Origin: an uncultured Bacilli bacterium
GTDB lineage: Bacteria; Bacillota_I; Bacilli_A; RF39; UBA660
Assembly (NCBI GenBank): GCA_944329205.1
Contig: CALVHY010000029.1
Coordinates: 1-41,119, forward strand
Direction: 5' to 3'
Length of the DNA: 41,119 nucleotides
A program made the position numbers and the translations under genes. The first letter of the stretch is position 1. Every line of letters starts with the position of its first letter. The notes under the pieces were generated by a model, which saw nothing but the letters and a program-made list of their open reading frames with translations, ran no database searches and was not told the origin of the DNA. This document shows, one piece after another, positions 1 to 41,119 of the stretch.

Positions 1-417
1 ATTATTATTGAAGTAGATAAAGAAATATCTTCCGAACATGACTTAGAATTAAGTATTCTTGCTAATCTTGAGTTTTTCTTTAAACAACTTGGAGATGGTT
101 TTACCTATGTTGGGCATCAATATAAACTAAGTGATGGAAAGAAAAATTACTATATTGATATGCTTTTGTTTAATTTTAAAATAAACTCGTTTGTAGTTGT
201 AGAACTAAAATTGCGTCCTTTAAAAAAAGAAGATAAAGCCCAAATGGAATACTATATGAAATTAGTTGATGAGCAATTTAAAGGACCTCATCATAACAAA
301 ACAATAGGTATTATCATTACCAAAGAAAGTGATAAACTAATTGCCAATTTCATTAAAAGTAAAGAAATTATACCACTTACATATAAACTTGAACCAAAGG
401 AGACATCATATGAATGA
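1..417 (+). CDS. DUF1016/YhcG-family nuclease, C-terminal part (copy 1, cut by window edge)
   Basis: The reading frame is open from base 1 and ends at TGA 415-417, so the N-terminal part lies outside the window. The visible 138 residues match the C-terminal PD-(D/E)XK nuclease domain of the DUF1016 (YhcG) family: an acidic residue in YYIDMLLFNF followed by the VVVELK strand, the usual D...ExK core. The domain is known from defence islands and near type I restriction systems; its biochemical role is not settled. Bases 1-393 are about 93% identical by hand count to 920-1312 in the next gene, with only about 6 differences in bases 61-300. The stop overlaps the next gene's start by 8 nt, so the two copies are a tandem pair. 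Confidence 0.85.
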   Translation: MIIEVDKEISSEHDLELSILANLEFFFKQLGDGFTYVGHQYKLSDGKKNYYIDMLLFNFKINSFVVVELKLRPLKKEDKAQMEYYMKLVDEQFKGPHHNKTIGIIITKESDKLIANFIKSKEIIPLTYKLEPKETSYE

Positions 418-1324
418 AGAAACCTATTATCAAGAAATAGAACATTTAATCAAAAAGAATGAAATAAGTAAAAAAGCAAGAAGATTAGAAGAAAATAATG
501 ATACGGTAACTACTTATTGGCATGTAGGACAATTAATTGTTGAAGCTCAAGGTGGAGAAAAACATGCCAAATATGGTGATGAATTAATTAAGAAATGGTC
601 CGTCTGACTTACAGAACAATATGGAAAAGGATATGATACCACTAATTTACGTAAATTTCGTCAATTTTATTTATGTTTTTCAAAACGCGCTACACTGTGG
701 CGCACTTTGAGCTGGAGTCATTATAAAAGAATATTACCTATAAAAGATGAGAATAAACGGAATTATTATATTAATATATGTATTAAAAACCATTTATCAG
801 AAAGAGAACTAACAAAAGAAATAAAATCTAATTCCTATGAAAGACTAATAAATAAACCAAAGAAAATAGATATTATTTCTCCTCAAACATATTCGATCAC
901 GACTAACATGAAAAACCCAATTATAATTGAAGCGGATAAAGAAATAACCTCAGAACAAGACTTAGAGTTAAGCATACTCGCTAATCTTGAGTTTTTCTTT
1001 AAACAACTTGGAGATGGTTTTACCTATGTTGGTCATCAAAATAAACTAAGTGATGGGAAGAAAAATTACTATATTGATATGCTTTTGTTTAATTTTAAAA
1101 CAAACTCGTTTGTAGTTGTAGAACTAAAATTTCGTCCTTTAAAAAAAGAAGATAAAGCCCAAATGGAATACTATATGAAATTAGTTGATGAGCAATTTAA
1201 AGAACCTCATCATAACAAAACTATTGGTATCATTATCACCAAAGAAAGTGATAAACTAATTGCCAATTTCATTAAAAGTGAAGAAATCATACCTTTAACT
1301 TATAAACTAGAAAAAACAATATAA
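410..1324 (+). pseudogene. DUF1016/YhcG-family nuclease, copy 2, interrupted by TGA
   Basis: The ATG at 410 has an AAGGAG ribosome-binding site about 8 nt upstream. The frame runs through the DUF1016 N-terminal domain (TYWHVGQLIVEAQGG) to a TGA at 605-607, then continues in the same frame (LTEQYGKGYDTTNLRKFRQF, then LSWSHYKRIL) to the nuclease domain and a TAA at 1322-1324. The residues on both sides of the TGA belong to one continuous domain, so this is a nonsense change (for example CGA or AGA to TGA) and not a frameshift. TGA is a stop elsewhere in the window, so recoding is unlikely. A separate 3' fragment could only start inside the domain. Possible sources are genuine decay, a sequencing error, or population variation. 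Read through, it would be about 304 residues. Confidence 0.85.
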
Positions 1325-1374
1325 AGCTAGAATAATGAACTACATTTTGATAAAATAAAAAAGGAGGGATTAAA

Positions 1375-3555
1375 ATGTATGCGTATTGTATTATTGAATA
1401 TCCTGTAAAATCTTTAGATAAAGCCTTTACCTATAAAGTACCATCAAATTTAATAGATAAATTAAAAGTTGGCATGAAAGTATTAGTTCCCTTTAATAAT
1501 CGCTACATTCATGGTATTGTCTTAAAACTTACAAATACTTATGAAGGGGATTATGACTTAAAAGAAATAGCTAGCATTGAAGACGAATTTTTAATATTAA
1601 ATAAAGAATTACTTATGCTAGGGAGCTATATGCAGAGCATCACTTTATGCAATCTAATTACCGCTTATCAAACTATGCTTCCAAGTGCCTTAAAAGTAAA
1701 AGAACAAACCAAAGATTATAATGAATATGAAAAAATTATTCACTTAAATAAACCCAAAGAAGAAATTGAAAAGTTTATAAAAACTCACAAAAAAAGCAAT
1801 AAAACCAAAATCTTAAGTGATTTATTAGACCAAGATGAAATAAACAGGAAAGATGCAAATGCAAGCAGTTTAAGAGAATTAATAAAGCTTGGGTTAGTAA
1901 AAGAAGAAAAAAGAATAAAGAAAAGTGTCTATGTAAAAGGAACTAAAAATACCAAAGTACTAACGGAAGAACAACAACATGCTTTTAATACCATTGCTAA
2001 TTCCTTTGATGTTGCGAAAACTTTTCTTTTATATGGAGTAACCGGAAGTGGCAAAACCCAAATTTATATCAAACTAATTGAAAACGTAATTGCTAGGGGT
2101 AAAACAGCTTTACTCTTAGTTCCTGAAATCAGTTTAACTGAGCAAATTGTAAGTATATTTTATGATGCTTTTGGAAGTGATGTTGCTATCCTTCATAGTG
2201 GATTATCTATAAAAGAAAAGTATGAAGAATATTTAAAAATCTTAAAAGGAGAAATAAAAATTGTGATTGGTACTCGGAGTGCTGTTTTTGCTCCCCTAAC
2301 CAATATAGGTATCATTATTATGGATGAAGAACATAGCGATACCTATAAGCAAGATAATACTCCAAGATATCATGCCCGGGATATTGCCATCAAAAGAAGT
2401 GAATATCATCATTGCCCGTTAGTGCTTGGTAGTGCGACACCTTCATTAGAATCCATGGCTAGAGCCCAAAAGAAAGTGTATGAACTAATTACATTAAAGC
2501 ATCGGGCCAATAATTTACCTCTTCCCGAAGTATCTATTGTTGATATGAAAAATGAACTACAAAAAAGAAATTTTACCATTAGTGAATTACTAGATACAAA
2601 AATAAAAGAACGTTTAGAAAAAAAAGAACAAGTTATATTATTATTAAATAGAAGAGGTTTTTCCACTTTTATCACTTGCAGTAATTGTGGATTTACTTAC
2701 AAGTGTCCGTATTGTGAAATATCATTGACTTACCATAAAAATGCGAATACCCTTAGATGCCATTACTGTGGTTATACTAAAATCAAAGATGATATTTGTC
2801 CAGAATGTCATGAAAGAGGATTAAATTACATGGGTATGGGTACAGAAAAGTTAGAGCAAATTATAAAAGAAAAATATCCGGATGCTAAAGTTATTCGCAT
2901 GGATGCGGATACTACGACCAAAAAAGGAGCTCATGATAAAATTATCAAAGCTTTTAAAAACGAAGAATACAACGTTTTAATTGGAACCCAAATGATTAGC
3001 AAAGGCCTAGATTTTCCCAAATGCACTTTAGTAGGTATAATTAATGCCGATAGTAGTCTAAATATTCCCGATTTTCGAAGCAGTGAACGCACTTTTAGTT
3101 TGCTTGATCAAGCATCCGGTAGGGCAGGTAGAAGTACCATCCCCGGGTCGGTTGTAATTCAAACCTTTAATCCCGATAATGAAACAATAAAAGCGGTAAA
3201 AAATCATGACTATGACGAGTTTTATGCTAAAGAAATGAAGGTAAGAAAAATACTCAAGTATCCTCCATACTATTATTTAGCCAATATAAAAATAGCTAGC
3301 AAAGATTATCATGTCGCAGCAACTGAGGCAAGTAAGATCAAAAAATACTTAGAAAATAATTTGGATAAGTCAAGTATTATTCTAGGACCAAGCACAGCCT
3401 CTAATTTCAAAAGAAACAACATTTATCGCTTTAGTATTACCATTAAATATCGCTTCGATGATAAATTAATGAAAACCCTAAAATATTTAGATGGAATATA
3501 TATGACCACCAAAAATTGTTTCTTAGAGTTAGATATTAATCCTCTTCGCATATAA
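1375..3555 (+). CDS. priA: Primosomal replication restart helicase PriA
   Basis: PriA is a superfamily 2 helicase that reloads the replisome at stalled forks. At 726 residues it is slightly shorter than typical. In order: an N-terminal DNA-binding domain (YCIIEYPVKSLDKAFTYKVP), Walker A in GVTGSGKT, the DEEH box in IIMDEEHSDTYKQD, the SATPS motif, a cysteine-rich zinc-binding insertion with CSNCG, CPYC, CHYCG and CPEC pairs, and the helicase C motifs (GTQMISKGLDFP, QASGRAGR). The start is set by AAGGAGGG just upstream of ATG 1375. Usual Bacillus neighbours (coaBC, def, fmt) are absent. A hairpin between this gene and sigG could serve as its terminator. Confidence 0.97.
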   Translation: MYAYCIIEYPVKSLDKAFTYKVPSNLIDKLKVGMKVLVPFNNRYIHGIVLKLTNTYEGDYDLKEIASIEDEFLILNKELLMLGSYMQSITLCNLITAYQTMLPSALKVKEQTKDYNEYEKIIHLNKPKEEIEKFIKTHKKSNKTKILSDLLDQDEINRKDANASSLRELIKLGLVKEEKRIKKSVYVKGTKNTKVLTEEQQHAFNTIANSFDVAKTFLLYGVTGSGKTQIYIKLIENVIARGKTALLLVPEISLTEQIVSIFYDAFGSDVAILHSGLSIKEKYEEYLKILKGEIKIVIGTRSAVFAPLTNIGIIIMDEEHSDTYKQDNTPRYHARDIAIKRSEYHHCPLVLGSATPSLESMARAQKKVYELITLKHRANNLPLPEVSIVDMKNELQKRNFTISELLDTKIKERLEKKEQVILLLNRRGFSTFITCSNCGFTYKCPYCEISLTYHKNANTLRCHYCGYTKIKDDICPECHERGLNYMGMGTEKLEQIIKEKYPDAKVIRMDADTTTKKGAHDKIIKAFKNEEYNVLIGTQMISKGLDFPKCTLVGIINADSSLNIPDFRSSERTFSLLDQASGRAGRSTIPGSVVIQTFNPDNETIKAVKNHDYDEFYAKEMKVRKILKYPPYYYLANIKIASKDYHVAATEASKIKKYLENNLDKSSIILGPSTASNFKRNNIYRFSITIKYRFDDKLMKTLKYLDGIYMTTKNCFLELDINPLRI

Positions 3556-3565
3556 AAATGAATAA

Positions 3566-3609
3566 AAAAGAAACTTCTTTCCCATAAATAAAAGGAAAGG
3601 AGTTTTTTT
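3566..3609 (+). promoter_or_regulatory. Hairpin between priA and sigG that pairs the sigG ribosome-binding site
   Basis: Bases 3571-3582 pair with 3594-3605 (12 bp with one G-U pair, 11-nt loop). A/T pairs can extend the stem outward, and a run of seven T residues starts at 3603. The 3' arm contains the whole AAGGAG (3597-3602) that lies 8 nt before the sigG ATG. The element can act as an intrinsic terminator for priA transcripts. In transcripts that read through, it would mask sigG translation initiation. Confidence 0.75.
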
Positions 3610-3610
3610 A

Positions 3611-4387
3611 ATGGCTAGATACAAAGTAGATATTACCGGAATTAATACAAACGAATTAAAAGTATTAAATAGTAGTGAAATGATTAAATTATTTGAAAGG
3701 TACCATAATGGCGATTTAAGTGCTAAAGAAGAGTTAATTAATGGAAATTTAAAACTAGTATTAAGTATTTTACGAAGTTTTAACAAAGGTGCTTATAACA
3801 TGGATGACTTATTTCAAGTAGGGGTAATTGGCTTAATTAAAGCCATTGATAATTTTGATTTATCTTATAACTTAAAACTATCCACTTATGCTGTACCTTT
3901 AATTCTTGGGGAAATAAAAAGATATATCAGAGATAACAACAGTATTCGTATTAGTAGATCAATTAAGGATTTAGCCTATAATATCTTAAGGTATAAGGAA
4001 GCCTACTTCAACAAGCATGGAGTAGAACCAACCAATCAAGAAATAGCCAGGGAATTAGATGTAGAAGAATATAAAATTGCTCAAGCTTTAGACAGTCTAA
4101 AAGACCCGATGAGTATTTTTGAACCCATTTATAATGATGGAGGCGATACTATTTATTTAATGGATCAAATCGCGGATAAAAAAGATTTAAATAGTGACAA
4201 AGACATGTTAATTTCCCTAAGAAGAGCCTTAAATAAGATCAAAGAGCGAGAACGAGAAATATTAATTGAACGTTATATTATTGGCAAAACCCAAATGGAA
4301 ATAGCAGCATCTTTAAACATTAGTCAAGCCCAAGTTTCAAGAATTGAGAAAAATGCCATTTTAAGTTTAAAAAGAATGATTAAATAG
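3611..4387 (+). CDS. sigG: Late forespore sigma factor SigG
   Basis: This is a 258-residue sporulation sigma factor that directs RNA polymerase to late forespore genes. The N-terminus (MARYKVDITGINTNELKVLN) matches the SigG-specific leader, which separates it from SigF. Region 2 shows DDLFQVGVIGLIKAIDNFD and STYAVPLILGEIKRYIRDN. Region 3 lies around SRSIKDLAYNI and region 4 ends in a helix-turn-helix (GKTQMEIAASLNISQAQVSRIEK). In Bacillus sigG lies next to sigE and spoIIGA; here those genes are about 25 kb away. The ribosome-binding site is inside a strong hairpin, which would limit translation. I could not see a convincing SigF-type promoter upstream. Confidence 0.95.
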   Translation: MARYKVDITGINTNELKVLNSSEMIKLFERYHNGDLSAKEELINGNLKLVLSILRSFNKGAYNMDDLFQVGVIGLIKAIDNFDLSYNLKLSTYAVPLILGEIKRYIRDNNSIRISRSIKDLAYNILRYKEAYFNKHGVEPTNQEIARELDVEEYKIAQALDSLKDPMSIFEPIYNDGGDTIYLMDQIADKKDLNSDKDMLISLRRALNKIKEREREILIERYIIGKTQMEIAASLNISQAQVSRIEKNAILSLKRMIK

Positions 4388-4388
4388 C

Positions 4389-4417
4389 TTTACAACCCCT
4401 AAAAAAAATAATATAAT
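4389..4417 (+). promoter_or_regulatory. SigA-type promoter for the RDD gene
   Basis: TTTACA (4389-4394) is separated by 17 bp from TATAAT (4412-4417), close to consensus. It starts right after the sigG stop. Transcription would begin near 4424, giving a leader of only about 16 nt. Confidence 0.7.
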
Positions 4418-4439
4418 ACTCTATAAGGAGTTGATATTT

Positions 4440-5174
4440 TTGACAAGTAATGTTGCTTTAAAAAGAATCGTAGCATACATCATTGATTATTTAGTAATTA
4501 CGCTTATAAGTTCAGCTTTAGTTTATTTAACCTTTATTAATCCAAGGTATGATGAATACGTATCAGCCTCAAATACTTATAACGATATCTTACAAGATTA
4601 CTACAATGGCGACATAGATGCTAACGAATTTTCTAATCAAACAGAAGAGTTAAGTTATGAATTAAATGTTAATGGCTATGTTTACACAATAGGTTCAATT
4701 ATCATTGTTTTCTTATATTTTGGTGTTTTTGCCTATTTTACCAAAGGTCAAACTTTAGGAAAGCGAATTATGAATATTAAAATAGTAGGTAATAAATGCC
4801 AAGAATTAAAATTACATAACTATTTTATTAGAGCGTTTATCTTAAATGGCGTAATATTAAATATTTTAACTTTAGTTGCTATTTGCTTTAAAGAAAGTAC
4901 TTATTTAACTATTTACACTATAGCTTCCAACTTTGATATGGCTTTAATGATTATTCTCTTTTTAATGATTTTATTCTATAAAGACGGAAGAGGACTCCAT
5001 GACATTCTAGCCGGTACCAAAGTAATTGATCTAAAAGCACCAGTTGTAGAAAAGTCGGTAGAAGAATCGTCAAAAGAAGTTAAATCAAAAACTGAAGAAA
5101 AGCTTGAGGAAGAAAAAGTAGAAGTAATCAAACCAAAGAAACCAAAAACAACTAAGAAAAAAGATGAAAAATAA
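4440..5174 (+). CDS. RDD-family membrane protein
   Basis: This 244-residue integral membrane protein starts with an RDD-type signature (ALKRIVAYIIDYLVITLI). It has further membrane segments around YTIGSIIIVFLYFGVFAYF, the helix after RAFILNGVILNIL, and LMIILFLMILFY. The GKRIMNIKIV and RGLHDILAGTKVI motifs are also typical of the family. A lysine/glutamate-rich, probably cytoplasmic tail of about 50 residues follows. I chose TTG 4440 because AAGGAG (4425-4430) is 9 nt upstream; the earlier TTG 4431 touches the ribosome-binding site. RDD proteins are poorly defined, and some are linked to ion transport. No substrate can be inferred here. Confidence 0.85.
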   Translation: MTSNVALKRIVAYIIDYLVITLISSALVYLTFINPRYDEYVSASNTYNDILQDYYNGDIDANEFSNQTEELSYELNVNGYVYTIGSIIIVFLYFGVFAYFTKGQTLGKRIMNIKIVGNKCQELKLHNYFIRAFILNGVILNILTLVAICFKESTYLTIYTIASNFDMALMIILFLMILFYKDGRGLHDILAGTKVIDLKAPVVEKSVEESSKEVKSKTEEKLEEEKVEVIKPKKPKTTKKKDEK

Positions 5175-5193
5175 GTTGTCCTGTTTATATCTT

Positions 5194-5230
5194 AAAAAAC
5201 ATAACTCGTATTTTTAGAGTTATGTTTTTA
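5194..5230. terminator. Bidirectional intrinsic terminator
   Basis: Bases 5195-5207 pair perfectly with 5217-5229 (13 bp, 9-nt loop). The stem ends in A/T runs on both sides, so it can stop the RDD transcript and also the minus-strand gene at 5262-5447. Confidence 0.85.
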
Positions 5231-5261
5231 AATTCCTTTTTAAAGCTTAGCAAGGCAAAAG

Positions 5262-5447
5262 CTAAACTTTCTTTCTTTTTCTCCCATCTTTTCTAATAAA
5301 AGGATAGTCTTTGGAAATTTTAAAAATTCCTTTTTCATTTCTCACAAAAATTTGCTTGTGAGGCATTGTTGTTAAAACTATTTTTAATTCACAGTCCTTG
5401 TCCAAAAAATAAACATCCTTTGTCTTATCATTAAATTCATTTTGCAT
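5262..5447 (-). CDS. Small hypothetical protein
   Basis: About 61 residues, charged, with no membrane segment (QNEFNDKTKDVYFLDKDCEL at the start, a basic KDGRKRKKV end). I recognise no family. ATG 5447 is preferred over GTG 5453, since AGAGG lies about 5 nt before the ATG and overlaps the GTG. It is divergent from the Xre regulator at 5544 and the two share an intergenic region with a possible operator, so the regulator may control it. Confidence 0.5.
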   Translation of the reverse strand: MQNEFNDKTKDVYFLDKDCELKIVLTTMPHKQIFVRNEKGIFKISKDYPFIRKDGRKRKKV

Positions 5448-5499
5448 AAACACCTCTACTGCCCCAAAGAGGGGCTAATTCATTAAAATTATAAATATT

Positions 5500-5530
5500 A
5501 TCAAGTATAATGTCAATAATAAAACTTGAT
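5500..5530. promoter_or_regulatory. Possible Xre operator around a TATAAT
   Basis: ATCAAGT (5500-5506) and ACTTGAT (5524-5530) form a perfect 7-bp inverted repeat with a 17-nt spacer. A TATAAT at 5506-5511 overlaps the left arm. The site is just upstream of the Xre gene at 5544, consistent with autoregulation. A GC-rich palindrome (GCCCC-AAAGA-GGGGC, 5461-5475) sits nearby. Confidence 0.45.
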
Positions 5531-5543
5531 GAGGTAGTGATTT

Positions 5544-5759
5544 ATGAAATTAAAAGCAAACGATTATTCTTCTAATGAGATAATTAAAATTGTCAGAGAA
5601 TGGTCTGAATTAACTCAAGAGGAATTTGCCAAAACAATTGGCAAAAGCTATGGAGCCATCAAAAAATATGAACAAGGGGAAAGAAATTTTACCTTTGAAA
5701 CATTCATGAAAATATGTAAAAAGCATCATATCAATGTGATTCTTGAAAAAAGAAACTAA
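5544..5759 (+). CDS. Small Xre-family HTH regulator
   Basis: A 71-residue single-domain DNA-binding protein. The helix-turn-helix is REWSELTQEEFAKTIGKSY followed by GAIKKYEQGERNFTFETFMKI, typical of Xre/Cro proteins. A GAGGT lies about 8 nt before ATG 5544. It is short and lacks a C-terminal effector domain. It may be an autoregulator or an antitoxin-like protein, but the divergent small gene does not look like a known toxin. It converges with the minus-strand gene at 5761, with one base between the stop codons. Confidence 0.8.
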   Translation: MKLKANDYSSNEIIKIVREWSELTQEEFAKTIGKSYGAIKKYEQGERNFTFETFMKICKKHHINVILEKRN

Positions 5760-5760
5760 T

Positions 5761-5952
5761 TTATTGTTCTTTATTATTATCTTGATAAACGTATATTTCC
5801 GTTACTTTTCCAAGCAGAGCTTTCGTATAACGCATATCTTTAATATCGGCTGGTGCATCATCAACGCGTCCTTCATATAAAACATCTGTATCATTTAAAA
5901 TAACTTTAATATTCATTTTTTTAAAACTGTCAATTTTGCCATAAGTTTTCAA
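5761..5952 (-). CDS. Small hypothetical protein
   Basis: About 63 residues (KTYGKIDSFKKMNIKVILND...). The start is TTG 5952, chosen because AAAGAGGTG lies just upstream. A longer version from 6015 would add an N-terminus without a ribosome-binding site and would run over the promoter. The protein is rich in beta-type residues and soluble. I recognise no family. Confidence 0.55.
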   Translation of the reverse strand: MKTYGKIDSFKKMNIKVILNDTDVLYEGRVDDAPADIKDMRYTKALLGKVTEIYVYQDNNKEQ

Positions 5953-5974
5953 AATAACACCTCTTTGTAATTTT

Positions 5975-6002
5975 ATTTTAACATGTTTTTCTAAATTTGC
6001 AA
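5975..6002 (-). promoter_or_regulatory. SigA-type promoter for the small gene at 5761
   Basis: On the minus strand, TTGCAA (6002-5997) is followed after 16 bp by TAAAAT (5980-5975). It sits about 20 nt before the TTG start. Confidence 0.55.
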
Positions 6003-6040
6003 GCGAGAGAAACAAAATTAATTAGTAAAAATGTTACGTA

Positions 6041-6067
6041 AAAAGAAAAAGCCCCGTAAATACGGAG
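6041..6067 (-). terminator. Terminator of tRNA-Thr
   Basis: On the minus strand, CTCCGT pairs with ACGGGG (6067-6062 with 6057-6052, one G-U, 4-nt loop), followed by CTTTTTCTTTTT. It is 12 nt downstream of the tRNA CCA. Confidence 0.75.
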
Positions 6068-6079
6068 TAAATTTCATAA

Positions 6080-6153
6080 TGGTGCTGAATGACTGAATTG
6101 AACAGTCCTCTGATGCTTACCATGCATCCGTTTTACCACTAAACTAAATCAGC
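6080..6153 (-). tRNA. tRNA-Thr (anticodon GGT)
   Basis: A 74-nt cloverleaf on the minus strand. Acceptor GCTGATT faces ATTCAGC, with one T-T mismatch at pair 6-67. The D-arm is GTTT...AAAC with a short loop, the anticodon stem GATGC/GCATC carries loop ATGGTAA (anticodon GGT, reading ACC/ACT), and the T-stem is GACTG/CAGTC. The discriminator is A and CCA is encoded. The gene has its own promoter and terminator. Confidence 0.93.
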
Positions 6154-6161
6154 GTATTTAA

Positions 6162-6190
6162 ATTATAACAAAAATATAGTTTTCATGCAA
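6162..6190 (-). promoter_or_regulatory. Promoter of tRNA-Thr
   Basis: On the minus strand, TTGCAT (6190-6185) is followed after 17 bp by TATAAT (6167-6162), 8 nt before the tRNA 5' end. Confidence 0.75.
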
Positions 6191-6227
6191 CATCTATGTT
6201 ATAATTTATGTGAAAGGTTGTGTTTTT

Positions 6228-6938
6228 GTGAATGTACCGAATCATGTTGCCATAATTATGGATGGTAATGGCAGATGGGCCCAAAAGCGAGGCTTAAAAC
6301 GAAGTATGGGCCATAAAGAAGGTAGTAAAACGTTAGAAAAATTAGCTCTGCATGCGATTGACATGGGTGTTAAAATATTAAGTGTTTATGCTTTTTCAAC
6401 TGATAATTTTAAAAGGGATAAAGAAGAAGTTGATTATTTAATGGATTTAGTTGTTAAATATTTTAACACCAAATTCGAAAAGATTAATAAAAAAGGAATA
6501 AAAGTGGTAATATCAGGCCGTAAAACAAATTTAAGAGCAGATGTCATAGATGCTATAAATGGGATTGAAGAAAAAACGCAAAACAACACTACCGGCATTC
6601 TTAATATTTGCTTAAATTACGGGGGTCAAGAAGAAATTGTTGATGGGGCCATCAAACTTGCCGAAGATATTAAAAACGGTTTAGATGTAAGTAATTTTAA
6701 AAGAGAAGATTTTTACAAATATATGTATCACGAATTACCACCAATTGATTTATTAATAAGAACAGGTGGCGAAAAACGTGTAAGTAATTTTATGTTATAT
6801 GAGATGAGTTATGCTGAGTTTTATTTTACCACCACTTACTTTCCTGATTTTGATAAATCAGAATTTAATAAAGCTTTATTTACCTATGAAAATAGAGATC
6901 GCCGTTTTGGAGGCATAAATGATCAAAAGCATAATTAA
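6228..6938 (+). CDS. uppS: Undecaprenyl diphosphate synthase
   Basis: This cis-prenyltransferase makes undecaprenyl diphosphate, the lipid carrier for peptidoglycan precursors. Visible motifs: HVAIIMDGNGRWA with the catalytic Asp at residue 12, GHKEGSKTLE, YAFSTDNFKR, LNICLNYGGQEEIVDG, and DLLIRTGGEKRVSNFMLYEMSYAEFYF. It is about 236 residues, close to the usual size. I chose GTG 6228 because AAAGG (6213-6217) is about 10 nt upstream; GTG 6210 would precede any ribosome-binding site. A TATAAT at 6200-6205 gives a very short leader. cdsA, the usual next gene, is missing; the next gene overlaps by 20 nt instead. Confidence 0.95.
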   Translation: MNVPNHVAIIMDGNGRWAQKRGLKRSMGHKEGSKTLEKLALHAIDMGVKILSVYAFSTDNFKRDKEEVDYLMDLVVKYFNTKFEKINKKGIKVVISGRKTNLRADVIDAINGIEEKTQNNTTGILNICLNYGGQEEIVDGAIKLAEDIKNGLDVSNFKREDFYKYMYHELPPIDLLIRTGGEKRVSNFMLYEMSYAEFYFTTTYFPDFDKSEFNKALFTYENRDRRFGGINDQKHN

Positions 6939-7374
6939 TTTTTTTGATCAGCATCGAATATTGTTAGTCATCAGTATTCTTTTTTTCATAGTTATTATTT
7001 TTATCGGTATTAATTCTTATCTTTTTTTTCATCACCAATTTTCCCCTTTAACTTGTACCCAAAGTATTGATGATGAATATTGTTATTATGAAGATACAAT
7101 CATTTTTAAAAATCCTGAAAATAGTAAAAATGCTTTTTTTAAGCAGTATAATACGGAAATACTTGAATTACAAGAAACTTATAACTTAGCAGAATTTAAT
7201 TTTTACACTGCTTATTATTATCTTGTTGCCTCTCGCTTAAATACCCAAGTTACTGGTGAGGATGAAATTCTTGAAAATTTTTTTCAGGAATATACTGATA
7301 CTTATAATATTGAAGCTTTTTATTTTAAAAATATTTTCTATTTCGAGCTTTTTTACCCATATAAAATTTATTAA
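6919..7374 (+). CDS. Single-pass membrane protein of unknown function
   Basis: 151 residues with one N-terminal membrane segment (about residues 13-36: RILLVISILFFIVIIFIGIN) and an outside domain that is rich in Tyr, Phe and acidic residues and holds two Cys (TCTQSIDDEYCYYED). It overlaps the end of uppS by 20 nt, so it is probably translationally coupled to it. I recognise no family. Confidence 0.65.
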   Translation: MIKSIINFFDQHRILLVISILFFIVIIFIGINSYLFFHHQFSPLTCTQSIDDEYCYYEDTIIFKNPENSKNAFFKQYNTEILELQETYNLAEFNFYTAYYYLVASRLNTQVTGEDEILENFFQEYTDTYNIEAFYFKNIFYFELFYPYKIY

Positions 7375-7380
7375 ATATCT

Positions 7381-7408
7381 TTTACTTTTTATAGTTTTGT
7401 AGTATAAT
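7381..7408 (+). promoter_or_regulatory. Promoter of the VirD4-like gene
   Basis: TTTACT (7381-7386) is separated by 16 bp from TATAAT (7403-7408). Transcription would start near 7415, before the GGGGAGG ribosome-binding site at 7425-7431. Confidence 0.55.
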
Positions 7409-7437
7409 ACATTTAGTTTGTGATGGGGAGGATTACA

Positions 7438-9663
7438 ATGAAATTTAAAATAACACCAAAAGACTTTTTAATGTTTTGTATATATTGTATTTTATTACTA
7501 TATTTATGTGCGATTGCTGTTTTAAATTTTTCTTCTTTTATTAACGAAGGTGAATTTTATGGCTTACTCCCATTCGAAGCTTTTACAGGGGATTATATTA
7601 TTGTAACCTTATTTATGTTTATCGTTGCTTTAATTTTGATTTTCACTAGTGTTTCTTCTTATATTTTTAACAAAGAAAAGGGGCCTGGATTTGGCATTAA
7701 GCTAGGGGAAAAACAGGAAAGTGGTTATGCTAGATGGGCAACTGAAAAAGAAATTAAAAATGATACTGATGTTGAGCGTGTCGATCCGGAAGCCGAAACC
7801 TTAAATGCTGCGGGTATCCCCCTAATTAATAATGGCAAAGAAATATGGGTGGATAACGGAGAGTATCACAACCTCGTTATTGGTTCTACTGGTTCCGGTA
7901 AAACGCAGACAATCGTTAAACCGATGGTAAACTTACTTGCGAAAAAAGGGGAGTCAATGATTATCACTGACCCGAAAGGCGAAATTTATAAGTATGCTGC
8001 CTCAGCCTTAAAAGAAAGAGGATACAAAATTATTGTTTTAAACTTTAGAGAACCAGCCCATGGTAATGCTTGGAACCCTCTAACTTTGCCATACAAATAT
8101 TTTAAAGCTGGTAATTCTGATAAAGCTACAGAATTATTAGACGACGTAGCTTTAAATATTTTGTATGATCAATCAAAGAAAAGCAATGATTCTGACTTCT
8201 GGGAAAAATCTGCCGCTGATTATTTTTCCGGTTTAGCTTTGGGCTTATTTTATGATGCCAAAGAAAAAGAAGTAAATTTAAATAGTATTAATTATATGTC
8301 AAGTATTGGCGAAGAGCGTTATGCTACCAGCAATTACATTAAAGAATACTTTAATTTAAAAGGAGCAGAATCAAGTCCTTATATCTTTGCTTCTAATACG
8401 ATTAATGCTCCTAATGAAACCAAGGGTGGTATTTTATCTACTTTCCGCCAAAAAATCCGTCTTTTCTCATCAAGAGAATCTTTAAGTGAAATGCTAGCTT
8501 ATAGTGATTTTAATATGACAGATATTGGCCGTGAAAAAACCGCCGTCTTCATGATCATTCATGATGAGAAAAAAACATATCACTCCTTAATGACAATCTT
8601 TATTAAACAGTGTTATGAGACCTTGATAGATGTTGCCCAAGAAAATGGGGGGAAACTACCATACCGAACCAACTTCATTTTAGATGAGTTTGCCAACATG
8701 CCTCCTTTAAAAGACGTCGATTCTATGGTTAGTGCTGCACGTTCTCGAGATATTAGATTTACCTTTATCATTCAAAATTTTGCTCAATTAAATGATGTTT
8801 ATGGCAAAGAAGTTGCCGAAATCATCAAAGGTAACTGTGGTAATTTAGTCTATTTAATATCAACTGAACTAGCCGCCTTAGAGGAAATATCCAAAATGTG
8901 TGGAGAAGTTAAATCTAAAGAAAAGGACAAAACGGCATCTACACCTCTTGTAACGGTATCAGATTTACAAAAATTAAAATTATTTCAAGCCATTATCATT
9001 AGACTTCGTATGAATCCTTTTAAGACTAAATTAGAACCTGATTTTAAAATGGATTGGGGAATGAAGCGGGAAGAAGCCGCATATCCCACTCGTGAAATTA
9101 AGAAAATTGAACTATTTGATTTAAAGAAATTTGTTACCGAAGAAAAAAGAAAACAGATGATGACCAACCTAGAAAATAACAATAATAATTCGACGCCATT
9201 TAGTAGTAACTTTGGTAATCCTTTTACAAGTGGCATGCCAAATCCTTTTTCTCCTTCAACAAGTATAGGCCCGTCCCCAATTAATTCCCTGCCTCATACC
9301 GATGTAAATCAACCATTTAGTTCTAATCCTATGTTTAATAAACCGATGAGTAGTTTATCTGATATGGATATAGATCAAATGATGAAAGACATTGATCGCC
9401 GATTAAAGGAATTAGATGAAGAAGAAGCAAGACAAAAAGAACAAATGGCCCAAGTTGCTAAGGAACCTCAAGTCGAACTTCCTAAAGAAATTGATTCTCC
9501 CCTAGAAAAGAAGACTAAAGAAGAAAACCATCCAAAAGCAGATTCCGAGGAACCTTCTAATCAAGCTCCAGCTAAGCCTAAAATCAATGTTGATGCCGAC
9601 AGTATTATTGTAAGTGATAATGTCATAACTGACGATGAATTCTTTGATGATTTCTTTAACTAA
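7438..9663 (+). CDS. VirD4/TraG-like type IV coupling ATPase
   Basis: A 741-residue membrane ATPase of the T4SS DNA-transfer (VirD4/TraG) family. Two N-terminal membrane segments (about residues 10-30 and 50-74) anchor it. Walker A is GSTGSGKT at residues 149-156, followed by MIITDPKGEIYKYAA; Walker B is NFILDEFANMPPL with D416 E417; SAARSRDIRFTFIIQNFAQL follows. The C-terminal ~170 residues are a Pro/Asn/Ser-rich linker, a charged coiled-coil-like stretch and an acidic end (DDEFFDDFFN). ATG 7438 is chosen because GGGGAGG is 6 nt upstream. Such proteins feed DNA or protein substrates into type IV secretion channels, but no relaxase, VirB4 or channel gene is near. It has its own promoter and terminator, so it is a stand-alone gene. 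Confidence 0.9.
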   Translation: MKFKITPKDFLMFCIYCILLLYLCAIAVLNFSSFINEGEFYGLLPFEAFTGDYIIVTLFMFIVALILIFTSVSSYIFNKEKGPGFGIKLGEKQESGYARWATEKEIKNDTDVERVDPEAETLNAAGIPLINNGKEIWVDNGEYHNLVIGSTGSGKTQTIVKPMVNLLAKKGESMIITDPKGEIYKYAASALKERGYKIIVLNFREPAHGNAWNPLTLPYKYFKAGNSDKATELLDDVALNILYDQSKKSNDSDFWEKSAADYFSGLALGLFYDAKEKEVNLNSINYMSSIGEERYATSNYIKEYFNLKGAESSPYIFASNTINAPNETKGGILSTFRQKIRLFSSRESLSEMLAYSDFNMTDIGREKTAVFMIIHDEKKTYHSLMTIFIKQCYETLIDVAQENGGKLPYRTNFILDEFANMPPLKDVDSMVSAARSRDIRFTFIIQNFAQLNDVYGKEVAEIIKGNCGNLVYLISTELAALEEISKMCGEVKSKEKDKTASTPLVTVSDLQKLKLFQAIIIRLRMNPFKTKLEPDFKMDWGMKREEAAYPTREIKKIELFDLKKFVTEEKRKQMMTNLENNNNNSTPFSSNFGNPFTSGMPNPFSPSTSIGPSPINSLPHTDVNQPFSSNPMFNKPMSSLSDMDIDQMMKDIDRRLKELDEEEARQKEQMAQVAKEPQVELPKEIDSPLEKKTKEENHPKADSEEPSNQAPAKPKINVDADSIIVSDNVITDDEFFDDFFN

Positions 9664-9666
9664 AAT

Positions 9667-9696
9667 AAGGCTATTTAATTAAGCCTTGTTTTTTTA
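9667..9696 (+). terminator. Terminator after the VirD4-like gene
   Basis: AAGGCT (9667-9672) pairs with AGCCTT (9682-9687), followed by GTTTTTTT. Confidence 0.8.
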
Positions 9697-9724
9697 TATA
9701 CATAATATAATACTGGTGAATTGT

Positions 9725-9982
9725 ATGAAAAGATTAAATATAAATGATTATTATAAAAACATGGGCCTTCTAATCGATATTGAGCATCCTCTTGATTATG
9801 CTAAATACCACCATCCCGATAGTATTAATATTCCTTATGAAAAACTTTTATTAAACTATAAAACTTTACTTGATAAAAACAAACGCTATTTTCTTGTTTG
9901 CCACAAAGGCACTAAATCAAGAAAAGCAGTAAGTATATTAGAATACTACGGCTATGATGTAACCCAAATGAGTTATGAATAA
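9725..9982 (+). CDS. Rhodanese-like domain protein
   Basis: An 85-residue single rhodanese domain. It shows LLIDIEHPLDYAKYHHPDSINIPY and the active-site loop VCHKGTKSRKA, with the catalytic Cys at residue 59. Such proteins carry a persulfide sulfur on this Cys; the acceptor is unknown. ATG 9725 is used since GGTGA is 5 nt upstream and TATAAT (9706-9711) precedes it. It is monocistronic. Confidence 0.88.
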   Translation: MKRLNINDYYKNMGLLIDIEHPLDYAKYHHPDSINIPYEKLLLNYKTLLDKNKRYFLVCHKGTKSRKAVSILEYYGYDVTQMSYE

Positions 9983-9993
9983 TTAGCAAAATG

Positions 9994-10019
9994 TAAAGTT
10001 TAAAAACTTTATATTTTTT
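9994..10019 (+). terminator. Terminator after the rhodanese gene
   Basis: TAAAGT (9994-9999) pairs with ACTTTA (10006-10011), followed by a T-rich run to about 10020. Confidence 0.65.
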
Positions 10020-10022
10020 TCC

Positions 10023-10081
10023 TTGCTTAAATCTTACTTATGTGTTATATTATAATTGTATTAGTACATATAATACAATTA
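10023..10081 (+). promoter_or_regulatory. Promoter and palindromic operator of the ABC transporter operon
   Basis: TTGCTT (10023-10028) is 17 bp from TATATT (10046-10051); a TATAAT at 10051-10056 overlaps. A perfect inverted repeat spans 10053-10081: 11-bp arms (right arm TAATACAATTA) around the 7-nt spacer GTACATA. It covers the -10/start region and ends at the AAGGAG. The operon's last gene encodes a YtrA-type GntR repressor, and this family binds such palindromes at its own promoter, so this is its likely operator. Confidence 0.75.
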
Positions 10082-10094
10082 AGGAGAGTTTTAT

Positions 10095-10994
10095 ATGATT
10101 GAAATCAAAAATTTATCTAAAAGCTTTTATGGTCAAGATTATGTTTTAGAAAATTTGCATTGTACGATCAAAGATAATGCCATTTATGGTTTAGTCGGAG
10201 CTAATGGAGCTGGTAAATCAACTTTATTAAGGTTAATTAACAGTATTTATACTCCCGATGATGGTATAATTTTAATTGATAATGAATCAGCATATGACAA
10301 TGAATCTTTAAAACAACAAATGGTTTTTGTCCCTGATGACTTATATTTTTATCCTGGTTATAGTTTAATGGATATGGCTGAATATTATAAATCTTTATAT
10401 CATGCTTTTGACATTAATTATGTTATTAATGTTGCCAATGTTTTAAAATTAAATTTAAATGCTAAAATAAGTAGTTTTTCCAAAGGCATGAAAAGACAAT
10501 GTGCTTTAATATGTGCTTTAGCCACCAATGCTAAATATATGTTTTTTGATGAAACATTTGATGGTTTAGATCCCGTTGTTAGAAAATATTTTAAAAAGCT
10601 TTTGGCCGCAGCTATGAGCAAAAACGATACAACTATAATTATGACATCACATAATTTAAGAGAACTTGAAGATATATGTGATAATCTAGGTTTATTATAT
10701 AAAGGTAATATTTTATTTGAAAGTGATATAGATTCCCTAAAAACAAACATGTTTAAAGTTCAAATATCGCTAAAAGAAGACTTTAACAAAAAAACTTTCA
10801 AAAAACTAAAAATTCTTTCCTACAAAAAAATTGGCAGTGTTGCTACTTTAATTATAGATGAAGAAGGAAAAGATAGTCGCCAGTATTTAGAAAGTCTAAA
10901 TCCGTTAATCTTAGATTATCTACCCCTTACTTTAGAAGAAGTATTTATTTATCAAATGGAGGCATTAGGTTATGAATTTGAAAATCTTGTTTAA
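10095..10994 (+). CDS. ABC transporter ATP-binding protein (YtrB/BcrA type)
   Basis: A 299-residue ATPase. Walker A is VGANGAGKSTLLRL, the signature is SFSKGMKRQ, Walker B is YMFFDETFDGLDP, and the switch His is in MTSHNLRELEDI. The variant signature SKGMKRQ and the GntR partner place it with the Ytr/Bcr-type exporters, which often answer to cell-envelope antibiotics; the substrate is unknown. An AAGGAG (10081-10086) precedes ATG 10095. Its 3' end overlaps the permease by 23 nt. Confidence 0.93.
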   Translation: MIEIKNLSKSFYGQDYVLENLHCTIKDNAIYGLVGANGAGKSTLLRLINSIYTPDDGIILIDNESAYDNESLKQQMVFVPDDLYFYPGYSLMDMAEYYKSLYHAFDINYVINVANVLKLNLNAKISSFSKGMKRQCALICALATNAKYMFFDETFDGLDPVVRKYFKKLLAAAMSKNDTTIIMTSHNLRELEDICDNLGLLYKGNILFESDIDSLKTNMFKVQISLKEDFNKKTFKKLKILSYKKIGSVATLIIDEEGKDSRQYLESLNPLILDYLPLTLEEVFIYQMEALGYEFENLV

Positions 10995-12933
10995 TTTTCC
11001 TTTTTTTAAAGAAAATATTAGGAAATCTAAAGGCTTATTAGCTTTCTTACTTGGAGTAATTCCCATCATAAATATAATTTTTTTAATAATTGTTTTGACG
11101 AGCAAGACCAGTAGTCTTTTAACATTTAACTTATTAAGTATCGTAACTTATCTCGGCTTAATATTTATTCCTCTTGCTTTATCATTAACCTTATTTGGTT
11201 TTGTCTTCAAAAAAAAGAGTGTAGACTTTGTTATGTCTAAACCTATTAGTCGTAAGTCTCTATTTATAACTAACACTTTAGGCGGTATCATCATTATTTT
11301 GATATTCATGTTAATTAACACTTTAATATTCGGTTTATTTAGCCTGCTTTTTTCTAGTATCACCATTCCTTTCGCCTTATTGCTAGATTATTTTATCTTT
11401 TGGTTAGTATCTTATATCTTTATGTTTATTATAAGTAATTTAGCCATTATTTTAGCTGGTAATTTTCTAACTAGTTTAGTTATTTTAATAATTTTAATTT
11501 GTATTATTCCTTATTTATTGATTGTTAATTATGTAGCTCATGATAATTATGCTAGCTATAACTACATTGTTTGTGATAATGAGGAATGCCAGCCTGATAA
11601 TTATTATTGTTATAATGATACCAATTGTGAAGCCCACTTACTAAATAATGAATATATGCTTTATTATCAAAAATATTTTAATTATCATTTCATCTCTCCC
11701 TTTCAAATCGGAAATACGCCTACTTTTTATAATAATCTAAGTATAATTAAAATGCTTCTTTTAAGTATTATTTATGGTTTATTAGGTTATTACTTATTTC
11801 AAAAAAGAAAAATGGAAAACAATGAAACTAGTTTTAAGAGTTCTGTTGCTCACTATGTAGTAAAGGGAATTACTTTACTACCTGTATGTTTACTAACTTT
11901 CTTTATCTTAGAATCGGCACCTGCCATCGGCTGGCTCATATCAATCGCCTGCATCATTATTTATTCCATCATCTACGATTTAATTACCAAAAAAGAAATA
12001 TACAAGTTTGTTTATTCAACGCTACTTAGTTTGTTGCTATTCTTAATCTTTACGGGCTTCTATTATTTAGACTTTAGGGTTACAGATAACTCTGAGGAAA
12101 CAATCAAACATATTGATACTATTATCTACGAAGGAATGCCGATAACAGACGAATCTATAAAAAATCAAATTATCAAATCTTTTCTTAATATCAATGCTGA
12201 GTCCTATTTCAATAATTATAATTTTACATTTACTGTAGGCAACCAAAAATATCGTATCAATAGTGATATAACCCCATCTTTGGAAAAAACCTTAAATGCC
12301 CAATTACAAGAGTACAATGAAAAAAGAATTAAAGAATTTGCCTTTGATCACATAAGTTATCTGGAATATAATGACACTTTAATACCAGTTACGAAAGAGT
12401 TAGTAAGCTTAATTAAAGCCGCTCTTGAAAATATTACGCATTTTGATTTAGAAACAATAGAAGATAAAGAACTATTATATATCTATTGCTACCAAAATCA
12501 TGATTATGAAAGCATTTTTATTCCCGTAAAATTAAGTGAACAATTATATCAAAAAATACTTACTTATCAAAACGAGTTATTTATTAATTACAAAGAAGAA
12601 AATTCCGACAAATCATATTCCTACTACGAATTATATGCTTATGAAAATGACTTATTTACTGAATTAGATTATTATCTATTCAATTATGTTATAAATAGTA
12701 ATGAACAAGCCTTTTTAAAGTACTTAAAAAATGAAAATGAAACTAACATAAACAAAGAAAATGGTTATATTAGAATTTATGATTTAAAAGATTATACCGT
12801 CACTATTAGTGATATCAACCACTTTTATGAAGAATTTAATCTTTATAAAGAAAAATTAAGTTCTAATCAGGAGTATCAAGATTTAATAAAAGAGTATCAA
12901 GAAATGATTGATAATGGAGTGTCTTTTGAATGA
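10972..12933 (+). CDS. ABC transporter permease with a large outside domain
   Basis: A 653-residue membrane protein encoded directly after its ATPase. The first half carries about six hydrophobic segments (for example LLAFLLGVIPIINIIFLIIV, LGGIIIILIFMLINTLIFGL). A Cys-rich, probably exposed loop lies between two segments near residues 195-225 (CDNEECQPDNYYCYNDTNC). After further membrane helices ending about residue 365 comes a soluble region of nearly 290 acidic and Tyr-rich residues. A GGAGG is 9 nt before ATG 10972. Its TGA stop overlaps the ATG of the GntR gene. The size exceeds ordinary ABC-2 permeases. Confidence 0.85.
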   Translation: MNLKILFNFPFFKENIRKSKGLLAFLLGVIPIINIIFLIIVLTSKTSSLLTFNLLSIVTYLGLIFIPLALSLTLFGFVFKKKSVDFVMSKPISRKSLFITNTLGGIIIILIFMLINTLIFGLFSLLFSSITIPFALLLDYFIFWLVSYIFMFIISNLAIILAGNFLTSLVILIILICIIPYLLIVNYVAHDNYASYNYIVCDNEECQPDNYYCYNDTNCEAHLLNNEYMLYYQKYFNYHFISPFQIGNTPTFYNNLSIIKMLLLSIIYGLLGYYLFQKRKMENNETSFKSSVAHYVVKGITLLPVCLLTFFILESAPAIGWLISIACIIIYSIIYDLITKKEIYKFVYSTLLSLLLFLIFTGFYYLDFRVTDNSEETIKHIDTIIYEGMPITDESIKNQIIKSFLNINAESYFNNYNFTFTVGNQKYRINSDITPSLEKTLNAQLQEYNEKRIKEFAFDHISYLEYNDTLIPVTKELVSLIKAALENITHFDLETIEDKELLYIYCYQNHDYESIFIPVKLSEQLYQKILTYQNELFINYKEENSDKSYSYYELYAYENDLFTELDYYLFNYVINSNEQAFLKYLKNENETNINKENGYIRIYDLKDYTVTISDINHFYEEFNLYKEKLSSNQEYQDLIKEYQEMIDNGVSFE

Positions 12934-13283
12934 ATATAAACATTGATTATAGCCAAAGAGAACCCATTTATGCTCAAATTGTTAAAGAAATTGAAAAACA
13001 AATTACTCTAGGTATATTAAAGCCAAACACGCAAATACCTAGTGTTCGCTCTTTAGCTTATGAGCTTGGTATAAATCCCAATACTGTCAAAAAAGCTTAC
13101 GATCTTTTAGAAGAAAATAATCTAATTATAACAAAATCAACCAAAGGGACTTTTATTAGTAACGATATAAGTAAAGCCCGAAAATTAAAAATTGCAGAAT
13201 TAACCATTAAACTAAAAGAAATAAAAAAAGAATTAGAAAACTATGGTTTAACCGAAGAAGAAATAATAAAAAGGCTAAAATAA
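12930..13283 (+). CDS. GntR-family regulator, YtrA type
   Basis: A 117-residue regulator with an N-terminal winged helix (REPIYAQIVKEIEKQITLGIL, PSVRSLAYELGINPNTVKKAYDLLEENNL) and a short C-terminal helical tail, the YtrA layout. It overlaps the permease stop by 4 nt (ATGA). It is the last gene of the operon and is expected to repress the promoter at 10023-10081. In this family an unknown inducer, often antibiotic stress, relieves repression. Confidence 0.93.
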   Translation: MNINIDYSQREPIYAQIVKEIEKQITLGILKPNTQIPSVRSLAYELGINPNTVKKAYDLLEENNLIITKSTKGTFISNDISKARKLKIAELTIKLKEIKKELENYGLTEEEIIKRLK

Positions 13284-13337
13284 ATAATTTGATTCGACAT
13301 TTTTTATAGCAAAAATTATAAATTTCCTATTTAAGAG

Positions 13338-13365
13338 TTGACTAAACTTAGATTTTTGATATAAT
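13338..13365 (+). promoter_or_regulatory. Promoter of the pilin-like gene
   Basis: TTGACT (13338-13343) is 16 bp from TATAAT (13360-13365), with TG one base before the -10 (extended -10). Confidence 0.8.
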
Positions 13366-13385
13366 TAATTTAGAAGGTGACAATC

Positions 13386-13808
13386 ATGAAATTAAATAAA
13401 AAAGGATTTACTTTAGTTGAATTATTAAGTGTAATTGTAATTTTATCGGTAATTGTGTTAATTGCCACTAATGCTGTTGTACCCATGGCTGATAGCGCTA
13501 AAAAGCAAGTTTTAGCTATGGAAGCTAACTCTTTAGTCAGAGCTGCGCAAATCCTTTATGTTCAAGAAAGTTCTTCAAGTTCTACTTGTTATTCCTATGA
13601 TGAAATTATTAATGCTGGTTTAATTGAAAAAGACGATGATGCTTATACTGGAAGCATTTCCATAGAAGTAGATAGTGATGGTAATTATGCTTATAAAATA
13701 TGGTTATCTAATGGCCAATATATAGTTGATGGAGCCTCACCTGATATAACTAGTGATGATGTAGAAACCTCTGCCGCAGATGCTTCCACAACTTGCAGTG
13801 TTAACTAA
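13386..13808 (+). CDS. Type IV pilin-like (prepilin) protein
   Basis: 140 residues with a class III prepilin leader: KLNKKGFTLVELLSVIVILS, with the expected cut after the Gly and a Glu at position 5 of the mature protein, then a long hydrophobic helix. The exposed part is Ser/Asp-rich with two Cys. ATG 13386 is chosen over GTG 13377 because AAGGTG lies 6-7 nt before it. No prepilin peptidase, assembly ATPase or com genes are in the window, so processing and export must depend on genes elsewhere. Confidence 0.85.
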   Translation: MKLNKKGFTLVELLSVIVILSVIVLIATNAVVPMADSAKKQVLAMEANSLVRAAQILYVQESSSSSTCYSYDEIINAGLIEKDDDAYTGSISIEVDSDGNYAYKIWLSNGQYIVDGASPDITSDDVETSAADASTTCSVN

Positions 13809-13833
13809 TCTAGTTTAAAACTAGATTTTTTTC
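13807..13833 (+). terminator. Terminator of the pilin-like gene
   Basis: AATCTAGT (13807-13814) pairs with ACTAGATT (13820-13827), loop of 5, then a T-run. The stem overlaps the stop codon. Confidence 0.85.
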
Positions 13834-13866
13834 TTATCTTATTTTATAATATATACAGGTGATAAA

Positions 13867-14778
13867 ATGATTATTGGTTCTCATGTATCTTTTAGCCGTG
13901 ATGGTTTACTCGGCAGTGTTAAAGAAGCCTTAAGTTACAATGCTAATACTTTTATGTTTTATACGGGTGCTCCGCAAAATACTATTCGTAAACCAATTGA
14001 TGCTCTAAATATCATCGCCGCTAAAAAGCTTATGCAAGAAAATGATATTGATATTAATAATGTTATATGTCATGCTCCCTATATTATTAATTTAGCCAAT
14101 AACTTAGATGAAAAAAAGTATGATTTTAGTATTTACTTTTTAGCCCAAGAAATTAAAAGATGTGAAGAAATGCACGTGAAATATATTGTCCTTCATCCAG
14201 GATCTAGTGTTGGAATAGAAAGAAGTATCGCCCTAGATAATATTGTTTTTGCCCTAAACAAAATTCTAAAAAATGATTCTAGTGTAACAATCCTTTTAGA
14301 AACCATGGCTGGTAAAGGTACGGAAATAGGGTGTACTTTAGAGGAAATAAAATATTTAATTGCTAATGTTGCCAAAAAAGAGTTAATTGGTGTTTGCCTA
14401 GATACATGTCACTTAAATGATGCTGGTTACGACTTAAAAGATTTTGACGCTTTTTTACAAACATTTGATACCGTTATTGGCCTAAATTATCTCAAATGCC
14501 TTCATCTTAACGATAGTAAAAATCCTCTTAATTCTCACAAAGATCGTCATGCTAACATCGGTTTTGGCCAAATCGGTTTTGATACTCTTATAAATATTAT
14601 TTATAACGAAAAATTAGCCAATATTCCCAAAATATTAGAAACCCCATATATTGGCGATACCGATGAAGATAAAAAAAGAATTTATCCTCCCTATAAATTT
14701 GAAATAGCCATGATTAAAGATAAAAAATTTAACCCTAATATGCTAAATGATATTAGAGCTTACTATAAAGACAATTAA
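13867..14778 (+). CDS. nfo: Endonuclease IV (AP endonuclease)
   Basis: This 303-residue TIM-barrel enzyme cuts at abasic sites in base excision repair. Metal-ligand motifs are visible: IGSHVS at the N-terminus, CHAPYIINLAN, LHPGSSVG, LLETMAGKGTEIG, GVCLDTCHLNDAGYD, HLNDSKNPLNSHKDRHANIGFG, and KILETPYI near the end. An AGGTGA lies before ATG 13867 and a TATAAT at 13845-13850 follows the previous terminator. In Bacillus this gene (yqfS) is next to yqfT; here a regulator/surface-protein module lies between them. Confidence 0.96.
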   Translation: MIIGSHVSFSRDGLLGSVKEALSYNANTFMFYTGAPQNTIRKPIDALNIIAAKKLMQENDIDINNVICHAPYIINLANNLDEKKYDFSIYFLAQEIKRCEEMHVKYIVLHPGSSVGIERSIALDNIVFALNKILKNDSSVTILLETMAGKGTEIGCTLEEIKYLIANVAKKELIGVCLDTCHLNDAGYDLKDFDAFLQTFDTVIGLNYLKCLHLNDSKNPLNSHKDRHANIGFGQIGFDTLINIIYNEKLANIPKILETPYIGDTDEDKKRIYPPYKFEIAMIKDKKFNPNMLNDIRAYYKDN

Positions 14779-14788
14779 GTCTTTTTTT
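14767..14788 (+). terminator. Terminator of nfo
   Basis: AAAGAC (14767-14772) pairs with GTCTTT (14779-14784), followed by TTTT. It overlaps the nfo stop codon. Confidence 0.7.
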
Positions 14789-15243
14789 TATTGTAAATAT
14801 TTTGGTTCATCAATTCTTCCTAAAAGGTAATCAGCCGATATTTTATATTCTTTACATATTTGATATAAAAAAGAAGTAAGTATGATTGTTTTGCCATTTT
14901 CATAAGCCGAAATAACCGAATGCGTAGTATTTAAAGTATGGGCTAATTGTTCCTGAGATATTTTTTTCTCAGTACGTAGCTCTTTTAAACGTAATTTAAA
15001 AAGTTCATTATTTATATCACTCCTAGTTTTAGAATAAAAGCGTTTTTTATTAAGTCCTAGCAAATAATCAATCGAAGTTTTAAAGTAATTACTTAAATTA
15101 TTTAAATGATTTACAGGAATTACTTTATCTGCAATTTCATATTGCGCATATAATCCTCGGGAAATGCCTAAAAATTCAGCCACACTTTTCTGTTTTAAAT
15201 TATTACTTTCTCTCAACTCTTTTATAATGTCTGAATATTCCAT
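14788..15243 (-). CDS. Double-HTH (two Xre domains) regulator, module A
   Basis: 151 residues made of two Xre-type helix-turn-helix domains. The first (about 1-65) has LKQKSVAEFLGISRGLYAQYE and SNYFKTSIDYLLGL. The second (about 85-145) has ISQEQLAHTLNTTHSVISAYE and CKEYKISADYLLGR. ATG 15243 is chosen because GGTGAAG lies just upstream; 18 extra residues upstream lack a ribosome-binding site. It is divergent from the surface protein at 15431. A homologue of the same design sits at 39664-40128, also divergent from a related surface gene. The pairing and shared intergenic block suggest it controls that promoter, but binding is not shown. Confidence 0.88.
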   Translation of the reverse strand: MEYSDIIKELRESNNLKQKSVAEFLGISRGLYAQYEIADKVIPVNHLNNLSNYFKTSIDYLLGLNKKRFYSKTRSDINNELFKLRLKELRTEKKISQEQLAHTLNTTHSVISAYENGKTIILTSFLYQICKEYKISADYLLGRIDEPKYLQ

Positions 15244-15303
15244 AAACTTCACCAACATAATTTTCTCATGGCAACCTAATCTTTTGAAAAAATGCACCCA
15301 AAT

Positions 15304-15344
15304 GCGACATTTTTGTTGACTTTTTACATTTACTTGATTATAAT
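15304..15344 (+). promoter_or_regulatory. Promoter and shared upstream block of module A
   Basis: TTGACT (15316-15321) is 17 bp from TATAAT (15339-15344). The 20 nt at 15304-15323, which include the -35, are identical to 40192-40211 in module B and contain a near-palindrome (CGACA-TTTT-TGTTG). Between this block and the -10 the two modules differ, so the conserved part is a likely binding site for the double-HTH regulator. Confidence 0.8.
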
Positions 15345-15348
15345 TTAA

Positions 15349-15389
15349 ATATAAGCTAGGAAACTAACCATATCATAGCTTATCTTAAA
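15349..15389 (+). promoter_or_regulatory. Conserved 41-nt structured 5' leader (module A)
   Basis: Every base of 15349-15389 is identical to 40237-40277 in module B. It begins about where the promoter should start transcription. ATAAGCT (15351-15357) pairs with AGCTTAT (15377-15383). Inside, TAG-GAAA-CTA (15357-15366) can form a small hairpin with a GNRA loop, leaving about 11 single-stranded bases. Flanking spacer and coding sequence differ between modules, so this looks like a selected RNA (or DNA) element. I do not recognise a known riboswitch class. Confidence 0.6.
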
Positions 15390-15430
15390 CCAAAAAGAAA
15401 TGAAGTAGAACTTAACAAAGAGGTAGCGTT

Positions 15431-16747
15431 ATGAAAATAGAGACTTTAAAAAAGAATCATTTAACAAGAAATATTATTATAGGAGTAATCGTAATAGCGT
15501 TAATTACAACATTAATATTAAATTTTACAAGAGCAAAATATCGGGTAACTGAATCTTTTCCTTTAATTAATGGAACAATAACATTTAATAATGCTGATTT
15601 AAATGTTATTGCTATGTATCAAGAAAATGATTTAGGGGAATATGAAAGTATAAATACAGTACCTGTTAGTGGTTACACCTTAAATGAGACGGAAAGCTAC
15701 TGTGAAGTTAATGGTGAAAAAGATAGCACAATTCCTATGAATTACGAAAATGAAAAAGTATATATTGGTATAAATACAAAAGGCACTAAATGTTATTTGT
15801 ATTTTGACATTCAAGTGTTAGCAAGCGATACAATACTAGCAGGTAAGACAATTCAGGAAAGAACTGACTTTAGCACAACATTAACATCAAACACTAATGG
15901 CACAATATACCAAGCACCGGATGGGGATGGAACAAGTTATTACTTTGCAGGAGCCAATACCGAAAATTGGCTTTCCTTTGCGGGATTCTATTGGCGGATC
16001 ATCAGGATTAATGGTGATGGAACAGTTAGAATCATCTATAATGGCACCAGTACAAGTACCACAGGAACAAGTACCCAGTTAGCTAGTACAAGTGCATTCA
16101 ATAGTACGCGTACTGATAATATGTATGTAGGATATATGTATACCAGTGGAGAGGTACATGGCTTAGGAAGAAGTAGTACCATCAAAGGAAGAGTAGATGA
16201 ATGGTACCAAGATAATATAGCAACTAGTACAGACTACACCAACAATATATCAACAACCACTGGTTTCTGTGGAGATCGAACATCAACTACGAGTTCAAGC
16301 GGAGCACCAAATGATACAGGAGGAACAGGAAGAACCGACACATATTATGGAGCAAGATATAGGTTGTATACAAATAAGACACCAACATATGATTGCCCTG
16401 ATCCTGATAACGATCTATATACCGTCGATGGCGCAGGAATCGGAAATGAAGCGTTAACGTATCCAGTCGGATTAATCACAGCCGATGAAGTATCGTACGC
16501 AGGTGGTGTAAGGGGTTCAAATAATACAAGTTATTACCTATATACGAACAGTAATTATTGGACAATGTCTCCGTATCTCTTTGATGCGGCGTACAACGAC
16601 GCTTACGTGTTCTATGTGGGTTCGAATGGCAACCTGTACAACAACTACGTGAATCCCACGTACGGGGTGCGCCCAGTATTAAATCTGAAGGCTGATGTGC
16701 AGTTAACGGGCAGTGGCAGTGCCTCTGATCCGTTTGCTGTAAATTAA
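15431..16747 (+). CDS. Membrane-anchored surface protein with C-type-lectin-like end, module A
   Basis: 438 residues. A basic N-terminus is followed by one membrane segment (about 14-34, RNIIIGVIVIALITTLILNF) and RAKYR, then an outside N-terminal domain (about 35-135) with two Cys. The C-terminal domain (about 140-438) includes NTENWLSFAGFYWRIIRING, Ser/Thr/Gly-rich repeats, GFCGDRT and TYDCPDPDNDLY (possible disulfide), ALTYPVGLITADEVSYAGG, and an end WTMSPY...GVRPVLNLKADVQLTG. This end looks like the C-type lectin/formylglycine-enzyme fold used by DGR target proteins. The first and middle parts are strongly similar to the gene at 40323. A GAGGTAG precedes ATG 15431. Probably a surface adhesin or receptor; the ligand is unknown. 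Confidence 0.85.
   Translation: MKIETLKKNHLTRNIIIGVIVIALITTLILNFTRAKYRVTESFPLINGTITFNNADLNVIAMYQENDLGEYESINTVPVSGYTLNETESYCEVNGEKDSTIPMNYENEKVYIGINTKGTKCYLYFDIQVLASDTILAGKTIQERTDFSTTLTSNTNGTIYQAPDGDGTSYYFAGANTENWLSFAGFYWRIIRINGDGTVRIIYNGTSTSTTGTSTQLASTSAFNSTRTDNMYVGYMYTSGEVHGLGRSSTIKGRVDEWYQDNIATSTDYTNNISTTTGFCGDRTSTTSSSGAPNDTGGTGRTDTYYGARYRLYTNKTPTYDCPDPDNDLYTVDGAGIGNEALTYPVGLITADEVSYAGGVRGSNNTSYYLYTNSNYWTMSPYLFDAAYNDAYVFYVGSNGNLYNNYVNPTYGVRPVLNLKADVQLTGSGSASDPFAVN
16571..16687 (+). other. Candidate DGR-type variable region
   Basis: Residues 381-419 are encoded by sequence unlike the rest of the gene: 51 of 96 bases in codons 383-414 are G or C (53%), while the window is near 30%. Codons shift to TAC, AAC, GAC, GTG, GCG and CGC. 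Most NNC/NNT codons are ones that A-only substitution could make from AAC/AAT, as in DGR variable regions. The segment ends in a GC-rich stretch (GGGGTGCGCCC) where a DGR initiation site would lie. No template repeat or reverse transcriptase is in the window. Confidence 0.5.
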
Positions 16748-16806
16748 ATGTAAATTTACATTAAATATACAAAAACTGGTAAACAATTGTTTATCAGTTT
16801 TTTAAA
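16748..16806 (+). terminator. Palindrome and terminator after surface gene A
   Basis: A perfect 14-bp palindrome (ATGTAAATTTACAT, 16748-16761) directly follows the stop codon. Then 16772-16784 pairs with 16789-16801 (13 bp, one G-U, 4-nt loop), followed by T residues. The second is a clear intrinsic terminator; the palindrome's role is unknown. Confidence 0.8.
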
Positions 16807-17062
16807 TAAATGAAGAATAACGAGCACTATATTCTAAGAATAATTTTTTTATTTTTTCAAAATTATCTTTACTAAAGCGATCTTGATAGCGATCTAAATT
16901 AAGTAATTTAGGATTTCTAATAACTTGTTCCCAATTTTTACTTATAAATTCATAAACAAAATTTAATTCTTCCTGACTCAAATGAATATTCTTACTCACA
17001 GCAAAATTATTAACATCCTGAATCGTCATTCTTCCCATATATGCTTTAATTAAATTATACAT
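16802..17062 (-). CDS. DUF2624 (YqfT)-like protein
   Basis: 86 residues, helical, soluble (LIKAYMGRMTIQDVNNFAVS, ELNFVYEFISKNWEQVI). The pattern of a short N-terminal helix, a T-x2-D/E-x3-F/Y-A motif and repeated helices fits DUF2624. Position supports this: in Bacillus yqfT follows nfo (yqfS), and here nfo is just across the inserted module. An AGGTG lies before ATG 17062. The function of the family is unknown. I have moderate confidence in the family call. Confidence 0.65.
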   Translation of the reverse strand: MYNLIKAYMGRMTIQDVNNFAVSKNIHLSQEELNFVYEFISKNWEQVIRNPKLLNLDRYQDRFSKDNFEKIKKLFLEYSARYSSFI

Positions 17063-17124
17063 TATATCACCTAATATATTGTATGAAAAAAATTATTTTT
17101 TAAATACTAATAATGGTGAAGTCT

Positions 17125-19101
17125 ATGCCAAAAAAACTAATTATAATCTTAAGTTTATTATCTTTAATCTTTATCTTTTTTTTATATCGCATCTATGATT
17201 TAGCTTATCTTCATCGTTCCAATTATCAAAATGAAGCTAAAAATATTAAAGAAATTTATGTAACTGGTTCTACCGCTCCAAGGGGAAGAATCTTAGATAT
17301 TAATGGTAATATTTTAGTTGATAATATTGGTATTAATACTATTTATTATCATAAACCATCTAATATTACTTTAAAAGAAGAATTATTAATTGCTGAATCG
17401 CTTGCCCAATTAACTAATTTTAATTATGAATATAACCCATCTAAATTAAAAGAGTTTTATATGCTTAAATATAAAGATAAAGTAGATAATTTAATTACTA
17501 AAGAAGAATATGAGTTATATAGCAAACGCAAACTTTCGGCCAAAGATTTAGAAGAAATGAAATTAGACCGGATAACTATAGCGATGCTAGAAAGCTTGAC
17601 TGAACTTGAAAAATACTGTTCCTACTTTTATTTTCTAATGAATGATGGTTATAGTTATGATAATAAATGTCTAATCAAAGATATAACTGATGAAGTATAT
17701 GCCAGCATTGTAGAAAGTGATTTACCGGGAATATTCGGAGAAATAGAATGGACAAGAAAATATTTATATAATGATACTTTAAAAACTATTTTTGGTGAAA
17801 TATCATCATCTTTACCCGCTGAAAAAGAATATTTATTAGATGAAGGTTATTCTCTAACGGATCAAGTTGGTATAAGTGGTTTAGAAGAATATTACGAAGA
17901 CTATTTAAAAGGTGAAAAAGCTCTTTATCAAGTAAGTGCCGATAACACTTTAAAATTAGTTAAAGAAGCTAAAAGTGGTAATGATTTAATTCTTGAAATT
18001 GACATAAACATTCAACTTGAGGTAGAAACTATAATTAAAGAAGAAATGCTTAAGGCCAAAAAAAACGCGAATACAGAGTTTTATAAAGAATCATATGCTT
18101 TAGTAAGTGATCCTACCACTGGTGCCATTAAAGCTATCGCGGGAATTCGTCTTATTACTAATAATCGTGATTATTCTTTTCAAGATGTAAGCATTAATGT
18201 GATTAAAAATGCATATACAGTAGGGAGTGCAGTCAAAGGAGCATCTATGGCTGTTGGTTATAAAGAAAACATAATTGATATTGGTACCACCATAACTGAC
18301 AGCTGTGTAAAACTTGCCAATCTACCTGCTAAATGTTCTTACAAAAGATTAGGTTCTTTAAATGACATTGAAGCGTTAGCTTTAAGTAGCAATTACTATC
18401 AATTCATTATTGCTCTAGGTGTTATGGGTTATAACTACACTTATAATATGGAAGCCGAAGCTAGCATCGCTGCTTTTAACACTTATCGTCATACTTTTGC
18501 CGAATTTGGCCTTGGTACTTATACTGGTATAGATCTACCAAAAGAATCAACTGGTTTAAAAGGTTCTACTATAGCTCCTGATCTTTTAATGAATTTAGCT
18601 ATCGGTCAATATGATTTGTATACACCTATGCAAATGTTGCAATATATAAATACGATTGCTTCAAGTGGAAAAAGACTTAAATTAAATCTTATGAATAGTA
18701 TTAAAAAAGATGATGAAATTTTATTAGCTAATGAAAAAACAGTCTTAAATGAAGTATCCTTAGATACCCAATATTTAAATCGTATTCAAACCGGTTTTAA
18801 TAGTGTTATGAAAAATGGCACCGGCTACTGGTATATTAATAATAAGATAAATGCTGCCGGTAAAACAGGAACTAGTGAATCATACATTGATAGTGACTTT
18901 GATGGTACTCTTGAATCATTCGTTTTAAGCAATACCTTTTTAATGTATGCTCCTTATGAAAATCCTAAATATTCTTTAGTCGTCATTAGCCCTAACACTA
19001 GCAACTTAAATAGCAGTAGTTCCTATCGTTCTCCTGTAAATCGTCTTATCGCCCGTTCTATAAACGACTATTTAATCACTTATTACGACTTAACCACCTA
19101 G
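17125..19101 (+). CDS. Class B penicillin-binding protein (transpeptidase)
   Basis: 658 residues. One N-terminal membrane segment (about 3-24) is followed by a dimerisation domain with TAPRGRILDINGNILVDNIG and a C-terminal transpeptidase. Catalytic motifs are present: S368-A-V-K371, S421-S-N423, and K580-T-G. It crosslinks peptidoglycan, either in elongation, division or sporulation; no PASTA domain is present, so it is not a typical SpoVD or PBP2x. The ATG at 17125 has GGTGAAG upstream, better than ATG 17113. It is divergent from the DUF2624-like gene. Confidence 0.9.
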   Translation: MPKKLIIILSLLSLIFIFFLYRIYDLAYLHRSNYQNEAKNIKEIYVTGSTAPRGRILDINGNILVDNIGINTIYYHKPSNITLKEELLIAESLAQLTNFNYEYNPSKLKEFYMLKYKDKVDNLITKEEYELYSKRKLSAKDLEEMKLDRITIAMLESLTELEKYCSYFYFLMNDGYSYDNKCLIKDITDEVYASIVESDLPGIFGEIEWTRKYLYNDTLKTIFGEISSSLPAEKEYLLDEGYSLTDQVGISGLEEYYEDYLKGEKALYQVSADNTLKLVKEAKSGNDLILEIDINIQLEVETIIKEEMLKAKKNANTEFYKESYALVSDPTTGAIKAIAGIRLITNNRDYSFQDVSINVIKNAYTVGSAVKGASMAVGYKENIIDIGTTITDSCVKLANLPAKCSYKRLGSLNDIEALALSSNYYQFIIALGVMGYNYTYNMEAEASIAAFNTYRHTFAEFGLGTYTGIDLPKESTGLKGSTIAPDLLMNLAIGQYDLYTPMQMLQYINTIASSGKRLKLNLMNSIKKDDEILLANEKTVLNEVSLDTQYLNRIQTGFNSVMKNGTGYWYINNKINAAGKTGTSESYIDSDFDGTLESFVLSNTFLMYAPYENPKYSLVVISPNTSNLNSSSSYRSPVNRLIARSINDYLITYYDLTT

Positions 19102-19180
19102 AAAACATCATTTTCTCTTTTCAACTTTAAGATTTAATGTTATAATACTACTAGTCTTTTATAAAAAGGAGGTGCTTTTC

Positions 19181-19345
19181 ATGGCTAAAAATGAAAGTAG
19201 AAATTATGTAACTTTAAAATGTAGTGTATGTGGTGAAGAATTAAGATGTACAAGTAAAAACAAAAAGAATACTCCTGAACGTTTAGAAATAAAGAAGTAT
19301 TGTAACAAATGTCACAAACATCAAATTGCCAAAGAAAAAAAATAA
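19181..19345 (+). CDS. rpmG: Ribosomal protein bL33
   Basis: A 54-residue large-subunit protein with the zinc-ribbon Cys pairs C14-x2-C17 and C41-x2-C44 (TLKCSVCGEELRCTSKN, IKKYCNKCHKHQ). AAGGAGGTG precedes ATG 19181 and a TATAAT lies at 19141-19146. It is the Cys-containing, zinc-binding form. The usual downstream secE-nusG genes are not here; a small basic gene and efp follow. Confidence 0.95.
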   Translation: MAKNESRNYVTLKCSVCGEELRCTSKNKKNTPERLEIKKYCNKCHKHQIAKEKK

Positions 19346-19370
19346 AAAAATTTAAAGTAAGGGGATTTAT

Positions 19371-19556
19371 ATGGCTAAAATAAAACACAAATTACAAAGG
19401 ACCCAACCATATGGTTATACTGTTATAGCTTATATAGGTAAAAGACAAAACATGAGTAAAAATAATAGTAACCTAACAACTAAACCAGTTACTAGACAAA
19501 AGAAAAAACGCTTTGGAATATTTAAAAAGGAAGTGGGTAAATATTATGAATATTAA
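19371..19556 (+). CDS. Small basic hypothetical protein
   Basis: 61 residues, very basic (AKIKHKLQRTQPYGYTVIAY, TRQKKKRFGIFKKE). An AAGGGGAT lies before ATG 19371. It sits between rpmG and efp and overlaps efp by 11 nt, so it is probably translated with them. The basic charge and neighbours suggest RNA or ribosome binding, which is an inference only. It has no membrane segment, so it is not SecE. Confidence 0.6.
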   Translation: MAKIKHKLQRTQPYGYTVIAYIGKRQNMSKNNSNLTTKPVTRQKKKRFGIFKKEVGKYYEY

Positions 19557-20106
19557 TATTAATGATATTAAAAATGGTATGACCATTATTATGGATAACA
19601 ATTTATATCAAATCGTGGAATTTCAACATGTAAAACCTGGCAAAGGTTCCGCATTCGTTAGAATGAAACTCCGCAATTTAAGAACAGGATCAATTACCGA
19701 AGATACCTATAACACGAATATAAAAATTGAAAAAGCTCATATTGATCGTTTGCCAATGCAATATTTATATTCCGCAGGGGATAACTATGTATTCATGAAT
19801 AATGATACCTATGAACAAGTAGAAATATCTACTAAAATACTGGGCGATCAAGTAAAATTCATTAAAGAAGGTATGGAAATAACAGTTGATTATTATGAAG
19901 GTGAAATTCTAGGAATTAGCTTACCTGAAAAGGTAGAATATGAAGTAATTGAAACCGAACCAGCAGTAAGAGGCAATACGACTAATAACGCTATGAAAGA
20001 TGCTAAAATTGAAACTGGCTATATTGTCAAAGTACCATTATTTATTAATCAAGGCGAAAAAATAATTGTATCTACCAAAGATGGTAAATACTCATCTCGA
20101 GCTTAA
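19546..20106 (+). CDS. efp: Elongation factor P
   Basis: A 186-residue translation factor that rescues ribosomes stalled at polyproline. The three-domain family length and motifs fit: the loop VKPGKGSAFVR with K33 at the position that is modified in other species, the middle domain YVFMNNDTYEQ, and the C-terminal VRGNTTNNAMKDAKIETGYIVKVPLFI. ATG 19546 is preferred over ATG 19513 because AGGAAGTGGG lies just before it and it gives the normal length. Confidence 0.96.
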   Translation: MNININDIKNGMTIIMDNNLYQIVEFQHVKPGKGSAFVRMKLRNLRTGSITEDTYNTNIKIEKAHIDRLPMQYLYSAGDNYVFMNNDTYEQVEISTKILGDQVKFIKEGMEITVDYYEGEILGISLPEKVEYEVIETEPAVRGNTTNNAMKDAKIETGYIVKVPLFINQGEKIIVSTKDGKYSSRA

Positions 20107-20129
20107 ATTAATTTAATTTAAGTTTTTTT
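20102..20129 (+). terminator. Terminator of the rpmG-efp operon
   Basis: CTTAAATT (20102-20109) pairs with AATTTAAG (20115-20122), followed by seven T residues. It overlaps the efp stop codon. Confidence 0.85.
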
Positions 20130-20208
20130 ATTTTTCTTTATTAAGAGTTATACATCCTCTTTTTTTTGATGGCCATTTTTGTTATAATATTCATAGTGGG
20201 GTGATATC

Positions 20209-23118
20209 ATGTTAGTACCATTAAAAGTAATAACCGAATACAGTTTACTAAAAAGTACCATCAAAGTAGATTCGTTAATAGATTCCCTAAAAAAACATAA
20301 TATCACCAGTTGTGCCATATGTGATGATAATCTATATGGGGTAATGGAATTTTTCACCAAGATGGAAAAAAACAATTTAAAACCCGTAATAGGTTTAACA
20401 ATCTATATAGATAATGAAGAAATAAATTTATATCCAAAAAACAACGATGGCTACAAAAACTTACTAAAAATTCACACCTTAAAAGAAACGAAAGAGCTCT
20501 CTTGGGATAATCTAAATAGTTATTTAAAAGATATCAAAATAGTTTTCCCTTTTTCCAGCTATCATTTGTTAGAGAAGTATCCAAGCGCTTACTTATCTTA
20601 CCAAAATGACACCGAAAAAATAGAAGCTTTACTAAAAACGGCAAATGTTGTTTATGCCCGTCCGGCTAGATGCCTAGATAGTGAAGATACTATTTATTTA
20701 AAATATTTAGAAGCCATAGCTAAAAATTGCCTAGCCAGTGATATCAATCATAATTATGATAATTATTATTTAAATTTCCTTATTAAAAAAGAAGATGAAG
20801 AAACCACTGAAAGTTTTATCCAAGATATCAATTTAGATATTAACCACAAAGGAAACTATATTCCCTGTTATAATAAAGATATAAACTCTTTTACTTATTT
20901 AAGTAGTTTAGCCCAAAAGGGCCTAACTAAAAGGTTAAATGGGAAAGTATCAAAAGAATATCAAGAAAGATTAAACTATGAATTATCAGTTATAAACAAA
21001 ATGGGATTTGTTGATTATTTTTTGATTGTCTATGACTATGTTTTATATGCCAAAAAAAGTGGTATTTTAGTTGGGCCTGGCCGGGGAAGTGCGGCGGGTT
21101 CTTTAGTAAGTTTTTCCGTCGGTATTACGGATGTCGATCCGATCAAGTATAATTTGCTTTTTGAAAGATTTTTAAATCCCGAACGCATAACTATGCCGGA
21201 TATCGATATTGATTTTGAATATACCAAACGTAATCAGGCAATAGATTATGTAAGAAAAAAATATGGGGATAAATTTGTTGCGCCCATCATGACATTTAAT
21301 ACGTTGGCCTCCAAACAAGCCTTAAGAGACAGTGGCCGCATCTTAGAAATACCTCAGGAATTAATGGACCAATTTACCATCTTAATTGATGCCAAAACCC
21401 CATTGCAAGAAAACCTCAAAAAAGAAGAAGTAGCATCTTTTTTAAGGGCTAACCCTCATTTAAAAGCTATTGTGCGTGTTGCCCTAAAAATAGAAGGCCT
21501 AAAAAGACACCTTTCCACGCATGCTGCCGGAGTTGTTATATCAAGCGTTCCCCTAGATGATGTAATTCCTCTATGCCAAAATAATGGTTTTTTCACCACC
21601 GGTGTAACCATGGAATATTTAGAGCCTTTAGGCTTACTTAAAATGGATTTTCTAGCTTTAAGAAACCTCACTATTATAGCTAATGTTCTTACATTAATTA
21701 AGGAAAATACAGGTCAAAGTTTAAACTTAAACAAAATAAATTTAGATGATCCGCAAATATTTAAGTTATTTAGTAGTGGTGATACCGAAGGTATTTTCCA
21801 ATATGAAAGTAGTGGCATGAAAAACTTAATGAAAAAATTAAAACCCACTAGTTTTTCTGATCTTATTGCCAGTGTAGCCTTATTTCGTCCTGGACCTATG
21901 CAAAACATCGATATGTTTGTAAGAAGAAAAAATGGAAAAGAGGAGGTAACCTATTTACATCCTGATTTAGAACCAATTTTAAAAGAAACTTATGGGGTTA
22001 TCGTTTATCAGGAACAAGTTATGCAAATACTTGTGAAGATTGGTGGGTATACATATGCTGAGGCTGACAACATTAGACGGGCCATGTCCAAGAAAAAAGA
22101 AAGTGTCATCTTAGAAGACAAAGAACACTTTATTAATAATGCCACCCAAAAAGGCTACAAACAAGATCTTGCCACCAAAATCTATGAATTAATATTAAAA
22201 TTCGCTAACTACGGATTTAACAAAGCTCATTCTGTTTCCTATGCCTTAATTGGCTATGAAATGGCTTATTTAAAAGCAAAATATCCCGCTTATTTCATCA
22301 CCAATTTACTAAATATGAGTTTAGGTAGTGAGCTAAAAACCAAAGAATACATTGATGAAGCTAGAAAAAAGAACATCAAAATATTAAAGCCTGATATCAA
22401 CACTGCCACTGCCACTTACAAAATTATTGACTCATCTTTAATGATTCCCCTTAATAGCATTAAAACTATTGGTCAAACCGTTTCTATATCGCTATTAGAA
22501 GAAAGAAAAAAAGGTTTATTTAAAGATTATTTAGATTTTGTCGCTCGCACTTATGGTAAGAGTACCAACAAAAAAACCATTACTTCGTTAATTGATGCTG
22601 GCGCCCTAGATTCCTTTGGCCTAACCAAAAGAACAATGCTTGAAAACTTAGATTCTGCGCTTAACTATGCTAGTTTAATTAGTGATTTAGATCCATCATT
22701 TGTAACAACTCCCATTTTAAATAATTATCCCGAATATGATGAAGACCTATTAAGGCAAAAAGAATTAGCTTCCTATGGCTTTTATGTGACCAATCATCCT
22801 ATCAGTAAATATCAAGATCAAAATATTATGAAATTAATTAATATCTCGAAATATTTTGATCGAAGAATAAAAGCTGTTATTTTAGTTGAAAAAATAAAGA
22901 CCATCAAAACCAAAAAAGGGGATAATATGGCTTTTATAACAGGAAGTGATGAAACTGCTAGTGGAGAGTTTGTTTTATTTCCATCCAATTATTCTTTAAT
23001 CAAAAACATCAAAAAAAATGATATAATAGTAATCCAAGGTTTCGTAACCAAAAGATTTGATTCTTATCAAATAAATATTAATGTCTTACAGAAAGTAGTA
23101 GGTGAAGATAATGCATAA
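20209..23118 (+). CDS. dnaE: DNA polymerase III alpha subunit DnaE
   Basis: A 969-residue C-family polymerase, shorter than Bacillus DnaE (about 1,100). It extends RNA primers before handing over to PolC. Key motifs: GPGRGSAAGSLVSF, MPDIDIDFEYTKR (metal-binding Asp residues), LKRHLSTHAAGVVIS, YGVIVYQEQVMQI, then tandem HhH and a C-terminal OB fold. The N-terminal PHP domain is degenerate: the usual HxH strand reads LKVITEYSLL, without His. A TATAAT (20183-20188) and GGGGTGATA precede ATG 20209. It overlaps polC by 8 nt. Confidence 0.96.
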   Translation: MLVPLKVITEYSLLKSTIKVDSLIDSLKKHNITSCAICDDNLYGVMEFFTKMEKNNLKPVIGLTIYIDNEEINLYPKNNDGYKNLLKIHTLKETKELSWDNLNSYLKDIKIVFPFSSYHLLEKYPSAYLSYQNDTEKIEALLKTANVVYARPARCLDSEDTIYLKYLEAIAKNCLASDINHNYDNYYLNFLIKKEDEETTESFIQDINLDINHKGNYIPCYNKDINSFTYLSSLAQKGLTKRLNGKVSKEYQERLNYELSVINKMGFVDYFLIVYDYVLYAKKSGILVGPGRGSAAGSLVSFSVGITDVDPIKYNLLFERFLNPERITMPDIDIDFEYTKRNQAIDYVRKKYGDKFVAPIMTFNTLASKQALRDSGRILEIPQELMDQFTILIDAKTPLQENLKKEEVASFLRANPHLKAIVRVALKIEGLKRHLSTHAAGVVISSVPLDDVIPLCQNNGFFTTGVTMEYLEPLGLLKMDFLALRNLTIIANVLTLIKENTGQSLNLNKINLDDPQIFKLFSSGDTEGIFQYESSGMKNLMKKLKPTSFSDLIASVALFRPGPMQNIDMFVRRKNGKEEVTYLHPDLEPILKETYGVIVYQEQVMQILVKIGGYTYAEADNIRRAMSKKKESVILEDKEHFINNATQKGYKQDLATKIYELILKFANYGFNKAHSVSYALIGYEMAYLKAKYPAYFITNLLNMSLGSELKTKEYIDEARKKNIKILKPDINTATATYKIIDSSLMIPLNSIKTIGQTVSISLLEERKKGLFKDYLDFVARTYGKSTNKKTITSLIDAGALDSFGLTKRTMLENLDSALNYASLISDLDPSFVTTPILNNYPEYDEDLLRQKELASYGFYVTNHPISKYQDQNIMKLINISKYFDRRIKAVILVEKIKTIKTKKGDNMAFITGSDETASGEFVLFPSNYSLIKNIKKNDIIVIQGFVTKRFDSYQININVLQKVVGEDNA

Positions 23119-26100
23119 TATTGCCGCGTTTTTTAAAAGTATCAATTTTGTGCCTGAAGAAGGCGTTTTTGATCAAGTTGAAATAGAAAAAGTAGTTTTA
23201 AACAAAAAAAAGCAAGTTTTTAACGTTCATTTACATGCCCCCCAAGTTTTACCCCTACAAGCTATCGATGAGTTACTAAAAGCTTCTTTAAACAAAATAA
23301 ATGGGGAATATGAATGTCATATTATTATGAATTATGACGAAATTAAAGCTAGTGATTGTCTAAATTACGTCAGTGAAATTGTGCGGCGCTTAACGGAAAA
23401 AAAGCCATCTTTAATTAGCTTAGTTGAACGTACGCCCCTTATTGATGATGATATTATTATTTTTGAAGTAATGAGTCCCATTGAAGAAGCCATCATAAAA
23501 AAAGAAGAAGCTAATATTCGGGGTGCTCTTGCTGAATATGGGTTAAAAGACTATTTTATTACAACGCGCTTAAACGAAGAATTACGTCGTAATATAAAAG
23601 AGGAACTAGCTAACATCAAAGCCCCGGTTGTCTATGAAAAAGAAGAAATATCAACTGATGCTGGCACTGCCATATTGGGTAAGGCTATCACTAAAGAACC
23701 TGTTAGAATCTCAACCATTAACAGTGTTGGCCGCAATATTACCATTGAAGGTTACATTGAATCCATATCTACCATAGAAAGAGAAAACATCAACATTATT
23801 TCCTTAAATATTAATGATAATTCTCAAAGCTTTTTAGTCAAAGTTTTCTTAAAAAACAAAGATGAATATTTAAAAATTAAAGATGTTTTTAAAGAAGATG
23901 AATGGTTTCGGTTTAAAGGCAATGTTGATTTTGATTCCTATGCCAAAAGCTTAGCTTTAAGTGCTAAAAGCATCGAAAAAATAGCTAACAAAGAAATAGT
24001 TGTTGCTCAAAATGAAGATCCCAACATTGTTTTAGGTACTCATGTTGAAGGCCCTAAAACTTTAATTGAAAATATTTTAGGAGCTCAAGAAAATGTCATA
24101 ATTGAAGGCTATGTTTTTGGTGATGAGACTCTTGAAAAAGAAACTATCAACATCATGAGCCTCAAAGTAAGTGACAATACAAGCAGCATTATCGCTAAAG
24201 TATTTAAAAAAAATAAAAAAGAATTTGCTTTATTAAAAAGTAAGTTAAAAAATGCTTTAAAAAAGGGTAATTGGCTCCGTCTAAGTGGCAACGTTGAATT
24301 TGACAATTATTCTCATGAAATGGTTTTACAGTTATGGAACATCGAAATTATAGCTTCCCAAGATACGGCCATTATTGATGATGCCCAAGAAAAAAGAGTT
24401 GAACTCCACACGCACACGATGATGAGCACCATGGATGGCGTAATTGATGCTAAATCGCTTGTATCTCATGCTTTAAAACTAGGGCACAAAGCTATCGCTG
24501 TAACTGATCACAATGCCGTTCAAGCTTATCCTGATCTTTTTCATGCTGTAATAGATGCCAATAAAGGCAAAACAGGTGATGATCGCTTTAAAGTTTTATA
24601 TGGGGCTGAATTAAACGTTGTCAATGATGATATTGATTTTATTTTCAACTTAAAAGACTATCCGCTTTTAGATCAAGAATATGTTGTCTTCGATACAGAG
24701 ACAACAGGCTTTTATGTCGGTAGTGATCAAATGATTGAAATCGGTGCTGTCAAAATCAAAAAAGGCCTTATCACTGATCGCTTTGATGAATTTATTGATC
24801 CTAAAAGGCCTCTTCCCCAAAAAATTGTTGATTTAACATGTATTACTGATGATATGTTAAAGGGTCACGCTAGTGAAGAAGAAGTAACCAAAAAATTCCT
24901 TACTTGGGCTGGTTCCTTACCAATGGTAGCTCACAATGCGAAATTTGACATTGGTTTTATTAGTGCTGCTTGTAGCAAATACAATCTAGGAGAATTTACC
25001 AATACTGTTTTAGATACGATGAGCATGGCCCGCATGCTTCACCCTGAATGGCCCAATCATAAACTAACTACGCTTGTTAGACGTTATAAAATCGAATGGG
25101 ATGAAGATGCTCATCACCGTGCTGATTATGATGCTGAAGGAACCGCTCATGCTTTTTACAAAATGTGTGAAGAACTAGATTCCCGTAACATTGAAACGAC
25201 CCAAAAGCTATTTAATTCGGTTGATGTAAATGAATTAATCAAATTTTCCTATCCTTTTCATTTATGTTGCTTAGTTAAAAATAGAGTAGGCTTAAAAAAT
25301 TTATTTAAAATCATCAGCTATGCCAATACAGATTATTTATTTAAAAATAGTGAGCCTAAACTTCCAAGAGGGGAGTTAAAAAAACTTAAAGAAGGTCTTT
25401 TAATCGGCAGTGGTTGTATTAATGGAGAAATATTTGAAGAGGCTAAAACGAAAGATGACGAAGAGCTTACTAACTTAATGCAATTTTATGATTACATTGA
25501 AATTCAGCCTATAAGTGCGATGAAACATTTACTTGGGATAGAATCTAGTGGTTTTAAAACTATTAGTGATTTAGAAAATCATTTAAAGAAAATTATTCGG
25601 GTTGCCAAAGAAGCAGGAAAACTAGTTGTAGCGACCAGTGATGCTCATTATTTAACTAAAAATGACAAAATTTATCGTGATATTATTATTGCGCAAAAAA
25701 CTAATGGTAAACTTCATCCTTTAAATAGAAGGGGACTAGAACATCCTGAAGCGCATATTAGAACTACTAAGGAAATGCTTGAGGAATTTTCCTTTTTGGA
25801 CCCTGACTTAGCTTATGAAATTGTTGTTGAAAATACGAATAAAATTGCTGATATGATTGAAGAAGTTGAAGTAATTATTCAAACAGGAGGTGTACCTTTT
25901 TCTCCCAAAATTGATCATTCTGTTGAAACGGTAACAAAGATGGTTTATGACACATCTACCGATTGGTATGGCACCCCCCTTCCTTTTAATATTGAAGAAC
26001 GAATTGCCAGCGAATTATATGGTGAATCCGTTTTAAAAAGCATTAAAGCAAGATTAGAACGAACCACTACGCTAAGTAAAGAAAAATTAGAAAAAGAAGC

Positions 26101-28129
26101 TTTTTTAAAATTACATGAAACGATCTTACAAGGTCTTGATGAAGTAAAAAAATTAGTAAAAGAAGAACTAATAATCAGCCTTTCGGCCGAACATAATGCC
26201 AATATAGCCAAATTAGAAGAAAAACTAAAAACGGCAAGTGCTTTAGAAAAAGAACAACTCGAATTAGAATTAAAAGAAGAACAAGCCGTCGATCCTACTT
26301 CAGATATTGATAAAAAAGTCAAAAAGTCTTTAGGTGGTATTATTGGTGGTGGTTTTGATGTCATTTATTTAATTGCCCAAAAACTTGTTAAGAAAAGTAA
26401 TGACGACGGCTTTTTAGTTGGTTCCAGGGGCTCAGTTGGCTCCAGTTTTGTTGCGACCATGATGGGTATAACTGAAGTTAATCCCTTACCACCTCATTAT
26501 CGTTGTAAAAAATGTAAATATAGTCAGTTCAATGCCGATGACAATACTCCTTTAGGCAGTATTTATAAAAGTGGTTTTGACTTACCTGATAAAACATGCC
26601 CTAAATGTGGAACATTGCTGACTAAAGATGGCCAAGACATGCCTTTTGCCACTTTCCTTGGCTTTAATGCTGACAAAGTTCCTGATATTGATTTAAATTT
26701 TTCTGATTTAAATCAAAGCGCAGCCCATGATTATACGAAAGTATTATTTGGCGTAGATAACGTTTATCGGGCAGGAACGATTGGTACGGTTGCCGAGAAA
26801 ACAGCTTTTGGTTATGTAAGGGGTTATGCTGAACAAAAAGGCATAGTATTAAATAATACGGAAATAGAACGTCTTGCCAAAGGCTGTACGGGTGTTAAAA
26901 GAACCACTGGCCAGCACCCTGGAGGTATTGTTGTCATTCCTGGTTACATGGACGTCTTTGATTTTACCCCTTATCAATATCCTGCTGAAGCTATCGATGC
27001 TGCTTGGCGCACCACTCACTTTGACTACCATGCTATTGATGAAGATGTTTTAAAACTTGACATCCTTGGCCATACTGATCCTACCCAATTAAGAATGATT
27101 CAAGATTTAACGGGAATTGATGTTACTACTGTTCCCATGGATGATAAGGAAACGATGGGTATTTTCTTATCACCAGCTCCTCTTGGGGTTACCAAAGAAC
27201 AGATTATGAATGAAACGGGAACTCTTGGTGTCCCGGAATTCGGAACTCCCTTTACCATTGGCATGCTTCGTGATACCAAACCCCAAACTTTTGCCGAACT
27301 AATTAAAATATCCGGACTTTCTCACGGAACTGATGTATGGCTAGGTAATGCTCAAGATTTAATTCGCCACAATATTGTACCCTTTAGTGATGTCATCGGT
27401 TGTCGAGACGATATCATGGTATATCTTATGTATAATGGCATGGCTCCGATCAAAGCTTTTAAAATTATGGAGTTCGTCCGCAAAGGTAAAGCAAGCAAAG
27501 ATCCCGAAGGCTGGGCTAAATTTAAAGCTGAAATGGTTGAGGCAGGTATTGCAGATTGGTACATTAATTCTTGTGAAAAAATTAAATACATGTTTCCCAA
27601 AGCCCATGCAGCCGCTTATGTTATGAGTGCTTTTCGGATTGCCTACTTTAAAGTTCATATGCCAGGAATATATTATGCTACTTATTTTTCTACTCGCTTT
27701 GATGATTTTGAACTAGAAACGATGATTAAAGGTTACGATGCCATTAAAGCTAGGATGAACGAAATAATAAATAAAGGCTATAATGCCACTAACAAAGAAT
27801 CAAGCATTCTTGAAACTTTAAAACTATGTTTAGAAGCCACGGCTAGAGGTTTTAAATTTGGTAATATTGACATTGAAAAAAGTGATGGCAAAAACTTTAT
27901 TCTCGCTGAAGATGGTCTAACTTTAATTTGTCCTTTCCGTACTCTTGATGGTCTAGGTGAATCTGTAGCTGCCAAAATAATTGAAGAACGAAATAACAAG
28001 CCTTTTTATAGTATTGAAGATTTTGGTATGCGAGGTCATGTTAATACAACTACCATTGATAAATTAAGAAGTTTAGGGGTTTTTGGTAATCTCCCTGAAA
28101 CCAGCCAATTAAGTTTATTTGACTTATAA
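23111..28129 (+). CDS. polC: DNA polymerase III PolC with two OB folds and an extra insertion
   Basis: 1672 residues, well over the usual ~1,440. In order: N-terminal domain; OB fold 1 (about 209-290) and OB fold 2 (about 328-412), clearly similar (NITIEGYI/NVIIEGYV, WFRFKGNVDFDSY/WLRLSGNVEFDNY); PHP domain from R429 with intact HTHT and VTDHNA; inserted DEDDh 3'-5' exonuclease from 524 (FDTETTGF, HNAKFDIGF, HRADYDAEGTAHAF); a polymerase core with a ~100-residue Glu/Lys-rich insertion at about 965-1073; zinc site C1132/C1135 and C1163/C1166; PDIDLNFSDLNQ. ATG 23111 has AGGTGA upstream and overlaps the dnaE stop, so the two polymerases are coupled. It is the main leading-strand replicase. Confidence 0.96.
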   Translation: MHNIAAFFKSINFVPEEGVFDQVEIEKVVLNKKKQVFNVHLHAPQVLPLQAIDELLKASLNKINGEYECHIIMNYDEIKASDCLNYVSEIVRRLTEKKPSLISLVERTPLIDDDIIIFEVMSPIEEAIIKKEEANIRGALAEYGLKDYFITTRLNEELRRNIKEELANIKAPVVYEKEEISTDAGTAILGKAITKEPVRISTINSVGRNITIEGYIESISTIERENINIISLNINDNSQSFLVKVFLKNKDEYLKIKDVFKEDEWFRFKGNVDFDSYAKSLALSAKSIEKIANKEIVVAQNEDPNIVLGTHVEGPKTLIENILGAQENVIIEGYVFGDETLEKETINIMSLKVSDNTSSIIAKVFKKNKKEFALLKSKLKNALKKGNWLRLSGNVEFDNYSHEMVLQLWNIEIIASQDTAIIDDAQEKRVELHTHTMMSTMDGVIDAKSLVSHALKLGHKAIAVTDHNAVQAYPDLFHAVIDANKGKTGDDRFKVLYGAELNVVNDDIDFIFNLKDYPLLDQEYVVFDTETTGFYVGSDQMIEIGAVKIKKGLITDRFDEFIDPKRPLPQKIVDLTCITDDMLKGHASEEEVTKKFLTWAGSLPMVAHNAKFDIGFISAACSKYNLGEFTNTVLDTMSMARMLHPEWPNHKLTTLVRRYKIEWDEDAHHRADYDAEGTAHAFYKMCEELDSRNIETTQKLFNSVDVNELIKFSYPFHLCCLVKNRVGLKNLFKIISYANTDYLFKNSEPKLPRGELKKLKEGLLIGSGCINGEIFEEAKTKDDEELTNLMQFYDYIEIQPISAMKHLLGIESSGFKTISDLENHLKKIIRVAKEAGKLVVATSDAHYLTKNDKIYRDIIIAQKTNGKLHPLNRRGLEHPEAHIRTTKEMLEEFSFLDPDLAYEIVVENTNKIADMIEEVEVIIQTGGVPFSPKIDHSVETVTKMVYDTSTDWYGTPLPFNIEERIASELYGESVLKSIKARLERTTTLSKEKLEKEAFLKLHETILQGLDEVKKLVKEELIISLSAEHNANIAKLEEKLKTASALEKEQLELELKEEQAVDPTSDIDKKVKKSLGGIIGGGFDVIYLIAQKLVKKSNDDGFLVGSRGSVGSSFVATMMGITEVNPLPPHYRCKKCKYSQFNADDNTPLGSIYKSGFDLPDKTCPKCGTLLTKDGQDMPFATFLGFNADKVPDIDLNFSDLNQSAAHDYTKVLFGVDNVYRAGTIGTVAEKTAFGYVRGYAEQKGIVLNNTEIERLAKGCTGVKRTTGQHPGGIVVIPGYMDVFDFTPYQYPAEAIDAAWRTTHFDYHAIDEDVLKLDILGHTDPTQLRMIQDLTGIDVTTVPMDDKETMGIFLSPAPLGVTKEQIMNETGTLGVPEFGTPFTIGMLRDTKPQTFAELIKISGLSHGTDVWLGNAQDLIRHNIVPFSDVIGCRDDIMVYLMYNGMAPIKAFKIMEFVRKGKASKDPEGWAKFKAEMVEAGIADWYINSCEKIKYMFPKAHAAAYVMSAFRIAYFKVHMPGIYYATYFSTRFDDFELETMIKGYDAIKARMNEIINKGYNATNKESSILETLKLCLEATARGFKFGNIDIEKSDGKNFILAEDGLTLICPFRTLDGLGESVAAKIIEERNNKPFYSIEDFGMRGHVNTTTIDKLRSLGVFGNLPETSQLSLFDL

Positions 28130-28133
28130 AAAG

Positions 28134-28158
28134 GCTCAATTCATTTGAGCTGTTTTTT
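28134..28158 (+). terminator. Terminator of dnaE-polC
   Basis: GCTCAA (28134-28139) pairs with TTGAGC (28145-28150), loop of 5, followed by TGTTTTTT. Confidence 0.8.
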
Positions 28159-28381
28159 CATTTACAATACTTTTAGGATATGCTTTTCTAACATCAGTTC
28201 TATATAATATATAATCAATAGATGTGTTATAAAAATCCGCCAGTTGATGTAATGTTTCGATAGGGATATTAATCTTTTCCAATTCATATTTGCTATAATT
28301 AGACTGATCAATATGAATAAGTTTAGCAATATCTTTTTGAAATAAATCTCTATCTTCTCTTAATTCTCTTAATCTGTTCAT
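28136..28381 (-). CDS. Xre-family HTH regulator
   Basis: 81 residues with one helix-turn-helix (LFQKDIAKLIHIDQSNYSKYE) and the element LADFYNTSIDYILYRTDV, which resembles the first domain of the two double-HTH regulators in this window. An AAGAAGG lies before ATG 28381. It converges with polC and is divergent from spoIIGA. Its target is not known; an inverted repeat at 28440-28468 could be its operator. Confidence 0.8.
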   Translation of the reverse strand: MNRLRELREDRDLFQKDIAKLIHIDQSNYSKYELEKINIPIETLHQLADFYNTSIDYILYRTDVRKAYPKSIVNEKTAQMN

Positions 28382-28439
28382 TTTCCAAACCTTCTTATAA
28401 CAGAAAGTATAACATAGCTTTACCTCTCTTTTGTATGCC

Positions 28440-28536
28440 TTAGGTATATTTTACCTTTACTTACCTAAAAAATTTCTAAACTAGTCTTTAATAGCTATAT
28501 AATCTGACATTTTTTTTACCAAACCTGTTTTATAAT
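28440..28536. promoter_or_regulatory. Divergent intergenic region: possible operator and spoIIGA promoter
   Basis: TTAGGTA (28440-28446) and TACCTAA (28462-28468) form a perfect inverted repeat with a 15-nt spacer, between the Xre gene and spoIIGA. Further on, CTGACA (28504-28509) is 21 bp from TATAAT (28531-28536), 15 nt before the spoIIGA ATG. The long spacer recalls the B. subtilis spoIIG promoter, which Spo0A activates. I see no clear Spo0A box. Confidence 0.45.
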
Positions 28537-28551
28537 CATACTGGTGATAGT

Positions 28552-29304
28552 ATGATTATTTATCTTGATCTTTTAATTGTCATTAATTTTATTTTCGACT
28601 TTCTCTTACTTTTAACTGTAAATCTCGCCTTAAAAAGATTTAGCAAACTTTATCGCTTATTTATTGCCTCTCTTTTTGGAGAAATAACGCTTTTAAGTTT
28701 ATTTATTCCTATCACAAGTATTTTATTTACGCTTTTAAAATTAGGCATGGGTCTAATCATGGTTCTTATTGCTTTTGGTTATAAAACGCTTAAATACACT
28801 TTATATAATATATTATATTTATACATGACCAGTATAATTTTAGGAGGTTTTATATATTATTTAAGTATTGAATTTGAACATTTTAATTATCTTATTATTC
28901 TTTTAATTGCCCCTTTAGTTCTTTATGTATTTTTAAAAAGCATTAGAGCTTTAAAAGAAATAAAGAATTATTATTATAAAGTCAGCATAGTATTTAATAA
29001 TGATTATAAATTAACCCTTACTGCTTTTTTAGATACCGGTAATAAATTAATTGATCCCCTAACTAATAAACCAGTTATCCTAATAAATAAAAAGAAGCTA
29101 AAAGGTTGTGTTAAAATAAGAAGCCCAATGTTTGTTCCTTTTAATTCTTTAAATCATCACGGTCTAATTGTCTGCCTAAAACCTAAATACATTTTAGTAG
29201 ATAACAAAAAATTAACTAATTATTTGGTTGGTTTAAGTGAAAAATCTTTTAAATTAAACGGGATTGATTGCTTACTAAATTATAAGATATTGGAGGATAT
29301 ATGA
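28552..29304 (+). CDS. spoIIGA: Pro-SigE processing protease SpoIIGA
   Basis: A 250-residue membrane aspartic protease that cuts the pro-sequence from SigE in the mother cell, triggered by forespore SpoIIR. The first half has about five membrane segments; the second half is the protease domain with the active site TAFLDTGNKLIDPLTNKPVI (Asp at residue 161) and FVPFNSLNHHGLIVCLKPKYI. A GGTGATAG lies before ATG 28552. The stop overlaps the sigE start by 4 nt (ATGA), the classic operon. Confidence 0.93.
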   Translation: MIIYLDLLIVINFIFDFLLLLTVNLALKRFSKLYRLFIASLFGEITLLSLFIPITSILFTLLKLGMGLIMVLIAFGYKTLKYTLYNILYLYMTSIILGGFIYYLSIEFEHFNYLIILLIAPLVLYVFLKSIRALKEIKNYYYKVSIVFNNDYKLTLTAFLDTGNKLIDPLTNKPVILINKKKLKGCVKIRSPMFVPFNSLNHHGLIVCLKPKYILVDNKKLTNYLVGLSEKSFKLNGIDCLLNYKILEDI

Positions 29305-29984
29305 TAAATAAAATACTTTTATGGTTAAAGAAAAAATACAGTGAATGCTTTTTTGTTGGTTCATCAGATAAACTGCCACCACCCCTAGATGAAAACGAAG
29401 AAAAAGCTTGCCTAATTAAGGCGGGCTTTGGCGATATTGAAGCCAAAAACAAACTCATTGAGCATAACCTTCGGCTAGTTGTTTTTTTAGCCAAAAAATA
29501 CGAAAATACTGGCTATGATGTTGAAGATCTCGTTAGTATTGGTTCTATTGGGCTTATTAAAGGCATAAATACTTATAAGCTTGATAAAAACATTAAACTA
29601 GCTACTTATGCCTCCCGCTGTATATCTAATGAAATACTCATGTTTTTGCGTAAAAACAAGAAAAGAAGGGGAGAAATAAGTTTTGAAGATGCCCTAAATT
29701 ATGATGCTGAAGGAAACGAATTACACTTAGAAGACATTTTGGGAACTGACATTGATTATGTTCCAAGTGAATATGAAAAAGCTTTAAATAAAGAAATTTT
29801 AACAAGAGAAATAAACACTTTAGATGCTAGAGAAAAAGAGATAATGACGCTAAGATATGGGTTAAATAATACTGAGGAATACACTCAAAAAGAAGTAGCC
29901 CAAAAACTAGGCATATCTCAAAGCTATATATCAAGAATCGAAAAAAAAGTAATCAAAAAATTAAAACAAACAATGAAATTATAG
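29301..29984 (+). CDS. sigE: Mother-cell sigma factor SigE (pro-form)
   Basis: 227 residues. A short pro-sequence of about 18-20 residues (INKILLWLKKKYSECFFVGS) precedes DKLPPPLDENEE; in SigE cleavage falls near the aromatic pair before (I/V)G. Region 2 is NLRLVVFLAKKYENTGYDVEDLVSIG and ATYASRCISNEILMFLRKNK. Region 4 holds YTQKEVAQKLGISQSYISRIEK. It controls early mother-cell sporulation genes, probably including yqfC-yqfD here. The pro-sequence is shorter than in B. subtilis (27 residues). In Bacillus sigG follows; here it does not. Confidence 0.96.
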   Translation: MINKILLWLKKKYSECFFVGSSDKLPPPLDENEEKACLIKAGFGDIEAKNKLIEHNLRLVVFLAKKYENTGYDVEDLVSIGSIGLIKGINTYKLDKNIKLATYASRCISNEILMFLRKNKKRRGEISFEDALNYDAEGNELHLEDILGTDIDYVPSEYEKALNKEILTREINTLDAREKEIMTLRYGLNNTEEYTQKEVAQKLGISQSYISRIEKKVIKKLKQTMKL

Positions 29985-30007
29985 TAACTTAATGGTTACT
30001 TTTTTTA
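29983..30007 (+). terminator. Terminator of spoIIGA-sigE
   Basis: AGTAAC (29983-29988) pairs with GTTACT (29995-30000), followed by a T-run. Confidence 0.85.
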
Positions 30008-30010
30008 ATT

Positions 30011-30035
30011 AAAAAAAAGATGCTCTAAAGCATCT
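30011..30035 (-). terminator. Terminator of recU-PBP1
   Basis: On the minus strand, AGATGC (30035-30030) pairs with GCATCT (30023-30018), followed by eight T residues. It overlaps the stop codon of the PBP gene. Confidence 0.85.
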
Positions 30036-32628
30036 ATTCAAGGCCTGTATCGATTATTTCCTCACTACCACTATCATTATCACTATCACTTTCATCTGTA
30101 GGATCAGGATCAACAATATCTTCTACATTTGTATCCATATTAGTATTAGCGGTAATTGTAAGCCCATTACTCATATTATCCTTAAAAATACTATAGGCTG
30201 ATTTAACAACAAAAGTATAATTTCCTCCTGGACTAGCAGTATAAGTATAATAATTATTAGTTGTATATCCTAAACTAACTAAGTTCCCACTAGCATCTTG
30301 TAAATATACTTGATATCCAATATTTCCAATATAAGTATCATTATAAGTTATTCTTGCTTGGTAGTATTCTTGGGCATACCTTTCGTAGTAGTTACTAAAA
30401 TAGCCATTAAAATATTCTTCCAAATAATCAGGATCGATAGCATCCGGTGTTTCAATGGCATCCCAAGTAATTCTAATAGTTGAACCGTCATACGTATATG
30501 CTCCATTAGTAGGATCTTCCAAAGTACTAAATCTTGTTGAAACTTCTGTTGGTTCATAACCAGCTTTAAATAATTCCGTTGATTTTAAACTACTTGGTGT
30601 ATATTCACTTGCCAGTTGAAGAGGGTAGGTTCCAAGTTCAATAGTTGCTTCCACAACCCCACTTGGTTGTTCAAATCTTGAACCAGTCTCATATATTCTT
30701 GTTGCTACGGCGGCCATTATTTGTCTTCTCGGATTATAACCTGTTCCACTAGTCAAATAACCATCTGTTAATTTATCATGACCAAGCCATAGGGCAATTG
30801 CATAATCAGGAGAATAAGTAATATTCCAATGGTTAGGAGTAGCACTTCTCGGTATGTCATAAGCCTCTGCATCCGAAGCACTTATAGTTGAAGTACCACC
30901 TTTTGCAGCTATATCTGTTCCCCTAATAGAGAAATTACCACCAACACCACTAGCTCCCGCATCGACTAAAATATCTGTTATCATATAAGCTGTTTCTTCA
31001 CTCATAACTCTTGTTTGTTCCACAGAATGAACATATTCTTCTTCAGTTTCAATATAGGTGATTCTCGTAAATGTATAAGGTTCAATATAAATTCCCCCTC
31101 GGGCAAAAGCTGCATAAGCTGCCGACATAGCTAGAGGATCAGTCCCCCAAGTAAATCCTCCCAAGCCTTTAGCTTCCACAAAATCAGTTCCATAGTCATC
31201 AATCCCAAGACTTGTAGCAAACTCGGCAATTTGATCCATTCCCACTTCACTAACAACTTGTTGAATAGCTTGAATTGCCGGCACATTTCTTGAATTAATT
31301 AGGGCTCTACGCATCGTCATTTCTCCCCAATATTGTCGATCGGCATTAACAACGGAACCACCGGTTGAATAAGTCCAAGGTCTATCCAAAAATAAAGTAC
31401 CAGTTGAACCATTTAAATACTCAATATAAGGTCCATAATCAAGAATAATTTTGGCCGCACTTCCTGGCTGTTTAGCATGTCCTCTATAATCTTGACTAAC
31501 CGCTCGGTTAAGTCCTTGTGCTACATAGTTTCGACCACCTGACAAGGCTAAAACTGAACCATCTTGGGTACTTGTAACTGCCATTCCAAATTGCACCGAA
31601 TCACTATTAAATGTATATATTTCTTCATTCTCAAGGCTATATAGTACTTCTTGGATATCCGGATCCAAAGTTGTATATATCTCCATTGGTGTCTTATAAG
31701 GATTGTCTCCCGTCTCTTCTTGAACTTTTAATAAGGTATAATCAATGAATGCTTGAAACATATCCGTATTTTCAGTTGAATGATCCGCCAGTAAGCTTTG
31801 CACTGGTATGGCCTCGGCAAACTCTCTTTCTTCCTCTGTAATATATCCATGTCTAACCATCAGTCCAAGCACAGTTGATTGTCTTTGACTAGCAAGTTCC
31901 GGATTAGTATAAGGGTTATAAGCATTAGGAGCATTAAACATGCCAATAAGCAAGCTTGCCTCGGCCAAGGTCAAATCTGAAACTGATTTTCCAAAGAAAT
32001 ATTGACTTCCTTGTTCCACTCCGTTGATTGAGGCAAAATTAGTGCCGCCACCCCCCAGCCACTGGCTATTTAAATAAAACTCAATAATTTCTTCTTTGGT
32101 ATAGCTAGCCTCTAATTTAAACACTGCCATATATATATCGGTAAATTTTCGGACAATACCTTCAACACCTTCTGTTTTTGTTGCATCGGTATAAGTGTTT
32201 TTAATAACTTGCATTGACAAAGTTGAAGCACCTCCGGCATTTTGACCGGCTAGTTGTCCTAAACTTGCTCTAATAAATCTCGCTGCATCAAAACCATTAT
32301 GCTGGAAAAATCTTGAATCTTCCGTGGCAATTAAAGCATCAACGAGCACTTGTGGTAAATCACTATAAGTAATTAACTCCACATTCTCATTACCTATTCT
32401 TGCAATCTCTGATCCATTTTTATCATATAAAACAGTTGGCTCTTTCGTATATAACTCTTGCGCCACAAAATCCGGCGAAGTAATAATTATAAACAGAGCA
32501 AAAGCTAGTATTGCTGAGGCCACAACAATTCCCAAGCTAATCAAAATAATTAAAACAGTATTTTTTTTGCTGGTCTTTTTCTTAATATTTCCAGCTTCTT
32601 TTTTTGCTACTTTCTTTTTACTTTTCAT
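30034..32628 (-). CDS. Class A penicillin-binding protein (PBP1 type)
   Basis: 864 residues; a bifunctional peptidoglycan polymerase and crosslinker. One N-terminal membrane segment follows a Lys-rich tail. The GT51 domain has ALIATEDSRFFQHNG (catalytic E103), GGASTLSMQVIKN and EFYLNSQWLGGGG. The transpeptidase has PGS390-AAK393, INSRNVPA, and AAKGGTST where KTG is expected. The C-terminus has a fibronectin-like region and an acidic Asp/Ser/Glu tail. ATG 32628 overlaps the recU stop region by 11 nt; AAGGAG is 12 nt upstream, so a start a few codons earlier is possible. The recU-PBP1 pairing is typical of Bacillota. Confidence 0.93.
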   Translation of the reverse strand: MKSKKKVAKKEAGNIKKKTSKKNTVLIILISLGIVVASAILAFALFIIITSPDFVAQELYTKEPTVLYDKNGSEIARIGNENVELITYSDLPQVLVDALIATEDSRFFQHNGFDAARFIRASLGQLAGQNAGGASTLSMQVIKNTYTDATKTEGVEGIVRKFTDIYMAVFKLEASYTKEEIIEFYLNSQWLGGGGTNFASINGVEQGSQYFFGKSVSDLTLAEASLLIGMFNAPNAYNPYTNPELASQRQSTVLGLMVRHGYITEEEREFAEAIPVQSLLADHSTENTDMFQAFIDYTLLKVQEETGDNPYKTPMEIYTTLDPDIQEVLYSLENEEIYTFNSDSVQFGMAVTSTQDGSVLALSGGRNYVAQGLNRAVSQDYRGHAKQPGSAAKIILDYGPYIEYLNGSTGTLFLDRPWTYSTGGSVVNADRQYWGEMTMRRALINSRNVPAIQAIQQVVSEVGMDQIAEFATSLGIDDYGTDFVEAKGLGGFTWGTDPLAMSAAYAAFARGGIYIEPYTFTRITYIETEEEYVHSVEQTRVMSEETAYMITDILVDAGASGVGGNFSIRGTDIAAKGGTSTISASDAEAYDIPRSATPNHWNITYSPDYAIALWLGHDKLTDGYLTSGTGYNPRRQIMAAVATRIYETGSRFEQPSGVVEATIELGTYPLQLASEYTPSSLKSTELFKAGYEPTEVSTRFSTLEDPTNGAYTYDGSTIRITWDAIETPDAIDPDYLEEYFNGYFSNYYERYAQEYYQARITYNDTYIGNIGYQVYLQDASGNLVSLGYTTNNYYTYTASPGGNYTFVVKSAYSIFKDNMSNGLTITANTNMDTNVEDIVDPDPTDESDSDNDSGSEEIIDTGLE

Positions 32629-33190
32629 TATTACAATCAACTCCTTTATAAGCTTCATCTATTCCTTTTAAATAATCAATACCAATATTATAATTTATTT
32701 TAAGGGGATATCCTTTTTCCAAAATAACTTGATAGGGGATACTTTTTCTTGTATGTGTCTTTAAAAAGATAATCAAATCTTCCCCTTTAAATAAATAATA
32801 ACCTTGATTCATACTGATAATCAAAAAAGCAATACCTCCATGTCTAATAATCTTTTTAATATGGTTTAATTGGTGTTCATAAATATTATTAAGGGGAAAA
32901 GATGTTTTACTTTGACATTCTTTAGCATCAAATTCTACATATTTACCCTTATATATCCCATTATAATCCAAAGTAGAAGGCTCTTTAAAGTAAGCTTTTT
33001 TAATTATTGCTCCCTTTTTATAATCTACATCAACAACCCCAATAGGAGTTGGCTTTTTGTAAATTATTGCCAAATCGTGTTCCAAATAATATTTACAAGC
33101 TTCATTAATTAAACCTTCTAAATTCATTCCCCGATTTTTATAATTAATTTCTTTTTTAAAATTTTTTTGGATGTTGTTAGGATACTTCAT
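32618..33190 (-). CDS. recU: Holliday junction resolvase RecU
   Basis: A 190-residue PD-(D/E)XK resolvase that cuts Holliday junctions in recombination and chromosome segregation. Motifs: NYKNRGMNLEGLINEACKYY, then DYNGIYKGKYVEFDAKECQSKTSFPLNNIYEHQL, with the catalytic E-x-K in the middle. The ATG at 33190 is used since AAGGTG lies 6 nt upstream; it overlaps the GTG at 33199. It is upstream of PBP1 as in Bacillus. Confidence 0.95.
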   Translation of the reverse strand: MKYPNNIQKNFKKEINYKNRGMNLEGLINEACKYYLEHDLAIIYKKPTPIGVVDVDYKKGAIIKKAYFKEPSTLDYNGIYKGKYVEFDAKECQSKTSFPLNNIYEHQLNHIKKIIRHGGIAFLIISMNQGYYLFKGEDLIIFLKTHTRKSIPYQVILEKGYPLKINYNIGIDYLKGIDEAYKGVDCNNEK

Positions 33191-33304
33191 GCATCTCACC
33201 TTCTTAATTATACTATAAAAACCTGAAAATATCTACCTTGCCACTAAAGTTTACTTATCTGTTTACAAAAATATTTTCCTAATTGCCCCATCTTTTTAAA
33301 TAGA

Positions 33305-33334
33305 TTGACAAAATAATACAAAAAATATTATAAT
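33305..33334 (+). promoter_or_regulatory. Promoter of gpsB-rnpB
   Basis: A consensus TTGACA (33305-33310) is 18 bp from TATAAT (33329-33334). It is the only clear promoter before gpsB and probably also drives rnpB. Confidence 0.8.
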
Positions 33335-33358
33335 TAGAGTGTGTAAGGATGTGATAAA

Positions 33359-33685
33359 GTGTATAGTGATAAAATTTATTTAACACCTCAAGAAATCTTA
33401 GATAAAGAATTTAAAATTGATGCTCGTGGTTATCGGCCTCAAGAGGTGGATAAATATCTTGATATGGTAATTAGAGATTATACGGAGTTTATCAACATTA
33501 TTAAAAGAAATGAACGCGAAATTAAAGATTTAACAGAAGATAATGCTAAACTTAAAGCCGAAATTCGTTCTTTAAGAGAACAGCTAACAGCGAGTGAATC
33601 TTCTAATAATAGTGGTACTAATAATGTTGATTTACTAAGAAGAATTAGCCAACTAGAAAAAGTTGTCTTCGGTAAATACGAATAA
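33359..33685 (+). CDS. gpsB: Cell division regulator GpsB
   Basis: 108 residues. The N-terminal DivIVA-like domain (YLTPQEILDKEFKIDARGYRP, EVDKYLDMVIRDYTEF) is followed by a coiled coil, a Ser/Asn linker and a short C-terminal helix, the GpsB layout. GpsB links cell-wall enzymes such as PBP1, encoded nearby, to division and elongation sites. It starts at GTG 33359, with AAGGA 9 nt upstream. The stop codon overlaps the first stem of RNase P RNA. Confidence 0.93.
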   Translation: MYSDKIYLTPQEILDKEFKIDARGYRPQEVDKYLDMVIRDYTEFINIIKRNEREIKDLTEDNAKLKAEIRSLREQLTASESSNNSGTNNVDLLRRISQLEKVVFGKYE

Positions 33686-34045
33686 TAATATTCGGACAAA
33701 TGCTGCATAGTATTATGTAGAGGAAAGTCCATGCTCACACAGACCTGTGATGGCTGTAATGATCGTGCTTAGGGAAAAAATAACCTAAGGTAGCTGATTG
33801 CTAACGGCGGATAAAAAGTCTAAAAGCTAGTCTCATGACTGAGTAATCCTTAAAGTGCCATAGTAACGTACAAACCGGAAACGGTGGAAATGGAACGCGG
33901 TAAACCCCACGAGTGAGAAATCCAAATTATGGTAGGAGAGCTCTTACAAAAGAATAAAATGGCGTAAGGGTCTAGTTTTAACTAGAAGATAAATATTTGT
34001 CGGCCCCATTTGGGGTAACAGAACATGGCTTATGAATATTATTAT
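33682..34045 (+). ncRNA. rnpB: RNase P RNA
   Basis: The catalytic RNA that trims tRNA 5' leaders. The conserved P4 strands are GAGGAAAGTCCATGCTC (from 33720) and ACAGAACATGGCTTATG (from about 34018). The type B core AACGCGGTAAACCCCACGAG lies near 33894. P1 is a 12-bp pairing of 33682-33693 with 34034-34045, which sets the ends. The gpsB-rnpB order is as in Bacillus, but here the RNA overlaps the gpsB stop, and the rodZ-like ribosome-binding site begins 10 nt later with no terminator between. Confidence 0.95.
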
Positions 34046-34070
34046 AAATGAAAGAAGGAGTGAGATTACC

Positions 34071-34541
34071 TTGGATAGTATTGGGAGTATGTTAAAAACT
34101 ACTCGAGAATCTGCAGGGGTAAGTATTGAAGAAGCAAGTTCCGATTTAAATATTAATGAATATTTACTTATTAATATTGAAGAAGGGAAAATCGGTTGCT
34201 TTAAAGATATATTCGAATTAAAAGAATATATTACCAGCTATGCTAAATATTTAGGATTAGATAGCGAAAAATTAATTGATGAATTTAATGAATATTTATT
34301 TGAGTATACCTCAAAAATACCTGTTAAAGAAATTGAAAAGTTAGCCAAAAAAGAAGCTAAAGAAGAGGCCAACAAAATTTCTAGTCCCTACACGAGAAAA
34401 CCAAGAAAGCACAATAGTACGTATTATATAGGAATATATATTGTTATTTTCTTATTAGTCATCCTTGCTATTGTTTGGAGTGTTAAACAAATCACTATTG
34501 ATAATCGCATCACTAACGAAATAGGTTACGTTAAATTTTAG
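34071..34541 (+). CDS. RodZ/YmfM-like membrane HTH protein (short)
   Basis: 156 residues. The N-terminal Xre-like domain (SMLKTTRESAGVSIEEASSD, LNINEYLLINIEEGK, YITSYAKYLGLD) is of the RodZ type. A Lys/Glu-rich linker and one membrane segment (YYIGIYIVIFLLVILAIVW) follow, with only about 20 residues outside. RodZ connects MreB to the cell-wall machinery. The usual outer domain is missing. TTG 34071 is chosen because AAGGAG (34055-34060) lies 10 nt upstream; ATG 34032 falls inside rnpB. In Bacillus ymfM precedes pgsA, as here. Confidence 0.8.
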   Translation: MDSIGSMLKTTRESAGVSIEEASSDLNINEYLLINIEEGKIGCFKDIFELKEYITSYAKYLGLDSEKLIDEFNEYLFEYTSKIPVKEIEKLAKKEAKEEANKISSPYTRKPRKHNSTYYIGIYIVIFLLVILAIVWSVKQITIDNRITNEIGYVKF

Positions 34542-34551
34542 GAGGAATTAT

Positions 34552-35145
34552 ATGAACTTACCAAACAAATTAACTATTGCAAGAATTATTACCGCTATTA
34601 TTATTTTAGTCATGTTATTAATACCATGGTACAATTTAGGGCTTGAATTTCCTCGCTTTTTGGTCGCTGGAAAAATACCTGTTGATCTAAAATACATCAT
34701 TGCCGGTATCTTATTTGTTTTAGCCGCTTTAACTGACTTTTTAGATGGGCATATTGCGAGAAGTCGCAATCTTGTTACCGATTTTGGCAAAGTAATGGAT
34801 GCTATAGCTGACAAAGTCTTAGTAAATGGTCTTTTAATTATTTTAGCTTATGATGGCTTTATCAGTATTGCTATTCCCGTTATTATTATTACTCGTGACA
34901 TTTTTGTTGATTCCTTTAAAATGGCTAGTGGCAAAAAAGGCAAAGTTGTCGCTGCATCCTTCACTGGTAAAGCTAAAACCATGTGCATGATGATTGGGAT
35001 GGCCCTAACGATGTTTTACAACTTACCGTTTGAATTAATTGGTCTTAACGTTGGTTATGCTTTAATTATCATAGCAACTATTTTATCAATTATCAGTGCT
35101 TGTGAGTACTATTACCATACGAAAGATACCTTTAAAGCTAAATAG
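34552..35145 (+). CDS. pgsA: Phosphatidylglycerophosphate synthase
   Basis: 197 residues; joins CDP-diacylglycerol and glycerol-3-phosphate, the first step to phosphatidylglycerol. The CDP-alcohol phosphotransferase motif is complete: DFLDGHIARSRNLV then TDFGKVMDAIADK. About five membrane segments follow the family pattern. AGGAGG lies just before ATG 34552. Confidence 0.95.
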   Translation: MNLPNKLTIARIITAIIILVMLLIPWYNLGLEFPRFLVAGKIPVDLKYIIAGILFVLAALTDFLDGHIARSRNLVTDFGKVMDAIADKVLVNGLLIILAYDGFISIAIPVIIITRDIFVDSFKMASGKKGKVVAASFTGKAKTMCMMIGMALTMFYNLPFELIGLNVGYALIIIATILSIISACEYYYHTKDTFKAK

Positions 35146-35154
35146 AGGCTCATT

Positions 35155-35706
35155 ATGAAATTAAAAAACCGCTTAGTAGAGGACTTAGTCTTTAAAAGTT
35201 ATTTAGATGAAATAATGCATAACAAAAAGTATTTAAAAATGAATCGTTATTTACAGCACGGAAATACTACCTGCCTTCTTCATAGTATAGCCGTTGCCTA
35301 CTTTTCTTATCGTGTGTGTAAATTTTTAAAATTAAAAGTTCGTGAAAAAGAACTTATTCGAGGAGCTCTTTTACATGATTATTTTCTTTATGATTGGCAC
35401 CAAAAATACAAACCAACCAAGGATCTAGGCCTTCATGGGCGCCTTCATCCTACCATTGCCTTATTTAATGCTCGTAAAGATTATAATGTAAATAAAGTTG
35501 AGGCGGATATTATTGTTAAACACATGTTTCCTCTAACCTTTAGTCCCCCTAAATATAAAGAAAGTGTAATTGTCTGTCTTGTTGACAAGTTTTGTGGCCT
35601 TTACGAAACTTTTAGCAAAAGAGCATACTTCGAAATAATCACCAAACTTGCTACTACCAAAAAAGAAAGAAGAATCATATCAAGAAGAATAAACCTATAT
35701 AATTAG
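35155..35706 (+). CDS. HD-domain hydrolase
   Basis: 183 residues. HSIAVAYFSYRVCKFL and GALLHDYFLYDWHQKY give the HD metal ligands, and KHMFPLTFSPP is a further His motif. Such proteins are phosphohydrolases on nucleotides or related substrates; the substrate is not clear. It follows pgsA by 9 nt and ends at a strong terminator, so it closes the gpsB-rnpB-rodZ-pgsA group. Confidence 0.8.
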   Translation: MKLKNRLVEDLVFKSYLDEIMHNKKYLKMNRYLQHGNTTCLLHSIAVAYFSYRVCKFLKLKVREKELIRGALLHDYFLYDWHQKYKPTKDLGLHGRLHPTIALFNARKDYNVNKVEADIIVKHMFPLTFSPPKYKESVIVCLVDKFCGLYETFSKRAYFEIITKLATTKKERRIISRRINLYN

Positions 35707-35714
35707 GTTTTTTT
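35691..35714 (+). terminator. Terminator after the HD gene
   Basis: AAACCTA (35691-35697) pairs with TAGGTTT (35704-35710), followed by T residues. Confidence 0.8.
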
Positions 35715-35749
35715 AAGTGTTTAAAAGCATAAAATGTAGGGGTGATAAT

Positions 35750-35992
35750 ATGCGGATTAAACAAAACTTGCAAAATTTTTTATTTGATCAAGAATATTAC
35801 ATTGATATATTTGCTAACAATATTCACATATATCATTATCTTGATCTTCTAAATATTAGCGATACTTGTATTAAGCTTAAACTGGAAAAGTTTACATTAG
35901 AAATCGAAGGAGATAATTTATGTATTTCCAGCATGGATAAACGGGAAATATTAATTAAAGGGCTAATTAATAATGTGAGGTTTATCAGATGA
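35750..35992 (+). CDS. yqfC: Sporulation protein YqfC
   Basis: 80 residues of the YabP/YqfC family (IDIFANNIHIYHYLDLLNIS, LEIEGDNLCISSMDKREI, LIKGLINNVRFI). It is a SigE-controlled mother-cell protein in Bacillus with an unclear role. ATG 35750 follows AGGGGTGATA; earlier GTG 35717 is not preferred. A CATAAAAT at 35728-35735 resembles a SigE -10, but I see no good -35. It overlaps yqfD by 4 nt. Confidence 0.85.
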   Translation: MRIKQNLQNFLFDQEYYIDIFANNIHIYHYLDLLNISDTCIKLKLEKFTLEIEGDNLCISSMDKREILIKGLINNVRFIR

Positions 35993-37173
35993 AGTCTTAT
36001 TTATTAGTACGCATAAAAACTACCCAAAAAAACAATTTGCTCTTAAAGTTAAACAAACTAGATGTTGATATCAAAAATATAAGTTACGAAAACGAATCCT
36101 TAAATTTCTTAATTCGGGCCGAAGATTTAGCTAAGCTAAAAAAATATCTATTAAGTTATAAAGTGGAAATAATCACTGAAACAGGTCTTTTCAAATTAAA
36201 AAAAGAACTTAAAAAAAATAATTTAATTATTACTGGCCTTCTTTTTGGTCTCATCATATTTTTAATTTTATCCAACTTAATTGTCAAGATCAACGTTATT
36301 CATGAAGATGCAGACCTAAGAGAACTTATCACTTTAGCTTTAGCCGAAGAAGGCCTAACGCCCCTTAGTTTTAAAAAAAGTTATGATGAATATGAACAAA
36401 TTATTGCTAACATAAAAGAACAATATCAAGATCAAATTGAATGGTTAGAAATTGATATTGAAGGAATGGTGGCCAACATTCGAGTGGAAGAGCGCATCAT
36501 TAATGATTACGAAGAAAACTATAACACTTGTCATATCATCGCCGATAAAGCTGGTATCATTAAAAGCATTGTTACGAATAAAGGTATTTTAGAAGTAAGT
36601 ATAAATGATTATGTCCAAAAAGGAGACATTTTAATTAACGGTTCTATTTCCCTAAATGACGAGATTAAGAAAAATGTTTGTGCTAGTGGCAAGATTTATG
36701 CTGAGGTATGGTATCAAGTTAATGCTAGTTTACCTATGGTTAAAGAAGTTTCAAAAGACACTAATAAAATGCGCTATAATTTTATGATCAAAACCAAAAC
36801 CAAAACCAAGGAAACGGTCTTATTAAAAAGTCGGATAGATGGTGAAAAAAGAGTGGAAAATAAGCTTTTATTTAGTCTTTTTGGCTTTGAGTTTTATCTT
36901 CAAAAAGAATATGAAGTTATAAAAGAGACTTACGAGTATACGCCAAAAGAGGCTGAAGACTTAGCTATAAAGTTAATTGAAGAAAAGTTAGCTTTAAAAT
37001 TAGATGATTTTGAAGAGATTATTGAGCAAAAAGTCTTGCAAAAATATGTAAAAAATAATAATATATATATAGATATGTTCATTGCCGTTAAAGAACAAAT
37101 AGGCGTAACCCAGTATTTTGATGAATCTAGGAGTGATACTAATGATACGGATGATAACAACCATTCTAACTGA
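35989..37173 (+). CDS. yqfD: Sporulation protein YqfD
   Basis: 394 residues. It has an N-terminal domain, one membrane segment (about 76-100, LIITGLLFGLIIFLILSNLIV), then the conserved outside part with WLEIDIEGMVANIRVEERI, CHIIADKAGIIKSIVTNKG and YVQKGDILINGSI. The gene pair yqfC-yqfD is conserved in spore formers and belongs to the SigE regulon in Bacillus. It overlaps the VanZ-like gene by 32 nt. Confidence 0.92.
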   Translation: MKSYLLVRIKTTQKNNLLLKLNKLDVDIKNISYENESLNFLIRAEDLAKLKKYLLSYKVEIITETGLFKLKKELKKNNLIITGLLFGLIIFLILSNLIVKINVIHEDADLRELITLALAEEGLTPLSFKKSYDEYEQIIANIKEQYQDQIEWLEIDIEGMVANIRVEERIINDYEENYNTCHIIADKAGIIKSIVTNKGILEVSINDYVQKGDILINGSISLNDEIKKNVCASGKIYAEVWYQVNASLPMVKEVSKDTNKMRYNFMIKTKTKTKETVLLKSRIDGEKRVENKLLFSLFGFEFYLQKEYEVIKETYEYTPKEAEDLAIKLIEEKLALKLDDFEEIIEQKVLQKYVKNNNIYIDMFIAVKEQIGVTQYFDESRSDTNDTDDNNHSN

Positions 37174-37768
37174 ATCAATTGACAATATGTGGCCGATGCT
37201 TACCATTTTTTTAGTCATCATCACGGTTGTTAGAATTGCGGCGATAAAAAATAACAATGAAAAATTAATTTTTTACAAAGAATTTTCCAATCTTTTATTT
37301 ATCATATATATTCTTTTATTATATGAACTATTAACCCGGGCAGAATTAAATACCATAAGAGGTTATAATTTAGTTCCTTTTACCGAGATTTTCCGTTATG
37401 AGATTGGTTCCAATCAATTTTATCTAAACGTAATTGGCAATATTGTTATATTCATTCCTTTTGGTTATTTAATATCAACCTATATTAAACCCAAAAAAAT
37501 TCTTCCAATTTTAATTGTCAGCGTTATTTCCTCCGCCACCGTTGAATTTGTGCAATTATGTATTGGCCGCAGCTTTGATGTTGATGATATTATCTTAAAC
37601 TCTTTAGGTGCTATCTTAGGTTTTTTATTATATATTGCCCTAAATGCTATCAAAAAACATTTACCAGGAATATTTAAAAAAGATATAATTTATAATATTT
37701 TATGTTTAATTATTTTACTAATTATGGTATTATATTTACTTAGTCGCATGGGAGTAAATATCTTATGA
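37142..37768 (+). CDS. VanZ-like membrane protein
   Basis: 208 residues with about five membrane segments and the VanZ-type core: NLVPFTEI, NVIGNIVIFIPFGYLIS, SSATVEFVQLCIGRSFDVDDIILNSLGAILGF. VanZ relatives modestly affect glycopeptide tolerance in enterococci; most have unknown roles. ATG 37142 has AGGAGTGA just upstream. It occupies the position held by phoH and yqfF in Bacillus, and its stop overlaps the ybeY start by 4 nt. Confidence 0.88.
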   Translation: MIRMITTILTESIDNMWPMLTIFLVIITVVRIAAIKNNNEKLIFYKEFSNLLFIIYILLLYELLTRAELNTIRGYNLVPFTEIFRYEIGSNQFYLNVIGNIVIFIPFGYLISTYIKPKKILPILIVSVISSATVEFVQLCIGRSFDVDDIILNSLGAILGFLLYIALNAIKKHLPGIFKKDIIYNILCLIILLIMVLYLLSRMGVNIL

Positions 37769-38211
37769 AAAATAGTTATATAATTAATGACTTAGTTAAT
37801 GTTGATTTTAATTATTCTTATTTAGATAAAGTAATAAAAAAAGCTTTAAAACATGAACATGTGAAAAATGCTTATTTTAGCATCATCTTTGTCGATTTAA
37901 GGGAAATTAAGAGAATTAACCAAAAATATCGCCATCAAGATAAAGTGACCGATGTTATATCGTTTGCCCTGGAAGATAATGTAGATCAGTTCTATTTAAA
38001 AATTCGCGTTTTAGGAGACATATATATATGTATTCCCAAAATGATTGAGCAAGCAAACCTTTATGGTCACAGTATAAAAAGAGAACTAAGTTTTTTAACT
38101 ATTCATGGACTTTTGCACCTACTAGGTTATGATCATCAAAATAAAGAAGAAGAAAAAGAAATGTTCGAGTTACAGGAGTTGATATTAAATGAAGCAGGAA
38201 TCAAAAGATAA
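37765..38211 (+). CDS. ybeY: Endoribonuclease YbeY
   Basis: 148 residues; a zinc-dependent RNase needed for 16S rRNA 3' end maturation and ribosome quality control. It has YRHQDKVTDVISFAL, LGDIYICIPKM, and the metal motif H-G-L-L-H-L-L-G-Y-D-H. It overlaps the VanZ-like gene (ATGA) and dgkA (23 nt). Confidence 0.95.
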   Translation: MKNSYIINDLVNVDFNYSYLDKVIKKALKHEHVKNAYFSIIFVDLREIKRINQKYRHQDKVTDVISFALEDNVDQFYLKIRVLGDIYICIPKMIEQANLYGHSIKRELSFLTIHGLLHLLGYDHQNKEEEKEMFELQELILNEAGIKR

Positions 38212-38617
38212 AAATACCAAATTTGAAAGAGACAAAGTTAAAGTATACGGTTTTTCAAGATTTTTAAAAAGTATTAAATATTCCATTGATGGTTTAGTTC
38301 ATGCCTACCGCTATGAACAAAGTTTATGGCTCCATGGTTGTGCCGTTGTCTTAGCTATCATCCTTGGTATTGTCTTTAAAATCCGTTTATCAGAATGGGC
38401 TATAATTTTTATTGCTTTAGGTATTATTTTAGCCTTAGAACTAATTAATACAGCTATTGAAGCTGCTGTTGATTTAACAACGACGAAAATCCATCCCTTA
38501 GCTAAAGTTGCCAAAGATTGTGGTTCGGCCGCCAGTTTCGTTATGTCCATTGTCTCTATTGTTATCAGTCTCTTTGTTTTTGGCCCTTATTTCCTAGATT
38601 TATTTAATATGCTATAA
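38189..38617 (+). CDS. dgkA: Undecaprenol kinase (DgkA family)
   Basis: 142 residues with a charged N-terminus and three to four membrane segments. Family motifs: YEQSLWLHG, ALELINTAIEAAVDL (catalytic Glu), and AKVAKDCGSAASFV. In Gram-positives it phosphorylates undecaprenol, recycling the lipid carrier made by UppS. An AGGAG lies about 10 nt before ATG 38189, inside the end of ybeY. Confidence 0.93.
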   Translation: MKQESKDKNTKFERDKVKVYGFSRFLKSIKYSIDGLVHAYRYEQSLWLHGCAVVLAIILGIVFKIRLSEWAIIFIALGIILALELINTAIEAAVDLTTTKIHPLAKVAKDCGSAASFVMSIVSIVISLFVFGPYFLDLFNML

Positions 38618-38630
38618 GAGGAGGTAATTT

Positions 38631-39512
38631 ATGAGAAGTGGTTTTGTCAGTATTATTGGTCGCCCCAACGTCGGTAAATCAACTTTATTAAACACTTTAA
38701 TTAACGAAAAAGTAGCTATAACTAGCAAAGTTGCCGGGACCACTCGTAACATTATTCAAGGTATCTATAACGATGCTAATTATCAAATTGTTTTTATGGA
38801 TACCCCAGGTATTATTAAACCCATTAATAAACTAGGAAAGATTACCAACAAACAAGCCATGTCTTTAGTAAAAGATATTGATTGCCTTTTATTTGTGGTT
38901 GATGCCTCAACGGGTCTAGGTAAAGGTGACAAGTTTATTATGGAAGTATTAAAAAAAACCGACTCACCTGTTATTTTAGTCCTAAATAAAATTGATAAGA
39001 TAAGTGATGAGGATATTCTTTATAATATTAATGAATACAAAGATTTATTTCCTTTTTCTGAAATTGTTCCTGTTTCGGCTTTAACCAAAGATAATACTAA
39101 TCGCTTAATTGAAGTGATCAAAAAATATTTAAAAGATGATGTTAAATATTTCCCTGAAGACATGAAAACAAGTAATAGTAAGTATTTTATGATTAGTGAA
39201 ATAGTAAGAGAAAAACTCTTTGATGTCACTTTAGAAGAAATACCCCATAGTCTAACTTGCCATACCACCTTTTATGAAGAAAAAAAAGATATAATTAATA
39301 TTAATGTTGATATTATTGTTGATCGTGATTCTATCAAAAAAATAATTATTGGCAAAAAAGGGGAGAGATTAAAAGAAGTAGGGACTAAAGCAAGAATGGA
39401 ACTTGAAAATATGCTTGGAAAAAAAGTATATCTTGAATTATTTGTCAAAACTATTAAAAACTGGAAAGATAAAGAAAGATATATTAAAGAACTAGGCTTT
39501 CTTGATTATTAA
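38631..39512 (+). CDS. era: Ribosome assembly GTPase Era
   Basis: 293 residues; binds the 16S rRNA 3' end during 30S maturation. G1 GRPNVGKST, G2 region AGTTRN, G3 DTPG, G4 NKID, then a C-terminal KH domain (KKIIIGKKGERLKEVGTKAR). AGGAGG lies just before ATG 38631. It works with YbeY, encoded just upstream. The cdd gene often found before era is missing. Confidence 0.97.
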   Translation: MRSGFVSIIGRPNVGKSTLLNTLINEKVAITSKVAGTTRNIIQGIYNDANYQIVFMDTPGIIKPINKLGKITNKQAMSLVKDIDCLLFVVDASTGLGKGDKFIMEVLKKTDSPVILVLNKIDKISDEDILYNINEYKDLFPFSEIVPVSALTKDNTNRLIEVIKKYLKDDVKYFPEDMKTSNSKYFMISEIVREKLFDVTLEEIPHSLTCHTTFYEEKKDIININVDIIVDRDSIKKIIIGKKGERLKEVGTKARMELENMLGKKVYLELFVKTIKNWKDKERYIKELGFLDY

Positions 39513-39564
39513 TGAATAAATTTATCTTCACTAACCCATAATAATATTAGAAAGGTAATTGATT

Positions 39565-39657
39565 ATGAATAAAAAAGAAGCATGGAAAATATTTCAAAAA
39601 TCAGGAAAGATCGAAGATTATTTAAAATACAAAGAAATTGAAAGACAAGAAAAATAG
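39565..39657 (+). CDS. yqzL: YqzL-family small protein
   Basis: A 30-residue protein (NKKEAWKIFQKSGKIEDYLK then YKEIERQEK). It matches the Bacillus YqzL pattern of W-K-x-F-x-x-(T/S)-G-x-I-x-x-Y-L, and lies right after era as in Bacillus, where recO follows. An AAAGG lies before ATG 39565. The function is unknown. It was too short for standard gene finding; position and motif make it credible. Confidence 0.8.
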   Translation: MNKKEAWKIFQKSGKIEDYLKYKEIERQEK

Positions 39658-39684
39658 TTCACTTTATGCGTGAACTTTTCTTTT
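39656..39684. terminator. Bidirectional terminator between yqzL and module B
   Basis: AGTTCAC (39656-39662) pairs with GTGAACT (39670-39676), loop of 7, with T-rich sequence after it and A-rich sequence before it. Confidence 0.8.
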
Positions 39685-40128
39685 GCCATAAAGGTAATCT
39701 AAAGAAACATTATATTTTTTACATATGGCATAACCATAAGTTAAAGAAACCAATTTTTTTCCACTTTCATATTCACTTATTAAAGAATGACTAGTTCCTA
39801 TTTCCCCAGCAAGTGTTTCTTGATATAACTTTTTACTTAAACGTATTTCTCGTAAGTTTTTTCCTACTTCCACTTTATCAAGCTTTTTATTAATAATGTT
39901 TTTCCCCGGCTTATCACTTATCTTTAACAAATAATCCAAAGACACATGGTAATAATTAGCTAATTCATTTAGAAGTTCGATGGGAATTAAATCATCCATT
40001 CTTTCAAACTGAGAATAAGCGGCTATACTAATACCAAGTAAGTCTGCCACATCTTTTTGCATAAGGTTATTTTTAAGACGCAAATCCTTAATCCTAGAAT
40101 AATCTAATTCATAATTAAATTGTTTCAT
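39664..40128 (-). CDS. Double-HTH (two Xre domains) regulator, module B
   Basis: 154 residues. Domain 1 has LMQKDVADLLGISIAAYSQFE and ANYYHVSLDYLLKI; domain 2 has LYQETLAGEIGTSHSLISEYE and CKKYNVSLDYLYGK. It is built like the module A regulator, including I-x-Y/H-L-N-x-L-(S/A)-N-Y in the first domain. A GGTGATGAAAG lies before ATG 40128. It is divergent from the surface gene at 40323, and the intergenic region carries the same conserved blocks as module A. No strong promoter of its own is visible. Confidence 0.88.
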   Translation of the reverse strand: MKQFNYELDYSRIKDLRLKNNLMQKDVADLLGISIAAYSQFERMDDLIPIELLNELANYYHVSLDYLLKISDKPGKNIINKKLDKVEVGKNLREIRLSKKLYQETLAGEIGTSHSLISEYESGKKLVSLTYGYAICKKYNVSLDYLYGKRKVHA

Positions 40129-40191
40129 CTTTCATCACCGACACTATTTTCTCATTTTCATATTTATAAAAAAAACATCATTAAAGTAATA

Positions 40192-40232
40192 GCGACATTT
40201 TTGTTGACTTTATGTCTAGTTGATTATATAAT
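40192..40232 (+). promoter_or_regulatory. Promoter and shared upstream block of module B
   Basis: TTGACT (40204-40209) is 17 bp from TATAAT (40227-40232). The 20 nt at 40192-40211 are identical to those in module A. Confidence 0.8.
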
Positions 40233-40236
40233 TTAG

Positions 40237-40277
40237 ATATAAGCTAGGAAACTAACCATATCATAGCTTATCTTAAA
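40237..40277 (+). promoter_or_regulatory. Conserved 41-nt structured 5' leader (module B)
   Basis: Identical to 15349-15389. ATAAGCT (40239-40245) pairs with AGCTTAT (40265-40271), around the same TAG-GAAA-CTA inner hairpin. It begins about where the promoter at 40204-40232 should start transcription. Confidence 0.6.
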
Positions 40278-40322
40278 TAAAAAATAAATGAAGCTAGACT
40301 TCACTAAAGGAGTGTAAAGAAA

Positions 40323-41119
40323 ATGAGAATAGAAAAGTTAAAAAAAAGCTACTTACCAAGAAACATTATTATAGGAGTAATATTAATAGCTCTAATCACA
40401 ACCTTAATCTTAAACTTCACAAGAGCAAAATACCGATCAACTGCCTCGGTTCAAGTGGCAAATGGTACTATTAACTACACTTTATCTGACTTAAACATAA
40501 TTGCCGCCTACCAAGAAAATGAAGAGGGAGAATATGTAAGCACCGATACCATCCCTACTAGTGGTTATACCCTAAATGAAACGGAAAGTTACTGTGCCAT
40601 AAACGACGCCAAAGATGAAAGCATTCAAATAGAATACACAAATGGCCTCGTAAATTTCTATGGCCTCTCCCAAAAAGGCACTAAATGTTATTTATATTTT
40701 AACATCAATCCATGTGGATCAGCATGCCAAGCTATACTGGCAGATAAAACGATCCAGGAAAGAACGAGCTTTTCATCGGTATTAACATCAAACACTAATG
40801 GTACGATATACCAAGCACCGGATGGTGAGGGAACAAGTTATTACTTTGCCGGTAACACCACCGAAAACTGGCTTTCGTTTGCCGGATTTTACTGGAGGAT
40901 CATCAGGATTAATGGGGATGGCACAATAAGAATCATCTATAATGGAACAAGCACAAGTACGACAGGAACAAGTACCCAATTATCTAGCACAAGTGCATTC
41001 AATGGTTCGTATAATAATAATATGTATGTAGGATATATGTACACGGAAAATGAAGTGCATGGACTAGGAACAAGTAGTACGATTAAAGGAAGAGTAGATG
41101 AATGGTATCAAGATAATAT
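40323..41119 (+). CDS. Membrane-anchored surface protein, module B (cut by window edge)
   Basis: The frame is open to the window end, giving 265 residues. It has the same N-terminus as the module A protein: a basic start, a membrane segment (RNIIIGVILIALITTLILNF), RAKYR, an outside domain with GYTLNETESYC and GTKCYLYFNI, then NTNGTIYQAPDGEG, FAGFYWRIIRINGDG and STIKGRVDEWYQDN. Two extra Cys (NPCGSACQAI) are absent from module A. The middle and C-terminal parts are nearly identical to A, while the N-terminal outside domain differs more. A candidate variable region would lie beyond the window. AAAGGAG precedes ATG 40323. Confidence 0.85.
   Translation, partial: MRIEKLKKSYLPRNIIIGVILIALITTLILNFTRAKYRSTASVQVANGTINYTLSDLNIIAAYQENEEGEYVSTDTIPTSGYTLNETESYCAINDAKDESIQIEYTNGLVNFYGLSQKGTKCYLYFNINPCGSACQAILADKTIQERTSFSSVLTSNTNGTIYQAPDGEGTSYYFAGNTTENWLSFAGFYWRIIRINGDGTIRIIYNGTSTSTTGTSTQLSSTSAFNGSYNNNMYVGYMYTENEVHGLGTSSTIKGRVDEWYQDN

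What the first reader, a model, noticed from the sequence alone, without database searches (positions are those of the whole stretch)
16571..16687. Possible DGR variable region at the end of surface gene A
The last ~120 bases before the conserved C-terminus switch to 53% GC and to AAC/TAC/GAC/GTG/GCG codons. The protein segment has the form SPY-x(many)-G-N-L-x-N-x-V-x-GVRPV typical of C-type-lectin-fold DGR targets, and the stretch ends in a GC-rich GGGGTGCGCCC. If so, the template and reverse transcriptase are elsewhere in the genome and act on several scattered targets, module B probably among them.
Basis: partly seen in the sequence, partly recalled or inferred. Interest (0 to 1): 0.8.

Follow-up and report, generated by a model that had tools for sequence, protein, structure and literature searches.

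The report
Scattered-template gene hypermutation system
This stretch is the hypermutable end of one of about 30 surface-protein genes in a small gut bacterium that are rewritten by a diversity-generating retroelement whose template RNAs are encoded as many small stand-alone genes scattered around the genome, an arrangement not found in the literature searched.

Summary
It closes a membrane-anchored DUF6273 protein, one of 32 paralogues read in this 1.07-Mb genome of an uncultured gut Bacilli (Caccenecus-related). The window VR differs from its closest sibling at 20 sites, none at a third codon position (12/8/0; the upstream 300 bp gives 2/5/19). Seven paralogous VRs differ from an intergenic template repeat almost only at template adenines (e.g. 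21/32 A versus 3/70 non-A, p=5e-11). A DGR-type reverse transcriptase with bAvd and a MutS-like protein is on another contig.

The surprise is the architecture. No template lies at the RT in any of 22 related RT loci. Templates are free-standing ncRNA genes (promoter, covarying structured RNA), present in 33 of 36 genomes of the genus, up to 25 per genome, often in tandem, with different sequences matching different targets (up to 75 per genome). The window VR's own template is not in the assembly. No paper found describes this; a large survey required a repeat within 1 kb of the RT. New variant of a known kind. Activity is inferred, not observed.

The parts
15431..16747 (+). DGR target gene (438 aa, membrane-anchored surface protein, C-terminal DUF6273-type domain)
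   Evidence: 37 further matches in own genome
15461..15535 (+). N-terminal hydrophobic helix (residues 11-35), membrane anchor
   Evidence: sequence; helix 11-35 in model
16535..16690 (+). part of the protein matching DUF6273 (PF19789, above cut-off)
   Evidence: residues 369-420
16568..16675 (+). DGR variable region (VR)
   Evidence: homology to template repeats C50 and C7; codon-position signature against sibling VR C64
16664..16675 (+). IMH-like 3' end of the VR, GGGGTGCGCCCA, identical in VR and TR; next bases differ (VR GTA, TR ATA)
   Evidence: species-specific form shared by TR and VR

Best explanation
16568-16675 is the variable region of a diversity-generating retroelement target. One RT operon (MutS_I-like, bAvd, RT; C49) serves the whole genome. 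The templates are separate small ncRNA genes: a sigma-70 promoter with TATAAT about 6 nt before GG(T/C)TAATCT, the TR, then a structured 3' domain, the likely counterpart of the BPP-1 spacer. The 5' GGTTAATCT pairs with 3' AGATTAATCC, enclosing the TR. Inferred mechanism: RT-Avd binds the 3' domain in trans, copies the TR from its GTGCGCCCA end with random bases opposite A, and the cDNA replaces the matching VR at any paralogue that keeps the IMH-like end. With several templates of different sequence and length, different target subsets are rewritten, and partial copying can leave mosaic VRs. The products are surface proteins with randomised C-terminal binding loops. Shown: RT/Avd genes, TR cassettes, A-specific TR-VR differences, conserved RNA structure, unlinked layout across the genus. 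Inferred: RNA-protein binding, priming, homing, current activity, ligand-binding role.
For: RT: IGNMTSQ...RYMDD (same motif in relatives), closest solved relative 8ub7, E=2e-28, an RT that I identify from memory as the BPP-1 DGR RT; bAvd PF22296 above cut-off and PHROG 'Avd protein of DGR'. TRs. A-bias: 7 VRs with Fisher p from 2e-6 to 5e-11. Codon-position signature. RNA structure: 94.9% of cells paired, 116 double changes against 37+/-4 shuffled. Promoter TTGAAA-17-TATAAT and terminator at TR1; TATAAT about 6 nt upstream in most cassettes. Unlinked: no cassette in type-A RT loci with flanks up to 10 kb. Cassettes in 33/36 genus genomes. Template-specific targets. Two genomes without RT or TR: 0 of 10 VRs read have the IMH-like end, against 10/10 in G001.
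Against: No reads or second strain, so activity is not seen. The cognate TR of the window VR is missing. About 14 of 32 own-genome VRs no longer show the end or a clear A-bias. Eight genomes have cassettes (one only a weak match) but no RT found, some over 90% complete. All are fragmented MAGs.
Confidence: 0.9

Rival explanations
1. Conventional DGR with an RT-linked TR that is missing from the assembly; the scattered cassettes are decayed copies.
For: Assembly is 93% complete and the window VR's template is missing. Distant RT relatives have linked repeats, e.g. L134 and L130.
Against: RT contig C49 has 4.4 and 12 kb of flank without any TR. 22 type-A RT loci lack one. Cassettes keep promoter and base pairing by compensatory change, so they are under selection. 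VRs match their own genome's scattered cassettes.
Confidence: 0.05
2. Gene conversion from silent cassettes (as in antigenic variation) without reverse transcription.
For: Multiple donor cassettes, tandem arrays and mosaic VRs.
Against: Differences fall on template adenines. Donors are short and non-coding, have their own promoter and RNA structure, and a DGR RT/Avd is present.
Confidence: 0.03
3. Ordinary paralogue family under diversifying selection.
For: Large surface-protein family; some members show no A-bias.
Against: Third codon positions are conserved inside the VR (0.13) but not outside (0.40) in the active class; non-coding templates exist.
Confidence: 0.02

Closest known systems
Bordetella phage BPP-1 DGR (bRT-Avd-TR-spacer)
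   Same: DGR-type RT and bAvd, TR/VR pair, A-specific changes, GC-rich 3' end shared by TR and VR, structured RNA 3' of TR
   Different: BPP-1 has one TR between avd and brt and one target (PMC12875486). Here there are many stand-alone TR genes unlinked to the RT and dozens of targets, plus a MutS_I-like third gene
DGRs with remote targets (Treponema denticola, cyanobacteria, Thiohalocapsa PB-PSB1)
   Same: One system diversifies unlinked target genes in trans (PMC4891356, PMC7517822, PMC10907252)
   Different: In those, complete loci keep the TR with the RT; here the template itself is dispersed, multiplied and varied
Multi-TR DGRs reported by MetaCSST
   Same: More than one TR per system (PMC6642488)
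   Different: Its headline case (Pseudomonas costantinii, 6 TRs, 91 pairs) is described there as having few A-to-N substitutions; no free-standing TR genes with their own promoter and RNA fold are described in the passages read
DUF6273 DGR targets in gut phages
   Same: DUF6273 domain carrying a VR, described as C-type-lectin-like (PMC10743442)
   Different: Here chromosomal, membrane-anchored, in tens of copies

Membership tests
DGR (mechanistic class) | DGR-clade RT | tested here: met
   IGNxTSQ and YMDD motifs; best solved relative 8ub7. No full RT tree was built
DGR (mechanistic class) | Avd-type accessory protein | tested here: met
   PF22296 above cut-off, phrog_3206; below the NCBIfam Avd cut-off
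DGR (mechanistic class) | TR/VR near-repeats with at least 75% of mismatches at template A | tested here: met
   e.g. 12 of 13, 16 of 18, 21 of 24 mismatches. Window VR itself 12 of 20 against a non-cognate TR
[quoted passage not shown]
   Position met (16568-16675 of 15431-16747). Model pLDDT 96; significant only to phage models, mostly DUF6273, no significant PDB C-type lectin match
DGR (mechanistic class) | IMH / IMH* at the 3' boundary | tested here: met
   Shared GGGGTGCGCCCA, then divergence; species-specific versions
DGR (mechanistic class) | Stem-loop just downstream of the VR | not tested
   not examined
DGR (mechanistic class) | RT-dependent mutagenic homing | not testable with these tools
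   needs reads or experiment
Canonical linked DGR cassette | TR next to the RT (repeat within 1 kb in the PMC8144416 survey) | tested here: not met
   no TR at C49 or in other type-A RT loci

The most novel reading that the evidence does not exclude
A genome-wide mutagenesis system in which one reverse-transcriptase operon is programmed by a library of free-standing template RNA genes of different sequence and length, including short templates that rewrite only the 3' half of a VR, so that targets become combinatorial mosaics of several mutagenised templates.
Probability: 0.55. Interest if true: 0.88.

Novelty: new variant of a known kind. Interest (0 to 1): 0.8.

Why it matters
DGRs are usually pictured as one cassette with one template beside its RT. 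Here the template is a portable, structured RNA gene acting in trans, multiplied up to 25 times and serving up to 75 targets in genomes of about 1 to 1.5 Mb. Surveys that require a repeat next to the RT would miss such systems. The 55-sequence covarying RNA alignment gives a direct handle on which RNA parts recruit RT-Avd and prime cDNA, and suggests how multi-template targeting could be built.

Tried and rejected
A-masked scan of the RT contig for a TR: none. PDB sequence search with Avd: none. First structure model of the whole protein was poor (pLDDT 62) and its fold search meaningless; a domain model with 60 homologues worked. Pattern search for the window VR's own template found only the window and C64. 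Rfam: no significant match for the cassette. Group-wide mosaic test: the gain with own-genome templates is not clearly above foreign templates (11.5 vs 7.6 in G004, 10.8 vs 10.8 in G015), so mosaicism rests on single cases. RT/cassette co-occurrence is not informative because cassettes are nearly universal in the genus.

Full report
What is there. The finding lies at the end of a 438-aa gene (15431-16747) between an HTH regulator gene and a penicillin-binding-protein gene. The protein has one N-terminal hydrophobic helix and a C-terminal match to DUF6273. The stretch 16571-16687 is 50% GC against 35% for the rest of the gene and 31% for the window. The genome (1.07 Mb, 72 contigs, 93% complete) holds 37 further matches to this region; 32 VRs were read, nearly all at the C-terminus of related proteins (L033 sits in a different, shorter protein). 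Relatives are gut MAGs named uncultured Bacilli or Tenericutes, one of them Candidatus Caccenecus avistercoris.

Templates. Two of the matches are not in genes: C50:12352-12460 and C7:5847-5936. Both are intergenic, asparagine-codon-rich (AAC) versions of the VR, flanked by a shared sequence absent from the target genes. They are template repeats. Against the C50 template, seven VRs of equal length differ at 12-21 of 32 adenines but at only 1-4 of 70 other positions (Fisher p 2e-6 to 5e-11); changes go to T, G and C.

The window's own VR. It fits the C50 template less well (12 A, 8 non-A mismatches, two codon gaps). Its closest sibling is the VR on C64. They differ at 20 of 123 sites, none at a third codon position, while the 300 nt upstream differ mostly at third positions. 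Both share a frame absent elsewhere in the assembly. I infer a third template that is missing from the assembly.

The enzyme. The genome has two RT genes. C54 is a group II intron RT. C49 carries a 377-aa RT with IGNMTSQ and YMDD, closest among solved structures to 8ub7, which I take from memory to be the BPP-1 DGR RT. It is preceded by a bAvd protein and a 135-aa protein with a MutS domain I match. From memory, MutS-like genes have been listed among DGR accessory genes; not checked here.

Unlinked templates. No TR lies on C49. In 22 type-A RT loci, with flanks up to 10 kb where the contig allows, neither the TR-RNA model nor a repeat scan finds a template; five of them have a target gene 1-4 kb away. 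More distant RTs do have linked repeats: L134 has a cassette about 0.9 kb upstream and L130 two TR copies and two VRs. A linked ancestor is a plausible inference.

A genus-wide RNA gene. The TR 3' flank alone finds cassettes in 33 of 36 genomes of the genus: 25 in G013, 19 in G035, 15 in G016, 13 in G004, 12 in G033, 11 in G015, often in tandem arrays. A model of the 3' domain finds ten more in two genomes of one other genus of the family and none elsewhere in a 146-genome sample of the order. Most cassettes carry TATAAT about 6 nt before GG(T/C)TAATCT; the C50 copy has TTGAAA-17-TATAAT and an intrinsic terminator. In 55 aligned cassettes a four-helix structure is 94.9% paired with 116 double changes, against 37+/-4 in shuffles and at most 28 in slid versions. 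The first helix joins the two ends of the RNA around the TR; the second starts just after the GTGCGCCCA end of the TR. No Rfam family matches.

Templates and targets pair within genomes. Target counts are 75 (G035), 56 (G004), 40 (G015), 35 (G013) and 31 (G001). In G004 and G015, 32 of 37 VRs fit a template of their own genome better than any foreign one tested. Clear single pairs exist, such as L240 from L227:1450 (15 A, 1 non-A). One G004 VR takes its 5' 60 nt from one template and its 3' 57 nt from the neighbouring, shorter template (7 A/2 non-A, then 6 A/0 non-A). Templates that cover only the 3' half exist in G004 and G015. A group-wide mosaic test was not conclusive.

Controls. Genomes G002 and G021 have targets but neither RT nor cassette; 0 of the 10 VRs read from them keep the IMH-like end, against 10 of 10 in G001, whose templates and VRs share the G001-specific GGTGTGCGTCCA. 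In this genome, 18 of 32 VRs keep the end; in those, third positions vary least inside the VR (0.13) and most outside it (0.40). The 14 others show no such pattern and are probably retired.

Fold. A model of the C-terminal 310 residues has pLDDT 96. It matches phage DUF6273 models (E 4e-5) but no PDB entry below E 0.001. A published DALI comparison calls DUF6273 C-lectin-like (PMC10743442). I treat the C-type-lectin fold as likely, not shown here.

Literature. Remote targets and trans diversification are known (PMC4891356, PMC7517822, PMC10907252). The survey of PMC8144416 required a repeat within 1 kb of the RT and could not see this layout. Nine searches of open-access papers found no description of free-standing dispersed TR genes; subscription papers and preprints were not covered.

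Limits. Everything is from fragmented MAGs, one per species. Activity, RNA-protein binding and function are inferred. Eight genomes show cassettes (one only weakly) without a detected RT; whether this is loss or missing sequence is open.

Noticed in passing
window 1-1318; L038:1019-1792; L187; L193: YhcG/DUF1016 PDDEXK nuclease genes sit next to or between TR cassettes (16 of 60 cassette loci, 2 of 60 target loci, 1 of 26 RT loci). Arrays alternate cassette-nuclease-cassette. Some loci overlap, so counts are not independent. The window's left end is such a gene, so a cassette may lie beyond it.
   Followed up: partly
L129, L121, L122 (G009, G006, G026): RT genes with several in-frame stops in genomes that still carry cassettes.
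   Followed up: no
G005, G008, G010, G011, G014, G020, G029: Cassettes present but no DGR RT found at E<=1e-40.
   Followed up: no
L130 (CASEIJ010000058.1): Distant RT locus with two TR copies of the same translated sequence and two VRs about 1.6-2.2 kb from the RT, a possible intermediate between linked single-TR and dispersed multi-TR systems.
   Followed up: partly
L033 (C55:1077-1171): A VR in a shorter 180-aa protein without the usual N-terminal anchor: a second target scaffold.
   Followed up: no
L038:2-688 (C7): Collagen-like G-P-T/G-A-T repeat protein near TR2.
   Followed up: no
L009/L012 (C54): Group II intron reverse transcriptase/maturase.
   Followed up: no
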